Shown: positions 1-64,000 of the stretch, piece after piece
Position numbering within the stretch: the stretch's first letter is position 1
How the letters are laid out: every line of letters begins with the position of its first letter
Source: Nitrospirota bacterium
Lineage (GTDB): Bacteria; Nitrospirota; Nitrospiria; SBBL01; JAADHI01
Length of the DNA stretch: 64,000 nt
Direction: 5' to 3'
Assembly (NCBI GenBank): GCA_029261135.1
Contig: JAJDBX010000018.1
Span: forward strand, 1-64,000
Translations under genes and position numbers: made by a program
Notes under the pieces: generated by a model
Told to the model about the DNA's origin: nothing
The model's input: the letters and a program-made list of their open reading frames with translations, nothing else
Database searches by the model: none

Positions 1-634
1 CCGCATTGAAGTTGTGCTCTGAAAACTGCACCTCGCCTTGGTGGTGCACTTCGCCATAAGTCACTTCATCTGTCCATGCCAGATCATAGACGTTATCCAC
101 GGATTGAAGATACATGGCTACACGTTCTAAACCGTAGGTAATTTCGACGGAAGTGGGGTTTAGTGCAATCCCGCCGATTTCTTGAAAATAGGTAAATTGT
201 GTGACCTCCATGCCATCCAATCTCACTTCCCAACCCAGACCCCAAGCACCCAATGTGGGCGATTCCCAATCGTCTTGCACAAAACGAATGTCATGCTCAG
301 TTAAGGACAGTCCAAAGGATGCAAGGCTTTGCAAATAAAGATCCTGAATATTTTCAGGGGCTGGTTTTAAAATGACCTGATACTGGTAGTAGTGCTGCAG
401 CCGGTTTGGATTTTCTCCATAACGGCCGTCTGTGGGACGGCGGGATGCCTGTACATAGGCGGCCTTCCAGGGTTCTGGGCCGAGGGCGCGAAGAAAGGTT
501 GCGGGGTGAAATGTCCCGGCACCCACCTCGTTGTCGTAGCTTTGGTGAATGACGCAGCCTTGTTTCGCCCAAAAATCGTGCAGTGACAAAAAGAGTTCTT
601 GGAAGGTCAGGCTTTTGTTTTCTGTTGATAACAC
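1..634 (-). CDS. glyQ: Glycyl-tRNA synthetase alpha subunit, 3' end cut by window edge
   Basis: Catalytic alpha subunit of the heterotetrameric bacterial glycyl-tRNA synthetase, which charges tRNA-Gly in the cytoplasm together with GlyS. About 211 residues are visible of a family length near 300, so the C-terminal third lies outside the window. The translation carries family blocks such as [56 protein letters not shown] and [11 protein letters not shown]. The frame is closed upstream by a TGA, and the only usable start is a GTG at 634-632, followed by [13 protein letters not shown]. No strong Shine-Dalgarno precedes it. It lies 85 bases downstream of recO on the same strand, a common recO-glyQ-glyS order. 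Identification is firm; the start is less certain. Confidence 0.95.
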
Positions 635-719
635 GGGGCGGCTCGTTATTCATCTTAGGTGACAATGCGGGCTCAAAGTATCAAAACAAAGGAATTTTTG
701 TCAATTGAATTAGCACATT

Positions 720-1493
720 TTAAGAGACAGACTCAAGCGGGGGAGCAGGTGTTTTGGCAAAGCGCTGCGTGGATTTTCCTGTGATGTACGACAGGGTGTT
801 TTTAAAAATGACGGCACACTCTTTTTGCATGGCCAGTGAGGGCCGCAAGCGGTGAGATTTTACATAATCCATCTTTTGCAAAGCGTCCAAAAATGCACGG
901 GTCGCCTGACTCATCGGGATCAGTGCACCACTGTGATTCCTGCACTGTGCACAGAACGTTCCGCCCGCACTCGGTGAAAAATAGAGCGCGGTTTCAGTTC
1001 CCCCTTTGAAAACAAGATGGCATTTCATGCAGGCGTCCCAACGTGGCTGATAACCACAATAAATGATCAGACGATTGATAAAAAGCATCATCGAAAGTGC
1101 GGGATCTTTCTTTTCTTCTAATAGACTTAGCCCTTGAAGGAGCAAGGCAAATATGTCTTGATTGACTTCGCCATCGGGTGTGAGCTGCGTGATGAGATCC
1201 ACCATGCGTGAAGCCCGTTCGATGCTGTTCCAATCTTCACGTAGGGATTGAAAAGAGTGGGCAATGTCGCATTGATTGATCCGTCCGAGTTTGTCACCTC
1301 CTTTTTCAAATAGGATGAGCTTGCAGTGGGTAAAGGGTTCAAGTGATGCTCCGAAGCGGTTTTTCATCCGTCGCGCCCCTTTGGCCACTCCTTTGAGTTT
1401 TCCGTGATTCGCGGTAAAAAAAGTGACCAGTCGATCCGCTTCTCCGAGCCGAATCCCTCCCAAAACAATTGCGGGTGTTGATAAAAGTGACAT
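720..1493 (-). CDS. recO: DNA repair protein RecO
   Basis: RecO, the recombination mediator that with RecR helps load RecA onto SSB-coated single-stranded DNA. The 257-residue length is normal. The N-terminal OB-fold region is typical (AIVLGGIRLGEADRLVTFFT, then GKLKGVAKGARRMKNRFG). Two Cys pairs (CMKC near residue 155 and CAQC near 182) form the zinc-finger seen in many RecO proteins. It starts at ATG 1493, 222 bases from the divergent cobA-hemD start. It is the first gene of a minus-strand pair with glyQ. Confidence 0.95.
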   Translation of the reverse strand: MSLLSTPAIVLGGIRLGEADRLVTFFTANHGKLKGVAKGARRMKNRFGASLEPFTHCKLILFEKGGDKLGRINQCDIAHSFQSLREDWNSIERASRMVDLITQLTPDGEVNQDIFALLLQGLSLLEEKKDPALSMMLFINRLIIYCGYQPRWDACMKCHLVFKGGTETALYFSPSAGGTFCAQCRNHSGALIPMSQATRAFLDALQKMDYVKSHRLRPSLAMQKECAVIFKNTLSYITGKSTQRFAKTPAPPLESVS

Positions 1494-1542
1494 AGGGGGG
1501 AATTGTAAGGACTCCCTCTATTTTTTACAAGCATTGGGTCGA

Positions 1543-1548
1543 TATAAT
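1543..1548 (+). promoter_or_regulatory. Possible -10 element upstream of cobA-hemD
   Basis: A perfect TATAAT stands in the recO/cobA divergent gap. The hexamer 17 bases upstream (ATTTTT, 1520-1525) is a poor -35 match. Transcription from here would give a leader of about 160 bases before the preferred cobA start at 1716, or an almost leaderless message if ATG 1557 were used. This is a sequence match only. Confidence 0.35.
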
Positions 1549-1715
1549 AGCCTCTGATGCAATCTGAGTTCTCTTGTTGTTTCTGTTATGAAGTAAGAGA
1601 GGGCTTGTTCTCTCAACAGTGTTCGATTTCCTTTTTGATTGACGTAAACGAAGAGAGGTCGATATCCTTAACTCCGCGTTCCATTGATTCTAAGAATGCT
1701 GAAGGATCAAGCCTG

Positions 1716-3263
1716 ATGGCATTAACTCATAAGACAAAAAAGGGAAAAGTGTTTTTAGTCGGTGCCGGTCCGGGTGATCCGAAGCTCTTGACCCTTCGCG
1801 GCAAAACCTTACTGGAGGAGGCCGATACGGTCGTCTACGACTATCTTGCAAATCCGGCCTTGCTCAATTTTGCAAAAGGGGAAGCAGAACGAATTTATGT
1901 CGGTAAAAAGCGCGGGGCAAGCAATGGTCAACATCAGGCAAAAATCAATCAAATCCTGATTCAGTCCGCATTGGCCGGTAAAAATGTTGTTCGGCTGAAG
2001 GGCGGAGACCCTTTTATTTTTGGGAGAGGGGGAGAAGAATTGGAAGCCCTGGTCGCTGAATCGATTCCATTTGAGGTTGTTCCGGGGGTCTCTTCTGCTA
2101 TTGGGGTTCCCGCCTATGCGGGTATCCCACTCACGCACCGAAAAATCGCTTCCTCCGTGACCTTCATCACGGGTCATGAAGATCCGGACAAAGTAGGAAA
2201 TCAAATAAACTGGGAAAAACTCGCCATCGGTGCAGATACCCTTGTTTTTCTCATGGCGATGGGGAATCTCTCTGCCATCATCAGGCAGCTTATTTTTTAT
2301 GGAAAATCGGTGACCACCCCCATTGCGGTCATCGAGTGGGGTAGCTATCCCTATCAAAAAACCGTGACAGGTACTTTAGAAAATATCGAAGCGATTGTCT
2401 CTGAAAAGCGAATTAAACCCCCTGTTGTTTTGGTGGTCGGAGCGGTTGTTTCATTGAGAGATCAACTCAAGTGGTTTGAAACCCGACCGCTTTTTGGGAA
2501 AAGAATTTTGGTGACACGTGCAAAGGCGCAAGCCGCTGTGTTTATCACGGAGCTTGAAGCACTTGGGGCAGAAGTCATTTCTTTTCCAACACTTGAGATT
2601 TGTCCACCCCCGTCTTGGGATGCCTTAGATGGGGCAATCGATCAGATTGAATCTTACGACACTTTGATATTTACTTCGGTCAATGGGGTTTCCTTTTTTA
2701 GGGATCGCTTAAGGGCGCTTAAAAAAGATTTCCGTCTTTTAAAAGGGATCTCTATTTGCGCCATCGGCTCAGCAACAGCCGAGACCATCGAGGCCTGGGA
2801 TCTTCGGGTTGATCTCATTCCGGATGAATTTAAAGCGGAAGGGCTTTTGGACAAATTAAAGGAATCCGAGATTCAGGGAAAGCGATTTCTTATTCCGAGA
2901 GCACTCGAAGCGCGTGAGACTTTGCCCGATGAACTGAGGCGCCTTGGAGGGCAAGTCGATGTTGTTCCTGTCTATCAAGCGGTGCAACCCTCATATTCTG
3001 ATGAAGAAATTGAATACTTTTTGAAACGAGGTGCTATTGACATAATGACCTTTGCCAGTTCATCCACATTGCGTCATTTTGTGGCAATGATCGGTCAAGC
3101 GCGATTTGAACTTTATTTAAAGGAAAGTGCCATTGCAGTTATTGGCCCGATTACCGGCAAGACCGCCACCAATCTCGGTTTAACTGTTTCTGTCATGCCA
3201 AAGTCCTACACGTTTTCAGCGCTCAGGGATGCAATTGTGGATTATTACCCGATTAAAGCGTAA
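1716..3263 (+). CDS. cobA-hemD: Fused uroporphyrinogen-III C-methyltransferase / uroporphyrinogen-III synthase
   Basis: Two-domain tetrapyrrole enzyme of about 515 residues. The N-terminal half is a SAM-dependent uroporphyrinogen-III methyltransferase (makes precorrin-2 for siroheme or cobalamin), with FLVGAGPGDPKLLTLRG, VVRLKGGDPFIFGRGGEE and GIPLTHR. The C-terminal half (from about residue 262) is a HemD-type synthase that closes hydroxymethylbilane into uroporphyrinogen III. This fusion is known in several bacterial groups. The frame is open back to ATG 1557, but those 53 residues do not look like the family. ATG 1716 is preceded by GAAGGA at a workable distance and begins MALTHKTKKGKVFLVG, so I use it. 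hemB follows 32 bases later. Confidence 0.93.
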   Translation: MALTHKTKKGKVFLVGAGPGDPKLLTLRGKTLLEEADTVVYDYLANPALLNFAKGEAERIYVGKKRGASNGQHQAKINQILIQSALAGKNVVRLKGGDPFIFGRGGEELEALVAESIPFEVVPGVSSAIGVPAYAGIPLTHRKIASSVTFITGHEDPDKVGNQINWEKLAIGADTLVFLMAMGNLSAIIRQLIFYGKSVTTPIAVIEWGSYPYQKTVTGTLENIEAIVSEKRIKPPVVLVVGAVVSLRDQLKWFETRPLFGKRILVTRAKAQAAVFITELEALGAEVISFPTLEICPPPSWDALDGAIDQIESYDTLIFTSVNGVSFFRDRLRALKKDFRLLKGISICAIGSATAETIEAWDLRVDLIPDEFKAEGLLDKLKESEIQGKRFLIPRALEARETLPDELRRLGGQVDVVPVYQAVQPSYSDEEIEYFLKRGAIDIMTFASSSTLRHFVAMIGQARFELYLKESAIAVIGPITGKTATNLGLTVSVMPKSYTFSALRDAIVDYYPIKA

Positions 3264-3295
3264 ACTGGCAGATCAGTTTAATTTAGGAGATATGA

Positions 3296-4276
3296 TTGGC
3301 TTTTCCAATTCAACGTCTGCGTCGGTTGAGAAGTAGTGTCTCCATTCGAAGACTTGTTCAAGAAACCCGACTTTCCACAGATCAATTGATCTATCCTCTC
3401 TTTGTTCAAGACGGGGTCGAAGGAAAAAGTGAAATTGCCTCCATGCCGGGTCAATACCGGCGTAGCCTCCCCGAACTCCTGAAAGAAACCACTGAAGCCT
3501 TTTACTTAGGTATTCCAGCGGTCATCCTTTTTGGCATTCCCAAAAACAAAGACGAATACGGCAGCGAAGGCTTCGATCCCGATGGCATTGTTCAACAAGC
3601 GGTTCGGGCGATTAAAAAGGAAACGCCGGAACTACTCGTCATGACGGATGTTTGCATTGATGAGTACACCTCACATGGCCACTGCGGTGTCGTAAAAGAT
3701 GGCAAGATTTTAAATGATGAAACTTTGTCCTTGCTGGTCAAAATGGCCTTGACCCATGTCCAGGCCGGGGCAGATGTTGTCGCGCCCTCAGATATGATGG
3801 ACGGGCGTGTGGAAGCCATTCGGAAAGGTTTGGATGACAACGGATATGAAGATGTTCCGATCCTTTCTTATGCTGTAAAATATGCCTCTTGTTTTTATGC
3901 CCCTTTTCGGGATGCGGCATGTTCTTCGCCAGAGTTTGGAGATCGAAAAACATACCAAATGGATCCGGCCAACAGAAGAGAAGCCATTAGAGAGGCCATG
4001 CTCGACATCGAAGAGGGTGCCGATATGCTTATGGTGAAACCGGCACTGCCTTATCTTGATATACTCCGTGAAATCAAAGACAGTTTTGACCTTCCGGTTG
4101 CGGCCTATCAAGTCAGTGGAGAATACGCAATGATTAAAGCGGCGGCTGAGAAGGGGTGGATTGATGAAAGAAAGGCCATTTTTGAATCACTCCTCTCAAT
4201 GAAAAGAGCAGGGGCGGATATCATTTTGACCTACTTCGCGAAAGAAATGGCCCAAATGTTAACTGAAGGGAAATAA
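3296..4276 (+). CDS. hemB: Delta-aminolevulinic acid dehydratase (porphobilinogen synthase)
   Basis: Condenses two 5-aminolevulinate molecules to porphobilinogen in cytoplasmic heme, siroheme and cobalamin synthesis. At 326 residues it has the usual length. The two Schiff-base lysines are visible as K195 (SYAVKYAS) and K248 ([12 protein letters not shown]). The metal loop reads [14 protein letters not shown]: Cys120 and Cys130 of the zinc type are kept, but the middle ligand is Asp122 instead of Cys, intermediate between zinc (C-C-C) and aspartate-rich (A-D-D) enzymes. The start is TTG 3296, placed by AGGAG six bases upstream; the nearby ATG 3292 is out of frame. It is followed by ribF after two bases. 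Confidence 0.97.
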
Positions 4277-4278
4277 AG

Positions 4279-5232
4279 ATGAAGCTCTTAATCGGTGCCT
4301 CAAATATCCAACCCAACCTCCATTATCCAGTCGTCGCCATCGGAAACTTCGATGGCCTCCATCTTGGACATCAGGTGATTTTAGCGAAAGCCATTGACCG
4401 CGCAAAGGAAACGGGAGGGAATGCCGTGGTGTTGACTTTTGAACCCCACCCGAGGCGGTATTTTCAGCCGGAACAAGCTTTCAGACTGCTTTACACTTTC
4501 CAAATTAAAACGCGGATGATTGAAAATTTGGGGATGGATGTCACCTATACGACTGAGTTTAATAAAAAATTTGCAGAGCTGAGTCCCGAAGCATTCGCCA
4601 CCGAATTCCTCCATAAAAAGATGGCTTGCAAGGAGGTGATCGTAGGAAAAGACTTTAGGTTTGGGAAAGATCAGGCGGGGACTGTAGATGATCTCATTCG
4701 TTTTGGCGAAACACTGGGCTTTAAGGTGATCACCCCTGATCCTGTTACGATCGATGGTACTGTCGTCAGCTCTTCAGAAATCAGGAAATGTCTCCTTGGA
4801 GGAAATGTGGCGCTCGCGGCAAAAATGTTAGGCCGTTACTATACGCTGGAAGGGAAAGTCCTTCGTGGCGATGATCGGGGGAAAGCCCTCGGTTTTCCGA
4901 CTGCAAATCTTCGTATTCCCAATGAGGTGATCCCGGGTAATGGTATTTATGCGGCGCGCGTCGATTTTTTGAAGACGGATGGTTTTGGGACAAAAGATGG
5001 AGTGGTTTATATTGGAACAAAGCCGACCTTTGATAAAAATGAGATCTCTCTTGAGGTGCATATTTTTAATTTTACGAAAGATCTTTATGAGAAGCGGCTT
5101 CGTGTGACACTCATCGATTGGATTCGTGGAGATGAACGCTTTGAAACTGAAGCTGAGTTGACTGAACAAATTAAGAAAGATTGCGAAAAAGCAAAAGAAA
5201 TTTTGACAGGAAGTGAACATTCCCCAGAATAA
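4279..5232 (+). CDS. ribF: Bifunctional riboflavin kinase / FAD synthetase
   Basis: Phosphorylates riboflavin to FMN and adenylylates FMN to FAD. The 317-residue protein has the N-terminal nucleotidyltransferase domain with AIGNFDGLHLGHQ (HxGH motif near residues 29-32) and a SSSEIR block near residue 160. The C-terminal riboflavin-kinase barrel shows GKVLRGDDRGKALGFPTAN near residues 193-211. ATG 4279 is two bases after the hemB stop, and tilS begins five bases after its stop, so the genes are almost certainly co-transcribed. Confidence 0.96.
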   Translation: MKLLIGASNIQPNLHYPVVAIGNFDGLHLGHQVILAKAIDRAKETGGNAVVLTFEPHPRRYFQPEQAFRLLYTFQIKTRMIENLGMDVTYTTEFNKKFAELSPEAFATEFLHKKMACKEVIVGKDFRFGKDQAGTVDDLIRFGETLGFKVITPDPVTIDGTVVSSSEIRKCLLGGNVALAAKMLGRYYTLEGKVLRGDDRGKALGFPTANLRIPNEVIPGNGIYAARVDFLKTDGFGTKDGVVYIGTKPTFDKNEISLEVHIFNFTKDLYEKRLRVTLIDWIRGDERFETEAELTEQIKKDCEKAKEILTGSEHSPE

Positions 5233-5237
5233 ACAGG

Positions 5238-6665
5238 ATGCCTCTCCTGCTTGAAAAAGTTGGGCTTGCGCTCAAGCGATTTTCCGTCGCCCCCAAGGAC
5301 AAAATTCTTGTTGCCGTTTCTGGCGGCCCCGATTCTGTTTGTCTCTTACATTGTCTTAGAAACCTTCCTGAGCCCTATGCCCTTTCGCTTCATGTGGCTC
5401 ATCTCAATCACCTATTTCGACCGGAAGCTGCGAGAGAAGCCCATTTTGTTGAAAAACTTGTGCAGGACTGGGATCTCCCGGTGACCATTGAAGAGCGGCC
5501 TGTCCTTGAAATTTGCAAAGAAAAAGGACTTTCAAAACAGGAAGGTGCACGAAAAGTCCGGTATCAATTTTTATATGAAGTGGCAAAAAAAATTGATGCC
5601 CGATGGCTTGCGCTTGGACATCATGCCGACGATCAGGCGGAAACGTTTTTGATGAGAATGCTGCGTGGTGCGGGAGCCGATGGACTCCGGGGTATCCCGG
5701 AAAAACGAGATGATTTTATTTTAAGGCCTTTGATTGATTGTCATCGAGACGAGATTATGGCGGTGCTTTCAAGCGACAATATTTCATTTGTCGAAGACCC
5801 ATCCAATAAACAACCAAAGTATTTACGGAATAAAATTCGACATCAACTGCTTCCTGAATTAGAGGAATACAATCCGAATATAAAAGAAACCCTCTGCCGA
5901 GAGGCCGCATTGTTCGCCTCTGAAAATGAGTTAATGCATCAGGTGATGATGGGAAAAATTCCCCAACTTCAAGTTGAGAGCAGTCCAAATCTTTTTGCCT
6001 TCGATATCCCTTCATTTTTATCACTCCACATTGCGCTTCAACGACGTTTCCTTCGGTGGGGGATTGAAAAATTATGCGATGGGCGCAAAGGGATTTCATT
6101 TCAGCATATCGAGATGCTTCGTGTGGGAGTCATTTTAGGTAAAAATGGTAATTGTTGTCATCTCCCTCAGGGCATCATCGCAAAAAAGCAATATTCAAAA
6201 TTTGTCATCGAAAAACAAAATTTGGGCGATTTCAAAAACACACGAGAATTTCAAATCCGGGAATGTCAGCTTCCAGAGCCGAGGCATTTTCCTTCAAATA
6301 CGGTTGTAGATTTTCCAGAGTGGAAATTACGATTGCATATTTCGTTATCATTGACTCCTCCCGAGACTGTTTCACCTTGCAAGGCTTCTTTTGACTTTGA
6401 TAAAATACACTTCCCTTTATCAATTAGAGGATGGCAGCCTGGTGACTTTTTTTCACCGTTTGGAATGGAAGGGCAGCATAAAAAACTTCAAGATTTTTTT
6501 GTTGATGAAAAAATCCCAAAAGAGGATCGAAATCGCATCCCTTTGTTAAACTCTGCTAAAGGGATTTTATGGTTACTCGGGATAAGAGTTGACGCACAGT
6601 TTCGTACGACAGAACGGACGGTTCGTACACTCACTATTGAAATGGAATCATTAGAGGAAATCTAG
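5238..6665 (+). CDS. tilS: tRNA(Ile)-lysidine synthetase
   Basis: Converts the wobble cytidine of the CAU-anticodon tRNA-Ile to lysidine, so that AUA is read as isoleucine. It has the N-type ATP-pyrophosphatase loop VAVSGGPDSVCLLHCL (about residues 26-41), the GHHADDQAETFLMRMLRG block near 130 and the YLRNKIRHQLLPELE block near 200. A C-terminal TilS_C-like domain follows (about 385-470, with PLSIRGWQPGDFFSPFGM). Its 475 residues match long-form TilS. The tilS-hpt-ftsH order is widespread in bacteria. Confidence 0.95.
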   Translation: MPLLLEKVGLALKRFSVAPKDKILVAVSGGPDSVCLLHCLRNLPEPYALSLHVAHLNHLFRPEAAREAHFVEKLVQDWDLPVTIEERPVLEICKEKGLSKQEGARKVRYQFLYEVAKKIDARWLALGHHADDQAETFLMRMLRGAGADGLRGIPEKRDDFILRPLIDCHRDEIMAVLSSDNISFVEDPSNKQPKYLRNKIRHQLLPELEEYNPNIKETLCREAALFASENELMHQVMMGKIPQLQVESSPNLFAFDIPSFLSLHIALQRRFLRWGIEKLCDGRKGISFQHIEMLRVGVILGKNGNCCHLPQGIIAKKQYSKFVIEKQNLGDFKNTREFQIRECQLPEPRHFPSNTVVDFPEWKLRLHISLSLTPPETVSPCKASFDFDKIHFPLSIRGWQPGDFFSPFGMEGQHKKLQDFFVDEKIPKEDRNRIPLLNSAKGILWLLGIRVDAQFRTTERTVRTLTIEMESLEEI

Positions 6666-6702
6666 GCGAAGAATCAGTTCTTAGCCAAAGTTTTGGGGGA
6701 TA

Positions 6703-7245
6703 ATGGAAAACAAACTTTTTGGTAAGCCTGTGATCACTCAAGAAGCCATGCGAAGACGAATTAAGTCGCTAGGCCTTAAAATTGCCAGGGATTATGAGGA
6801 GAAAGATCTCTTGGTGATTGGTGTTTTAAAAGGAGCGTATGTTTTTTTTTCTGATTTAACCCGAGCGATTCCCCTTCCGCTTGAAGTTGATTTCTTTGTT
6901 GTCTCACGGCAGAAAGATAAAAGACGAAAAGATGGCGTTACCGTTAAAATTATTTCAGACATCGCCTCAGATCTAAAAGGGCGTGATGTTCTTGTTGTTG
7001 AAGATATTGTTGATTCTGGGCATACGGTGACTTTTTTAAAAAAGGAGATTTTAAAAAGAAAACCGAGCTCATTAAAATTTTGTACCTTACTCAATAAGCC
7101 AGATCGACGACAGGTCGATGTGGACGTGCATTATATTTGTTTTGAAATCCCAAACCAATATGTTGTGGGTTATGGACTCGACTACAAAAATAGATATCGA
7201 AACCTTCCCTATATTGCCTCTTTAGAAAATGTGATTGCAGAATAA
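6703..7245 (+). CDS. hpt: Hypoxanthine phosphoribosyltransferase
   Basis: Purine salvage enzyme making IMP (and usually GMP) from the base and PRPP. The 180-residue protein has the PRPP-binding motif VLVVEDIVDSGHTVTFL near residues 94-110, the flexible-loop region VSRQKDKRRKDG near 65-77, and the purine-pocket stretch CFEIPNQYVVGYGLDYKNRYRN split around residue 155. ATG 6703 is preceded by GGGGGA. It sits between tilS and ftsH in the usual order. Confidence 0.95.
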   Translation: MENKLFGKPVITQEAMRRRIKSLGLKIARDYEEKDLLVIGVLKGAYVFFSDLTRAIPLPLEVDFFVVSRQKDKRRKDGVTVKIISDIASDLKGRDVLVVEDIVDSGHTVTFLKKEILKRKPSSLKFCTLLNKPDRRQVDVDVHYICFEIPNQYVVGYGLDYKNRYRNLPYIASLENVIAE

Positions 7246-7324
7246 CCTTCCCTGTATCGAATGCAGCCTGTACAATTGTGACCATTCGTACTCCGAAGTC
7301 AAAATAATTGTGCTATCCAATTGT

Positions 7325-7353
7325 TTGTCACGGGCTAAATAGTGTGTTAAAAT
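7325..7353 (+). promoter_or_regulatory. Sigma-70-type promoter upstream of ftsH
   Basis: TTGTCA (7325-7330) and TAAAAT (7348-7353) are separated by exactly 17 bases within the 160-base hpt-ftsH gap. Five of six bases match consensus in each box. The expected start would be near 7360, leaving a leader of about 45 bases before ftsH. I saw no heat-shock-type box. Sequence match only. Confidence 0.5.
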
Positions 7354-7405
7354 CCAAAATAGTGTCTCTATTACATTACAGCATTTGAACTTTTAGGAGA
7401 AATAG

Positions 7406-9232
7406 ATGAATCCTCGCTCAAAAAATTTGGCCCTATGGATTGTGATTGGCCTGTTTATGATTCTTTTATTTAACCTCTTTGACACCGCACCACGTCAGAT
7501 AGAGGATGAGATCATTTTTTCTGATTTTATGGCGAAGACTGAAAAGGGCGAGGTTTCAGAGGTCACCATCCGCAATAACTTTATTACCGGGACGCTGAAA
7601 GATGGCACAAATTTTAAGACTTACACTGCCAATGATCCAGATCTTGTAAAAATACTTCGCGAAGAAAACGTACGAATTACTGCAAAACCCCCAGAAACAC
7701 CATCATGGTGGGTCACACTATTAATGACATGGGGTCCATTTATTCTCTTTATTGGACTTTGGGTCTTTTTCATGCGCCAAATGCAGATGGGTGGCAACAA
7801 AGCCCTTTCTTTTGGAAAGAGCAAAGCAAAGTTGCTTTCTGAAGAGAAAAAGAAGGTTACTTTTGCGGATGTAGCCGGTGTTGAAGAAGCGAAGGTTGAG
7901 GTAGAAGAGATTATTGAATTTTTAAAAGATCCACCCAAATTCCAGAAACTGGGAGGAAGAATTCCGAAAGGTGTCTTGGTCGTCGGTCCGCCAGGCACAG
8001 GAAAAACTCTGCTTGCCAAGGCGATTGCCGGTGAAGCCGGCGTCCCGTTTTTTTTCATCTCTGGTTCCGATTTTGTTGAAATGTTTGTTGGCGTTGGAGC
8101 TTCGCGGGTTCGAGATCTTTTTGAACAAGGTAAAAAGAGTGCACCTTGCATTATCTTTATAGACGAAATTGATGCCGTGGGTCGTCATCGTGGTGCGGGT
8201 TTGGGTGGCGGCCATGATGAACGTGAGCAGACACTCAACCAGCTCTTGGTCGAAATGGACGGATTTGAAACCAACGAAGGGGTTATTCTCATTGCCGCGA
8301 CAAACAGGCCCGATGTGCTTGATCCAGCACTTTTACGCCCCGGTCGATTTGATCGACAGATTAATGTCGGTCGCCCTGATATCAAAGGAAGGGCCGAAGT
8401 TTTAAAGGTTCACACAAAAAAGATTCCGATGAACGAAGATGTTGTGTTAGAAACCATTGCACGGGGTACGCCTGGTTTTGCAGGAGCTGACCTTGAAAAC
8501 CTGGTTAATGAAGCCGCTCTTTTGGCTGCCCGAAGAAGTAAAACAGTTGTTGAAATGGAAGATTTTGAAGATGCAAAAGACAAAGTGCTCATGGGTGTTG
8601 AACGGAAAAGCCTCGTTTTAACAGAAGAGGAAAAAAAGGTCACTGCATATCATGAGGCAGGTCATACCCTGATTGCCAAGCTACTTCCGGGGACCGATCC
8701 AATACATAAGGTCACCATTATTCCGCGTGGTCGTGCCTTGGGTGTTACGATGCAGTTGCCGACGGATGATCGGCACAATTACCAGAAAACATGGCTTTAC
8801 AATACCATTACCATAATGATGGGGGGACGTGTTGCAGAAGAATTGGTGCTGAATGAAATTACAACCGGTGCCGGGAATGATATTGAGCGGGCAACTGACA
8901 TGGCACGAAAGATGGTCTGCGAATGGGGTATGAGTGAAAAAATGGGGCCACTTTCATTTGGAAACAAGGAGCAGGAAATTTTTCTCGGACGGGAAATTTC
9001 CCAACATCGAGATTATTCAGAGCAGACTGCCATCGAAATTGACCGAGAAGTGCGCCGCTTGATTGTTGAAAACTACGAACGTGCCAAAACCTTAATTACG
9101 GACAACATGAAAGCCCTGGTTGCCTTAGCCGAAGCGCTTTTAGAAAAAGAGACGCTGGATGGGCCTCAAATTGAAGCGATCGTAAAAGCTTGCGCCGCAA
9201 ATCCAACACCACCTAAATCGGTACCTGCCTAA
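7406..9232 (+). CDS. ftsH: ATP-dependent zinc metalloprotease FtsH
   Basis: Membrane-anchored AAA+ protease that degrades misfolded membrane proteins and regulators; in other Gram-negatives it controls LpxC, which fits the LPS genes nearby. The 608 residues show membrane segments at about 9-24 and 95-118 around a periplasmic domain. Walker A is GPPGTGKT near 194, Walker B IIFIDEID near 250, the arginine-finger region LRPGRFDRQ near 310, and the zinc site HEAGH near 415 (H-E-x-x-H). AGGAGAAATAG directly precedes ATG 7406. folP follows closely. Confidence 0.98.
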
Positions 9233-9257
9233 GAAAAGTAAGTATCAATCCAACAGT

Positions 9258-10181
9258 ATGACATATGTGAAGAATATAGGGGTCTCCCGGAATCGGGAGA
9301 CCCCTTCTACGTTGACCTCTAAAAAATCCTCCGGCCTGTGGCGTTGTGGCGACTACCTGCTCAACTATAAAAAGCGTCCGCTGATTATGGGTGTGCTTAA
9401 TGTGACACCCGATTCTTTTTCGGACGGAGGCGATTATTTCGAGACAGAGGCGGCGTTCAAGCATGCACTCCAACTTGTGGAAGAAGGGATTGATATTATC
9501 GATATTGGTGGAGAATCTACCCGTCCAGGGGCTTTGTCGGTTCCTTTTGAGGAAGAGCTCAGTCGTGTCCTTCCGATTATTAAGAAGATTGTAAAAAAGA
9601 TCTCAATCCCGATTTCAATAGATACTAGAAAACCTGAAATTGCAATACAGGCTATTGAAGCAGGGGCATCCATTATTAATGATGTCAGCGGGATTAATGC
9701 GAACCCTGAGATGTTGTCTGTTGCGGCGTCAAGAAATAAAGCCGGCCTTATTTTCATGCATGCCAAAGGAAGCCCTGAAACGATGCAGAAATCACCGCGT
9801 TATCGGGATGTGGTTTCTGAAATTTATGACTTTTTTATGGCTCAGATCATAAAGGCCACTGAGTTCAAGATTTCAAGAAACCGGATTGCCATCGATCCTG
9901 GCGTCGGCTTCGGAAAAACGCTCAAACACAACTTGAGTATCATTCATCACCTGGATAAGTTTTCAGCATTGGGTGTTCCGGTGATGTTGGGTCCATCGAG
10001 AAAGTCTTTTATCGGAAAACTGCTTGATCTTCCTGCTTCTGAACGGCTTGAAGGCACCGCTGCTGCTGTTGCCATTGCTGTTTTTCAAGGGGCAAATATA
10101 TTGAGAGTACATGATGCGGGTGAAATGAAACGGGTGGTTCTTATTGCTGAAGCCATTAGAAAACAAAAGGATTCTTCATAA
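9258..10181 (+). CDS. folP: Dihydropteroate synthase
   Basis: Joins p-aminobenzoate to the pterin pyrophosphate in folate synthesis; the sulfonamide target. Signatures include IMGVLNVTPDSFSDGG, IDIGGESTRPGA, IDTRKPEIA, INDVSGI, IDPGVGFGK and MLGPSRKSFIG. The first part of the frame (9258 to about 9311) encodes a hairpin rather than family sequence and has no Shine-Dalgarno. A TTG at 9312 (MTSKKSSGLWRCGDYLLNY) gives a normal N-terminus. The product is clear, the start is not: 9258 is the outer limit and 9312 the likelier start. It converges with the aminopeptidase gene 11 bases away. Confidence 0.93.
   Translation: MTYVKNIGVSRNRETPSTLTSKKSSGLWRCGDYLLNYKKRPLIMGVLNVTPDSFSDGGDYFETEAAFKHALQLVEEGIDIIDIGGESTRPGALSVPFEEELSRVLPIIKKIVKKISIPISIDTRKPEIAIQAIEAGASIINDVSGINANPEMLSVAASRNKAGLIFMHAKGSPETMQKSPRYRDVVSEIYDFFMAQIIKATEFKISRNRIAIDPGVGFGKTLKHNLSIIHHLDKFSALGVPVMLGPSRKSFIGKLLDLPASERLEGTAAAVAIAVFQGANILRVHDAGEMKRVVLIAEAIRKQKDSS
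9279..9304 (+). terminator. Perfect 11-bp hairpin between ftsH and folP
   Basis: GGGGTCTCCCG, loop GAAT, CGGGAGACCCC: a perfect 11-bp GC-rich stem with a 4-base loop, followed by TTCT rather than a clean T tract. It could be a weak or attenuating terminator, or an mRNA-processing or stabilising hairpin after ftsH. It lies inside the longest version of the folP frame, which bears on the folP start. Confidence 0.5.
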
Positions 10182-10192
10182 TAAATGCTATT

Positions 10193-12760
10193 TCAGAAGA
10201 CTTTTTTGAAGTTGTCATCCACATTTTCTGAAAGCCACTCTGAGAGAGTATCAGACTGAAGTTTTTTAAACTGAACGCCAAGACGGATAAATTCTAAGGT
10301 TTGTGCCAAAGTCCGTTCACCCAGGCCTGCACGATTTTCAGGATCATCAAAAAAGGTCTGTACATCATCGTGCCACTCTGTAGACCAGAGTGACCTCGCT
10401 GCTTGAATCATGCGTTGTGCCCCAATACTTCCCCCTTTTTTGCTAAGTGCGACCCAATGGGTTTTAACATAGTCCCAGCTCTCAGCCTGCACTGCGCAAT
10501 TTGTAAGCAGTGAGCGAATCGGTTTCCAAACATCTTGAGGGCGGACTTTTGCTGAAAGCGCGAAATCAATTACTGCTCGTGCCAAGGCAGGTTTGTTGAA
10601 CTCGCACATCGCCAATAAATATTGATCGCGCATTTCGGGTGTTTTGCTATTTTCAAATTTGTCGATAAATTTCTCAAAGCGTTTTCCGCCGTCTGAACGT
10701 GCACAAAGCCTCAACAAGGATGTCACCAATGTGGGGTCAATCGATTTGGGTTTAGAAAGATATCGCATCTGACGCCGGGGTAGTTCTGAGAGAATCTCTT
10801 CATCCTGCGCCAATGTCCCCATGGTCCAAAGGAGGTTGGCGCGCATGAGTTTTTGTTCGTCATCCTCTCCAGGGGCGGCATCCCAGCCCAGCCTTTCCCA
10901 AGTGGGATTCAATAATTTGTAAACAAATATGGCGAAGCGACTCTGATCAGTTGATTTTACCAGTTGACCGGACAACAACTCTAAATAGTTGCAGATCTCA
11001 GAGACAAGCACACGTGTGAGATCCCCTTTAAAGTGGCTTATCGTTTCCATAAAGACTGAAAAGGCAAGATCCCCACGGCGACTTAAGGCCCAAATGTTTC
11101 CTAAAAACCCGATTTTTTCAGTGGGAGACAGTACTTCAGAAACTACTTTTGGCAGTATCTCCATTAAGTCAGGTTCATAGTCTGTTCGGTAAAAACCAGT
11201 TTCATCTGCATTGCCGTATACCCACTGAACCGGACCTTTCGAAGGAATTGAGACATCAATTCCTTTCTCTTTTAGAACCCTATGTTCGACTTGGATGCCG
11301 TCATCATCGCAATATTTGATCCTCAGAGGGATTGGCCAGGGGGCCGTGTCATATTTTGCACCTGCAGTAAAGCGTTCTTGTGAAAGGCAAAGATGTTTTA
11401 AATCTCCATTTTTAGAAGCGATATGGAGAATCGGGAAACCAGGACGTGAAAACCAGTCTTTCGCAATATTGGCAAGGGGTTGGCCTGAAACCGATTCTAA
11501 AACAGCCCAGAGATCCGATGCGGTGGCATTTTTGTATTGATAGCGCTTCATGTAAATTCGAATGCCGTTACGAAACGTTTCTTCCCCCAAAAACTGTTCA
11601 AGCATCCGGAGACAAGCGCCGCCTTTTTCATAGGTTAAGACATCAAATATTTCTTCAATTTCAGAGGGACTGGAAACTTCAGAATGGATCGGACGACTAT
11701 TTTCAAGGGCATCGAGTGTCAAAGGGATTTCTTTTTCTTGTTGAAAAGTCTGCCAGAAGTCCCATTCCGGTCGCCAATCATCCACAATTTTGCAAGCCAG
11801 CCAGGTCGCAAAGGACTCATTCAACCAGAGATCGTCCCACCAAACCATTGTAACGAGGTTTCCAAACCACTGGTGTACAATTTCATGGGTGATCACGCTC
11901 GCAACACGCCGTTGTGTTTCGGTTGAAGAAAGGGATTCTTCCAACAAGAGGCATGAATCACGGAAAAAGATCGCTCCCCAATTTTCCATGGCCCCCATGG
12001 CAAAATCAGGCACACTCACTAAGTCGAGTTTTGGGATAGGGTATGGCAAGGAAAAATAGTTATTCAAGCGCGGGAGAACGGCTTCACAGACCTTCAGCGC
12101 GAAATGCCCGAGTTCTAGCTGTCCTGGACTGGTCAAAATTGAGACAGTGGTTGTCCCAATTTGAATCTCTTTTTTTTCAAAGCGAGCAATAGCCAGTGCG
12201 AGAAGGTAGGTGGACATCAGGGGTGTCTCATCAAATGTAATTTTTTTAAGTCCTCCTATGATCTTTTCATCAATGATGGGCATGTTTGAAATGCTATCTA
12301 GATCTAAGGGGATGGTGACTGAAAGACGAAAGCGGGCTTTCATCTTTGGTTCATCAAAACAAGGAAACATTCGTCTTGCGTCTGTGGCTTGAAATTGTGT
12401 GAAAGCGAAAGTTTCTCCTCCTGTTTTGGTCTCGTACAAACCCCGCATTTGTTGGTTCAACTTTCCAGAAAATTCGAGGAAGAGTGTTGTTTCTTGAGTT
12501 TGAATCTTTTCTGGAAAAGAAATCGTAATGGTTTCAGAGGAAGTGTCTTCCTGGATTTTCCCAGAAATTCCCCCAAGTAGAACAGAGCCGATATTTAAAT
12601 CCAGAGCATGTAGGGTAATTTGTTTGAAAGGATGTTGAATTAAAAGATCAATACAAACTGTGCCAAAAAAAGTTTTTTCTTCTGGCGCAGTTTGTAGATC
12701 AATTGTGTAGCAAATTGGAAGGATTTCATCCGAGAGACGAGCAGAATTGGACATCGACAT
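10193..12760 (-). CDS. M1-family zinc aminopeptidase
   Basis: Removes N-terminal residues from peptides. The N-terminal beta-saddle domain is followed by the thermolysin-like catalytic domain with GAMENWG near residue 255, then HEIVHQWFGN near 290 with the third zinc ligand in WLNESFA. The C-terminal half is the helical ERAP1-C-like region with quasi-repeats. At about 855 residues it resembles the tricorn-interacting/puromycin-sensitive branch more than classical PepN. There is no signal peptide, so it is probably cytoplasmic. The frame opens at TTG 12781, but ATG 12760 is preceded by AAAGAG at good spacing and I use it. It converges with folP. Confidence 0.9.
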   Translation of the reverse strand: MSMSNSARLSDEILPICYTIDLQTAPEEKTFFGTVCIDLLIQHPFKQITLHALDLNIGSVLLGGISGKIQEDTSSETITISFPEKIQTQETTLFLEFSGKLNQQMRGLYETKTGGETFAFTQFQATDARRMFPCFDEPKMKARFRLSVTIPLDLDSISNMPIIDEKIIGGLKKITFDETPLMSTYLLALAIARFEKKEIQIGTTTVSILTSPGQLELGHFALKVCEAVLPRLNNYFSLPYPIPKLDLVSVPDFAMGAMENWGAIFFRDSCLLLEESLSSTETQRRVASVITHEIVHQWFGNLVTMVWWDDLWLNESFATWLACKIVDDWRPEWDFWQTFQQEKEIPLTLDALENSRPIHSEVSSPSEIEEIFDVLTYEKGGACLRMLEQFLGEETFRNGIRIYMKRYQYKNATASDLWAVLESVSGQPLANIAKDWFSRPGFPILHIASKNGDLKHLCLSQERFTAGAKYDTAPWPIPLRIKYCDDDGIQVEHRVLKEKGIDVSIPSKGPVQWVYGNADETGFYRTDYEPDLMEILPKVVSEVLSPTEKIGFLGNIWALSRRGDLAFSVFMETISHFKGDLTRVLVSEICNYLELLSGQLVKSTDQSRFAIFVYKLLNPTWERLGWDAAPGEDDEQKLMRANLLWTMGTLAQDEEILSELPRRQMRYLSKPKSIDPTLVTSLLRLCARSDGGKRFEKFIDKFENSKTPEMRDQYLLAMCEFNKPALARAVIDFALSAKVRPQDVWKPIRSLLTNCAVQAESWDYVKTHWVALSKKGGSIGAQRMIQAARSLWSTEWHDDVQTFFDDPENRAGLGERTLAQTLEFIRLGVQFKKLQSDTLSEWLSENVDDNFKKVF

Positions 12761-12820
12761 ACTTTTCTCTTTATTACTCAAATAAAGAAAAAGCGGAAAA
12801 AAGGTCGATCACCAAGAGGC

Positions 12821-13576
12821 TTATCTCCTTTTGGCAAGAAATTCTTTTCGATAAATTGAAGGGGAAAGTCCGACTTTATTCTGAAAGACTTTGCAGAAAT
12901 ATCCTTGGTCTGAAAATCCAACCTCGCTACTGACTTGCTTAATAATGCGATGAGGATCTTTCAGTAATTGAGTTGCACGAAATATTCGGATTTCGATGAG
13001 ATAATCATGAAAACCGATGGTGCATTCTTCTTTGAATGAGGCAGAAAGATACTTAGGGTGTAGAGAAACCGCCTGGCCAACCCCTTCAAGTGAAAGGCCC
13101 GGTGAGTTGTGGTGGCGATCAATATATTGGACAGCTCTAAAAATTTTAATCGAAAGAGAGTGGATTGGGATGTTCAGGGTTTCGTGAACCTGTTGAAATG
13201 GATTGGTCCCAACGAGCCGCGCAATTTTTTGCTCTAAATGTTCATTGTTCCAGGGTTTATCAATGAACCCATGAGGCCGGACGTCAAGCATCTGTGCCAA
13301 TAATTCTTTGGTTCCATAGGCACTGATAAAAAGAATGGGTGTAACCCGGTCTTCTTTTCGGATTTTTTTAAAAAGCTCAATTCCATCAAGATCGGGAAGG
13401 CGATAGTCTAAAATAATCAGGTTGAATTCTTTTCGTTGTTTCAAGATGTAAAGGGCGTCTTCGGCCCGCTCTACACAAACCAGTTCATATTTCCCCTCGA
13501 ACAAGAGCTTGAATGCGTTCAATATTGAGGGGTCGTCATCAACGAGAAGAATTACCTTTTTCAATGTTTCCGTCAT
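12821..13576 (-). CDS. Response regulator with AraC-type DNA-binding domain
   Basis: The REC domain (about residues 7-120) has the acidic pair D13-D14, phospho-acceptor D57 (LIILDYRLP), S85 and K107 (FIDKPW), so it looks phosphorylatable. A C-terminal AraC/XylS double helix-turn-helix (about 150-251) ends with SSEVGFSDQGYFCKVFQNKVGLSPSIYR, split around residue 230. AraC-output regulators are less common than NarL or OmpR types. No kinase lies on the same strand; the nearest is the divergent Rossmann-type kinase at 14141, a plausible but unproven partner. Start is ATG 13576. It ends 61 bases upstream of the aminopeptidase start. Confidence 0.88.
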   Translation of the reverse strand: MTETLKKVILLVDDDPSILNAFKLLFEGKYELVCVERAEDALYILKQRKEFNLIILDYRLPDLDGIELFKKIRKEDRVTPILFISAYGTKELLAQMLDVRPHGFIDKPWNNEHLEQKIARLVGTNPFQQVHETLNIPIHSLSIKIFRAVQYIDRHHNSPGLSLEGVGQAVSLHPKYLSASFKEECTIGFHDYLIEIRIFRATQLLKDPHRIIKQVSSEVGFSDQGYFCKVFQNKVGLSPSIYRKEFLAKRR

Positions 13577-14140
13577 CGAATGTGCACCTCTTCTTTAGTT
13601 TCTTTCAAATGGATAATGAGATAGCTCAAGTTAAAAATCCTCTGTATTTCCCTCTAGCAAATTGGGATCCGGCCTTTTTGCCCCGTCTTGAACACAACGG
13701 AATGAGCAGTTGAGCTGTGTACTCTAACATAAAAACCATATTTGTTAAAGTGGATCTAGATCGATATCCCCGAATAAACCAAGGAAGTTTTCTTCTAAAC
13801 TGAAGGGAAAAGCCAACATACACAAAAGAAAATATAGAAAAAAGATTTTATCCATCTTAAACTCGGGGATTATAATGACACTTTTTTGAGGAGATAATAT
13901 TGACCACTTTTCCATCATATACAAATTTATCCTCAAGGTTAAAGAAAAAAATTAAAAAAAATCACAATATTTTATTTTTTGACCAAATGACATCGAAATA
14001 CGGTCATCTTGAACCTGGAGAAACTCGGTGCTAGACTTCCGATGCGGTGAACCTGTATTCACTTAAAGAACTCTTCGACGATTTGATGGGCACAGCAATG
14101 ACACTGTGCTCATCCTTAGTTGACTCATGAGAACCTGGAT
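13577..14140. other. AT-rich divergent intergenic region
   Basis: About 560 bases between the AraC-type regulator (minus) and the Rossmann-type kinase (plus). Short minus-strand frames around 13626-13936 lack ribosome-binding sites and family features, so I do not call genes. The stretch 13930-13985 is A/T-rich with runs. It is the natural place for promoters and binding sites of both regulators, but I can point to no defined operator. Confidence 0.5.
14009..14037 (+). promoter_or_regulatory. Possible promoter for the kinase-regulator pair
   Basis: TTGAAC (14009-14014) and TAGACT (14032-14037) are separated by 17 bases, about 100 bases upstream of the kinase ATG. Each box matches consensus at four positions. 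Weak evidence. Confidence 0.25.
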
Positions 14141-15187
14141 ATGACTAGAGTTGCGATAATTGGCGCAGGGATGGGGGGAATTTCACTTCTAGAAATTTTC
14201 CATAATGACCCTCTTGTTCGAATTGTCGGGATTGTTGATGTGGATAAGGATGCACCCGGCATCAAGCTTGCCAAGAAGTTAAAAATTCCTGTCGCCCAAG
14301 ATTATAAACGTCTGCTAAAATCTAAAAAAGCCGACCTTGTGATTGACGTCACTGGGAATCAAGGCATAGAGGATTCTCTGCATGCCACACTTCCGCCGAG
14401 ATTGGCCATCATCGGAGGGCCTTCAGCCAAATTTATGTGGCAATTGATCGAAGAGCGCATCAAGAGCAAAGAAAAAATAGAACGGCATTTGCTGGAGTAT
14501 CAATCGCTTTACAAGCTTTACGTCAAGGAGGTTGAGCTGGCCATTGCAGAGGAACGAACACGTATTGCTTGTGATATCCATGATGGATTGGTTCAAACCT
14601 TGGCTGGACTCAACTACCATATTGAGTATTGTATCGATCAGATTGAGAAAAATAAGCGCGGTGCGCTTAGGTCGATTAAAGAGACACAGAAACTCTTAAA
14701 AGGAAGTATCACTGAAGCAAGGGATGTGGTTTTTAATCTTCGACCCCTCTTACTGGATCAATCCGGTTTATACCACGCGCTGGCCAAGTATATGAAAACC
14801 TACGAAAAACAGTACAAGATTCAAACCAAGCTCAAAACTTCAGGAGGTGAATCGAAAATTTCATCTGAAGCCAAGGTTTTTATTTTTCGCATTATTCTTG
14901 AAGCATTGGCTAATGTTCAAAAGCACTCAGGCGCAAAAGAGGTCAAGGTTGAAGTCCATTCTAAAAAAGAGCTTTTAAGGGCCTCCATACGAGATAATGG
15001 GATCGGTTTTCAATCAACAAAATCCAATATTCGATCTGAAGATCAGAACTCTTTTGGTCTTGAAGCCATTTCTGAGCGAGCGCGCTTGTTAGGAGGAATT
15101 GCCAATATTCACAGTCAGGTGGGCAAGGGAACAACCGTGTCCTTTGAGATCCCCTTGCCCAAAGGAACCTATGCTAGAGAAAGTTAG
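14141..15187 (+). CDS. Cytoplasmic histidine kinase with N-terminal Rossmann-fold (NAD(P)-binding-like) sensor
   Basis: About 348 residues with no membrane segment. Residues 1-100 form a dinucleotide-binding-like domain: VAIIGAGMGGISLL (GxGxxG at 8-13), IVDVDKDAPG with an acidic residue at the end of strand 2 that would suit NAD(H), and VIDVTGN. A helical linker (about 104-140) leads to a HisKA_3-type dimerisation domain with RIACDIHDGLVQTLAGL (phospho-acceptor H147), then an HATPase domain with ALANVQKHSG and DNGIGF. The frame opens at TTG 14120; ATG 14141 begins the domain cleanly and is preferred. The NarL-type regulator starts inside its 3' end, so the two form a two-component pair. The ligand is unknown; a nicotinamide-redox signal is inference. 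Confidence 0.85.
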   Translation: MTRVAIIGAGMGGISLLEIFHNDPLVRIVGIVDVDKDAPGIKLAKKLKIPVAQDYKRLLKSKKADLVIDVTGNQGIEDSLHATLPPRLAIIGGPSAKFMWQLIEERIKSKEKIERHLLEYQSLYKLYVKEVELAIAEERTRIACDIHDGLVQTLAGLNYHIEYCIDQIEKNKRGALRSIKETQKLLKGSITEARDVVFNLRPLLLDQSGLYHALAKYMKTYEKQYKIQTKLKTSGGESKISSEAKVFIFRIILEALANVQKHSGAKEVKVEVHSKKELLRASIRDNGIGFQSTKSNIRSEDQNSFGLEAISERARLLGGIANIHSQVGKGTTVSFEIPLPKGTYARES

Positions 15188-15836
15188 ACTCTTAATTGCG
15201 GATGATCATCGTGTCGTTCGTGAAGGACTTGGAGCGATTCTCAAGACAAAAAAAGATATCGACCTCATCGGGGAAGCAACCAATGGACTTGAAGCGGTGG
15301 CCATGGCAAAAGAACTCAAGCCGGATGTGATCTTGATGGATATTTCGATGCCCAGATTAAACGGCATCCAAGCGACTCGGATGATCAAAAAGGTATCATC
15401 TCAAATCAGTATTGTTGCCCTCACCATGCATGATGATGATGCCACGATATTAGAACTGATAGAAGCGGGGATTGACGGGTATTTACTAAAAGACACGGAC
15501 TCTGCTGAAATTGTAAAAGCCATTCTCACGGTCCATAATGGAGAATCGGTCATTGATCCTCATATCACCAAGAAGATCTTGGACGAACTCAGGCGGAAAA
15601 ACCCATTTAAAAAAGAAGAGAAGCGGGAAAATAAGTATCACTTAAGTCCGAGGGAAGTGGAGGTATTGCAAGAAGTGGCAGGAGGAAATTCAAACAAAGA
15701 AATTGCCAATTCCCTAGACCTGAGTGAGAAAACGATCAAAAATCACCTCAGGAATATCTTTTCAAAAATGAAGGTCGATGACCGCACAAAAGCAGCCATT
15801 AAGGGCATTCAAGAGGGGTTTATCGACCTCAATTAG
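15171..15836 (+). CDS. NarL/LuxR-type response regulator
   Basis: Cognate output partner of the preceding kinase by overlap (17 bases). The REC domain has D11-D12, phospho-acceptor D57 (VILMDISMP), T85 and K107 (YLLKDTD). The C-terminal LuxR-type helix-turn-helix (about 150-212) includes LSPREVEVLQEVAGG, SNKEIANSLDLSEKTIKNHL and IFSKMKVDDRTKA. A longer frame from 15099 exists only because it overlaps the kinase; ATG 15171 gives the normal REC N-terminus (MLEKVRLLIADDH). HisKA_3 kinases normally pair with this class. Confidence 0.93.
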   Translation: MLEKVRLLIADDHRVVREGLGAILKTKKDIDLIGEATNGLEAVAMAKELKPDVILMDISMPRLNGIQATRMIKKVSSQISIVALTMHDDDATILELIEAGIDGYLLKDTDSAEIVKAILTVHNGESVIDPHITKKILDELRRKNPFKKEEKRENKYHLSPREVEVLQEVAGGNSNKEIANSLDLSEKTIKNHLRNIFSKMKVDDRTKAAIKGIQEGFIDLN

Positions 15837-15891
15837 AAGCCGAACAGGAATAACAATTACTGCAAAGCGGCTTAAGAACCTATAAAACAGA

Positions 15892-16215
15892 TTAAAGCAG
15901 GCCCTTTGCCGAAGTGTGGATCACAATCGCTTTCGCGAGCAAAAGTTGTTCTTTTTGTTCAAAAGTCACGACAACGGTATCGTTTACACTGACTTTATTG
16001 ATGAGGTCTTTTTTCGCAACAAATTCAATGGACTTCTGGGTCTCCGCATCAATCAAAGAAAGTGTGCCTTTAATAGGGTTGATCAGTCTGACGACACCCA
16101 TGTGTTTCTCAGGGCCGAGGTTGGAGCAGGCCGTCGCTATTATCGGCGTAAATACCAGGCCCATCATTGCGGCCACAACCAACATCATGTACTTTATTCT
16201 TGAGAGCTTTTTCAT
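15892..16215 (-). CDS. Small exported protein, possible OB/beta-barrel fold
   Basis: About 107 residues. It starts at ATG 16215, set by GGAGGGA upstream; the ATG 15 bases earlier lies within that ribosome-binding site. A signal peptide of about 30 residues ends ATAC, read either as signal peptidase I cleavage after ATA or as a weak lipobox. The mature part (GVVRLINPIKGTLSLIDAE, then VSVNDTVVVTFEQK) looks like the small beta-barrel of CusF-like or 'copper-binding/YdeI-like' periplasmic proteins, but the metal ligands I would expect are not evident. Last gene of the minus-strand envelope cluster, converging with the NarL-type regulator. Function unknown. Confidence 0.7.
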   Translation of the reverse strand: MKKLSRIKYMMLVVAAMMGLVFTPIIATACSNLGPEKHMGVVRLINPIKGTLSLIDAETQKSIEFVAKKDLINKVSVNDTVVVTFEQKEQLLLAKAIVIHTSAKGLL

Positions 16216-16278
16216 TGTTCTTCCCTCCATTTATAGCACTGATCGTAGGCCATTCTTTTCTAGAAGTCAACGGCCATT

Positions 16279-16452
16279 TTACGTTTGAAATGGGATGGCT
16301 TCGTCAATCAGCATGATTGGAATATCATCTCGAATCGGATAGGTCAGCTGGCAAGTGCCGCAAGTTAAACCTTCTTTTTTATCATTTAATTGGATTTCCC
16401 CTTTGCATTTTGGACAAGCCAAAATTTCCAATAAATCTTTACTGATGCTCAT
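16279..16452 (-). CDS. Trm112-family zinc-ribbon protein (UPF0434/YcaR-like)
   Basis: A 57-residue protein read directly from the sequence. It begins MSISKDLLEILACPKCKG and ends DEAIPFQT. The four cysteines C13, C16, C31 and C34 form two CxxC knuckles, and YPIRDDIPIML is the family signature. AAGGAGGAAAG precedes the ATG. Bacterial members are often encoded among LPS genes (next to lpxK or kdsB in enterobacteria), as here 15 bases after waaF-gmhB. The archaeal and eukaryotic Trm112 activates methyltransferases; the bacterial role is not settled. Confidence 0.9.
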   Translation of the reverse strand: MSISKDLLEILACPKCKGEIQLNDKKEGLTCGTCQLTYPIRDDIPIMLIDEAIPFQT

Positions 16453-16467
16453 GCTTTCCTCCTTATG

Positions 16468-18099
16468 TTAGCTCTGCTTTAGATTTTCATGGGTTTTTTG
16501 TTCTAAGATCCAATCAACGGCCTCGGGTAAATCCTTCGAGACATGGTCGGGTTTCTTTCCTGAATTGTTGAACGTCTTCAAGGTTTTTAGGCCCTCTCCC
16601 GTCTGTACCAAAATCGATGTGGCTTGCGCTTGAGGCAGAAAGGCATCGGCAAGCAATATATCGGCAGGTTTATCCCCAACTATATAGGATAAGGAATAAT
16701 CGACGGGGAAATCTAACAGGGCTTTTTTTATCATGCCTCCTGCAGGTTTTCGGCAGTCGCATGCCACCCAATCGGGGTGATGCGGACAATAATAAATGCC
16801 ATCAAGATAAGCCCCCTCCCTGGCAAGTAGGCCTTGCAGATAAAGATGGAGTTCTCCCACAAATATTTCAGGAAACAAGGAACGAGCCACCCCGGACTGG
16901 TTTGTCACCAGGATGACAGGAATATTTTTTTGATTCAGTTTTTTTATGGCTCTTGCCGTACCCGGAAACAAGGAAAAACCTTGAATCGAATCAATATAAC
17001 CCGAATCAGGATTCATGGTGCCGTCCCGGTCTAAAAAAACCGCTCCTTTTTTTTGGAGGGGGAGATTGAGTTGAATCGCCGCAGCTTTAAAAACGCTTTC
17101 TACAGAAAGCCCCTCCATGCAACGGTGATCAATCGGGCAAATGCGATGTCGACAGGGGGCACAATCGACCTTGTTTTGCACCATGATATCGTATTCCCCC
17201 TGAGAGAAAGAAGCCTGGGGATTTGTCGGGCCGAACACCGCAACTTGCGGGACATTTAACGCTGAGGCGACATGCATCGGACCTGAATCATTTGAAATAA
17301 AAAGACCGCAGGTTTTAATGCAAGCCATCATTTGTCGCAGGGATGTTTTGCCAGCCAACACCACTGCAGGCGACTTCATTTGTTGTTGAATTTTTTTTGC
17401 AATCTCAATCTCAAATTTCCCGCCAAAAATAAGAATCTCAGCTTCGTACCGTTCTCCCAATTGATCAGCCACTTCGGCAAAGCGATCCGGCAACCACCGT
17501 TTTGCTGTCCCATACGCGGCGCCCGGATTGATGCCAATGACTAAGCGAGAAGTCAATACCCCGAGCGACTTTAAAAAAATACGGGCTTCAGCCCGTTCAT
17601 TGGAAGTGAGCACGAGGTAAGGGTCTCTTTTTTTTATTTCTTCATGTCCTGATGAAACATTCGCGATGAGCTGTAACAAAGAAAAATAGGCATCAGAACG
17701 ATGGATTGGCGCCTCTTTTTTATTGAGAGACTGTGTTAAAAAAAGACGCCTGCCGTCTGTGGCATATCCCAGGCGTTGGGGGATGCCTGCAAAAAAAGCG
17801 AGTAATGCGGCTTCGAACGCATTTTGAAGTAGTAAAGCCATATTGAATTGTTCAGTTTTTAACAATCGGCTCAAGCGCCAAAGTCCGAAGATGCCATGAT
17901 GTTTCCCAGGATCTTCATATAAGATGATTCGGTCAATATCGGGGTGCTGTTCAAAAACAGCGGCGATCACAGGTTTTGCCAACAGTACAATTTCAGCCTC
18001 ATGAAATCGACGTCGAAGGGCCGATAGGCTTGGGGTTGCCATGACGGCATCGCCAATCCAGTTCGGGGCGCGCACAAGAATTTTTTGTATTTTGATCAC
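16468..18099 (-). CDS. waaF-gmhB: Fused ADP-heptose:LPS heptosyltransferase and heptose-bisphosphate phosphatase
   Basis: Two LPS inner-core activities in one 543-residue chain. Residues 1-345 are a glycosyltransferase family 9 heptosyltransferase (RAPNWIGDAVMATPSL, INPGAAYGTAKRWLP, FISNDSGPMHVASAL, AVFGPTNP). Residues 350-535 are a HAD phosphatase of the GmhB type: FLDRDGTMNPD with nucleophile and acid D357/D359, LVTNQSGVARS, the zinc-loop CPHHPDWVACDCRKP, and IVGDKPADILLA. GmhB dephosphorylates heptose 1,7-bisphosphate before ADP-heptose formation. WaaF/WaaC/WaaQ subtype is uncertain from sequence alone. It starts on the base next to the acyltransferase stop. Confidence 0.92.
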   Translation of the reverse strand: MIKIQKILVRAPNWIGDAVMATPSLSALRRRFHEAEIVLLAKPVIAAVFEQHPDIDRIILYEDPGKHHGIFGLWRLSRLLKTEQFNMALLLQNAFEAALLAFFAGIPQRLGYATDGRRLFLTQSLNKKEAPIHRSDAYFSLLQLIANVSSGHEEIKKRDPYLVLTSNERAEARIFLKSLGVLTSRLVIGINPGAAYGTAKRWLPDRFAEVADQLGERYEAEILIFGGKFEIEIAKKIQQQMKSPAVVLAGKTSLRQMMACIKTCGLFISNDSGPMHVASALNVPQVAVFGPTNPQASFSQGEYDIMVQNKVDCAPCRHRICPIDHRCMEGLSVESVFKAAAIQLNLPLQKKGAVFLDRDGTMNPDSGYIDSIQGFSLFPGTARAIKKLNQKNIPVILVTNQSGVARSLFPEIFVGELHLYLQGLLAREGAYLDGIYYCPHHPDWVACDCRKPAGGMIKKALLDFPVDYSLSYIVGDKPADILLADAFLPQAQATSILVQTGEGLKTLKTFNNSGKKPDHVSKDLPEAVDWILEQKTHENLKQS

Positions 18100-18987
18100 T
18101 TATTTTTCCGTTTCAGGCTGGGTCTTCCATCGGCGATGTAACCATAACCAATGATCGGGATATTGGCGGACATAGGATTCTATTTTTTGGGTAAAGAGGG
18201 TGGTGGCTTCAACCATGTCTTTCTTCAAACTTCCGGTTTTGGGCAATATGATGGGTTTTTCAATCACGAGTTTATGCCCGCCTTTTTTCCGGAGGATGAA
18301 CATGGGGATCACAGGTGCCCTTGTTCTCAGCGCGATGGTGGCCAAGGCCTTATTGGTTGCTGCAGGTCTTCCAAAATAATTGACAAAAATCGCTTTATGT
18401 CGACCCACATCCTGATCCAGCAAAAATCCTATGGATTTTCCTTGTCGGAGTAATTTAATGATTTCTCCTGTTTCCGTGCGTTTATTCATCACAAAATTAC
18501 CAAAGCGTTCTCTCATGGATTGAATCATTTGATCGAGATAGGGGTTGTCAATCGGACGGACAATCACATGCAGAGGGGTGTTCTCTACGCCCAAAGCGAG
18601 CGGAATCCATTCCCAACTTCCGAAGTGTGCTCCTAATAAAATCACTCCTTTGTTGGCCTTTCTTGCAGCGGCATAATGTTCAAATCCTTCGATCTCGGTT
18701 CTTGCTTTGATTTCCTCAGGGGACATGATGCCGAGGCGCAGCGCTTCAAACGCTGAACGGCCAATATTTTGATAAACCCCTCGAAGGATTTGCGCCAACT
18801 CCGCTTCACTTTTTTCAGTTTTAAATGCAGCACGAAGATTTTCGAGTGCGATCAAACGATGCCGCCGATCAATACGGTGTACCACAGTGCCAAGATATGC
18901 GCCCAATTTTACCGCGAGGTTAAAAGGAAGCAGTCGAACAATGGTACTTAAGATCTGCAGAATGAGATATTCTAATTTCTCCTTCAT
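18100..18987 (-). CDS. Lipid A biosynthesis lauroyl/myristoyl-type acyltransferase (LpxL/HtrB family)
   Basis: Inner-membrane late acyltransferase adding a secondary acyl chain to Kdo-lipid A. The 295-residue protein has an N-terminal membrane-associated segment (about 5-35), the HxxxxE catalytic motif as HFGSWEW with H121 and E126, and the downstream block IGFLLDQDVGRHKAIFVNYFGRPAATNKA (split around residue 205). It overlaps the lpxK stop by four bases (ATGA) and abuts waaF-gmhB. LpxL versus LpxM specificity cannot be told from sequence. Confidence 0.9.
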   Translation of the reverse strand: MKEKLEYLILQILSTIVRLLPFNLAVKLGAYLGTVVHRIDRRHRLIALENLRAAFKTEKSEAELAQILRGVYQNIGRSAFEALRLGIMSPEEIKARTEIEGFEHYAAARKANKGVILLGAHFGSWEWIPLALGVENTPLHVIVRPIDNPYLDQMIQSMRERFGNFVMNKRTETGEIIKLLRQGKSIGFLLDQDVGRHKAIFVNYFGRPAATNKALATIALRTRAPVIPMFILRKKGGHKLVIEKPIILPKTGSLKKDMVEATTLFTQKIESYVRQYPDHWLWLHRRWKTQPETEK

Positions 18988-20084
18988 TTTTGAAACAACT
19001 TCGAGACAAATTCAGAGGAAATGTTATTAAAAACAAGATCGATACGAAGTGCAAAGATCTTCATATTGGAAGGAATGAACTGTTTTATTTTGACCGCATC
19101 CTTTTCAGTGGTCACAATATGTATGACTCCCCTTTTTTTTGCGGCCTCCGAGATTTCAATCAAATCTTTTTCTTGATAAGGATGGTGGTCTTCAAAAATG
19201 AATGGCGCTTCGATTCTTGCGCCAAGTTTCTTCAGTTGTGTAATAAAGGCATTCGGGTTTCCGATACCGCAAAAGGGCAACACGCGTGCATTTGCCAATA
19301 CCGCAGGCTGCAACTCTTCGTGAGTGGATAGATCAATCAGGGCACTGGCTTCAAAGCGGCTTTGAAGCATGCTTTCTTGATAGGGTTTGATCTTCTGAAT
19401 CATTGCATCCATGGGCAATTGCTCATCTGTTCTTGTCATAATGACATGGTCGGCCCGTTTTATTGCTGAAGGGCTTTCTCTGAGTGAGCCACGCGGCAAG
19501 AGATGGCCATTGCCAAAGGGCTTCGTCGCATCGATCAGCAAAAGGTTTACATCACGATGCAGCTTCAAATGTTGAAATCCATCATCCAGCAAAATCACAT
19601 CGACCCCGAATTGAGAGATTAATATTTGGCAACCAGAGAATCGGTCTGCCGCAACGACGATAGGGATCTTTTTTAAGCGTTCCGCCATTAAATAAGGTTC
19701 ATCCCCGACGGTATCTGCAGAGACTAACGGTTGCGCCCCCTTTGAAACCAAGATAACCGTGTTTTGATTTTTTCTGCCATAACCCCGACTAACAATGCCA
19801 ACTTTGTGTCCTTTTTTCTGCCACTGTTCTGCAAAATAGATCGTGATCGGGGTTTTTCCCGTGCCCCCTGTTGTGATATTCCCGATGCTCACGACATGGG
19901 CATTCACCCGTTTTTTCGGTAGGAGACCGGTTTTGTAGAAGAAAATCCGAAGGCGGGAAACAAAACCATAAACCCATGAAAGCACCGTAAAGGGGAAGCG
20001 AAGGAAGTCCTGTAGCAAGCCTGTATTACTTCGCCAAACCCATTCTAAGTAAGGGGTGATCCCTCTTGTTTGTCCTTGAGCCAT
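18984..20084 (-). CDS. lpxK: Tetraacyldisaccharide 4'-kinase
   Basis: Phosphorylates the 4' position of the tetraacyldisaccharide to make lipid IVA at the inner membrane. The 366-residue protein has a hydrophobic N-terminal helix (about 30-52), the P-loop VSIGNITTGGTGKTP (residues 66-79), SRGYGRK, and the DDGFQHLKLHRDVNLLLIDA region near 165. The ATG directly follows the waaA TAA, so the two are translationally coupled, and its 3' end overlaps the acyltransferase gene. Confidence 0.95.
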   Translation of the reverse strand: MAQGQTRGITPYLEWVWRSNTGLLQDFLRFPFTVLSWVYGFVSRLRIFFYKTGLLPKKRVNAHVVSIGNITTGGTGKTPITIYFAEQWQKKGHKVGIVSRGYGRKNQNTVILVSKGAQPLVSADTVGDEPYLMAERLKKIPIVVAADRFSGCQILISQFGVDVILLDDGFQHLKLHRDVNLLLIDATKPFGNGHLLPRGSLRESPSAIKRADHVIMTRTDEQLPMDAMIQKIKPYQESMLQSRFEASALIDLSTHEELQPAVLANARVLPFCGIGNPNAFITQLKKLGARIEAPFIFEDHHPYQEKDLIEISEAAKKRGVIHIVTTEKDAVKIKQFIPSNMKIFALRIDLVFNNISSEFVSKLFQK

Positions 20085-21410
20085 TTAATGGGGTTCCATC
20101 TGTTCTGCGATGCGGTCTATATTTTTCTTTACCGCGCCTTGATGGCTCTGAACCACTTGAAGGGCGGATGTGGCCCGTTGTTGATATTCTTCAGGGTGCT
20201 GTGACAAGTGAAGGATTTTTTCTCCTAATGTCCTGCCATTCTTCACTTCGATGCCGCCTCCCGATGTGAGCAATTGATGGGAAATCTCTTGAAAATTTTC
20301 CATGTGAGGTCCAAAAAAAACAGGTTTTTCCCAAGCCGCCGCTTCCAAAGGGTTGTGTCCTCCAAAAGAAGCAAGGCTGCCACCGACAAAAATAAACTGA
20401 CCCAAGGCATAAAGTCGTGATAACTCTCCAAGGGTATCCAGCAAGACGACCGGAGAGGATTTCGAGGCATCCGTTCGAAGCGGTCCTTTAATTTTTCTTT
20501 TTCGAATCGCGGGATGCCCTCGCTCTTCCAATAATATTTCTACCTCTACGAGTCGCTCTAGGTGTCGTGGAGCGATGACCAGGGTCAAGCAGGGGATCGG
20601 GATCAGAAGTTGTTCATAGGCATCAAGCACCTGTTTTTCTTCTCCCGGTCGGGTGCTGCCGGCAATCATGAGCAAATCTCCTTCAGACAAGCCCAAGTTT
20701 TCCTTTCCCTTTAGATCTGAAACGATAGTGTCATCACCCGAGCCTGCTTGATCATACTTCATATTTCCTGTTTCTTCCACACGATGGGGAGGGGCCCCAA
20801 GCGCAATGATCCGTTGGGCATCTTGAGCGGATTGCATTAAAAAGAGAGAAACATGGTTCAGTACACATGACCAAAATGGCAGAAACTTTTTATATTGGGA
20901 TAAACTTTTAACTGAAATTCGACCATTGACCATGATTGTCGGGATGTTTCGTGCAGAAAGGGATTTCAAACAATTGGGCCAGATTTCTGTCTCTAGAAAA
21001 ATAAAGAGTGTGGGCGAAATTTTTTTCACAAGAGACGGCGCGATCCAAAAAAAATCGAAAGGGAAATAAATAAACAGATCAATGTCTTGCTGGAGATGTT
21101 CTACTGCGGCGGCCTGTCCGGTCGGGGTGATCGTCGATAGGATGAGCCGGGCTTCTGGATAGCGGTTTTTTAAGGTTCGGATAAACAGACGGGACATCAT
21201 GACTTCCCCGACAGAGGCGGCGTGAACCCAAAAAACTGTTTTGTTTTGGAAGGATCGGAAAAAATCTGAAGGGTAGCGGCCAAAGCGCTGCGCCATATTA
21301 TTTCGATAGACAGGTTTTGAAAGCCATGTCCCAGCGATGAAGATTGTAAAAAAAGGGAGCAATAAAAGTGTCAATAGGTTGTAGAGACTAAAAAGGATCA
21401 ATTGTTTCAT
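20085..21410 (-). CDS. waaA: 3-deoxy-D-manno-octulosonic acid (Kdo) transferase
   Basis: Adds Kdo to lipid IVA from CMP-Kdo. The 441-residue GT30-family enzyme has an N-terminal membrane anchor (about 3-28), then WVHAASVGEV, the LFIFLETEIWPNCL block, MIAGSTRPGEEKQVL, and FVGGSLASFGGHNPLEAAAW near residue 350. The number of Kdo residues added cannot be read from sequence. It lies 29 bases after msbA. Confidence 0.95.
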   Translation of the reverse strand: MKQLILFSLYNLLTLLLLPFFTIFIAGTWLSKPVYRNNMAQRFGRYPSDFFRSFQNKTVFWVHAASVGEVMMSRLFIRTLKNRYPEARLILSTITPTGQAAAVEHLQQDIDLFIYFPFDFFWIAPSLVKKISPTLFIFLETEIWPNCLKSLSARNIPTIMVNGRISVKSLSQYKKFLPFWSCVLNHVSLFLMQSAQDAQRIIALGAPPHRVEETGNMKYDQAGSGDDTIVSDLKGKENLGLSEGDLLMIAGSTRPGEEKQVLDAYEQLLIPIPCLTLVIAPRHLERLVEVEILLEERGHPAIRKRKIKGPLRTDASKSSPVVLLDTLGELSRLYALGQFIFVGGSLASFGGHNPLEAAAWEKPVFFGPHMENFQEISHQLLTSGGGIEVKNGRTLGEKILHLSQHPEEYQQRATSALQVVQSHQGAVKKNIDRIAEQMEPH

Positions 21411-21439
21411 GGCTTGATTTAAGATCTAAAGGTGAGCGT

Positions 21440-23200
21440 TCATTCTCTGAGCATTTCCGCTTCTTCCGCAAGTCCTTCGATATCTTTAAATTGCATCTGA
21501 TAGACTTTTTTGTAGAGGCCATTTTGTTGAATCAAGTTCTGATGTTTTCCCTGTTCAACAATTTCCCCATGATCAATCACAAAAATACAAGTGGCTTGTT
21601 GAATAGTTGAAAGTCGATGGGCAATCACGAAGGTGGTTCGATTTTTCATTAAGCGGGCCAAGGCTTTTCGGATAATAAATTCAGATTCAGTATCGAGTGC
21701 AGAGGTGGCTTCATCCAATATCAGGATGGGCGGATTTTTTAGAAGCGCCCGTGCAATGGCGATGCGCTGGCGTTCACCGCCTGAAAAATTGGCGCCCCCT
21801 TTTTCAATCCGTGTGTCGTAGCCCTCTGGTAACTTCTTGATAAATTGATCTGCAAAGGCCGCTTCCGATGCTGCAATAATTTGATCCTCTGTGGCGCCTT
21901 CAGTTCCATAGGCGATATTCCAGCGAAGTGTTTCATCGAAAAGTACAATTTCCTGACTGACAATCCCGATCTGTGCCCGCAATGAGCCCAGTGTGACATT
22001 TTGTATGGGCAGGCCATCCATCAAAATTTGTCCGGTGGAGACTTCATAAAATCTTGGGATCAGGTTGATCAAGGATGTTTTCCCTGCGCCGCTGCTTCCG
22101 ACCAGAGCAATGATGTCCCCCGGTGCCGCTTCAAGGGTAATTTGGGAGAGTGCTGCTGCTCCATTAGTGTAAGAAAAAGAAACGTTATTGAAAGATACCG
22201 CTCCTTTGAGTTTTGGCATGGGCTGTTTCCCTGAATCCATCGCCCTTTCATTTTGAAGGTCCATCACTGTAAAAACACGCTCTGCTGCGGACATGGCTTG
22301 TTGGAGTTGGTTGTTGGATCGGCTCAAGCTTTTGATTGGGGCATACATCATCGATGCAGCCGTCATGAACGAGAAAAAGGTTCCTGGGGTCATTTGATCT
22401 GAAATCACGCGTGAACCGCCGTACCAAATCACCGCGCCAATGGCAAAACTGAGGATGGTTTCAATGAGCGGTGAGGTGATTTCTCCGATTGCGATGGCCC
22501 GGACAATTGTTTTGTAATAGTCATCATTCTTTTTTGAAAACCGTTCTGTTTCAAAATCTTCACGGCCAAAAGCCTTCACGATGCGAATACCTGAAAGGCT
22601 TTCTTGGAGGATGCTGGTCAGATCCCCGGCGCGTTCTTGACCTTTTCGTGCGATGTCGCGCAGCCGCTTTCCGATGAGGACGATTGGATAAGTGATCGCG
22701 GGCATGCCGAGCATCACAAAACATGCCAAGCGCCAATCATGATAAATGACTACCCCAAGCAGGGCAAACAAAGTCAATGTTTGCTGGAAGAGGTCTTTGA
22801 TGACGGTGGAAACGGCGCCCTGCATGACCTGAACATCGTGAATGATTCGAGAAATCAATTGGCCGGTGGACTGCTCTGTATGGTAGCCCACAGGTAAAAG
22901 TAACATATGAGAATAAAGAGCCTTTCTCAAATCGGAGATGATCCAACTTCCGGCAGATCGCATGAAATAGGCCTGGCCATAGGTTGCAAGCCCCTTAAGT
23001 AAAGAGACGCCGAGGATAGCCAAAGGCACATAAAATAGCATCTCTAGATCTTTTCGGATAAAGATATCGTCAATGATGGGTTTGATGAGCCAGGCATAGG
23101 CCGCTGTCATGGAGGAGACCACGACTGCGCACAACATCGAAGCGAAGAGCCAGCGGCGGTAGGGTTTGACGTAGAGGAGTAAACGTTTATAAAGCGTCAT
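21440..23200 (-). CDS. msbA: Lipid A/LPS flippase MsbA-type ABC exporter
   Basis: A fused ABC half-transporter (membrane plus ATPase domain, 586 residues) that flips core-lipid A across the inner membrane as a homodimer. Six membrane segments span about residues 15-310. The nucleotide-binding domain has Walker A GSSGAGKT near 375, signature [15 protein letters not shown] near 480, Walker B ILILDEATSALD and the H-loop VIAHRLSTI. It overlaps lpxB by four bases. Other exporters share the architecture; the lipid A gene context makes MsbA the best call. Confidence 0.93.
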   Translation of the reverse strand: MTLYKRLLLYVKPYRRWLFASMLCAVVVSSMTAAYAWLIKPIIDDIFIRKDLEMLFYVPLAILGVSLLKGLATYGQAYFMRSAGSWIISDLRKALYSHMLLLPVGYHTEQSTGQLISRIIHDVQVMQGAVSTVIKDLFQQTLTLFALLGVVIYHDWRLACFVMLGMPAITYPIVLIGKRLRDIARKGQERAGDLTSILQESLSGIRIVKAFGREDFETERFSKKNDDYYKTIVRAIAIGEITSPLIETILSFAIGAVIWYGGSRVISDQMTPGTFFSFMTAASMMYAPIKSLSRSNNQLQQAMSAAERVFTVMDLQNERAMDSGKQPMPKLKGAVSFNNVSFSYTNGAAALSQITLEAAPGDIIALVGSSGAGKTSLINLIPRFYEVSTGQILMDGLPIQNVTLGSLRAQIGIVSQEIVLFDETLRWNIAYGTEGATEDQIIAASEAAFADQFIKKLPEGYDTRIEKGGANFSGGERQRIAIARALLKNPPILILDEATSALDTESEFIIRKALARLMKNRTTFVIAHRLSTIQQATCIFVIDHGEIVEQGKHQNLIQQNGLYKKVYQMQFKDIEGLAEEAEMLRE

Positions 23201-24426
23201 GACATGACCTGATTCATCACAGAACCTTGTTCCAAAAGAGGGTTTTTGTTCTGATCTGTTTTGTCCAATAGGCGAAGAATTGCAGATGCTGCCCGAGAGG
23301 AAGCGCCGGGTGCACCCAATTTTTGGGCCACCTTCAATAGCTTTTCCTGCATTTTCTTGTGTTCAGTCTCATTTCTTAATAAGTGCTTGAGTTCTTTTGC
23401 GATATTTTCTGCAGAGCAGCTTCCCTGGATCAATTCAGGAACAAAGCGTTCATTAGCGATAATATTCACAATACAGGCGTATTTTACATGGGCCAGAAGC
23501 CTTGCCAGGGTGTAGCTAATCCATGAAACTTTGTAGATGACCACCATGGCTGTGCCAGAGAGTGCACTCTGTAGTGTGGCTGTCCCTGAGGCCACAACAG
23601 CCAGATCCGATTGATGTAGGACATCATAGACGGTTCCATTGGTCAATGTGATTGCGAGCGAAGAGGATGAGATTATATCGGGAATGAGTTGCTTGGGAAG
23701 AGAGGACGCGACTGGAATCTTGACCTGAAGCCACGGGAAGGTCTCTTGGAGTGCTTCAAGGCCCGCCAACATCAGTGGCAATAATGAAGTCACTTCGCGG
23801 AGTCTGCTGCCGGGAAGCAGGGCAATGGTGGGAGATCTCTCCACATTTTTCCGGGGAACAGCTTCAGAAATCGAGGTGCCCCTGCGCTTATACTCATCCA
23901 ATAAAGGGTGCCCCACGAATTCACAAGGGACATTTGCTTTGTCATAAATCTCTTTTTCAAACGGCAAAATAACCAGCATGAGATCCACATAGCGCGCAAT
24001 GGTTTTGATCCTGCCGGAACGCCAGGCCCAGACCTGTGGACTCACATAATAAACCACCGGAATACCCAAACGGTGTGCCGCTTTTGCCACGCGTAAATTA
24101 AAACCGGAAAAATCAATCAACACCAAGAGCTGGATCTGATTTTCTAAAATCTTTACCGCCCTGCGGTAAGCTTCAAGGATGACTGGAAAATGAAAAAAAA
24201 CTTCAATAATGCCCACAATGCCGAGTTTTTTAATGTCAAACCGGATGTCAACACCAGCTTCCCGCATCTTTTCTCCACCGAAACCCACAATATAGACAGA
24301 AGGATTTTTAGAAAATAAGGCCTCAGCCAAAGCCCCTCCGTGTAAATCACCTGAGGCTTCGCCTGCAATGATCATGATGCGGTGGTTTTTTTCATTCAGA
24401 TTATTATGCCGATGTTGTTTGGACAT
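23197..24426 (-). CDS. lpxB: Lipid-A-disaccharide synthase
   Basis: Condenses UDP-diacylglucosamine with lipid X, the product of LpxI encoded just upstream. GT19-family features: IMIIAGEASGDLHGGALAEAL, VGFGGEKMREAG, LIDFSGFNLRVAK, YYVSPQVWAWRSGRIK, FVGHPLLDE, LLPGSRLREV and ASGTATLQSAL. The frame opens at 24477, but MSKQHRHNNLNEKNHRIMI from ATG 24426 is a more natural N-terminus; even this overlaps the oxidoreductase gene. A start at the Met of IMIIAGEASG is also possible. Confidence 0.94.
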   Translation of the reverse strand: MSKQHRHNNLNEKNHRIMIIAGEASGDLHGGALAEALFSKNPSVYIVGFGGEKMREAGVDIRFDIKKLGIVGIIEVFFHFPVILEAYRRAVKILENQIQLLVLIDFSGFNLRVAKAAHRLGIPVVYYVSPQVWAWRSGRIKTIARYVDLMLVILPFEKEIYDKANVPCEFVGHPLLDEYKRRGTSISEAVPRKNVERSPTIALLPGSRLREVTSLLPLMLAGLEALQETFPWLQVKIPVASSLPKQLIPDIISSSSLAITLTNGTVYDVLHQSDLAVVASGTATLQSALSGTAMVVIYKVSWISYTLARLLAHVKYACIVNIIANERFVPELIQGSCSAENIAKELKHLLRNETEHKKMQEKLLKVAQKLGAPGASSRAASAILRLLDKTDQNKNPLLEQGSVMNQVMS

Positions 24427-25360
24427 TTTTGACGAGATCGACAATCTGAAGGGCCACATCAAGCGCTCTTCGTCCATCTTCCCCGGAAACCTTGGGAATG
24501 GTGCCTTGTTGGATGGAAGAAATAAAAGACTGGAGTTCTCCCTTTAATGACTCTTCTTTTTTTGTCGTGATTTTTTCGGTTGTAATTTTGAGTTCGCCGT
24601 CAGGCTGAACCAGTCGACGAAAAACTTGCATTTCTTGATTGGCATAATCGAGGGAAAAGTAAGCATCTGCTTGAAAAATTCTAATTTTCCGGAGTCTATC
24701 GACGGAAATCCGACTGGCCGTGATATTTGCGACGCAGCCATTTGAAAAAGCGAGCCGTGCATTGGCAATGTCAATCATTTCAGTCAATACCGAAGTGCCG
24801 GAGGCACGGATTTCGACCAGTTCTGAAGGCACAAGAGAAAGGATAATATCAATGTCGTGGATCATGAGATCTAAAATCACATGGACGTCGGTGCCTCGCC
24901 CGACAAAGGACGCGACTCGGTGACATTCAATAAATTGTGGATTGAGCAGATATTCTTTTAGCTTAATGACGCCAGTGTTAAACTGTTCGATGTGCCCGAC
25001 CTGAAGCATCGCCCCAGTCTTCTTAGAAAGGGTGATCAAGTCGTCCGCCTCGGCAAGCGTTTTTGTGATGGGTTTCTCTAATAAAAGATGTACGCCGCGC
25101 TCAAGCAAAACCTTGGAGACGGTATAGTGTTCCGAAGTTGGAACAACAACGCTTGCCGCATCAACGGACTCATCCAGTTCTGAAAGATCTGCATAGTGAC
25201 GGCAGCCAAATTTTAAGGCGATTTTTTTTGCCCGACCCAAGTCGGCATCAACCACCGCGACCAATGTCACATGATCCATCTCGGCATAAATTCTGGCGTG
25301 GTGCTGACCCAGCGAACCCACTCCAATGACTGCGACTTTCGTTTTATTCTTATTCTTCAT
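24404..25360 (-). CDS. Gfo/Idh/MocA-family oxidoreductase embedded in the lipid A operon
   Basis: NAD(P)-dependent sugar-type oxidoreductase, about 318 residues. The N-terminal Rossmann domain has VAVIGVGSLGQHHARIYAE, the EKP motif in LLLEKPITK near residue 95, and the C-terminal substrate domain contains LMIHDIDIIL. It sits between lpxI and lpxB in a fully overlapping operon, so a UDP-sugar or LPS-precursor substrate is likely. GnnA, which with GnnB makes GlcNAc3N for amide-linked lipid A, belongs to this family, but no GnnB aminotransferase is present here, so I do not use that name. Start ATG 25360 is chosen over TTG 25399. Confidence 0.85.
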   Translation of the reverse strand: MKNKNKTKVAVIGVGSLGQHHARIYAEMDHVTLVAVVDADLGRAKKIALKFGCRHYADLSELDESVDAASVVVPTSEHYTVSKVLLERGVHLLLEKPITKTLAEADDLITLSKKTGAMLQVGHIEQFNTGVIKLKEYLLNPQFIECHRVASFVGRGTDVHVILDLMIHDIDIILSLVPSELVEIRASGTSVLTEMIDIANARLAFSNGCVANITASRISVDRLRKIRIFQADAYFSLDYANQEMQVFRRLVQPDGELKITTEKITTKKEESLKGELQSFISSIQQGTIPKVSGEDGRRALDVALQIVDLVKNVQTTSA

Positions 25361-25364
25361 TTCC

Positions 25365-26192
25365 TTAATTTTCTGGGGGATTCCCCTTATGTCCCACAAG
25401 TGCGATCCCCGCTTCTTTGGCTTCTTTCAAAAACCGTTCTTTTTCAAGCACAAGGGTTTTGCCCGCTTCAACGACTAGAACGGCAATTTTAGCCTCTTTC
25501 ATTGTTTGGACTGTTCCGGGGCCAATGGTTGGTAAATCAAATCTTAAATCCTGTTGAGGTTTGCAGATTTTAATCACTACGGCATTTTCTTTACCTAAAC
25601 TGCCCCCCCTCCGAATGGCTTCATCAGTGCCTTCAATGGCTTCTATGGCTAGAATCACGCCTCTTTTGACCACAACACATTGTCCGATATCGAGTGCGCC
25701 CACATTTTTTGCGAGTTGCCAGCCCCATTCAATATCCGCCCTTTCTTCTTTTTTCAGCGGACGTGTCCATTCCCCCTCTTCCGCCAATAAGGGCCCGAGG
25801 TAACGGGTTGATTCGACGACTTTAATCCCTTCATTCTCTAGTGCCTCTGCAAAAGCTCTTAAGAGCGCATCATCTTTTTTTTCTTTAATTTTGCTTAAGA
25901 TGGATAGTGTTTTGAAGTCTGGACGCATATCGAAAATCTGAGTCTTTTTGATGCCGCCGGCCATCACGGCTTCGGAAACCCCATTTTTTTTAAAAAATGA
26001 AATAATTTTTCCGATCTGACCGAGTCGAATCCAGAGGATTTTATCTACCTGATCGGAAAGTTCGGGTAATGCTTCTCCATGATGGGCAGCAGCAAAAATA
26101 GAAATCCCCATCTCTCTCGCACGCGTTGAAAAAATCATCGGGAATTGGCCATTTCCGGCAATCAGACCCATTTTATTTGAGCTCACCTGCAA
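25365..26192 (-). CDS. lpxI: UDP-2,3-diacylglucosamine pyrophosphatase, LpxI type
   Basis: Hydrolyses UDP-diacylglucosamine to lipid X, the step done by LpxH in gammaproteobacteria. The 275-residue DUF1009 protein shows GLIAGNGQFPMIFS at the N-terminus, VMAGGIKKTQIFDMRPD near 80, and the C-terminal catalytic-domain blocks VVKRGVILAIEAIEGTDEAI and FDLPTIGPGTV. It overlaps lpxA by 10 bases. No LpxH is visible in the window. Confidence 0.93.
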   Translation of the reverse strand: MQVSSNKMGLIAGNGQFPMIFSTRAREMGISIFAAAHHGEALPELSDQVDKILWIRLGQIGKIISFFKKNGVSEAVMAGGIKKTQIFDMRPDFKTLSILSKIKEKKDDALLRAFAEALENEGIKVVESTRYLGPLLAEEGEWTRPLKKEERADIEWGWQLAKNVGALDIGQCVVVKRGVILAIEAIEGTDEAIRRGGSLGKENAVVIKICKPQQDLRFDLPTIGPGTVQTMKEAKIAVLVVEAGKTLVLEKERFLKEAKEAGIALVGHKGNPPEN

Positions 26193-26956
26193 ATGCCTCG
26201 CTCTGATTTTTCAACAAAAGAGAGGAATTTTTCAACATGGACATTATCAGGCCATTTTTTTCGTCCTGTTTGAATCGCTTCACGCATGATCTTGCCTGAA
26301 CGAAATAAGAGCTTGTAGGTCGATTTAAGTGTGCTAATTTGATCCTGAGAAAACCCATGTCGCTTTAAGCCGAGACTATTCAACCCATACATTTTTGCAT
26401 GATTTCCAGCCACGCTGACAAATGGCGGCACATCCTGCACGACACAGGAGCAGCCCCCGATCATTGAATAGGACCCAATTTTTACAAATTGATGGACAGC
26501 GCACAATCCTCCAAGAATCGCATGATCCCCCACAACGATTGATCCTGCCAAAGTCGCGGCATTTGACATAATGATATGGTCTCCCAGCAGACAGTCATGG
26601 GCGACATGAATATAGGCCATCATGACATTGTGGCTGCCAATCCGTGTGATGCCGCCACCGGATTCCGTGCCGCGATGCAGGGTGGCATACTCTCGAATGG
26701 TATTGTGATTCCCCACTTCCAGAGTGGTTTTCTCCCCTTTAAACTTCAAATCTTGTGGTTCCAGGCCGATTGCTGCAAAAGGGTAAATGGTATTCGACTC
26801 CCCGATGGTCGTCCAGCCATCAATGACCACGTGAGATCTAATCTTTGTGTCTTTTCCGATCCGAACATGTTCTCCAATAATGGCGTAGGGCCCCACCTCG
26901 ACGCTTGAGTCCAGTTCTGCATTTTTATGAATGATTGCGGTTGGATGAATACTCAC
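26183..26956 (-). CDS. lpxA: UDP-N-acetylglucosamine acyltransferase
   Basis: First step of lipid A synthesis: transfers an R-3-hydroxyacyl chain from ACP to the sugar 3-OH. The 257-residue left-handed beta-helix protein of hexapeptide repeats contains the catalytic His in MAYIHVAHDC near residue 121, the HQFVKIG block near 155 and a C-terminal helical domain (SLGLKRHGFS onward). Overlaps with fabZ and lpxI indicate tight coupling. Whether it prefers GlcNAc or GlcNAc3N matters given the neighbouring oxidoreductase and cannot be decided by eye. Confidence 0.95.
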   Translation of the reverse strand: MSIHPTAIIHKNAELDSSVEVGPYAIIGEHVRIGKDTKIRSHVVIDGWTTIGESNTIYPFAAIGLEPQDLKFKGEKTTLEVGNHNTIREYATLHRGTESGGGITRIGSHNVMMAYIHVAHDCLLGDHIIMSNAATLAGSIVVGDHAILGGLCAVHQFVKIGSYSMIGGCSCVVQDVPPFVSVAGNHAKMYGLNSLGLKRHGFSQDQISTLKSTYKLLFRSGKIMREAIQTGRKKWPDNVHVEKFLSFVEKSERGICR

Positions 26957-27405
26957 TCTGCGGCATCCTTTTTATCCCCTTGATCGATCATGGCTTTTAA
27001 TTCCGCCTCTGAAACCAACTTATCTTCCACGTATGCCATGCCTTTTAATTTCCAAAAAGGGAAGCGTTCATGAATGACTTCAATTTCGATTCTCAGCTGG
27101 TCTCCTGGAAGAACGGGTTTCCGAAACTTGGCTTTATCAATGCCCAGAAAGTAAATGATTTGTCCTTCTTTTGCTTTTGATGATTTATTGGCCAAGACCC
27201 CGGCCATTTGTGCCATGGCTTCAATGATCAGGACGCCCGGCATAATTGGCCGTCCTGGGAAATGCCCTTGAAAAAAAGGTTCATTGATGGAGACGTTTTT
27301 TAATCCAACAATTTTTTTTCCGGGTTCAAAAGAGAGAATCCGGTCGACGAGTAAGAAAGGATACCGATGCGGCAAAATCGCCATCACCTCTTGGATATCC
27401 ATCAT
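26953..27405 (-). CDS. fabZ: 3-hydroxyacyl-ACP dehydratase
   Basis: Dehydrates 3-hydroxyacyl-ACP in fatty-acid elongation and so competes with LpxA and LpxD for the same substrate pool. The 150-residue hot-dog fold has LPHRYPFLLVDRIL, the catalytic His in FFQGHFPGRPIMPGVLIIEA (split near residue 50) with the Glu in this helix. It is flanked by lpxD and lpxA with four-base overlaps, the classic order. Confidence 0.96.
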   Translation of the reverse strand: MMDIQEVMAILPHRYPFLLVDRILSFEPGKKIVGLKNVSINEPFFQGHFPGRPIMPGVLIIEAMAQMAGVLANKSSKAKEGQIIYFLGIDKAKFRKPVLPGDQLRIEIEVIHERFPFWKLKGMAYVEDKLVSEAELKAMIDQGDKKDAAE

Positions 27406-28478
27406 GATGTGTTCTCCTTTTCATCTTTTAAGGTCTTGATTTCTTTTTCCATTTCCGAGATCTGTGTATTCAATGACCGGACTTGGTGTTGCAAGTTGGG
27501 CAGGTGTCGGAGTACTGCCTGTGATTTCAGCCACTCTTTATGAGAAAAATGTGGAAATCCTGAGATGTGCTCACCGGAAGGCACGTCTTTTGAAACGCCG
27601 GTTTTTGCTGCAGCCACGACATGATCGCCTATCGTAAGATGCCCGACCACGCCTGCTTGTCCTGCGAGTGTGACATGGTGCCCAATTGTCACACTGCCCG
27701 AAATGCCGACCTGTGCAACAAGAATGGTATCATTTCCAATTTTAACGTTGTGACCGACATGCACCAAATTGTCCAACTTTGTTCCCCGGCCAATAATGGT
27801 CTGTCCCAGTGCGCCGCGATCAATGGTCACATTGGCCCCCAGCTCCACATCATCTTCTATGATGACGCCGCCGACTTGTGGAATTTTATGGTATTTCCCC
27901 TTATGAAAGGCGAAGCCGAAACCATCGCTCCCGATCACGGTGCCACTGTGAATGATCACCTCTCGTCCGATTTTCACCCCTTCTCGAATGGTGACATTGG
28001 GATAAACCTGAGTCCCTGGGCCAACCTGGCTGCCTGCGCCAATAAAACTCCCTGCACCAATCTGTACATGGTCTCCAATCACAGCCCCGTCTTCAATCGT
28101 AACAGTGGGCCCGATACTGACATCTTCCCCGAGTGATACCCTTTCTCCGATATGGGCACTGGGGTCTATTCCAGTGGGCATTCTTTTGGGAGGGTTAAAA
28201 AAAGCGAGCAACTTCGCAAAACAAAAATAGGGGTCTTCGACAATTAAAAATGTTTTGGAAATCCCCTCAAATACTTTCTGTGTCATCAAGGCTGATGCTA
28301 AGGTGGACGCCGCTTTTTTTTCATATTTCGGGTGCGTCACAAAAGAGATTTCTCCCGCCTGGGCATCTTCAATCGCGGCGACCCCGTGAATCAAAAGGGT
28401 CTCATCACCAATGATTTTTCCATTGAGTCGTTTTGCAATTGTTTTGAGGGAGCATCCCATTTGCTGCGCCACACGCAT
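27402..28478 (-). CDS. lpxD: UDP-3-O-(3-hydroxyacyl)glucosamine N-acyltransferase
   Basis: Adds the second (N-linked) hydroxyacyl chain to the lipid A precursor. The 358-residue protein has an N-terminal uridine-binding domain (LNGKIIGDETLLIHGVAAIE), a long left-handed beta-helix of hexapeptide repeats (about 105-320) with the catalytic His in VHVGHNVKIG, and a C-terminal coiled-coil-like helix (LNTQISEMEKEIKTLKDE). Start ATG 28478 is taken; an internal Met six codons on is an alternative. Confidence 0.95.
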   Translation of the reverse strand: MRVAQQMGCSLKTIAKRLNGKIIGDETLLIHGVAAIEDAQAGEISFVTHPKYEKKAASTLASALMTQKVFEGISKTFLIVEDPYFCFAKLLAFFNPPKRMPTGIDPSAHIGERVSLGEDVSIGPTVTIEDGAVIGDHVQIGAGSFIGAGSQVGPGTQVYPNVTIREGVKIGREVIIHSGTVIGSDGFGFAFHKGKYHKIPQVGGVIIEDDVELGANVTIDRGALGQTIIGRGTKLDNLVHVGHNVKIGNDTILVAQVGISGSVTIGHHVTLAGQAGVVGHLTIGDHVVAAAKTGVSKDVPSGEHISGFPHFSHKEWLKSQAVLRHLPNLQHQVRSLNTQISEMEKEIKTLKDEKENTS

Positions 28479-28484
28479 AGAAAA

Positions 28485-29012
28485 TTATTTTTTAGTCATG
28501 ATGTTGAGCTGATCAATCACTTTGTCTGTGATATCAGAGGCGTCATCGGAGTAAAGGACCGGGCCGCCTTCTTTGTTTTTATCCAGCACAAAAGTATAAC
28601 CTTCTTTGTTTGCTGTAGCCTTAATTGCAGACTCTAATGTTTTAAAGAAGGCTTTGTTGCTCTCCACTTTTTTTTCTTGTACTTCTTTGTTCATTGCCCG
28701 GGCTTTTTGCTGATACGCCGCAAATTTTTTCTGCATTTCGTCTTGCTTCATTTTTGTTGCCTCAGGAGAAAGCAGCGAGGCTTGTTTTCTGAGGTCTTCT
28801 TCCATGGTGCGTAATTCTTTTTCTTCGATATCAATAATTTTCTGACGGCTCATGACGTATTCCTCAACCTTGGCCTGAACGCGTTTTCCTTCATCAGAGG
28901 TTTCAAAGACCTTCTGAGCATCTACAAAACCGACTTTGAGTCCGTCTGCAAAAGAGCTTGAAACAAATGGCACAATGGCCATCATGATTGCATAAAAGAT
29001 CACTTTTTTCAT
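28485..29012 (-). CDS. skp: Periplasmic chaperone Skp/OmpH
   Basis: Holds unfolded outer-membrane proteins on the way to BamA. At 175 residues it has a signal peptide (about 1-22, ending SSSFADG), then KVGFVDAQKVFETSDEGK, a long basic/acidic coiled coil (about 45-130) and a C-terminal strand region (YTFVLDKNKEGG). It lies just downstream of bamA and upstream of lpxD, the widespread bamA-skp-lpxD-fabZ-lpxA order. Confidence 0.93.
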   Translation of the reverse strand: MKKVIFYAIMMAIVPFVSSSFADGLKVGFVDAQKVFETSDEGKRVQAKVEEYVMSRQKIIDIEEKELRTMEEDLRKQASLLSPEATKMKQDEMQKKFAAYQQKARAMNKEVQEKKVESNKAFFKTLESAIKATANKEGYTFVLDKNKEGGPVLYSDDASDITDKVIDQLNIMTKK

Positions 29013-29044
29013 TTTTTCTCCTTCTCCATTTCTATTTTTATTGA

Positions 29045-31426
29045 TTAAAAAATTGATCCAATTGAAAACTCGTTTCTAAAATCAGGCTCACCCGCTAGAG
29101 GATGCAGATTATAACCCCATTCAATCCGAAGCGGCCCCACAGGAGAGATCCATCGGATACCGAAACCCGCAGAGTCACGCATGAGGTCAGGATCGAAATC
29201 ATCTCCGTCATTAAAGGCTGCGCCGTAATCATAAAAAAGAAGAAATTTTACTTTGGCTTCCTCTGAGAGGGGAATGAGGTATTCTGCATTAAAATAGGCC
29301 TCTTTGTTTCCGCCAATCACTTCTCCAGGGATCGTCGGATCACTTGTCGGGTTTCTGGGACCGGCTTCTCCAAAATCAAAACCTCTCACGGTATTGATAC
29401 CGCCGACATAAAAGCGTTCTCCCACAGGGAGTGTCTTGCCATCGATTCCTTTTGCCACACCAATCCGCCCATGTAATGAAAAAATATGATTCCACCAAAG
29501 CGGAAAAAAACGGCTCGAATCTTCAATGATTTTATAGTAGGCATTGTCTCCTCCCAGGAATGTTCCGGCGTATTCAAACGAAATGGAATTTCGCCCGCCC
29601 TCCTTCGGGTCAAAGAAAAAATCCCGGGTATCCCGTGAAAGAGAAAATCCGAGGGCGCTGGTTAAGGTTTGTCCCAAGTCTGACTGGTCAACGACTTGTT
29701 GGGGGACACTGGGGTGAGTTTCAGATGCTGAGAATCCATTTGCGACACGCTCGGGGACTGGATTACCATCCTTATCAAAGAACACAGGCACTTGATCTAG
29801 ATCCGTGACCTCTAGGGTTTCAATGGTGTAACTGACACTGCTCTTGACATATTCACCAAAGGATTGTCCTAAGATAATATCTCCCCCTGTCCTTTTTTCT
29901 TCATAGACGCCGAAGTCTCTCGTTTGGTTAAAGGCATCAAATGTACCTGAAAGGTTTTTATCGAAGAGGTAAGGTTCGCGAAAAGTCAGGGTGTAGGTAT
30001 CGCGACGCCCACCCGATTCGACTTTGAATTTCAGCAATTGTCCTTTACCTAGAAAATTACCCAAGGTGACATCGATTGTTGCAATGAATTTATCTTGCGA
30101 ACTGTAACCCCCGCCGACACTGAATTGTCCTGTGGGTTTTTCTTTCACTTCGACATCAAGATCAACCCAGTTGGGCGATAAGCGTCTCGGCGTCAAGTTA
30201 ATATCTTCAAAAAAATTCAGGTTGTTCAGGCGCTGAAAACTTCGTCGCAAGGCCTTTGTGTTGACCAACTCCTGCTCGTTAATGCGAATCTCTCGGCGAA
30301 TGACTTTATCTCGTGTTTTGTTGTTCCCTGAGATATATATCTCACGTACTTTGACTGGCTCTCCTTCAATGATATGAAGACTAAGATCCACGGTGCGATT
30401 TCCGGGATTGGGGCGGAGGTCTGGGACCACATTGGTATAGATATATCCCTTTTCTCCATAATGTTCTGTAATCGAACCAATATCTCTACGTAGTTTGGAT
30501 CGATCAAAAGTTTCTCCTGTTTGACTTTCTGTAATTGCAGACAATGCGCTTGTGTCGAAAAGTGTCCCGCCTTGGTAATCAATATTCCCAACGCGAAACT
30601 GTTCTCCTTCAGTGACTGAAAATGAGAGATCAAACCACTTTTTGTCTTCACTCAAGATAATATCGGGTTCGGCGACTTCAATATTCAGATATCCATTGTT
30701 AAAATAGAGATCCTTAATTCGCTCTCGGTCAAAAGACAACTGTTCTTTTTGATATCTTCCGGATTCGGTAATCCATGATGACAGCCAAAAATAGCTATCT
30801 GTTTCCATCTGTTTTCTTAGGGTTTTATCTTTAAAGACCTGATTTCCTTTGATCTCAATTTTTCGGATGTAGACCTGGTCTCCTTCTTCAATTAAAAAAG
30901 TCAGTACGGCCTGATTTTCGGGTAAGCGCTGAATGACCGGAGTCACGGATGTATTGTAATAGGCATCTCCTTCATAGACCGTAATGATTTCCTTCACATA
31001 TCGTGTGATCAACTTCGGATCGAAAAAGGTGTTTTTTTTGATTTGCAAAGCGTCCTCTAGCTGATCTTTTTCAATCTCCTCATTGCCTTCGTAGATGACA
31101 TCGACAAGGAAAGGTTTTTCTTGAACGATAAAACTTAGGGCAATTCCTCCCTCAAGTCCTTCCGATTCGACATCTACGTGGTCAAAAAATCCCATCCGGT
31201 ACAAATTTTTGATATCTGTCTGTACCTGATCGGGTGAAAAAAACTGTCCCTCTGAAACCGTCAGGTTTGAAAAGATCGTCTTCTGATCAATCTTTTGATT
31301 CCCTTTGATCTCAATCAATTTGATTTCGATTCCTTTTTCTTCAGCCTGAGTCAGAGAGGTGAAGAGGAATAGGGTAATCAAAACAACAAAAAGCAATGGC
31401 CAAAGTTTTGTCAACAAAACGCTCAC
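29045..31426 (-). CDS. bamA: Outer-membrane protein assembly factor BamA
   Basis: Core Omp85 insertase of the outer membrane. The 793-residue precursor has a signal peptide (about 1-28), five POTRA domains (about 32-430, each with the IxIxGN-type strand such as IEIKGNQKI and IYISGNNKTRDKVI), and a 16-strand barrel. The lid motif VRGF is present in NTVRGFDFGEAG near residue 690. The chain ends with Phe, the usual C-terminal beta-signal. It starts at GTG 31426. First gene of the envelope operon. Confidence 0.97.
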   Translation of the reverse strand: MSVLLTKLWPLLFVVLITLFLFTSLTQAEEKGIEIKLIEIKGNQKIDQKTIFSNLTVSEGQFFSPDQVQTDIKNLYRMGFFDHVDVESEGLEGGIALSFIVQEKPFLVDVIYEGNEEIEKDQLEDALQIKKNTFFDPKLITRYVKEIITVYEGDAYYNTSVTPVIQRLPENQAVLTFLIEEGDQVYIRKIEIKGNQVFKDKTLRKQMETDSYFWLSSWITESGRYQKEQLSFDRERIKDLYFNNGYLNIEVAEPDIILSEDKKWFDLSFSVTEGEQFRVGNIDYQGGTLFDTSALSAITESQTGETFDRSKLRRDIGSITEHYGEKGYIYTNVVPDLRPNPGNRTVDLSLHIIEGEPVKVREIYISGNNKTRDKVIRREIRINEQELVNTKALRRSFQRLNNLNFFEDINLTPRRLSPNWVDLDVEVKEKPTGQFSVGGGYSSQDKFIATIDVTLGNFLGKGQLLKFKVESGGRRDTYTLTFREPYLFDKNLSGTFDAFNQTRDFGVYEEKRTGGDIILGQSFGEYVKSSVSYTIETLEVTDLDQVPVFFDKDGNPVPERVANGFSASETHPSVPQQVVDQSDLGQTLTSALGFSLSRDTRDFFFDPKEGGRNSISFEYAGTFLGGDNAYYKIIEDSSRFFPLWWNHIFSLHGRIGVAKGIDGKTLPVGERFYVGGINTVRGFDFGEAGPRNPTSDPTIPGEVIGGNKEAYFNAEYLIPLSEEAKVKFLLFYDYGAAFNDGDDFDPDLMRDSAGFGIRWISPVGPLRIEWGYNLHPLAGEPDFRNEFSIGSIF

Positions 31427-31450
31427 TCATCCAAATTCAAAAATCCGTCC

Positions 31451-31479
31451 ATGCTATCATAAGTGCCCTAAACTGTAAA
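31451..31479 (-). promoter_or_regulatory. Possible promoter of the bamA-lpx operon
   Basis: On the minus strand TTTACA (31479-31474) and TAGCAT (31456-31451) are 17 bases apart, in the 112-base gap before bamA. The -35 matches consensus at five of six positions, the -10 at four. No sigma-E-like pair was evident to me. Confidence 0.4.
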
Positions 31480-31538
31480 TATAAGACGATGGTTCTAGAA
31501 TAGCTCAAAGAATAGCGCAGGCTGAGAGTCGTTAAGAC

Positions 31539-34500
31539 TTAAGGCGTGACCGTGAGTGCGGAGGGAGAGACAATGCCTGTGTTATTTCCTGAAAGGGTTT
31601 TGAGTTTGTGGGGTCCCGGGCCATCGGCGGTACTGGCATCCGAAAAGATATGAACTGCATTTCCATCCCGGTCGGCGAGATAAAGTAAGTCTTTTGCCGC
31701 ATCGACAAAAATGGCAGAAGGCGCGACCAAGAAGTTATTACTATCCACATCACTTCCCGAGATGGTGCGCGTCGGAGCTTCACCCCCTATTAAGGTTGAG
31801 GCTCCCGCAAAAACAAGGACTTCTGTCTTTCCTTGGTTCAGGACGTAGAGTAAATCACGTGTCGTATCAATCGCAATGCCGATTGGCTTATTCAAGCCGC
31901 TTTGAGATCCACTTAAAATCGTATTAATGGTTGCGGTGCCTTGTACCGAGAAAACCAGTACCGAACTACCCCCCTTACTCGCCACGTAAAGACGGTTTAG
32001 TGTGGTATCCACTGCAAGGCCTTGAGGACTGTCCAATTGTGCATGAGAAATCGTTTGATCCGGGGCCTCGTTCTCTCCTAGTCCGCTGGCATCATTAAAG
32101 ACTAAAATAGAACCACAGGGGGATGGCGGGGTGCAATTCGTTGACTTACTGTTTGAAACATAAAGACGATCTTGCGTTGGATCAATAAAAATCCCGGCGG
32201 GGCTGTTGAGTTGAATATTACTCAAATCTCTTTTCCCAGAAGTGGTCGCCGGAACCACGTCAACCTGGTCTGCGGAGGGGAGGATCGAAAGCGTATCGTT
32301 CCCTTGGTTTGCAACATAAAGCACATTTTTAAGGGGATCAATCGCGACTGCTTCCGGTGAAGAAAAAACACCGCCCCCGCCGGCCCATATTTTAGCCGGA
32401 GTCATTTTCCCATTAAGACCAAAAGCAAGCAGGCTTCCCGACCCTGTTTCCGATTGCGCAACGTACAGCGTGTCTTTGCTTAAATGGTTTGCTAAGAGGA
32501 CGGCCCCGGTAAAAGCCCCATTTGTATTTGAAAAATCAAGTTGAGTTGTTGCACCGATGAGTACTTTAGCTGGAAGGGTATCTGTGCAAGTGACGGAACC
32601 ATTGATGCAGCCCGCACTGCTATCCCCTAAGGTGCTTGCAGCATTGTAGCGAAAGACTGCATTTTGGTCTGTAGCGGAGTTAATCAGAAAAAAGCTGTCG
32701 GTCACCATATCGACAAAAGGGGCAATCGGTGCTTTAAGTTTGTTTTGCAGCCCTGTGGTTAAGCCCACAGTGGAGATGATACGATCTGGTGGACAAGGAG
32801 TTGGGCAGGAATTTACCCCATCCCCTCTTGCACTCGCATTATCAAAAACAAAGACCGTATTTGCTTTGAAATCCGAAGTTGCGCTTGGCGCTTCCCCATT
32901 ATTGGTGACATAAAGAATGTTACGTTGTGTATCCACAAAAACACCGGAGGGTTTGTTCAAGCCAGTAATGGTTCGCACCTTGATGATGGCACTTGGATTT
33001 GAGTAGTCATAGACCACAAGACTATTATTGTTATCTGTCACGTAGATTTCTTCTTTACCTTCATCGACCGACATTCCCGTTGGGCCACCGGTGCTCAGCC
33101 CATCGGTTACCTTTGTGGGATCAGGTGCCTCAAAGTTGCGTGTCGTCGATCCTGAAGAACCCGTCGCAGTGCTGATCGGGAAGGAACTTGCAGCATAGAC
33201 TTTAAGCCCAAATTGAGCGAGAGAACCGTCAAGCGTAATGAGCAGCGAATTGGTTTTATCTATGTAGACCCCACGAGGGAGGTCAAGGCTATCTCCAGTG
33301 TTTGTTTTTATCGCCCAGTTTGGGTTGCTGCCATCGAAGTCTTTGTTGCTGACCTGGTCATACACTGTAATTGGATTTGTAGAGGGCGTGGTACCATCTC
33401 CGGCATTTGCAATGTAGAGTCGGTCTAGGGCTTCATCATAAAATAGGCCGCTCGGGATGTTTAAAAGTGTGCTTCCCCCGACATTGACATCTAAAGGTGC
33501 GGTGTTCCCATCGACAGAATAGACAAAGATGTTGTTTCCCCCGGTATTCGCAACATAAGTTACCCCCCGCCTGGGGTCGAAGGCGACACCGACCGGACTG
33601 GAAAGTGTTAAGCCGTTTGCAGCATTGACATCCTGCGCAAGCGCTTGATCGGGGTCAACGTCTCCCCCAATCCGTCGATCAGGCTTCAGATTGCAAAGAT
33701 GCATGGTCAGCGTACAGTTTGTATCAACATCACCAAAAACAAGGAGCGAAGGACTCTCGACATTGTTTCCTGTATTTTCGTTGACGTTATTGGGGCTGTT
33801 GTTATTGACAATGAAAATACGCGCTCTACTGACATCCACATCAATGCCTGAGGGCAAGGTCAGTTGAGGACCCGTGCAGTCTGAAGTGACTGTAGAGCAC
33901 GATGGGGAGAGCTGTGGAATATTTCCGGTAATAACTCGCCCTGGGATGACCGGGGCATCCAAAGTACTGGCATTTTCATAGATAAAAATACCGGGGCTGT
34001 TCAAGCCCGTATTGGCGACGTAAAGCCGGTCATTCGTGATATCGATGAAAACCCCGAAAGGGAGCTCCAGTTTGCTGACATGTTCTGTTTCCGTGTGGGG
34101 TGCAATCACCCGGGAGGGGGCGATATTGCAAGCGGTGAAATCAAGAGTGTGGGTGTCACATAAATCCGGAGATGCGCCGATTGTGGTGGCATTATCGTAA
34201 ACCAATATCGAATCATTTCCGGTATTGGATATGTAGAGAATATTCTTGTTGGTATCAATGGCAAGCGATTTGGGGAAGTCTATCAGGGTATTTTCCCCGA
34301 CTAAAAGATTACAAGGGGCAATATTTCCGGTGAGTGATGCACTTGGCGCACAAAAGGCAATGATGGTATTTCCGTCTTTGTTCGCCACAAATAGGCGATC
34401 GTTTACGGCATCAAAGGTTAGCGCAAAAGGCTGATCGAGTAAGGTCAAAGCCCCTGAAATAACGCGGGTGGCAGCCAAAGGGGCCGAGAGGGTACTCGCA

Positions 34501-34871
34501 TTCTCATAGATTTGAATGGCGTTTTGAGCCGTATTTGCAAGATAAAGGGTGTCGTTTATACGATCTAAAAAGATGCCCGTGGGGCCGCTCAGGGCATCAG
34601 GGTATTGGCGATCAGGCACAAGATTGACGCCATCAACGACGAGTGTCGACTCTAAAAAGCTTAGATCAAAGCTGAGCAGTTTTCCTGTATTGCCATTGGT
34701 GACATAAAGTGTACTTTTGGAAGAACTCGGATTTGTTGGAGAATCGCCTGCGGTGCCGCTGGTCTCCGCGCATCCTGAAAATACGATTAGAAACAGGATG
34801 CTTAAGCAAGACAGAAAGGTGAGCGAGTGCCTCTGTATGGCATGATGAATTGTTCTGATTCTAATACTCAT
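31539..34871 (-). CDS. Giant propeller-repeat lipoprotein (NHL/YVTN-type)
   Basis: 1110 residues with a lipoprotein signal: FLIVFSGC, lipidation at Cys34, Ala at +2, so outer-membrane sorting is likely. A Ser/Thr/Pro-rich linker follows. The rest is a long series of roughly 45-70-residue units alternating 'LYVANTGNDSILVYD'-like strands with 'SGPTGIFLDRINDTLYLA'-like strands, the signature of NHL/YVTN six- or seven-bladed propellers. The length suggests two or three propellers in tandem. No catalytic motif is seen, so a binding, adhesion or surface-coat role is more likely than an enzyme. It lies between bamA and tsf. Confidence 0.8.
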   Translation of the reverse strand: MSIRIRTIHHAIQRHSLTFLSCLSILFLIVFSGCAETSGTAGDSPTNPSSSKSTLYVTNGNTGKLLSFDLSFLESTLVVDGVNLVPDRQYPDALSGPTGIFLDRINDTLYLANTAQNAIQIYENASTLSAPLAATRVISGALTLLDQPFALTFDAVNDRLFVANKDGNTIIAFCAPSASLTGNIAPCNLLVGENTLIDFPKSLAIDTNKNILYISNTGNDSILVYDNATTIGASPDLCDTHTLDFTACNIAPSRVIAPHTETEHVSKLELPFGVFIDITNDRLYVANTGLNSPGIFIYENASTLDAPVIPGRVITGNIPQLSPSCSTVTSDCTGPQLTLPSGIDVDVSRARIFIVNNNSPNNVNENTGNNVESPSLLVFGDVDTNCTLTMHLCNLKPDRRIGGDVDPDQALAQDVNAANGLTLSSPVGVAFDPRRGVTYVANTGGNNIFVYSVDGNTAPLDVNVGGSTLLNIPSGLFYDEALDRLYIANAGDGTTPSTNPITVYDQVSNKDFDGSNPNWAIKTNTGDSLDLPRGVYIDKTNSLLITLDGSLAQFGLKVYAASSFPISTATGSSGSTTRNFEAPDPTKVTDGLSTGGPTGMSVDEGKEEIYVTDNNNSLVVYDYSNPSAIIKVRTITGLNKPSGVFVDTQRNILYVTNNGEAPSATSDFKANTVFVFDNASARGDGVNSCPTPCPPDRIISTVGLTTGLQNKLKAPIAPFVDMVTDSFFLINSATDQNAVFRYNAASTLGDSSAGCINGSVTCTDTLPAKVLIGATTQLDFSNTNGAFTGAVLLANHLSKDTLYVAQSETGSGSLLAFGLNGKMTPAKIWAGGGGVFSSPEAVAIDPLKNVLYVANQGNDTLSILPSADQVDVVPATTSGKRDLSNIQLNSPAGIFIDPTQDRLYVSNSKSTNCTPPSPCGSILVFNDASGLGENEAPDQTISHAQLDSPQGLAVDTTLNRLYVASKGGSSVLVFSVQGTATINTILSGSQSGLNKPIGIAIDTTRDLLYVLNQGKTEVLVFAGASTLIGGEAPTRTISGSDVDSNNFLVAPSAIFVDAAKDLLYLADRDGNAVHIFSDASTADGPGPHKLKTLSGNNTGIVSPSALTVTP

Positions 34872-34957
34872 CGAACCCTATCGAAATAGGCAGCCAAAGA
34901 ACAAAGCGTGGGCCGATAGACATTTTATGAAGGGATGATGCCCCGTCATATTTCAGG

Positions 34958-35560
34958 TTAAGCTTCGCCCTCGCCGAGTTGATAGCGAACAAAACGTTTG
35001 ATTAGGATATTCTCTCCCACTTTGGCAATCGATTGGGCGAGTAATTCCCTAATCGTTATCTGTGGATCTTTTACATAAGACTGCTCTAAAAGGCAAATCG
35101 ATTGAACAAATTTATCTACTTTTCCTTCGACAATTTTCTCGATGATTGCTTCAGGTTTTTTTGATTCTATAGCCTGTGCTCTAAATATCGCGCGCTCTTT
35201 TTGGATGAGTTCTTCAGGGACATCTTCTTTCTGGACATAACGTGGAGCCGGGTTTGCTCCGGCCACCTGCATCCCTAAATCCTTGACCAAAGCTTGAAAC
35301 TCTGGATTTCGCGCAACGAAATCGGTTTCGCAATTCACCTCAAGTAAGACTCCCATTTTCCCGCCAGCGTGGATATAGGAGGCAATGCTTCCCTCCTGAG
35401 TGGCACGACCGGATTTTTTAGCTGCGGTTGCGAGCCCTTTTGTTCGAAGAAAATCCATGGCCTTCGTGACATCTCCCCCGGACTCTTGGAGCGCAGACTT
35501 ACAATCCATAATGCCTGCACCCGTTTTCTCACGGAGTGACTTTATTGCACTGACTCCCAA
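34958..35560 (-). CDS. tsf: Translation elongation factor Ts
   Basis: Nucleotide-exchange factor for EF-Tu. At 200 residues it is the short form with one core subdomain (E. coli has about 283). It has the N-terminal UBA-like region IKSLREKTGAGIMDCKSALQE, the TDFVARN motif near residue 82 in NCETDFVARNPEF, and GENILIKRFVRYQLGEG at the end. The start is TTG 35560, preceded by AAGGAGG five bases away. It follows rpsB in the near-universal order. Confidence 0.96.
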   Translation of the reverse strand: MGVSAIKSLREKTGAGIMDCKSALQESGGDVTKAMDFLRTKGLATAAKKSGRATQEGSIASYIHAGGKMGVLLEVNCETDFVARNPEFQALVKDLGMQVAGANPAPRYVQKEDVPEELIQKERAIFRAQAIESKKPEAIIEKIVEGKVDKFVQSICLLEQSYVKDPQITIRELLAQSIAKVGENILIKRFVRYQLGEGEA

Positions 35561-35618
35561 AACTGCCTCCTTAATGATGTTTCTTTAAAGCTAAGGTGAA
35601 TTTCTTTGGTTGGTTAAA

Positions 35619-36464
35619 TTACGCGGTTGCAGGCTTTTCGCTGGGTTCTGGTTGTGGCGATGCAACCTTAACTTCTTCAACTTTAGCTTCTTCGGCCGTA
35701 TCGGATTCGCCTTCAGCTGCTTTATCTACTGTGGCTTTTTTTGCCTCAACGGGAGCTGCGGGTTTCGGCGCTGATTTTTCTTGAATCCGTAAGCCTTCTA
35801 TCGCGGCATCCGCGAGCCGACTCGAAATGAGGCGAATGGCACGCACGGCATCATCATTGCCGGGAATCGGGTAATCGATGTCATCCGGGTTACAATTTGT
35901 GTCCACAATCGCAATCACTGGAATACCAAGTCGCTTGGCTTCGAGCACAGAGGTGTTTTCTTTAATGGTATCCACGACAAAGAGCGCCGATGGGAGCTTT
36001 TTCATGTTTTTAATGCCCCCGAGTGTTCTGTCAAGTTGAACCCGAGATTTTTCAAGTTGGATGACCTCTCTTTTTGGCAAACGGTCATAGGTGCCGTCTT
36101 TATCGGCCTCTTCGAGGTTCTTTAGCTTTTTGATGCTTTGTTTGATCGTGGCAAAATTTGTGAGCATCCCTCCGAGCCAGCGATGGTTCACATAGTACAT
36201 ATTGGATCGTTTCGCTTCCTCCAGAACGATCTCTTGAGCCTGGCGTTTTGTCCCGACAAAAAGAATCGATTCCCCGTGTTCTGCAAGAGTACGGACAAAT
36301 TCATATGCTGTCGTAAAGGCCTTAATCGTCTTTTGAAGATCGATAATGTAAACATTATTCCGTTCGCCAAAGATAAACTTCTCCATCTTCGGATTCCAGC
36401 GTTTTGTCTGGTGTCCAAAATGAACACCCGCTTCTAATAGCTCTCCCATTTCAATTACAGGCAT
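35619..36464 (-). CDS. rpsB: 30S ribosomal protein S2 with acidic C-terminal extension
   Basis: Ribosomal protein uS2. The core has [60 protein letters not shown] and [14 protein letters not shown]. The core ends near residue 228, and a tail of about 50 residues rich in Ala, Pro, Glu and Lys follows (281 residues in all against about 241 in E. coli). Such tails occur in several phyla and are probably disordered. GGAGGAATTAGAAAG precedes ATG 36464. Confidence 0.97.
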
Positions 36465-36640
36465 CTTTCTAATTCCTCCTTTATGGTCTTATCCTCCGTT
36501 CCGTTTTAAGGGGATAAACGTATTTATCAACACCAGCTTACCCGTCATCCAGACAAAAAAGGACGGGGACCAAGGCCAGCTCCCGGAACGTGTGTATTTT
36601 AGCCTACGCAAAGCGTACGAAGGCGGAACAATAACATACG
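36465..36640 (-). promoter_or_regulatory. Untranslated leader of rpsB-tsf with hairpins
   Basis: The leuD-rpsB gap holds, on the minus strand, a perfect small hairpin TACGC-TTT-GCGTA (36617-36605) with outer GCC/GGC pairing, immediately followed by a TAAAAT-like box. Further down, CCGTCC and GGATGACGGG (36578-36541) can pair around an A/T-rich loop. S2 represses its own operon through the leader in other bacteria, so such structures are plausible regulatory elements, but I see no match to a defined motif. Confidence 0.3.
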
Positions 36641-36726
36641 TATTCATCGAATTACAATAGAGAAGGGGCGCTTTTCAATGGAGATGAAGTGGTCTTTTTA
36701 TTGCGGTGGAGGGAATTTGTTAAGCG

Positions 36727-37338
36727 TTATTTAAGCAAGGGGGGAGGCACCCTCATTTGATTTGCTTCAAATTCTTTTATTTTATCCTCATGGGCGACAG
36801 TGAGGCTGATATCGTCTAGTCCTTTGAGAAGGCATGTTCGTTGAAAGGGTGTGACCTTGACTTCAAAGCACAGGCCGTCATCAGATGTTATTTTTTCCTG
36901 TTCTAAGTCTACCCTTAAGGTATAGCCAGAGGTTTCACGGACACGATTAAAAAGCGTCTCTATTTCTGTTTCGCTCAGCTGGACTGGAAGGATGCCATTT
37001 TTAAAGCAGTTGTTGTAGAAAATGTCTGCAAAAGAGGGGGCAATGATGCACCGAAACCCGTAATCCAACAAGGACCAAGGGGCATGCTCTCGCGATGATC
37101 CACAGCCAAAATTAGCGCGGGTGACCAAAATAGAGGCCCCCTGGTAACGTTCGGCATTCATCTCAAAATCGGGATTTAGAGTACCTTCTTTGGTAAAACG
37201 CCAGTCAAAAAACAAAAATGGACCAAAGCCCGAGCGCTCAATGCGTTTTAAAAATTGTTTCGGAATGATTTGATCTGTATCGACATTTGGAAGATCTAGC
37301 AGGGTAACAATCCCCTCTTCAACTTTAAATGGTTTCAC
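36727..37338 (-). CDS. leuD: 3-isopropylmalate dehydratase small subunit
   Basis: Small swivel subunit of isopropylmalate isomerase in leucine synthesis. The 203-residue protein includes [19 protein letters not shown] near residue 17-35, [19 protein letters not shown] (residues 70-88) and [18 protein letters not shown]. That is the bacterial LeuD length. It lies 15 bases downstream of leuC; the two products form the active complex with the iron-sulfur cluster held by LeuC. Confidence 0.97.
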
Positions 37339-37353
37339 AATGCTTCTCCTCCG

Positions 37354-38766
37354 TTACTGCACTTGATCATACTGACGAATATCCACAAAATGGCCTTCTA
37401 CTGCGGCTGCCGCGGCCATGACCGGACTCACGAGGTGGGTTCGTGCACCTGCACCCTGTCGTCCTTCAAAATTTCGATTTGAGGTCGATGCACAGCGTTC
37501 GCCGGGTTTCAACACATCCGGGTTCATTGCAAGGCACATGGAGCAACCCGATTCGCGCCAATCAAATCCGGCTTCCTTTAAGATGCGATCAATTCCTTCC
37601 TCCTCTGCAAGCTTCTTCACAGCTTGAGAGCCGGGAACGACCATTGCGTGCACTTTGGACGAAACCTTTTTTCCCTTCGCAAATTTTGCGACGCGACGGA
37701 GATCTTCAATTCGTGCATTGGTGCAGGAGCCGATAAAAACGTGGTCGATCTTGATCGATTCAACCGGGTCTCCCGAATGCAGTCCCATGTAAGACAAGGC
37801 GCGCTCAGCAGATTTTCGGTCATTTTCGTCGGAAAATGCCTCGAGACTTGGCACCTTTGCATCCACAGAAACAACCTGTGCTGGATTGGTTCCCCATGTG
37901 ACTTGGGGTGCAAGAAACGTTGCGTCGATTTGAGTCGTTTGATCGAAGTTTGCCCCGGGATCGGATGGCAGTGTTCGCCATTCTTCCGCCGCACGATCAA
38001 AGTCAATCGGGGCATACAAACGGTTTTTTAGAAAGGTAATTGTGGTCTCATCCGGTGCGATCATGCCGGCCCGTGCCCCGGCTTCAATCGACATATTGCA
38101 CACTGTCATGCGCTCTTCCATACTGAGCGATCGAATGGGTTCTCCGGCAAATTCGATGACGGTACCGGCGCCACCCCCGGTTCCAATTTGGCCGATGATG
38201 GAAAGGATTAAATCTTTGGCCTCAACTCCTGGGGGCCGCTTTCCATTTATGTCGATTAAAAAAGTTTTCGGTTTTTCTTGAATGAGGGATTGTGTTGCCA
38301 AGACATGTTCGACCTCACTTGTGCCGATACCAAAGGCCAGTGCGCCAAAAGCGCCGTGTGTTGAGGTGTGGCTGTCTCCGCAGACCACAGTCAATCCCGG
38401 AAGTGTCAAACCCAGATCAGGACTGATGACGTGGATGATACCCTGATGCGGACTTGAAAGGTCAAAGAGCGTTACCCCAAAGGCCCGGCAATTTTCAGAG
38501 AGCGCTTCCATCTGGCGTGCAGAGGTTTTATCTAAAATAGGCAAAGATCGGTCTGAGGTCGGCACGTTGTGATCCATCGTCGCAAAGGTGAGCTCAGGAC
38601 GACGGACAGAGCGCCCTGCAAGCCGAAGTCCTTCAAAGGCTTGAGGAGAGGTCACCTCATGAATGAGGTGGCGATCGATATAAATGAGAGAGGGTTTCCC
38701 GGGTTCTTCATGAACCACATGGGCTGCCCAGATTTTTTCAAACATTGTTTTTGGATTTTTTATCAT
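37354..38766 (-). CDS. leuC: 3-isopropylmalate dehydratase large subunit
   Basis: Aconitase-family catalytic subunit converting 2- to 3-isopropylmalate. The 470-residue protein has [45 protein letters not shown] and the 4Fe-4S ligands: one Cys in [13 protein letters not shown] and two in [13 protein letters not shown] near residues 408-411. It starts at ATG 38766, only eight bases after the FKBP gene, with no leucine-type attenuator seen. No leuA or leuB is in the window. Confidence 0.97.
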
Positions 38767-38774
38767 CGCGTTAT

Positions 38775-39191
38775 CTATTTCAGGTCAAGCAGTTCAACAT
38801 CAAAAATAAGTGTGGCATTTGGTGGAATGACACTGCCTGCACCTCTGGCCCCATATCCCAACTTTGGCGGAATGGTGAACTTTCTTTTTTCACCGACCTT
38901 CATTGAAAGAACCCCTTCATCCCATCCGCGAATCACTTGTCCCACCCCAACACGAAAAGAAAAGGGCTGCCCGCGATCTACCGAGCTGTCGAACTTTGTG
39001 CCATCTTTCAGCCAGCCGGTATAGTGAACCAGAACGTTCTGTCCTTTTTTTGGACTTGAGCCTGTGCCTTCCTTTAAAACGGTATATCGCAAGCCAGAAA
39101 CCGTTTTTGTCTCTGCGGCTTCTGCCGTGTTGGAAAAATACAATGTGCTTGCCATCATCAAAAAAAAACTTAGGAAAACTTTTAATTTCAC
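38775..39191 (-). CDS. Exported FKBP-type peptidyl-prolyl isomerase
   Basis: A 138-residue protein with a signal peptide (cleavage likely after residue 25, AEA) followed by a single FKBP domain: [42 protein letters not shown] and [22 protein letters not shown] (each split). The aromatic pocket residues are kept, so it should be an active prolyl isomerase in the periplasm. The start is GTG 39191 with GGGAGAAG upstream. It is oddly coupled to leuC, eight bases downstream. Confidence 0.93.
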
Positions 39192-39450
39192 CTTACTTCT
39201 CCCTTAGGTCGAAAAATAATATCGGTTCATCTGAAAAATTTAGCCAGTATAGGTTGAACTCAGAATGATAATCAAGCGCAGGACTTTCAATAAATGATGT
39301 ATATTATTTTGAATATATTCCTGATCAGTGCGTCCTCAATATGTATTGACATTTTTTATGAGGAATGATACTTAATCGATGCTGAATTCTCTAAATAATC
39401 AAGCCCGTATGTAAACCGTCCCTGCTTGCTGGAGAGACTTTTTTTAAGAG

Positions 39451-42369
39451 ATGGGAACACGATTGTCCCGTAAGAAAACCATACGCATCCCTGCTGTGCT
39501 CTTGACCTGCCTCATCTTCTCTGGGTGTATTACCGAAGAAAAATCAGCCCCCAGTTCTGATATCAGCCCTGAACCTGTCTCTATTTCCGTGGCGCCGACA
39601 ACAATAACGCTGCCTTTGGGCGGGACGGAAAATTTTAGTGCATCCGTTACCGGAAGCGGCAATACCGCCGTCAATTGGAGTATCAAAGAAGGGGCTTCCG
39701 GCGGAAGCATGACAAGTAAAGGGGAGTATACTGCACCTTCTTCGGCGGGCACCTTCCAAGTGACCGCGACAAGCCAAGTTGACGCCAGTAAAAGCGCGAC
39801 AGCCACGGTCACGGTGTCTTCAATGCTTGATGTCACCTTTGGTTCCAGTGGAAAAGTGTCCACAGCCATTGGCGCCATCGACACGATTAATGCCGTGGTG
39901 ATCCAGTCTGACGGTAAAATCGTCGTGGCGGGTTCTTCATTAAACGGCAGAACCACCGACTTTTCTTTGGCCCGCTACCTGACAGACGGTAGTCTGGATC
40001 GCAGCTTTGGCAGCGATGGACTTGTTGTGACCGATTTAGGCAGCAGTGCTGAAATTAACGATATCAAAATCCAATCTGATGGTAAAATTATTGCTGGAGG
40101 AAATACCTCCAACACGAGTATTAGCGATTTTGTCTTGGCGCGATATTTAATCGATGGTAGCCTGGATAAGACTTTTGGCACCAATGCCTCAGGTAAAGTG
40201 GTGACAGCGGTCGGAATTGGGGATGATAAGCTGAATGCTTTAGCCCTTCAGTCCGACGGGAAAATCATCGCGGGAGGATATTCAGTTGTTGTTCCTGCCA
40301 GTATTGCTTCGGCGGGAAGGAATAAATTTGCGCTTGCACGATACACCACCAGTGGCGTTCTCGATACGACTTTTGATACAGACGGCATTGTCACAACGGC
40401 CATTGGCAACAAAAATGAAGCGATTTCCACCTTGGCCATTCAGAGTACAGGTGAAATTGTTGCGGGCGGTTTTTCCTCTAATGGAAGCAATAATGATTTC
40501 GCCCTTACGCGCTATACAAGCACCGGAGCGCTTGACACGACTTTTGACAGCGATGGGAAAGTGACAACTGCTCTTGGCAGTGGCAATGAAGAAATTACCG
40601 CGCTGGCCCTTCAGAGTGGGGGTGAAATTGTCGTCGCCGGCTTCTCTTCCAATGGCAGCGATAATGATTTTGCCCTAGTACGCTATACAAGTGTCGGTGC
40701 CTTGGACACTTCTTTCGACAGCGATGGAAAAGTCATCACCACAATTGGTAGTGGCAATGAGGCGATTAAAGCCTTAGCCCTCTCTGGCACGAATATCATC
40801 GTCGGTGGGTTTTCTTCCAATGGCACAAATAACGATTTCGCAGTGGCCCAATATACAAGCGCTGGTGTACTCGACACTTCTTTTGACACAGATGGAATTG
40901 TGACGACTGCAATGGGAACAGGCGTGAATGAAATCAATGGATTGGCGCTTCAATCTGGTGGTGAAATTGTTGTGGGTGGTTTTTCATCGAATGGAACACG
41001 GGTTGATTTTGCGCTCACACGATATCTCGCAACGGGGAGTTTAGACACCACGTTTGATACCGACGGAAAAGTCACAACGCTTGTCGGAGGAGGTAGCGGT
41101 GAAATAAATGCCCTTGGCATTCAATTGGATGGGAAAATTGTCTCTGCAGGATTTTCTTTTGGCATAAACAATATTAAAAACGATGATTTTTCTCTAGTCC
41201 GATACGAATCTGATGGCACAATTGATCCCACATTTAACACAGATGGCCGGGTCACCACTTCATTGGGCGGCACAACAAGTACGGATCATAATAGAATCCA
41301 TGCCTTGGCCATTCAACCTGCGGATCAAAAAATTATTGTGGCTGGGGTCTACAACAACAGTGGAAACGATGATTTTACGCTTGCAAGATATAATACGGAC
41401 GGGGCACTGGACACCAGTTTCGATACCGACGGTATTGTCCAGACACAAATTAACACCAATGCCGAAGAGATTAATGCCTTAGCCCTGCAATCCGATGGAA
41501 AGATTGTGGTCGCGGGCAGATCTTTTACAAACGATTCCATCCACTCCAGTACTCTCCACAATCCCAATGATTCCAACGATCTGCACCACGATGACAACCT
41601 CCCAAATCATCATGATATTACGCTTGCGCGCTACCTGGCTGATGGCAGCCTCGATACTGCTTTTATCTCAGATCCCCCATTTGATCAATTTGACCCGGTT
41701 GACACTCCCGGTATTGTCACAACTCCAATAGGGAAAGGCAGCTTTGCCGAGGCGATGGTCATCCAAAGTGATGGGAAAATTGTTGTTGCGGGTCACTCTA
41801 ATAGCGGAACAACCTTTGATTTTGCCCTTGTGCGGTACAATGTCAATGGCAGTCTCGATACTACTTTTGATACCGACGGCATTGTGACGACGGCGGTCGG
41901 GCCTGGACATGATTTTGCAAAAGCCCTTGCGATTCAGACAGATGGTAAAATCCTTGTTGCAGGCATGGCTTTTTTAGATTCTACCGCAGAGCAGTTTGCC
42001 CTGGTTCGATATAACTCAGACGGTAGTCTGGATACCGCGTTTGACACTGATGGAATTGTGACCACTGTCATCGGAATCGGCAGCCAGGCCTTTTCAATTG
42101 CGCTTCAAACCGACGGGAAAATTCTGCTGGGTGGATTTTCAATCAGTGCCACAAATAACCGCGATTTTACAATCGCGCGATATCTCACGGATGGGAGTCT
42201 CGATACGACCTTCGGTGTCAATGGGGTTGATATCTCTCCCTTCAGTAGCGCAATGGATGAAGTGCATGATCTCGCCATTTTGTCAGACGGCAAGATTCTC
42301 GCGGTCGGATTTTCCATCAATGGCTTTGGTGAAGATAGCGATTTTCATATTGCCCGTTTCAATCCATAA
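39451..42369 (+). CDS. Delta-60-type repeat lipoprotein with Ig-like N-terminal domain
   Basis: 972 residues. The lipoprotein signal ends FSGC (lipidated Cys26). An Ig-like domain of the Big family (about 42-125, SISVAPTTITLPLGGTENF, split) is followed by about 14 copies of the delta-60-type repeat. Each opens with a version of LDTTFDTDGIVTTAIG and contains the stretch ALQSDGKIVVAGFSSNG followed by DFALARYT. These units build beta-propellers, here probably two of seven blades. One repeat (about residues 690-722) carries a His/Asp/Asn-rich insertion. No enzyme motif is seen; surface binding or structure is the best guess. Codon-level repetition is evident along the gene. Confidence 0.85.
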   Translation: MGTRLSRKKTIRIPAVLLTCLIFSGCITEEKSAPSSDISPEPVSISVAPTTITLPLGGTENFSASVTGSGNTAVNWSIKEGASGGSMTSKGEYTAPSSAGTFQVTATSQVDASKSATATVTVSSMLDVTFGSSGKVSTAIGAIDTINAVVIQSDGKIVVAGSSLNGRTTDFSLARYLTDGSLDRSFGSDGLVVTDLGSSAEINDIKIQSDGKIIAGGNTSNTSISDFVLARYLIDGSLDKTFGTNASGKVVTAVGIGDDKLNALALQSDGKIIAGGYSVVVPASIASAGRNKFALARYTTSGVLDTTFDTDGIVTTAIGNKNEAISTLAIQSTGEIVAGGFSSNGSNNDFALTRYTSTGALDTTFDSDGKVTTALGSGNEEITALALQSGGEIVVAGFSSNGSDNDFALVRYTSVGALDTSFDSDGKVITTIGSGNEAIKALALSGTNIIVGGFSSNGTNNDFAVAQYTSAGVLDTSFDTDGIVTTAMGTGVNEINGLALQSGGEIVVGGFSSNGTRVDFALTRYLATGSLDTTFDTDGKVTTLVGGGSGEINALGIQLDGKIVSAGFSFGINNIKNDDFSLVRYESDGTIDPTFNTDGRVTTSLGGTTSTDHNRIHALAIQPADQKIIVAGVYNNSGNDDFTLARYNTDGALDTSFDTDGIVQTQINTNAEEINALALQSDGKIVVAGRSFTNDSIHSSTLHNPNDSNDLHHDDNLPNHHDITLARYLADGSLDTAFISDPPFDQFDPVDTPGIVTTPIGKGSFAEAMVIQSDGKIVVAGHSNSGTTFDFALVRYNVNGSLDTTFDTDGIVTTAVGPGHDFAKALAIQTDGKILVAGMAFLDSTAEQFALVRYNSDGSLDTAFDTDGIVTTVIGIGSQAFSIALQTDGKILLGGFSISATNNRDFTIARYLTDGSLDTTFGVNGVDISPFSSAMDEVHDLAILSDGKILAVGFSINGFGEDSDFHIARFNP

Positions 42370-42435
42370 GACCTTCCCTCATCTTAGACGGTGAGACGTC
42401 TTCAATTCCGAGGATCTATTCTATGGAGAAAGATT

Positions 42436-42942
42436 ATGCCTGAAAAAAAGAACCAGGGGGCTAAAAAGAGGAGCAGTCCGCTTATTGGCATTATCGGAGG
42501 GAGTAAGAGCGATTTCCCCATACTAGAAAACGCGGTAAAAATGCTGAAAGCCCTAAAAATTAGAAGTGAGTTGCAAGTGGTTTCTGCCCATCGGACCCCG
42601 GATCATCTTTTTAAATATGCCGAGTCCGCAGAAGAACGAGGCATCGAAGTCATTATTGCGGGAGCCGGCGGCGCGGCCCATCTTCCTGGCATGGTTGCGG
42701 CGAAAACCCATCTGCCGGTCATTGGTGTGCCCGTTCCGAGCGAACACCTTAAAGGGATGGACTCCCTCCTTTCCATTGTGCAGATGCCACGGGGGATTCC
42801 CGTCGCCACAATGGCCATTGGCGGGGCTCAAAATGCAGCGCTTTTTGCAGCGGCGATTCTTGCGCTCAAATATGATGCGATCCGTGAGCAGCTTATCGCC
42901 TATCGTACAAAACAGACCCATACTGTGCTCTCGGGAAAGTAA
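42436..42942 (+). CDS. purE: N5-carboxyaminoimidazole ribonucleotide mutase
   Basis: Class I PurE, which moves the carboxylate of N5-CAIR to C4 in purine synthesis. At 168 residues it has [16 protein letters not shown], the catalytic His in [56 protein letters not shown] and [13 protein letters not shown] 42436 has GGAGA seven bases upstream, so the longer frame from 42391 is not used. The presence of purK confirms the class I route. Confidence 0.97.
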
Positions 42943-42944
42943 AC

Positions 42945-44093
42945 TTGATTTGTCCCGGAAATATGATCGGGGTTCTGGGAGGCGGGCAACTCGGCACATT
43001 TTTTACCATTGCCGCAAAGCAACTGGGTTATCGTGTCTCTGTGTGGGATCCCGATCCGGAAGCCCCGGCCCATGCCTGGGCCGATCTCAGTATTCCATCC
43101 GATTTTAAAGATACGCAATCCCTTCAAGTCTTTATTAAAGAAAATAAAGCCGCAACTTATGAATGGGAAAATATTCCGCTTGAATTAGTCAAAGCGATTG
43201 AAAGTGAATGTCCAGTTCATCCGGGCAGTGCGGTGCTCTCTCGTTTGCAAAACAGGCTGAGCGAAAAAGAGTTTCTTTCAAAGCATCGCTTTCCCCACAC
43301 ATCCTATCTTCCCATATTAAAAAAAGAAGCCCTTGCGTCAGCAGGGATGGAACTGGGTTTTCCTTTTATTTGTAAAACGTCGACTGCGGGTTACGACGGC
43401 ATTGGACAATGGTTTCTAAAAAATGAGGAGGACGTCGGGGAACTGATTGCAGGACTTAAGCCTCGTAAAACAGGCTGGATTGCCGAAAAAGTGGTTCCTT
43501 TCATAAAAGAACTTTCAATCCTCGTTGCACGGAATGAACAGGGTGATGTGGTTACTTATCCCATCACAGAAAATAAACACGAAGCGGGGATTCTCCGTTA
43601 TTGCAATGTCCCTGCAAATGTTCCCCTCAGCGTTTCACAAAGAGCATCGGCGCTTGCGAGCGCGGTTTTAAAAGCGCTGGATGGGATCGGTCTTTTTTGC
43701 ATTGAACTTTTTTTATTGGAAGACGAGTGCTTTCTCATCAATGAAATTGCTCCCCGCCCTCACAACTCTGGCCACCTTACACTGGATGTCGCCAGCACGT
43801 CCCAATATGAACAACAGGTGAGGGCTGTCTGTGGACTGCCTCTTGAAAATCCCGCATTGTTGTCCCCTGCCCTCATGGTGAACCTGCTCGGTGATGATAT
43901 CAAGGTTTTGAAAAAAGAGGGCTTGCTCAAGAAACTTTTGTCCCTTCCGGGAATCAAGATCTACGATTACCGAAAGCAAGAGATTACACCACGCAGGAAA
44001 ATGGGGCATATCACGGTGACGGGTTCAGACCCGCAACAGCTCTCTGAGCGGGCAAAAGCCGTTCGCTTGATTCTCAATCAGGCCAAGAAGTAG
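42945..44093 (+). CDS. purK: N5-carboxyaminoimidazole ribonucleotide synthase
   Basis: ATP-grasp enzyme carboxylating AIR with bicarbonate. It begins near IGVLGGGQLGTFFTIAAKQL, with ATYEWENIPLE, FICKTSTAGYDGIGQW, PFIKELSILVARN, FLINEIAPRPHNSGHLTLD and a C-terminal MGHITVTG. The frame opens at TTG 42945, two bases after the purE stop; ATG 42963 is an equally good start and gives the more usual N-terminus. Convergent with the small exported gene downstream. Confidence 0.95.
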   Translation: MICPGNMIGVLGGGQLGTFFTIAAKQLGYRVSVWDPDPEAPAHAWADLSIPSDFKDTQSLQVFIKENKAATYEWENIPLELVKAIESECPVHPGSAVLSRLQNRLSEKEFLSKHRFPHTSYLPILKKEALASAGMELGFPFICKTSTAGYDGIGQWFLKNEEDVGELIAGLKPRKTGWIAEKVVPFIKELSILVARNEQGDVVTYPITENKHEAGILRYCNVPANVPLSVSQRASALASAVLKALDGIGLFCIELFLLEDECFLINEIAPRPHNSGHLTLDVASTSQYEQQVRAVCGLPLENPALLSPALMVNLLGDDIKVLKKEGLLKKLLSLPGIKIYDYRKQEITPRRKMGHITVTGSDPQQLSERAKAVRLILNQAKK

Positions 44094-44119
44094 ACTGCTC
44101 TTTCGATATTTGGCCGGTT

Positions 44120-44494
44120 TTATGGAAGGAGATTGGATATCGTAATCACCGGAAAGACCACAAAGACGGTCACGCTTGTTTGCGGTGGGTTTGGGATGGG
44201 ATAATATCGACGGCCTGTTGCCCTCAAGGTTAATGGGCCGTAATAATCTTTAGGGATTTCAATAGACCATCTAAAGGGAGATAAAGAATCCAGACTTGCT
44301 TTGACGATACCGCGTGATGTGGTCAAGAGCACACCAAAAAGTGTGGGAATATCTCCCGGATCAATGGTGACGGTGATCGTGCTGCCGGCGGTGATCATGG
44401 TGCCATTGACCAATGTCTTGAATTGAAAGGCCTGCGCAGCTGAGGCCACCATGCAAAAGGAAAAGATAAAAATGGCACCTACAATTTTTTTCAT
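44120..44494 (-). CDS. Small exported protein of unknown function
   Basis: About 124 residues. It starts at ATG 44494 with GTGGAT upstream; a GTG 12 bases earlier (44506) is possible. A clear signal peptide (MKKIVGAIFIFSFCMVASAA, cleavage after residue 22, AQA). The mature protein is all-beta in character (VNGTMITAGSTITVTIDPGD, SLDSLSPFRWSIEIPKDYYG, TVFVVFPVITI), suggesting one Ig-like or bacterial surface domain. I do not recognise a family. Confidence 0.6.
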   Translation of the reverse strand: MKKIVGAIFIFSFCMVASAAQAFQFKTLVNGTMITAGSTITVTIDPGDIPTLFGVLLTTSRGIVKASLDSLSPFRWSIEIPKDYYGPLTLRATGRRYYPIPNPPQTSVTVFVVFPVITISNLLP

Positions 44495-44861
44495 GTGTTG
44501 ATCCACGTAAAACGTTCTTTGTTAGGCATCAAAACTTACGATGCTTTATTCTCTATCACAAGGCTCAATATGTCAATTCAAGTCTTTCTTAAAGACAGCA
44601 GATTGATATCAATTCGAGGGGCGCTCACTCACAAGCGGAACCCTTTAATATAATTTCTTCATTTGTTCAATCTTACATACCCGCTTCGATCCCTTCCAAA
44701 GCATGGCTCATCGCAATCTCAAAACATAGAGCCTTGCCATTTCTTAAAATTAGACAGACATCACTGGGAAAATATAGAGTTCACTGAATACTTCTCGAGC
44801 CAATTCAGTGATTCATCTCTCAAAAGGATCAACACGATTTGTATCAGTGGGTGTGTATTGA
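44495..44861. other. Intergenic stretch with no gene seen
   Basis: About 367 bases between the small exported gene and the transposase remnants. A plus-strand frame at 44663-44914 lacks a ribosome-binding site and any recognisable sequence and runs into the remnant, so I do not call it. It may include eroded insertion-sequence ends, but no terminal inverted repeats were recognisable. Confidence 0.5.
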
Positions 44862-45298
44862 CGGATCTCAGCTGTGAACTCTCTCCCAGAGGTCCAGGCC
44901 TTCATCTGACCTAAGTTGAACATTCTCATGAGTAAATCCTTTCATCGTGGCATAAGCGGTCTTCATTGATTTGAAGCCGCGCACGGGCTTATCGAAGCGT
45001 TTCAATTTACCGTGATCCGCTTCGATAATATTGTTGAGATATTTGACTTGTCGGTGACAATAAGTTCTTAGGATACACACTTTCCTCTGTCAATTCAGGA
45101 ATGGCTTGTCCATAAGGTGGGGCCTTATCTGTATTGATGGTGCGCGGTTTAGCCCGGTCTTTTAGCCCACGCAAGGCTTTTCCCAAAACTTTTTGGCGGC
45201 TTTCGTATTCCGGGTGGATGAAAGATAGAAATCGATTGTGTCTCCTTGTTTATCGACAACACGATACAAATAGATCCAATGGCCTTTGACGGGGTCTA
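44862..45298 (-). pseudogene. Decayed IS6-family-like transposase remnant
   Basis: Read on the minus strand, three frames join to give an IS6/IS26-type DDE transposase C-terminal two-thirds: VKGHWIYLYRVVDKQGDTID, then RGLK and TINTDKAPPYGQAIPEL, then HRQVKYLNNIIEADHGKLKR, KPVRGFKSMKTAYATMKGF, then LMRMFNLGQMKAW. At least three frameshifts separate these (near 45187, 45070 and 44934), and the N-terminal third including the first catalytic Asp region is gone. Clearly non-functional. No terminal inverted repeats or target duplication were seen. Confidence 0.85.
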
Positions 45299-45317
45299 GT
45301 AAAAATGGAGCTTATTG

Positions 45318-45530
45318 TTAGGCTAATTCTGTCAAAAGTCATGTTTCCCCAAAAGTTCTTGAACTTAAATATCCAAGGTAAGAGTAACGTCATTTGATCT
45401 TATAAAACATCTAAATAGTCAACGATGTCTCCTCTTGCCTCTTCTCTTGTTTTGTAATTTTCAAAAAATACCGGTTCTGTCTTCAGGCTATCGAAAAAAC
45501 TCTCCACCACCGCGTTGTACCCCAAGGGCA
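45318..45530 (-). pseudogene. Decayed IS3-family transposase (OrfB) C-terminal remnant
   Basis: The minus strand reads YNAVVESFFDSLKTEPVFFE, NYKTREEARGDIVDYLDV, then after a frameshift FYK, SYLGYLS and LLTELA before a stop at 45318: the C-terminal end of an IS3-family integrase-type transposase, including the catalytic-Glu region (VVESFF). Further internal stops are present. It abuts the IS6-like remnant, so the region took two insertions, now both eroded. Confidence 0.8.
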
Positions 45531-45618
45531 GGTTTCGAGCTCCCGACTATTCCCTTTTCAGCTCATCCCCGGAATCATTTTATAGATCTGTCTTTTGTCT
45601 GACTGTCATAGAAAGGGA

Positions 45619-46287
45619 TTAACGTAGGCTAAAGGATAAGCCGGATCGGGCGAAGACTTTTTTTCTGAGGTTTTTTGTGGTCTTCGTTTTTTTTCGGGTG
45701 TTTTCTCGCTCTGCTTCACCGAGGTAAAATTCGTAAAAACGGAGGACTTTTTTCAAATAGTGCTCTGTTTTTTCAATTGGAGGCACCCCGCCATGCCGAG
45801 AAACCGTGCCGGGACCGGCATGATAGGCTGCAATGGCCAGTCTGAGGTCTTGATCAAAACGATCAAGTAGATAGCGTAGATAACGTGTCCCGCCGTGGAT
45901 GTTTTCTTCTGGATCGAAGGGATTTCCCAAACGCAAGTCTTCTGCTGTGCCTGGCATGAGCTGCATTAAACCCTGAGCACCCGCAGAGGAGACAGCTCTT
46001 GAATTAAAGTTGGACTCGGCCCGAATCACGGCCTTAATTAAAGCGGGTGAAAGTCCCTGTGTTTTTGAGGCTTCATTGATCAAAACCTCAATTTCTTCAC
46101 GATTGATTTTATCAGAAGCAATGGGCCCCGTTTCTTCCGGGTTCATCGGTTTAAAACGCGGATCAGTCGGAACATTGGTGAAATGGATGGTGCCAGAAGA
46201 ATCAATAAATTGGTAGATCTCCGAAGAAAGTACATTTATCGGGAGAATCAATAAGCCGAAAAAAACAAAATAACTGGGTGAACGCAT
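45619..46287 (-). CDS. Exported lytic transglycosylase (SLT domain)
   Basis: About 222 residues. Start ATG 46287 is set by GAGAGG upstream; a longer frame to 46314 contains that site. Signal peptide about 1-22, then a short DUF4124-like stretch (EIYQFIDSSGTIHFTNVPTD), then the SLT catalytic domain with the Glu in AVIRAESNFNSRAVSS, GLMQLMPGTAEDL, GGTRYLRYLLDRFD and AIAAYHAGPG. A basic tail follows. It cleaves peptidoglycan glycan strands in the periplasm. Divergent from clpB. Confidence 0.93.
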   Translation of the reverse strand: MRSPSYFVFFGLLILPINVLSSEIYQFIDSSGTIHFTNVPTDPRFKPMNPEETGPIASDKINREEIEVLINEASKTQGLSPALIKAVIRAESNFNSRAVSSAGAQGLMQLMPGTAEDLRLGNPFDPEENIHGGTRYLRYLLDRFDQDLRLAIAAYHAGPGTVSRHGGVPPIEKTEHYLKKVLRFYEFYLGEAERENTRKKTKTTKNLRKKVFARSGLSFSLR

Positions 46288-46357
46288 CTCTACCTCTCTT
46301 AAGGAAGATATCATCGGGTCGAAAACCTGTCAATTCCTTAACAAGGGATCCCTTCTC

Positions 46358-46386
46358 TTGAAACATCGCCTTATCAGGGTTATATA
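46358..46386 (+). promoter_or_regulatory. Promoter of clpB
   Basis: TTGAAA (46358-46363) and TATATA (46381-46386) are separated by 17 bases, 35 bases before clpB. Five and four or five matches to the sigma-70 boxes. The overlapping CTTGAAAC resembles a heat-shock -35 (CTTGAA), but no CCCCAT-type -10 follows, and no CIRCE inverted repeat is present. Confidence 0.5.
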
Positions 46387-46420
46387 CATAGCAGGTTCAT
46401 CAAGATAAGGAGGTGGTTTT

Positions 46421-49000
46421 ATGCAGGCAGAGCGATTTACACTCATGGCTCAGGAAGCCTTGGAAGATGCGCAAAAAAAGGCGATTTCATCCCATCAGCC
46501 ACAAGTCGATGAGGGACACCTTGCACTCGCTTTGTTAGATCAACAAGGCGGTGTTGTGCCTTCCTTGATTAAAAAAACGGGCGTATCGCTGGAGGCCGTG
46601 CGTGCAAAAGTGATTGACCATTTAAAGAAGATGCCGACTGTTTCGGGCCCTGGGGCATCCGATATGACTCAGATCACGCCCCAAGTTGCAGCACTAATCC
46701 AAAAAACCGAAAAAGAAGCCAGCGCACTGAAGGACGAATACATCAGCACGGAACATATTTTTTTGGTGCTTGTAGATACTAAAAGTGCGGTTTCTGAAAT
46801 CCTGCGTGGAGAAGGATTAAATCGCAAAAAAGTACTGGCGGCATTAAAAGAAATTCGAGGGAGCAGTCGGGTCACGGATCAATCCCCTGAGGATAAATAT
46901 CAAGCTCTGGAACGTTATTCACGAAATTTGAATGACCTGGCGCGAAAAGGAAAACTTGATCCCGTAATTGGACGCGATGAAGAGATTCGTCGCGTGATTC
47001 AAGTGCTTTCCCGAAGGACGAAGAACAACCCCGTTTTAATTGGAGAGGCCGGAGTTGGCAAAACAGCCATTGCCGAAGGTTTAGCACAGCGCATTGTTTC
47101 AGGGGATGTTCCTGAAGGGCTTAAAAACAAGCGCGTTCACTCCCTCGACATGGGGGCCTTGATTGCAGGTGCGAAATTTCGAGGAGAATTTGAAGATCGC
47201 TTGAAAGCAGTCGTTAAAGAAGTGGTTGCCGAAGAAGGCGAGGTGATTCTATTTATTGATGAGTTGCACACCCTGGTCGGTACGGGTGCGGCAGAGGGCG
47301 CGATCGATGCATCGAATCTTTTGAAACCGGCGCTGGCCCGAGGCGAGCTACGTACGGTTGGTGCGACCACCATTGATGAATATAGAAAACATATTGAAAA
47401 AGACCCCGCTTTAGCCCGACGTTTTCAACCGGTGATGGTTCAAGAACCCACGGTGGATCAGAGTATCTCCATCCTTAGAGGACTTAAAGAGCGTTATGAG
47501 GTGCACCATGGCGTTCGTATTCATGATGCCGCCTTGGTCGCTGCCGCAGTGCTTTCTCATCGTTACATCGCAGACCGTTTTTTGCCCGATAAAGCGATTG
47601 ACCTGATTGATGAAGCGGCTTCGGGTCTTCGCATGGAGATTGATTCCATGCCCGTAGAACTGGATGAAAGTGAACGGAAAATTCGACAACTCGAAATTGA
47701 ACGCCAGGCTGTAAAGAAAGAGAAAGATGAGGCTTCCCAGGCCCGCCTTAAAGAGATTGAAGAAAAGTTAAGGGATTTGAAAACCACTTCAGGGGCTTTA
47801 TCCCAACAGTGGAAAGATGAAAAAGCGGTCATCCAAAACATTCGAGCTTTAAAGGAAGAGATCGATGCCACGCGCCAGGAAGCGGAACAGGCCGAACAGC
47901 AAGGCGATCTGGGACGGGCGGCTGAGCTGCGTTATGGGAAAGATCCCTCTCTTGATAAACGACTTGCGGAAGAAAATGAATGCTTACACTCTTTGCCCAC
48001 TGAGCACCACCTCCTAAAAGAAGAAGTGGATGAGGAAGATATCGCAACGATCGTTTCCAAGTGGACCGGCATCCCGGTCACGCGGATGATTGAAGGGGAG
48101 ATTGAAAAATTAATTCAGATGGAAACCCGTCTTCATCAAAGGGTCATCGGCCAGGATGAAGCCATTACTGCTGTTTCGAATGCAATTCGAAGGGCCAGAG
48201 CGGGCATTTCGGATCCGAACCGCCCCTTGGGTTCTTTTGTTTTACTGGGCCCGACGGGTGTCGGGAAAACCGAAACGGCACGGGCCTTGGCTGAGTTTCT
48301 CTTTGATGATGAACAGGCCATGATACGCATCGATATGTCTGAATACATGGAGAAACACAGTGTCTCGCGTTTGGTGGGGGCCCCTCCCGGCTATGTGGGT
48401 CACGAAGAAGGCGGACAACTCACCGAAGCCATCAGAAGAAAGCCCTATGCTGTGATTCTTTTTGATGAGATTGAGAAAGCCCATCCCGATGTGTTTAATA
48501 TCTTACTGCAGGTTTTGGACGACGGGCGTTTGACGGATTCAAAGGGGCGGACGATTGATTTTAAAAACACCGTACTCATGATGACCTCCAACATCGGTAG
48601 CCAGGAAATTCAGGAACTCGGCGACGATGAAAAAGAGATGCGACATGTGGCCTTAGAGGCCCTACGCGCCCATTTCAAACCGGAGTTTTTGAATCGCATT
48701 GATGAGATTGTGGCTTATCATCCACTCCAATTGGCTCAGTTGGAAAAGATCGTTGAGATTCAGATTGAATTGTTACAGAAACGCTTAAGCGATAAGCAGG
48801 TCACGCTTTCACTGACCGCGGAGGCCAAGCAATATCTTGCGCGAGAGGGTTACGATCCTGTCTACGGCGCGCGCCCCTTGAAGCGGATCATCCAAAGAGA
48901 TTTGCTCAATCCACTTTCAATAAAACTCATTGAGGGCAGTGTTGCTTCAGGCGCGCATATCGAAGTCGATTTTGGAGAAGAAAACCTTATTTTTCGTTGA
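46421..49000 (+). CDS. clpB: ATP-dependent chaperone ClpB
   Basis: Hsp100 disaggregase that works with DnaK. The 859 residues show the double Clp N-domain (about 1-145), first AAA+ domain with Walker A GEAGVGKT near 208, the coiled-coil middle domain typical of ClpB (about 400-525), and second AAA+ domain with Walker A GPTGVGKT near 610, [21 protein letters not shown] (split) and [12 protein letters not shown]. The middle domain separates it from ClpA and ClpC. AAGGAGGTGG precedes ATG 46421. Confidence 0.97.
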
Positions 49001-49065
49001 CAAAAATACAGGAGATCTGTATAGATAATCGGGTTGATCAATCCCTTCAATTTTCGGAGAAATGA

Positions 49066-49656
49066 ATGACCCGCAATATCGTTCTTGTCCACGAAGACCC
49101 CGAGTTTATAGCAAGCTTCCAAGAAAAATTCACCAAAAATGGGACGCGTATTATCTCTGCAGAGTCGACACAGGCTTTGCCAGACCCGACAGATTTAGAA
49201 GAATCTGTCGTCGTCATTGATGCAAAAAAGGATTGGCAACAAACGCTCGAAGTCTTGAAAAAAACAGGTCGGCCTTTTTACGCCATTGTGTCAGAAACCG
49301 CCTTACTCAAAAAGACAATGGTTCAGATTGATTCAACCTCGGAACAACTCGGACGCAACGGGGCGCTCCTTTCTCAGAAGAGAAGAAAAACAGATCGACC
49401 CGGTGGTGAGCCCAACTTTTCTGAAATCCTTGAAGACCGCTTGGAAGGCTTTGTAAAAAAAATTAAAGCCTCAGAAGGGAAAAATTTGTACGATCTCTTA
49501 ATTCAAGAGGTTGAGAAGCCTTTGCTTAAACTTGCCCTGGATGAGACGCGCGGCAACCAAGTGAAAGCCTCAGAATTGCTGGGCATGCACCGCAACACCC
49601 TTCGTAAAAAAATGAGAGAATTGAAAATCCCCTCGGTCAAAAAAACCAACCGTTAA
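49066..49656 (+). CDS. Receiver-like protein with Fis-type helix-turn-helix
   Basis: 196 residues. The N-terminal part (about 3-85) resembles a degenerate response-regulator receiver: VLVHEDPEF in place of the acidic pair and VVVIDAKKD around the phospho-acceptor position. The C-terminal 45 residues are a Fis/NtrC-type helix-turn-helix (LALDETRGNQVKASELLGMH, RNTLRKKMRELKI). There is no sigma-54 AAA+ domain in between, so it is a small REC-Fis-like regulator and not an NtrC activator. GGAGAAATGA precedes ATG 49066. It lies 65 bases after clpB and may be co-transcribed. Target unknown. Confidence 0.75.
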   Translation: MTRNIVLVHEDPEFIASFQEKFTKNGTRIISAESTQALPDPTDLEESVVVIDAKKDWQQTLEVLKKTGRPFYAIVSETALLKKTMVQIDSTSEQLGRNGALLSQKRRKTDRPGGEPNFSEILEDRLEGFVKKIKASEGKNLYDLLIQEVEKPLLKLALDETRGNQVKASELLGMHRNTLRKKMRELKIPSVKKTNR

Positions 49657-49733
49657 GCCTCGAATCAAGGTAATCTCTTTGCCTGCCCTGCTTGTCCTTA
49701 TTGAGCTGGGTTCTTCCAAGCAGAATTCCATAT

Positions 49734-50423
49734 TTATACAATAGCTTGTTCATCACTTTCAATTTGGCCATCTTTCAATCGGATGAGACGCGCAGCATGT
49801 TCAGCAATGTATCGCTCATGTGTCACCATGATCACGGTGTTGCCTTGCTGATGAAGTTCTTGGATTAATGCCATAATTTCTTCCCCGGTTTTACTGTCGA
49901 GATTTCCCGTGGGTTCATCGGCCAAGATCAAGGCCGGTTGGGTAACCAGTGCGCGAGCGATGGCAATACGTTGCCGTTGTCCCCCTGACAACTCGCTGGG
50001 TTTGTGGTGTAAGCGGTTGCCCAAACCGACATGCTTCAGGGCTTCGGTGGCGCGTTTCAGGCGCTCTGAGGGGGAAATACCCGTATAGACCAGGGGGAGT
50101 TCCGTGTTTTTGAGCGCAGAGACACGGGGCAGCAGATTGAAAGATTGAAACACAAATCCAATTTTTTGATTCCGGATTTCTGACAACTGGTTGTCATTTA
50201 ATTTCTGGATGTCTTTTCCTCCAAATAAATAACGGCCTGTCGTCGGGGTATCCAGACAACCGAAGATATTCATGAGTGTGGATTTTCCAGAACCGGAGCG
50301 TCCCATAATGGCGACATATTCATTTTTCTTAATCTGAAGGTTGATATGAGACAAGGCCTTCACCTCTACCCCGCCCGTTGTGTAGGTTTTGGCGATATCT
50401 TGCATTTCGATCAAGGTTTCCAA
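49734..50423 (-). CDS. MacB/LolD-type ABC transporter ATPase
   Basis: 229-residue ATPase of the MacB/LolD/FtsE class: Walker [10 protein letters not shown] near residue 41, Q-loop [15 protein letters not shown], signature [16 protein letters not shown] near 143, Walker [14 protein letters not shown] and H-loop VTHE. It pairs with the permease 29 bases upstream and the adaptor before that, in the transcription order adaptor-permease-ATPase. Start is probably TTG 50423. Such sets export peptides, macrolide-like compounds or lipids; the substrate is unknown. Confidence 0.93.
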
Positions 50424-50451
50424 AGGCTGTCCAGGTTAGAGCGAGGTTGGT

Positions 50452-51651
50452 TTATTCATAGCGGAGTGATTCAATTACATTCCGGTTCGCCGCCTTAAAT
50501 GCCGGGTAGATGCCGGCCACGATGCCAATACCGGCACAAATCAAAAAGCTATAAGAGATCCATTGCAAAGGTAGGCTTAAGTCTTCCCCGATGTAAAAAT
50601 GATTAAAAATAAGTCCACCAGTGATGCCAAAAAGACCCCCTAGGAATCCGAGGATCATGGATTCTGTGATAAATTGGATCAGGATATGTATTTTTTTTGC
50701 ACCGATGGCCCGGCGAATACCGATTTCGCGGATGCGCTCTGTCACTGAAATGAGCATGACATTGGCGATGCCGATACCGCCGACCACCAGGGAAACCAGT
50801 GCAATAACGATAATAAACTGCGCCAGTTCTTTGTTGGTTTCTTGAATGGTGGCTAGAAAGAAATCTTGCCGTCGTACCCGAAAGTCATTGGCGAGCTCAT
50901 CAGTAAGCCGATGGTTTCGACGCAGTGTGGATTCGATATCAAAAAGGGCCTCATTGTAATCTTGCGCAGTGCGCATTTGTGCCAAAATCCCCGAAAGATG
51001 ATCAACGCCAAAGATCCGTCCCTGTGCCGTGGTGAGGGGAATAAAGACTTGATCATCTGGATTAGACCAGCTTTCTCCTTTGGCTTCTAAAAGACCAATT
51101 ACCTGAAAGGGTTTTGATTTAATCATAATGGTTTTGCCTATGGGGGATCCATTTTTAAAAAGTTTTTCATAAACGGTCGCACCCAATACACAGACGCGTG
51201 CCCGTTGATCTAACTCTCCCTGATTAAAAAACCGTCCTTCGATCAAGTGATCGTTATTAATGACCTTATAGTTCGGGGTCGTGCCCGTTACTTGTGTTGA
51301 CCATGTTTTATCGAGGAACGCAACATCTCCTCCGCCGGAATAGAGGGGGACGGTTCCGGTAATCACATTGGACTGCGTCATGAGATCATTGGCTTCATCC
51401 CAGGTGAGATTGACTGTTTTAGTACTCGACCGTTGGCCATGTCGCCAGGAAAAACCCGGACTGATGCTAAGGACATTCGAGCCTAACTTTTCTAGCCGTT
51501 CCTTGATATTTTTTTGTGTCATTTCCCCGAGGACAACCACGTGAAGTACTGCCCCAATGCCGACGGCCATCCCGATGAGGATAAGGCTGGATCGCAGCGG
51601 GTTTGCTTTTAGGTTTTGAAATGCCAGAGTCATATTCTCAAATAGGTTCAT
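50452..51651 (-). CDS. MacB/FtsX-type ABC transporter permease
   Basis: 399 residues with four membrane segments: one N-terminal (about 20-42), then a large periplasmic domain (MacB_PCD type), then three near the C-terminus (about 275-300, 325-350 and 360-385). NPLRSSLILIGMAVGIGAVL and IGIRRAIGAKKIHILIQFITE (split) are family blocks. Together with the ATPase and the HlyD-type adaptor it forms a tripartite MacAB-like pump, lacking only the outer-membrane partner, which is not in the window. Confidence 0.93.
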   Translation of the reverse strand: MNLFENMTLAFQNLKANPLRSSLILIGMAVGIGAVLHVVVLGEMTQKNIKERLEKLGSNVLSISPGFSWRHGQRSSTKTVNLTWDEANDLMTQSNVITGTVPLYSGGGDVAFLDKTWSTQVTGTTPNYKVINNDHLIEGRFFNQGELDQRARVCVLGATVYEKLFKNGSPIGKTIMIKSKPFQVIGLLEAKGESWSNPDDQVFIPLTTAQGRIFGVDHLSGILAQMRTAQDYNEALFDIESTLRRNHRLTDELANDFRVRRQDFFLATIQETNKELAQFIIVIALVSLVVGGIGIANVMLISVTERIREIGIRRAIGAKKIHILIQFITESMILGFLGGLFGITGGLIFNHFYIGEDLSLPLQWISYSFLICAGIGIVAGIYPAFKAANRNVIESLRYE

Positions 51652-51720
51652 GGTCAGATCTCAAATGACAATGGCCCCTTTTGACGAGGAGATGAGGAGA
51701 AGTGAGAGGGTCAACAGTGC

Positions 51721-52878
51721 TCATTTTTTTTTCGCGCCGCCGAAGCTCCTGCTCTTTTTAATCCTTTTTTCTAGGCGGTCGTTGGCTTTTTTTAAGCGTG
51801 AAGTCATTTCAACCCCGAGAATATCTCCCTCTTTTAAGCCGGAGAGTATCTCCACTTGTTTGAAATTGGAAAGGCCGATGATTACATCGTGTGTGGAAAA
51901 TGTTTCTCCTGTTTTTAATAAAACGGAGCGTTGATCCCGAGTGGCTTTGTCCTGTGTGGAGGGTTGCATGGTGATGACGGGGGCCAAGAGAAGATTTTCT
52001 TTGTTCAAGGAGGTGATCTTTATCGTCGTATTCATCCCTGATTTGAGCTTTTGTCCCTTATTGGCCACTTCAATGATGACGTCAAATAGGGTGACATTTT
52101 CTTCCTCTTTTGCTTCAGGAGAGATTCGGATAACCTTGCCCTGAAATTTAAGCGCGGGGTAGGCCTTGGCCTCAATAGTGGCGCCTTGTCCGACATTGAC
52201 TTTGCCGATATCAATTTCATCAATACCCGCTTCGATGTACACTGTTTGCATGTTGGCAATATCAAAAATCGGCGTACCCCCACTCACATTGCTGACCCCG
52301 GAAGAAATGATCTGGCCTTTTTCAACAAATTTTTGGAGAATGATCCCATCAATGGGTGCACGAACGACTGAATCACTCAGCCGATCCTTAGCGCGATCCA
52401 GCTCCGTGTTTGCTTGAATGACTTTTCCCTCTGCAACGGCCAATTGCAGCGATGTTTGTTCCCGTTCTTCTTCAGAGATAATCTTTTTCCGGAAGAGCGT
52501 ATTTCGCCGTTTAAACATCAAGGCGGCCTGTTTCTGTTCTGCACGGGCAATCACCACTTCCGCTTTTGCCAATGCAAGTGCCGATTGTTCATCTTTCTGA
52601 TCAAGCTTTGCAATGATATCTCCCTGATGCACCGTATCCCCTTCCTTTACAGGGAGGGCCACAATTTCGCCAGAAGCTTTTGATTTAATCTCAATCCGAT
52701 GAATAGGTCTGACGAGGCCGCTGGCGGTGATCTCAATTTTAAAGTTTCCACGTGTAAGCGGATATTCCTTATACCGAATGGAACCCTTTTCCTGGCCGTT
52801 ACTCTGATTTTGGCTGAGCCAAAAGAGTCCTCCGGCAATCGCAGCGATTATGATGATGAAGGAAATCGTTTTTTTAAT
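51721..52878 (-). CDS. MacA/HlyD-type periplasmic adaptor, N-terminus without a canonical start codon
   Basis: Adaptor of the pump, with a lipoyl domain (SGEIVALPVKEGDTVHQGDI), alpha-helical hairpin (about 130-190 of the extended chain) and beta-barrel part (RAPIDGIILQKFVEKGQIIS, split). The first canonical start in frame is GTG 52662, which would cut the lipoyl domain in half and remove the membrane anchor. The frame upstream is open and encodes IKKTISFIIIIAAIAGGLFW, a normal anchor, with no ATG, GTG or TTG. Either translation starts at ATT 52878 (AAGGG eight bases upstream), or a one-base indel in the run near 52891 disconnects the frame from ATG 52900 (MKK...). Coordinates here use the ATT. 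Confidence 0.82.
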   Translation of the reverse strand: MKKTISFIIIIAAIAGGLFWLSQNQSNGQEKGSIRYKEYPLTRGNFKIEITASGLVRPIHRIEIKSKASGEIVALPVKEGDTVHQGDIIAKLDQKDEQSALALAKAEVVIARAEQKQAALMFKRRNTLFRKKIISEEEREQTSLQLAVAEGKVIQANTELDRAKDRLSDSVVRAPIDGIILQKFVEKGQIISSGVSNVSGGTPIFDIANMQTVYIEAGIDEIDIGKVNVGQGATIEAKAYPALKFQGKVIRISPEAKEEENVTLFDVIIEVANKGQKLKSGMNTTIKITSLNKENLLLAPVITMQPSTQDKATRDQRSVLLKTGETFSTHDVIIGLSNFKQVEILSGLKEGDILGVEMTSRLKKANDRLEKRIKKSRSFGGAKKK

Positions 52879-52900
52879 GAGAGCCGCCCTTTTTCTTCAT

Positions 52901-53223
52901 GTGTGCTTGTTCTTTACGATGCAATATTACCTACGAATAAAATCAATGGGACGGATCAAATGCCCTCAGTGCATTTAAGAGTAAATGATCCAGGTAGAAA
53001 GGGTCAAGTTGAGAGGTGCCTTGGCCTAGTCATTTAGGGGACATTGGAGGTGTTCTTGGCCTTACTTGCTCCAGATTGATCTGCCTGGTATGATTCTTTC
53101 AGTCGAGAGCGTACAGATCGCCTTGTTTTGTGAGCCATTCAGAAAAAATCGATATGTGTTATTTTCCCCCGGGTCTTGCGTCATTACATATAAAGTGCGC
53201 ACACATGCAGAAAGGGTTGTTGT
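52901..53223. other. Divergent intergenic region with no gene seen
   Basis: 323 bases between the efflux adaptor (minus) and the nucleotide-sugar dehydrogenase (plus). It must hold both promoters. TATAAA at 53190-53195 is a possible -10 for the plus-strand gene, without a convincing -35. No RNA gene or riboswitch-like structure was recognised. Confidence 0.4.
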
Positions 53224-54504
53224 ATGGCCTTAGATAAAAAGGCATTTAAGATTGGCATCATTGGCTTGGGCTATGTCGGCCTTCCTTTGGCTGTTGCCTT
53301 CGGACGACAATTTGAAACAAAGGGTTTTGATATTGACAAAGAACGTGTTGAAGCACTGAAACGAGGCATCGATACGACCTTGGAGGTTTCAGAAGAAGGA
53401 CTCCAATCCGTAGAACACCTTTCATACACGACTGATCTCGATGAGATCAAAGCCTGTAATTTTTTTATTGTGACCGTGCCAACACCCATCGATGTTTACA
53501 AACGGCCGGATCTGAGGGCGATTGAACAATCTTCAGAAGCGGTCGGCAGTATTTTGAAAAAAGGGGATATTGTTGTTTATGAGTCCACGGTCTACCCCGG
53601 GGTGACAGAAGAGGTTTGCGTCCCGATCTTAGAAAAAGAATCAGGCCTCGTTTTTAACCAAGAATTTTTTGTGGGATATTCCCCTGAACGGATCAACCCC
53701 GGTGATAAAAAACATACGGTGACCGATATTCTAAAAGTGGTTTCGGGTTCAAACGCAGAAACCCTAGAAACGGTTGATGCATTATACGGGACAGTCATTA
53801 CCGCCGGAACGCACCGTGCCGAATCCATCCGTGTGGCAGAAGCAGCCAAGGTGATTGAAAACACGCAGCGCGATGTCAACATTGCCCTGGTCAATGAATT
53901 GTCGCTGATCTTTAATCGTCTTGGCATTGATACCCAAGCGGTTCTGAGAGCGGCGGGGACCAAATGGAATTTTTTGCCTTTTACGCCAGGACTCGTGGGG
54001 GGACATTGTATCGGAGTCGACCCCTATTATTTGACGCATAAAGCCCAGGAAGTCGGTTATCACCCCGAAGTGATTCTTGCGGGAAGACGAATTAACGACA
54101 ATATGGGGGGATACGTTGCCGGAGAAGTGGTCAAGCTGATGACCAAAAAAAAGGTTCAGGTGGGGGGAAGTCATATCCTCGTCCTCGGCATTACCTTTAA
54201 AGAAAATTGCCCTGATATCCGAAATACGCGCGTGATTGATATTGTTGAAGAATTTAAGGGATACGGGGTGGATGTGGATGTGTATGACCCCTGGGCAAAT
54301 ACAGAAGAGGTCAGGCGAGAGTACGGCATCACATTGGTCCAACCGCCGAAGGAACACTATTATGATGCCATTGTTCTGGCCGTGGCTCACAATGAGTTTA
54401 AGGCTTGGACGCAAGCAGATTTAACAAAATATACCAAACCTGCCCACGTCATTTATGATGTCAAAAATTTATTTGATCCACGCTGGGTCGACGGTAGACT
54501 GTAA
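53224..54504 (+). CDS. UDP-N-acetylhexosamine dehydrogenase (WbpA/TviB-like)
   Basis: NAD-dependent oxidation of a UDP-HexNAc to the uronic acid for polysaccharide synthesis. The 426-residue UDP-glucose/GDP-mannose dehydrogenase fold has [45 protein letters not shown], and the catalytic Cys in [19 protein letters not shown] near residue 265. The last motif form favours the VipA/TviB/WbpA branch over UDP-glucose dehydrogenase. Paired 17 bases upstream of an epimerase. Confidence 0.9.
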
Positions 54505-54521
54505 AGATTAGGAGTGAATGA

Positions 54522-55532
54522 ATGAAATACTTGGTGACCGGCGCTGCGGGTTTTATTGGTTTTCATGTGGCGCAACGACTTTTGGCCGCGGGTGAAACCG
54601 TGGTCGGCTTAGATAGCCTAAGTGATTATTACGATGTGACACTCAAATTAAGCCGATTGAAACAACTGGAGGAAAGTCCTCAGTTCCATTTTGTAAAACG
54701 TGATCTCGCAGATCGTGAGGGCATCGACCACCTATTCCGAGAAAATGAATTTGACCGCGTCATCCACTTGGCGGCACAGGCAGGCGTACGTTACAGCATC
54801 GAAAATCCCCATGTTTACATCGACAGCAACTTGGTCGGCACCTGCCATATCCTTGAAGGCTGCCGTGCGACGCATGTGCCTCATCTCGTTTATGCCTCTT
54901 CCAGTTCAGTCTATGGTTCAAATACGCGCATGCCGTTTTCTGTGCATCACAATGTAGATCACCCTGTTTCGCTTTATGCGGCCACGAAAAAAGCCAATGA
55001 ATTGATGGCCCACACCTATTCCCATCTTTACCGGATTCCAACGACCGGTCTGCGTTTTTTTACGGTCTACGGCCCTTGGGGACGACCCGATATGGCCCTT
55101 TTTCTTTTCACGAAGGCTATCCTCGCCGGAGAGCCGATCAATGTGTTTAATTATGGGAAAATGCGCCGAGACTTTACCTACATTGATGACATTGTTGAAG
55201 GCATCCTTCGTGTCACAAAAAACATCCCCAATCCCAACCCAGACTGGACAGGAGATGAACCCGATCCGGCCACCAGTGCAGCACCCTACAAAATTTACAA
55301 TATCGGGAACAACAACCCTGTGGAGTTGATGGCGATGATCGATGCGCTGGAAAATGCGCTCGGGAAAAAAGCAGAAAGAAATCTCCAGCCGATTCAGCCG
55401 GGGGATGTGCCCGCAACCTATGCTGATGTCGATGATCTTATTAAAGATGTGGGTTTTAAACCCGACACCCCGATCGAAGTGGGCATTGAAAAGTTTGTCG
55501 CCTGGTACCGCGCGTATTATAAAGTCGACTGA
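54522..55532 (+). CDS. UDP-uronate 4-epimerase (extended SDR)
   Basis: 336-residue extended short-chain dehydrogenase/reductase: [19 protein letters not shown] with GxxGxxG near residues 7-13, [13 protein letters not shown] typical of UDP-glucuronate 4-epimerases (Cap1J/Gae), [20 protein letters not shown], the catalytic S-Y-K set in [11 protein letters not shown] and [13 protein letters not shown], and [17 protein letters not shown]. It probably interconverts the gluco and galacto forms of the uronic acid made by the upstream dehydrogenase or of UDP-glucuronate. Confidence 0.9.
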
Positions 55533-55533
55533 G

Positions 55534-55956
55534 CTATTTTATAACGCGGATCTCTTCCTCATTTATCTTTTCTTTTACGATTCGGAAGCCCCGGATATGG
55601 GGCTTGGTTCTATCTTCCAATGAAATAATTAAATAAAGCACGTCTGGGTAAAAGGCGAGGCGGACATCTGTGGGCGAAGGATAAGCCTCAGAATGGGTAT
55701 GGGAATGGTAAATTGCCATCAGTTCTGTCCCCGTTTCCCGCATTTGTTTAAAGGCAGCGATTTGTTCCTTCGGCGCCATAACGTAGCGTAACGCCCTGTT
55801 CTCCGGAACCTTCAGATCAATGATGGAAGGGTCATCCGAGGGGAGATTCATAATTTTGTAAATTTCAGAGGCGACGCCGTCTTTTCCCGCAAGTAATCCA
55901 CAGCATTCATCGGGGGCATCCGCTTTTGCGTGTGTCATCATGGCATCTGAGACCAT
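55534..55956 (-). CDS. M67-family (JAMM/MPN+) metalloprotease
   Basis: 140 residues with a complete JAMM motif: E17 (PDECCGLLAG), then HxH at H84-H86, seven residues, S94, two residues, D97. These bind zinc and activate water in isopeptidase-type proteases. Bacterial stand-alone members process ubiquitin-like sulfur carriers (MoaD/ThiS/CysO type), but no such gene is nearby. ATG 55956 has no Shine-Dalgarno. The open frame upstream adds seven or eight family-like residues beginning at ATC codons 55977-55980 with AAGGA upstream, so the start is uncertain. Confidence 0.9.
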   Translation of the reverse strand: MVSDAMMTHAKADAPDECCGLLAGKDGVASEIYKIMNLPSDDPSIIDLKVPENRALRYVMAPKEQIAAFKQMRETGTELMAIYHSHTHSEAYPSPTDVRLAFYPDVLYLIISLEDRTKPHIRGFRIVKEKINEEEIRVIK

Positions 55957-56138
55957 TCGGGTGATTTGAAACGCGATGATTGAGTCCTTCGTTTAGAGAA
56001 TGCGGTTTAGTTCATCAATCCTGAAAATAAAACCCAAATTATTTTTGGCCTTAGGGTGAAAATATATCACACTCTTGCCTCAGGCCTAAAGGTTCATCGC
56101 ATTGACGAAATCGAGCTCTTCCAGATAAGCTAAATATA

Positions 56139-56873
56139 ATGCAAGAGCGAGAAAAACCAAAGGTCATTGATTATTCCATCATCGTCCCGGCATACAATGA
56201 AGAAAAGTGGTTGCCACGCTCGCTCCAAGCCATCCAATCTGCGATGAACAACATTGACCTTTGTGGCGAAATTATTGTCACAGACAACAACTCGACCGAC
56301 CAAAGTGCCGATGTGGCGAAGCAATTTGGGGCGAGGGTTGTGTTCGAAGCCAAAAATCAAATTTCACGTGCACGCAATGCAGGGGCTCGGCAGTCTAAGG
56401 GGATCTACCTTGTTTTTGTCGATGCAGACACACTCATTTCTGAAAGCTTGCTGAAGTCTGCGCTTTCCAACCTCCAAGCAGGAAAAATCTGTGGTGGCGG
56501 TGCACTTGTTTCCTTCTATAAAAATACAGGCAACACGGCAAATAAAATCATTCAGATTTGGGTTTGGCTCTCCTCTCGCTTGCAGATCGCCTCAGGAAGT
56601 TTTGTCTATTGTTTGCGTGAAGCTTTTGAAGAAGTGGGCGGTTTTAGCGAATCACTTTATGCCGGGGAAGAAGTACGACTTTCCTGGTCTCTCAAAAAAT
56701 GGGGGGAAAAACACCGCCAATCATTCAAAATAATCCCTGATGATCCTGTCTTCACTTCTGCACGGAAACTAGCGCATCCGATGCGCATGGTATTGACACT
56801 CCTGGTTTGTACGGTCTTTCCATTTTCAATCTATTTTAAATCACTGTGTGGATATTGGTACAAGCGGGATTAA
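56139..56873 (+). CDS. Family 2 glycosyltransferase
   Basis: 244-residue GT-A fold enzyme: YSIIVPAYNEEKWLPRSLQA, IIVTDNNSTDQSADVA, the RARNAGA motif, the DxD-type LVFVDADTLI near residue 95, and GGFSESLYAGEEV. One hydrophobic C-terminal segment (about 215-235) may anchor it to the membrane. It resembles the rSAM-associated/TIGR04283-like glycosyltransferases more than polymer synthases. The acceptor is unknown; the neighbouring nucleotide-sugar genes and outer-membrane locus suggest envelope glycans or glycosylation. Confidence 0.88.
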   Translation: MQEREKPKVIDYSIIVPAYNEEKWLPRSLQAIQSAMNNIDLCGEIIVTDNNSTDQSADVAKQFGARVVFEAKNQISRARNAGARQSKGIYLVFVDADTLISESLLKSALSNLQAGKICGGGALVSFYKNTGNTANKIIQIWVWLSSRLQIASGSFVYCLREAFEEVGGFSESLYAGEEVRLSWSLKKWGEKHRQSFKIIPDDPVFTSARKLAHPMRMVLTLLVCTVFPFSIYFKSLCGYWYKRD

Positions 56874-56890
56874 GTCGTCATTGTCTTGTG

Positions 56891-58444
56891 TCAATACGCT
56901 GCTGTGATCATGATCCCGAAGATATTCCGATCATAATCGTAAATCGGAATATTGGAGCTATTCTTTTGAAAAAGGTATTGGCTTGAGATCGTCATCTGTT
57001 CTGTCAGGTTTCTTGAGAGTACTGCGATCAAAAGGAAATCATCGTCTTCCCGGTTTGTGCTGGCTGTGCTTTGTGAATTTAAATGATCATAATCACGAAG
57101 AAGCATCTCCAGCTCAAGTGAGCCGGTTAAATTTTCTAAAAAAGGATGTTGAAGCCCCAGCTTAAATCCATGGCTGTCGTAACTCCAGTCATCTTCTGAA
57201 ATACTGGAACCGGCCTCCTCTATTTTATAATGGTATCCTGCGTAGGCATTCCCTTTTCCTCGCAATAATACGATATGGGTCAAACCCACTTGATGGGTAT
57301 CGACATCTCGATCAGAATTACTTGGAAACAGGGCTTGAATATTCTCAAAATCTTTTTCCCCAAAAACATAAGCCAACTCGGTAAAATTATCGACTGAATG
57401 TTTTAACAGTAATTTGGGACCAAGCTGCTGGCCCATTAAATATCCATCCCCACCCAGCGTGACATATTGAAATTCATAAACAAGGTTCAATTCATTTTGA
57501 CCCATTGGGTGGCGACCGCTCAAAACAAGGTGATGATCTTGAATATTGAAATCATTCAGACTGTTCTGTGAATGAAGGTTTTGATAAAAACGATATTCCA
57601 GATTTCCCTTCCAGTTATCATGTTTAAGCCATTGGACATCTGTTTTTATATAGACGATCCCGAGGGTATCTTCCTTTTTTGTCATCCCGGATGTCGATAA
57701 GAAAGTTCCACCTGGATCAAGTACCACGTTATCGTCATATTGAACACCAAAGGATGCGCTTAAGTGCCACCGTTTATTGACATCTGAATGTTGTTCAATT
57801 TTTTTGATAAATTCACGCGCAGATTCGGCCAGATCTCCTTGAGGTGAAAGATCAAGTACACGCTGAAACTTGGTTTTAGCCGAATCAGTGGCTCCCTCTT
57901 GAAAGAAGGAAATCCCGGCCTGAAAATGAATCGGCGCCGCAAGCTGAGGATCAAGTTGTGCTGCTTTTTTAAGTTTTGCTTCGCTCACTTGAAGGTTTCC
58001 ATTCCGTCGCCAGATTAAACCCTGATAGTAATGGACACGTGCGCGCTCAGGATCAATTTTCTCGACAATTGAAAAAGCTTTGAGCGCTTTCTGATCTTCC
58101 CGAACCTGAAAATAGAGGATCCCTAAGTCAAAACGGGCTGGCATAAAAGTGCGGTCAAGAGAAAGCGCTTTTAATAAATATTTTTCGGCTTCTTCATCGC
58201 GATTCGCACGTGCATGAGTGACCCCAAGATAATAATGGGCCTCTACTCCCTTTGGATCAAGCGACAAAGCGTCTTTAAAACGTTTCAGTGCCACGCCAAG
58301 ATCGTTCTGATTCAAGCGAGCAATGCCCGCAGAAAGAGAGTCATGGTAGTCTTGATTACTTTCCCCCATTGATGATGAAGGCACACTGAAAATAGAGAGC
58401 ATGATGAGGATTAATATTTGTGTCAGACGGACTTTCTGTAACAT
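56891..58444 (-). CDS. TPR plus outer-membrane beta-barrel protein
   Basis: About 517 residues. Start ATG 58444 is set by TTAGGAG; the frame opens earlier. A signal peptide (about 1-27) is followed by five or six TPR units (about 35-215; AHYYLGVTHARANRDEEAEK is one), then a C-terminal half of alternating strands (WHLSASFGVQYDDNVVLDPG onward, about 230-517) ending in Tyr, as in outer-membrane barrels. Periplasmic TPR plus barrel is the design of the PgaA/BcsC polysaccharide porins and of Slam lipoprotein exporters. I cannot assign it to either. It lies just downstream of the giant lipoprotein gene on the same strand. Confidence 0.82.
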   Translation of the reverse strand: MLQKVRLTQILILIMLSIFSVPSSSMGESNQDYHDSLSAGIARLNQNDLGVALKRFKDALSLDPKGVEAHYYLGVTHARANRDEEAEKYLLKALSLDRTFMPARFDLGILYFQVREDQKALKAFSIVEKIDPERARVHYYQGLIWRRNGNLQVSEAKLKKAAQLDPQLAAPIHFQAGISFFQEGATDSAKTKFQRVLDLSPQGDLAESAREFIKKIEQHSDVNKRWHLSASFGVQYDDNVVLDPGGTFLSTSGMTKKEDTLGIVYIKTDVQWLKHDNWKGNLEYRFYQNLHSQNSLNDFNIQDHHLVLSGRHPMGQNELNLVYEFQYVTLGGDGYLMGQQLGPKLLLKHSVDNFTELAYVFGEKDFENIQALFPSNSDRDVDTHQVGLTHIVLLRGKGNAYAGYHYKIEEAGSSISEDDWSYDSHGFKLGLQHPFLENLTGSLELEMLLRDYDHLNSQSTASTNREDDDFLLIAVLSRNLTEQMTISSQYLFQKNSSNIPIYDYDRNIFGIMITAAY

Positions 58445-58571
58445 TTTTACTCCTAAGTGAATACGATCCAAAAAGCAATTGAATTATTGAAGGCCGACTG
58501 CTGAAGCGCAATAAACAAAGGCCATTTCGTTATGATTTTTCTCCGGAACATCGCTATTCCTGAAAATAAAA

Positions 58572-61500
58572 TTAAGGTGCGGCACGGATATTAATGCGAT
58601 CTAAGGCGTAACTCTGGGCGGAGCTTCCTCCGAGTTCAAGAGAAAAACGGGCCAAATCTGAAGCCGCCGTATTTTTGAATGGAAGTGGAAATGTCGCATC
58701 AATCGATTGCCCGTCAATCAATATCTGTTCAATTTCCTTCCTGTCCATATTCACAGTGACTTCAAAAGACTGAAAAAGACCGAAGCCCCAGGGAGGAAGG
58801 CCAGGGGCACCACTGTCATTCAAATCAAGCATATTGTTGTTGGGGCGATAGGAGATATTCATCAAAATCAGGCCCGAACTGTCTCGGATCACCGGGCTCG
58901 AAAAAAAGATGCTGCGCGACATCACCGCCGAATCCCATCGCACTACATAGCGACCGGTTTTCGGCGGGGTGCCAGCGACCTGGGCACGCAGAGCAAGCCC
59001 CCCGCTACCCGGAACTTGATCCAGGGCAAGATATTGTTGTCCTGTTGTTTGGTTTAACTGGACACGAATCGTGCCCGAGGCTTCATTCAGGATCAAAAGA
59101 TCGCCGACGGGGTCACCCGGCGGATCCAGGTTCGGCGGTTTTAGAACATCATCCGAATTGAAATCAACATTTAAGAACAGGGTTCGCACCAGGTTTGCTG
59201 TACAGCTTTTGTCCCTATCCATCACCACCGTGGTGAGTGAGGATGTGCCGGAGCAATCCCCTGTCCAATTCACAAAAGCCCAACCCGCCGAGATGGCGGT
59301 GCGCAAAGTAACCGATGTGCCATTCGGATACACTTCAACACAATCTGTCCCGCAAGAAATTCCACTGGGAACAGAAATAACTGTGCCACCACCTGCAAGG
59401 CCCACAGTCAGAGTGGAATTATTCGAAATAAAGGTTGCTGTACAGGCTTTATCCGCATTCATTAACACAGAACCTGTCGCACATTCCCTCGCGTCGGGCC
59501 CGGTCCAAGCACTGAAACTCGCACCGATATTCGGTGTTGCACTGACAGTCGCGGTCTCTCCGAAATTGTAAATGCCAAAACCGGTCACGAAACCCGGCCC
59601 CACCGGGCTCAAGGTTAGGGTATGTTGATTCAAAGTAAAGTTAGCGGTACAGCTTTTGTCATTATCCATCAAGACGGAACTGGTCGTACATTCTCTTGCA
59701 TCCGGGCCTGTCCAGCCCGAAAAGCTTGATCCGCTTGCAGGGGTGGCGGTGATGGTCACGGTTGTTCCGAAGTTGTAGGTTCCCGCACCACTGACTGAAC
59801 CACTCCCGTTCCCTGCGGTGCCTAAGCTTAAGGTTTGTCTGTTTAGGGTAAAGTTAGCGGTACAGCTTTTGTCATTATTCATCAAGACGGAACTGGTCGT
59901 ACATTCTCTTGCATCCGGGCCTGTCCAGCCCGAAAAGCTTGATCCGCTTGCAGGGGTGGCGGTGATGGTCACGGTTGTTCCGAAGTTGTAGGTTCCCGCA
60001 CCACTGACTGAACCGCTACCGTTCCCTGCGGTGCCTAAGCTCAAGGTATGGCTGTTTAGGGTAAAGTTGGCGGTACAGCTTTTGTCGTTATTCATCAAGA
60101 CGGAATTTCCCGCACATTCTCTTGCATCGGGGCCTGTCCAAGATGTAAAGCTTGATCCGCTTGCAGGAGTGGCGGTGATGGTCACGGTCGTTCCGAAGTT
60201 GTATGTTCCCGCACCACTGACTGAACCGCTCCCGTTCCCTGCGGTGCCTAAGCTCAAGGTTTGACTATTCAGTCTAAAGTTTGCGGTACAGCTTTTGTCA
60301 TTATTCATCAAGACGGAAGCGGAATTGGAATCGGAATTTCCCGCACATTCGCTTGCATCCGGGCCTGTCCAGCCTGTGAAGGTTGATCCACTTGCAGGGC
60401 TGGCGGAAACATTCACCTGTGTCCCTGGATTGAAACAATCTCCGCCTAGGGCTGTACCTGACCCGTTACCGGCTGTATCCAGTGTTAGTGTGAGACAAGA
60501 CTCGTCATCTTCATTCGTAAGATTAATATCTATAGGTTGTGCCTCATTGTAGTTGGGGTCTTCGCTTAATGCTGGATCGAATTTCACTGAATAAGCCTGA
60601 TCTCCGTCATCATCAAAATCATCTTCGCCGGTAATGGTCACTGTCTGTGCTGTATTCCAATTTAATGGGGTAAAGGTCAGACTGTTTGTTGAAAGCTTGC
60701 CTTCTGTGGTATCGCTGGAGAAAAAGCTGATCGTGACATCAGAACTCGGTTGTGTGCCAAGTACGACGGTAAAAGTCGTTGTTCCTCCCGCTTCACTTGT
60801 GTTTAGGTTCAAAGACGGCGTCACTTGAACCCCGGTATTACATTGAGCGAAGGGATACAGAGAGGCATTGGTGTTATTAACGGATGCCCCTGTCTCACCA
60901 AAAGCGATATCAGTCCCATTACCCAGAGAAGCAACCTCAGGCGGGTCATGATCCCATTGGTTGTTCTGAGCAAAAATTGACTCGGAAGTGCCCATAAAAA
61001 GATCAACGTCGAAATTACAACTTAAGATATTATTGCCTTCACTGCGAAGCGCGCCTCCACCAAGGTCGGGCAATGCAGATTCAATCGCTGAAATACCCAT
61101 GCGATTTCCCTCGATAAGATTGCCCTGAATTAATGGTGTGGCATTGCCCAATATTTGAATGCCGGTATCATTGTCCCTAAAGATATTGTCAATAATGAGG
61201 GGTGTGGCCGTGCCTTGGACTTGGATCGCGGTCTCAAAACCGACAAGTTCAAAATCGCCGAATTTGTTTCCAGAAATCACCGGAGTGCTGTCTCCATCGA
61301 CTAAAATGGCTGGATTGATGCAGGCTTGCGTAAAACAAAAGATTTGATGAAAAGTGTTGTCACTGATTAGAAAAGAAGCCTCATTACTGTGAATAATCCT
61401 GTTAAATGTGCCATGATCTTGAATCATAAACCCGTTGAGTGAAGCCCCTTCAGCACCCAGTATCCCCGTTCCGGAGTCTGTTCCCTCAGATGATCTCGGG

Positions 61501-62471
61501 TTGATAAAATCTAAAATAGTTGAAGCCCCATTAATACTTTGACCTTGCAGCGTGACCCCTGCTTTCAAAACAAGCGGGCTTGTTTCGCTCCCTTCAATGA
61601 GATCAAAAGGGTAAGTCCCGGGTGCAACCAGTATGGTATCCCCTGATTGTGCTAAGGCGATTCCTCGCGCCAAGGTTTTGCAGGGCGCATCCGTTGTGCC
61701 GCAGTTGTCGGCATCTATTCCAATTTCGCGATTGACAAAACGAAGGTTCGCGATGCTGAGGTCGGCGATATCAAAATAGAGATCAGGGCTGGAAAGACTG
61801 GTCACTTTCACCTCTACTGATTCTGATAATGGAATAAGCTTCGGTGATTTATATTCTGCAGTGCTTGGTCCTGTCGGCGTAATGGTTCCGTTTGTCAAAT
61901 CACCGCCAGGAATGTCATTGACAAACCATTCAATATTGGAATCACGCAAGCCTGGATACACCGTGGCTGTAAAAATTTCGACGATGTTTGTTGGAAGAGT
62001 GGCATTATTGGGATTAATTGTGATGGGTTTTGCAAGCGTGATCTGAAGATTCACTGGCTCAATATTTTCTAGATCGGTTAGGGCGCTTCCAAAGAGAACA
62101 ACCTTGCCTTTTTCATCAAAGATATCCACTCGAAAGAGGCGATCCGATCCAAGAGGGACATTGAGCAGGAGGTTTACTGATGATTCTCCCGGAGGAACAC
62201 TCACTGTTTCTGTGGCCAATTCGATGTTATTGACACTGGTGACGGTCACTTGGATTGACTGCACTGTATTCAAGGCTTCTGTTGCAAAGACTTTTTGCTT
62301 TTGATTCAGGTCATTTTTCTGCGGAGATAAGAGCGTGATCCCAACGGGAGTTGTCCTCTCCGCTCCGGCATTTCCTTGTGGAGTCTCAGGCCCTTGGCCA
62401 CATGCGCTCAAAAAAAGAAGCAGCAAAAGAGAAATCGGACGAATTATGAGGTAAGGCACTAACTTTTTCAT
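58572..62471 (-). CDS. Giant lipoprotein: beta-helix, Calx-beta-like and InlB-type repeats
   Basis: 1299 residues from ATG 62471 (AAGGA upstream). The lipobox is FLSAC (lipidated Cys24, Gly at +2). Parts in order: two Ig-like regions (about 35-225), a right-handed beta-helix of the DUF1565/NosD type (about 235-520; TILVAPGTYPFD, NNILSCNFDVDLF), a Calx-beta-like unit (about 530-630; TEGKLSTNSLTF, EDDFDDDGDQAYSV), then seven InlB-like B repeats (about 640-1095) of about 71 residues carrying Cys pairs, and a C-terminal laminin-G-like or LPS-binding-type beta domain. An adhesin or surface coat role is likely. No enzyme active site is evident. Confidence 0.85.
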   Translation of the reverse strand: MKKLVPYLIIRPISLLLLLFLSACGQGPETPQGNAGAERTTPVGITLLSPQKNDLNQKQKVFATEALNTVQSIQVTVTSVNNIELATETVSVPPGESSVNLLLNVPLGSDRLFRVDIFDEKGKVVLFGSALTDLENIEPVNLQITLAKPITINPNNATLPTNIVEIFTATVYPGLRDSNIEWFVNDIPGGDLTNGTITPTGPSTAEYKSPKLIPLSESVEVKVTSLSSPDLYFDIADLSIANLRFVNREIGIDADNCGTTDAPCKTLARGIALAQSGDTILVAPGTYPFDLIEGSETSPLVLKAGVTLQGQSINGASTILDFINPRSSEGTDSGTGILGAEGASLNGFMIQDHGTFNRIIHSNEASFLISDNTFHQIFCFTQACINPAILVDGDSTPVISGNKFGDFELVGFETAIQVQGTATPLIIDNIFRDNDTGIQILGNATPLIQGNLIEGNRMGISAIESALPDLGGGALRSEGNNILSCNFDVDLFMGTSESIFAQNNQWDHDPPEVASLGNGTDIAFGETGASVNNTNASLYPFAQCNTGVQVTPSLNLNTSEAGGTTTFTVVLGTQPSSDVTISFFSSDTTEGKLSTNSLTFTPLNWNTAQTVTITGEDDFDDDGDQAYSVKFDPALSEDPNYNEAQPIDINLTNEDDESCLTLTLDTAGNGSGTALGGDCFNPGTQVNVSASPASGSTFTGWTGPDASECAGNSDSNSASVLMNNDKSCTANFRLNSQTLSLGTAGNGSGSVSGAGTYNFGTTVTITATPASGSSFTSWTGPDARECAGNSVLMNNDKSCTANFTLNSHTLSLGTAGNGSGSVSGAGTYNFGTTVTITATPASGSSFSGWTGPDARECTTSSVLMNNDKSCTANFTLNRQTLSLGTAGNGSGSVSGAGTYNFGTTVTITATPASGSSFSGWTGPDARECTTSSVLMDNDKSCTANFTLNQHTLTLSPVGPGFVTGFGIYNFGETATVSATPNIGASFSAWTGPDARECATGSVLMNADKACTATFISNNSTLTVGLAGGGTVISVPSGISCGTDCVEVYPNGTSVTLRTAISAGWAFVNWTGDCSGTSSLTTVVMDRDKSCTANLVRTLFLNVDFNSDDVLKPPNLDPPGDPVGDLLILNEASGTIRVQLNQTTGQQYLALDQVPGSGGLALRAQVAGTPPKTGRYVVRWDSAVMSRSIFFSSPVIRDSSGLILMNISYRPNNNMLDLNDSGAPGLPPWGFGLFQSFEVTVNMDRKEIEQILIDGQSIDATFPLPFKNTAASDLARFSLELGGSSAQSYALDRINIRAAP
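59641..60492 (-). repeat. Tandem 213-bp in-frame repeats in the giant lipoprotein gene
   Basis: Near-identical units start at 59641, 59854, 60067 and 60280, exactly 213 bases (71 codons) apart. The first three differ at only a few positions; the fourth is more diverged and longer inside. Each encodes one InlB-type repeat with GTYNFGTTVTITATPASGSS and SVLMNNDKSCTANFTLN. The near identity implies recent duplication or gene conversion and makes copy number prone to change. Confidence 0.93.
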
Positions 62472-62532
62472 GATGTTCCTTATAATCAAATAAATAGAAT
62501 TTACGAACTAAAAAGTCTTTTCTCTGTTCATT

Positions 62533-63798
62533 CTACTCCGGTAGGTCGATATTAATTGTGACCGGAACAGTTGTCGTTCCACCTGCTGCGGGGGCGGAGA
62601 TGGGGGGCTGGGAAATATTCGGTTTTATGACCGAAGCCGAAATCTGAAAAACAGGCAAGCCTGGCGTCATGGGCCGTATTCCGAAGGCATAGTCTGGCCC
62701 ATGAGCCATCATTTCTGCAGCAGAAATAATCTCATCGATGGACTGCGATAAAAGAGGGGTTTCTAAAAGTGCTGTTCTTGCTAATTCAAAATGAGGATCT
62801 TCTTCAAGCGCAAGAATAAATTCCCGAGAAGCTTCGCGATAATCTCCTTGGTCGAAATGCGTGAGTCCTTCCGAAAAATGTTGGAATGCTTTTAGATTTT
62901 TTGTGTGGATTTTCTCCACCTCAGTCCGGGTTTGACTATCCAGATTCTCCGGGCAATATCCCATTCCGCACAGGAGTTTAAAAACAAGAGTTTTTTCCAA
63001 GGTATAAAAATGGGACAGTGCTCCAGAGGCCTCAGCGACCGAGAGCTCTTTCGCATCTTCCGTTTTGGTGACTAAAGCATTGAGACGCATCGTTTCGTGA
63101 TCGACATCCACCAGGCTTCCTGTCGTAATTTTTGCTGCGCCCACGAGTCTCCCGATTCGAGGAGCGTTCTTGGCGTCCACAATCCCGGATCTTGTTAAGC
63201 TGAGTTCATTTAATATGGCTTGGATTTGGATGCGTTCGACCACCGTGAAGCCTTTGATCTTTGAGAGATCCGTGATGATCATTGCGGCAAGTCCCTTTGA
63301 AAGTGGGGCATAAGATATCGATCCTTTATTGAGAAAGGGATAAACAGCGATTGCTTTTGGATCCACTCTCTCTGATAGATTTTTTTCCCGTTTAATTTGA
63401 TCTTGTGCGACCCGTTTTGCTTCTTTTTGCAAAAGCAGGGTGAGATATCTTGTTATTTTTCGGGCGCCTTCACTCCCTTTTTCAAGACGAACATAAGACT
63501 GCCAGGCCTGAATAGCCTGTAGGGATTCGCCCAAACGAAGATGACTCAAGCCAAGATAAAGCGACTGCAGAGAACTGCTTTCTTCTGGGTTTCCTCGTAA
63601 TGATGAAATAAGGCCTTTGTATCGGCCTGAATGGTAGAGTGCTTTGATCTCTTTGTCGTTCACTTCCTGAGAGGCCCATCCCATCGGGGGGGCAAGGAAG
63701 AAAACCAGGACAAATGCCGTGACCAGAGAAAGAAGACATCCCCGATGAGACGGATGGTTCTTGAGCAATTGTTTAGAAAATAATTTTTGATGAAGCAT
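62533..63798 (-). CDS. Exported CsgG-like protein with C-terminal TPR
   Basis: 421 residues. An N-terminal signal segment (about 20-43, ending GWASQEV) without a proper lipobox; a short TPR-like helical part (about 50-120); a CsgG/curli-secretin-like domain (about 145-290; AIAVYPFLNKGSISYAPLSK, FTVVERIQIQAILNELSLT, RIGRLVGAAKITTGSLV); one clear TPR (about 305-350; FSEGLTHFDQGDYREASREF); and a Pro-rich tail. CsgG is the curli-export pore, but many relatives with this domain are periplasmic or outer-membrane proteins of unknown role. It lies 62 bases upstream of the giant lipoprotein gene, so the two are probably co-transcribed. Confidence 0.82.
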   Translation of the reverse strand: MLHQKLFSKQLLKNHPSHRGCLLSLVTAFVLVFFLAPPMGWASQEVNDKEIKALYHSGRYKGLISSLRGNPEESSSLQSLYLGLSHLRLGESLQAIQAWQSYVRLEKGSEGARKITRYLTLLLQKEAKRVAQDQIKREKNLSERVDPKAIAVYPFLNKGSISYAPLSKGLAAMIITDLSKIKGFTVVERIQIQAILNELSLTRSGIVDAKNAPRIGRLVGAAKITTGSLVDVDHETMRLNALVTKTEDAKELSVAEASGALSHFYTLEKTLVFKLLCGMGYCPENLDSQTRTEVEKIHTKNLKAFQHFSEGLTHFDQGDYREASREFILALEEDPHFELARTALLETPLLSQSIDEIISAAEMMAHGPDYAFGIRPMTPGLPVFQISASVIKPNISQPPISAPAAGGTTTVPVTINIDLPE

Positions 63799-63859
63799 GT
63801 GGATCCGAGCTCCTCTTCAACTGAAGTATTTTAGCGTTGGTCCCCTTATAAGATGGGCC

Positions 63860-64000
63860 TTAATTGAGTGACTTTATTAATAAAATATCCATTCGGTCTT
63901 GCGCCTCATAATTTTCTGGATTCATAGAGAGTGCTTTTTGATACGCCTTCAAGGCTTCTTCATTACGGTTTTCTTTTTCTAGTTTTTGGCCCAAGCGGAA
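63860..64000 (-). CDS. TPR protein, 5' part outside the window
   Basis: The last 46 codons of a minus-strand gene that continues past the right edge. They encode FRLGQKLEKENRNEEALKAY, QKALSMNPENYEAQDRMDIL, LIKSLN and a TAA: one TPR unit and a short end. It lies 61 bases upstream of the CsgG-like gene and is probably part of the same operon. Confidence 0.75.
   Translation of the reverse strand, partial: FRLGQKLEKENRNEEALKAYQKALSMNPENYEAQDRMDILLIKSLN

Follow-up and report, generated by a model that had tools for sequence, protein, structure and literature searches.

The 64,000-nucleotide stretch of DNA analysed here (the window) ends inside an operon of about 12 minus-strand genes, and three of these genes lie complete within it, forming the 3' end of the operon (Table 1). 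A sequence-only reading had described four consecutive minus-strand genes. The three complete ones were confirmed together with the features ascribed to them: signal peptide, TPRs, barrel and terminal Tyr for the outer-membrane protein, the beta-helix and InlB-type repeats of a 1299-residue lipoprotein (by Pfam matches, lipobox and DNA repeats), and signal peptide, CsgG N-terminal half and TPR for the third. The fourth, at the edge, is only a cut gene tail: what had been taken for a TPR protein is a stretch of 47 codons that ends the gene of a 279-aa CsgG/LpoB-domain lipoprotein carrying a TPR at its C-terminus, and the operon is longer. Upstream of this gene and outside the window lie eight more co-directional genes, of which one encodes a CsgG pore of full length and four encode small exported proteins; the operon beyond the window also encodes a Ser/Thr kinase with a transmembrane segment and a PEGA domain, a TPR-protease (a TPR-trypsin lipoprotein) and a cysteine-less thioredoxin-fold/TPR/CsgG protein. 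A promoter and terminator scan gave counts near the shuffled mean. Convergent to the barrel gene is a family-2 glycosyltransferase gene (56139-56873); genes for a UDP-glucose dehydrogenase and an epimerase are located at 53224-55532. Literature searches returned no description of this gene combination, and the text of the Manganitrophus genome paper contains no CsgG, curli or lipoprotein.

Table 1. Features of the operon within the window and its continuation on the contig.
Feature	Position	Strand	Characteristics
Slam-like outer-membrane protein, 517 aa	56891..58444	(-)	Signal peptide, about 6 TPRs, C-terminal barrel, C-terminal Tyr
Beta-barrel domain, residues 222-517	56894..57781	(-)	Read as 14 strands; model low-confidence
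Periplasmic TPR region of barrel protein, residues 28-220	57785..58363	(-)	Pfam TPRs; AF2 pLDDT about 75-90
Giant lipoprotein, 1299 aa from ATG, candidate cargo	58572..62471	(-)	Lipobox LSAC, Cys24; DUF1565 and Flg_new_2 (Pfam)
Direct repeats of 213 bp encoding InlB-type B-repeats	59635..60318	(-)	TRF period 213, 3.2 copies, 93% matches
DUF1565 right-handed beta-helix, residues 251-512	60936..61721	(-)	Pfam 107.7 bits
Lipoprotein N-terminal domain, residues 24-159	61995..62402	(-)	Common to barrel-linked lipoproteins
Periplasmic CsgG-N/TPR protein, 421 aa, proposed adaptor	62533..63798	(-)	Signal peptide, CsgG N-terminal half, TPR
C-terminal tail VPVTINIDLPE of CsgG-N/TPR protein	62533..62568	(-)	Common to FecR proteins at related barrels
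CsgG/LpoB-domain lipoprotein with TPR, 3' end	63860..64000	(-)	Whole gene 63860-64699 on contig
Upstream continuation of operon beyond window	to about contig position 72261	(-)	

The barrel protein has a hydrophobic N-terminus and matches TPR_2 with 83 bits. Its C-terminal region (residues 226-508) is matched by the Pfam family SlipAM (DUF560) with 27.4 bits over model positions 1-279 of 288, above the curated cut-off of 22 bits; TPR_Slam reaches 28.6 bits, under its cut-off of 35.2. The SlipAM match scores low, and a large share of the barrel homologues fall under the cut-off, which is passed by the window protein and 7 of 31 relatives, and in none of the 14 control genomes. At E<=0.01, TPR_Slam was detected in 18 of 22 homologues and SlipAM in 11 of 22. 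The best named match comes from a Nitrospirae MAG. An AF2 model calculated from two sequences (the window protein and that of locus L009) shows good TPRs and a barrel part below pLDDT 50, in which 12 strands are seen at low confidence together with two more amphipathic stretches (residues 340-348 and 356-364). Profile searches of the PDB returned TPR proteins only for the whole protein, and no meaningful solved structure for the barrel alone.

Since TPRs followed by a barrel are also the layout of PgaA/BcsC-type exopolysaccharide porins, and genes for a family-2 glycosyltransferase, a UDP-glucose dehydrogenase and an epimerase are close by, the lipoprotein could instead be a polysaccharide-binding surface protein beside such a porin. 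We regard this as highly improbable: scanned against Pfam, the window protein gave no match to the PgaA/BcsC barrel domain, its TPRs number only about 6, the operon encodes no polysaccharide synthase, and the glycosyltransferase neighbour, although kept in the genus, is missing in the related genus g7. The Slam-type assignment that the sequence-only reading had put beside the porin is in turn supported by the SlipAM match above cut-off, the lack of a PgaA/BcsC match and the directly adjoining gene for a lipobox protein.

The adjoining giant lipoprotein has no Asp at +2. Flg_new_2 matches six InlB-type B-repeat stretches in it (240 bits), and the Pfam scan found no TbpB-type C-terminal beta-barrel (TbpBBD). 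Its DUF1565 region resembles the Leptospira LIC10774/LIC10365 surface-protein family (NCBIfam NF047854), but the score of 118.5 bits is under the cut-off of 380, and the window protein adds an N-terminal domain, InlB repeats and a C-terminal domain. The N-terminal domain has a single match in its own genome. In the fetched loci, its profile gave 32 matches, nearly all in barrel operons, with one case of an N-domain protein without a barrel (L101). The barrel-linked lipoproteins have this domain after the lipobox in common, whereas their C-termini vary. This comparative result looks new, and it is the opposite of what is known for Slam cargo.

The 421-aa protein matches the CsgG family with 45 bits over model positions 11-105 of 210 only, and in a profile alignment with full CsgG about 25 residues are missing at the first hairpin. 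It was rejected as a CsgG pore, as it comprises the soluble N-terminal half without the transmembrane pore hairpins. Of the two roles proposed earlier for this protein, that of an accessory is plausible, while that of a second pore is not supported given the absent pore hairpin. Single-sequence AF2 prediction gave a mean pLDDT of 42. The protein ends in a V-x-V-x-I-x-F-P tail, which is also common to the FecR proteins that replace it beside related barrels. When 378 tails from the ORFs of the fetched loci were ranked with a tail profile, four of six FecR partners came right after the CsgG-TPR proteins, and FecR tail scores above 3 were found in 5/7 loci with an N-domain lipoprotein and in 0/7 other loci. 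This shared tail, a comparative result, also appears to be new.

The predicted CsgG-type pore of the operon is the 366-aa protein, encoded by a separate gene that is paired with the small exported proteins. It matches CsgG at full length (108 bits, model positions 9-205 of 210) and could be aligned to E. coli CsgG (PDB 4uv3) over residues 65-177, through the first hairpin. The small-protein genes lie directly upstream. Of 26 genomes, 13 have the CsgG pore, and the small proteins are present in exactly these (co-occurrence 13/13); a PDB search with them gave no matches, and the profiles of their two kinds are only weakly similar (35% probability over 37 columns). This arrangement, a full-length CsgG with small exported proteins encoded just upstream, resembles the CsgG/HfaB amyloid-subunit pores of curli and the Caulobacter holdfast, and among the named CsgG relatives in NCBIfam HfaB comes closest, with a score below cut-off. 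It differs from them in that no lipobox was seen in the 366-aa protein, an extra C-terminal FlgT/TsaP-like segment is present, and the genome has no CsgE, CsgF or curlin repeats, each of which was detected in the E. coli control. In two other proteins, of 279 and 638 aa, the CsgG-N domain matches LpoB with 30.9 and 25.3 bits, respectively (cut-off 22.3), and FlgT_C below cut-off. These domains resemble periplasmic domains of the LpoB/TolB-N/FlgT type, but differ in their fusion partners, TPRs or a thioredoxin-like domain without cysteines, and in their setting beside a barrel and giant lipoproteins.

The barrel protein is conserved in 33 loci, and the gene order of the operon recurs in further genomes at genus, family and order level; the linkage was retained at each of these levels and its loss was not seen, so the arrangement is more than chance. 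The single co-directional gene run, the strict co-occurrence of the small proteins with full-length CsgG and the proximity to HfaB (PMC6707917) would all fit an operon that serves the CsgG-type pore as a whole. The fibre would then be curli-like, with the small proteins as its subunits and the barrel and giant lipoprotein as accessory anchors, like HfaA and HfaD with HfaB at the Caulobacter holdfast. We consider this quite unlikely, because genome G005 has no pore or small proteins and keeps the rest of the operon, plus a second, stand-alone CsgG-TPR/lipoprotein/barrel trio, and because a barrel-FecR-lipoprotein set occurs without the pore in other families. The same observations indicate that the trio and the CsgG-pore module are separable.

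The stand-alone trio was seen once, on contig 50 of G005 (L069), with no adjacent kinase. This bears on another alternative, in which the barrel would not be a translocon and would belong to an envelope-sensing complex as its outer-membrane component, docking the FecR or CsgG-TPR adaptor and signalling to a CHASE2 nucleotide cyclase or the PEGA Ser/Thr kinase, with the lipoprotein placed by another route. In agreement with it, several barrel homologues at class level are accompanied by FecR plus a CHASE2/guanylate cyclase protein, without an N-domain lipoprotein, and the operon itself encodes the membrane-spanning PEGA kinase. Nevertheless, of 34 barrel loci, 18 have an N-domain lipoprotein after the barrel, and SlipAM is a translocon family (PMC5449769); together with the kinase-free L069 locus, this makes the alternative unlikely in our view, although envelope sensing and surface display are compatible and not mutually exclusive.

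On balance, the trio probably serves surface display, as a divergent module akin to Slam/type 11 secretion that includes a periplasmic adaptor and forms part of a larger envelope operon. The barrel protein would be a divergent DUF560 outer-membrane translocon whose periplasmic TPRs take up the neighbouring giant lipoprotein and whose barrel of roughly 14 strands lets it pass. The lipoprotein would stay attached to the outer face by its lipid anchor, the beta-helix and InlB-type repeats pointing outward, and may constitute an adhesive or matrix-binding layer. Slam requires a periplasmic holdase for its cargo (PMC9090332), which leaves room for an adaptor in this model. The CsgG-N/TPR protein could act as such a holdase or as a docking factor, engaging barrel or cargo through its C-terminal beta-strand tail, and FecR proteins with the same tail would occupy the adaptor slot in other families. 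The PEGA kinase, the TPR-trypsin lipoprotein and the CsgG/LpoB-domain proteins may connect this surface layer with signalling in the envelope.

The proposed module shares with Slam/type 11 secretion (Neisseria Slam1/2, Xenorhabdus NilB, HrpB) the signal peptide, N-terminal TPRs, SlipAM barrel and adjacent lipoprotein gene (PMC5449769, PMC8406197). In contrast to these systems, the locus lies outside Proteobacteria, the candidate cargo shares its N-terminal and not its C-terminal domain, it has no TbpB-type barrel, and the gene of a tailed partner, either CsgG-TPR or FecR, accompanies the barrel gene. The C-terminal 8-stranded beta-barrel (TbpBBD) is typical of type-11 cluster 1 cargo only, most marine cluster 3 cargo being without it (PMC12282271). 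Because the candidate cargo has no TbpB-type domain, we describe the barrel protein as a divergent Slam relative and not as a cluster 1 member.

A more specific version, which we put forward tentatively, is that the Slam-like barrel selects its cargo by the N-terminal domain beside the lipid anchor, with an exchangeable adaptor (CsgG-TPR or FecR) recognised by its shared C-terminal beta-strand tail; the same operon would add a CsgG-type pore whose substrates are a new family of small exported proteins that possibly form fibres. If the display reading is true, Slam-type lipoprotein display, so far described in Proteobacteria, would reach beyond them, with a dedicated adaptor and with cargo whose layout is the reverse of that known for Slam, and swaps of tails and N-domains would offer a direct test of how Slam recognises its cargo. 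The CsgG-linked small proteins would be a new candidate family of secreted fibre subunits in a system without CsgE or CsgF.

The TPR-barrel protein and its neighbours are best read as a probable divergent Slam-like display module within a larger envelope operon. Against SlipAM (PF04575), Pfam's Slam barrel family, the window barrel scores 27.4 bits (cut-off 22 bits) over model positions 1-279 of 288. This family exceeded the cut-off in 7 of 31 genomes searched, each time at a homologue of the barrel gene family, and in 0 of 14 control genomes. At E<=0.01, SlipAM was matched by 11 and TPR_Slam by 18 of the 22 barrel homologues, and the competing barrel family BBP2_2 stayed under its cut-off (17.7 vs 23.7). 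Slam combines TPRs with a 14-stranded barrel, and PgaA has 16 strands (PMC5449769, PMC8406197). The AF2 model, built from two sequences, is good for the TPRs and poor for the barrel, where it gives 12 strands. A hydrophobicity-alternation profile of 22 homologues places two further amphipathic stretches (340-348 and 356-364) in parts that the model leaves undefined, which makes 14 the preferred strand count, short of proof.

The locus is authentic and conserved, and the sequence-only reading was right in part: its description of three complete minus-strand genes (CsgG-like/TPR protein, giant lipoprotein, TPR-barrel) is borne out, and the linkage of the genes holds across relatives, where their order is repeated. 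Its fourth gene, named a TPR protein, does encode one TPR, but the window edge cuts through it and the whole contig gene encodes a CsgG/LpoB-domain lipoprotein. The operon continues past the window on contig 10 (locus L007) with co-directional genes, and guaA comes after the small exported proteins, going upstream.

Features of the locus and of related sequences
Feature	Length	Position	Strand	Remark
TPR-barrel protein	517 aa	56891-58444	minus	complete gene
Lipoprotein: lipobox Cys24, DUF1565 beta-helix, six InlB-type repeats	1299 aa	58572-62471	minus	complete gene
Repeats in the lipoprotein gene	213 bp each	59635-60318		near-identical
Exported CsgG-N/TPR protein	421 aa	62533-63798	minus	complete gene
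CsgG/LpoB-domain lipoprotein, one TPR	279 aa	spans window edge	minus	first upstream gene
Thioredoxin/peroxiredoxin-like domain, TPRs, CsgG-N, FlgT_C	638 aa	L007:8561-10477	same	
Ser/Thr kinase with PEGA domain		upstream, outside window	same	
TPR-trypsin-TPR lipoprotein		upstream, outside window	same	
Full-length CsgG	366 aa	within L007:13385-16262 (contig 10: 69384-72261)	same	outside window
Four small exported proteins	164, 139, 120, 120 aa	within L007:13385-16262 (contig 10: 69384-72261)	same	precede CsgG
UDP-glucose dehydrogenase, epimerase, JAB-domain protein, glycosyltransferase		53224-56873		adjoins locus
N-domain protein, Strictosidine-synthase/SGL propeller-like matches	1084 aa	L101:4998-8252		main exception to barrel linkage

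Other genomes of the genus, the family and the order have barrel homologues with 42-54% identity, and full CsgG homologues show 56-76%; the sole named relative found was a Nitrospirae MAG, at 28% identity. The conserved order, small proteins - CsgG - TPR-trypsin - kinase - thioredoxin/TPR/CsgG - CsgG lipoprotein - (700-aa second lipoprotein) - CsgG-TPR - giant lipoprotein - barrel, recurs in L060, L061, L065 and L067, and also in L063, L064, L066, L080 and L081 with split contigs or genes masked by antisense ORFs, an effect of the simple ORF caller used. The window genome has no second lipoprotein (~700 aa). Neither a barrel homologue nor CsgG was found in G006, a genome of the same family, and the system is therefore dispensable. 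Genome G005 has the remaining operon genes without full CsgG and the small proteins, and on another of its contigs (L069) CsgG-TPR, lipoprotein and barrel stand alone. The small-protein profile matches 13 of 26 genomes, exactly those with a CsgG orthologue (E below 1e-100) and always adjoining it, these genomes being kin and the counts non-independent events. There are thus at least two separable units: CsgG with the small proteins, and CsgG-TPR with lipoprotein and barrel. The neighbouring glycosyltransferase is retained within the genus and absent from that place in the related genus g7.

The sequence-only reading had also offered the window's CsgG-like protein as a second pore, which did not hold. 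Its profile alignment to full CsgG (92% probability) skips the 25 residues holding the first hairpin, and its Pfam CsgG match stops before the second, so that it is predicted to form no pore. The alignment of the 366-aa protein with E. coli CsgG (4uv3) spans the first-hairpin region (E 9e-4). CsgE, CsgF and the curlin repeat were not found in the genome, and the four small exported proteins had no match in Pfam or NCBIfam; in three, a C-x3-C motif directly follows the signal peptide and the C-terminus is beta-like and rich in Ser/Asn/Gly. The nearest functional comparison for this half of the operon is HfaB with HfaA and HfaD, HfaB being a CsgG-like pore required to place small amyloid-like and adhesin-like proteins on the surface (PMC6707917). 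As for the other upstream products, sequence reading finds HRD and DFG retained in the PEGA kinase, and His, Asp and Ser in expected motifs in the trypsin-like domain. The catalytic cysteine of the thioredoxin-like domain is missing in 11/11 orthologues, which marks it as a binding domain, not an enzyme: the 638-aa protein carries a redox-dead thioredoxin/peroxiredoxin-like fold maintained by selection.

Barrel-linked lipoproteins have in common the region after the lipobox (N-domain, residues 24-159 in the window protein), followed, depending on the locus, by DUF1565 helices, fn3, InlB repeats or a DUF5122 propeller. This is opposite to known type-11 cargo, with a common C-terminal beta-barrel and variable N-termini (PMC12282271). 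The N-domain is a single match in its own genome, and elsewhere matches are almost confined to barrel operons (21 genomes), except L101, with no barrel found near, and a weak match in genome G013. It could be simply the best-conserved stretch of an orthologous gene. That the large lipoprotein and the second one both have it, and that it also occurs next to barrels of the FecR type, speaks for a function, although not as proof of recognition. The 213-bp repeats are young (3.2 copies, 93% matches); their copy number is prone to change, and surface variation by this route is possible.

Barrels from other families of the class have after them a FecR protein of ~300 aa and an N-domain lipoprotein (L071-L074, L076, L096). 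FecR proteins show no relationship to CsgG-TPR proteins in their main domains but have the same kind of C-terminal tail, V-x-V-x-[VI]-x-[FL]-P. When a profile built from CsgG-TPR tails alone was scored over 378 ORFs, 4 of 6 FecR tails reached 9.8-18.4 bits and ranked directly with the CsgG-TPR proteins, the best other ORF reaching 1.9 bits. FecR tails scored above 3 in 5/7 loci with an N-domain lipoprotein vs 0/7 without, the proteins being homologous and the tail one common trait, not seven independent ones. When 33 barrels were placed in a tree, those of the CsgG-TPR type traced to a single origin (93% of bootstraps), with N-domain lipoproteins present on both sides, a pattern consistent with an exchange of the adaptor between CsgG-TPR and FecR.

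In Slam systems a periplasmic holdase (Skp) keeps the cargo unfolded and barrel passage proceeds without ATP (PMC9090332). By analogy, we infer that Sec and Lol steps would export the lipoprotein, that the CsgG-TPR adaptor would help to hold it in the periplasm before it threads through the barrel, and that the adaptor's C-terminal tail would dock by strand addition. Related TPR-barrels of other families (L075, L078, L095, L099) are accompanied by FecR, in some cases of 700 aa, and CHASE2-guanylate cyclase genes, without an N-domain lipoprotein, and in L092 a TPR-CHAT protein adjoins the barrel.
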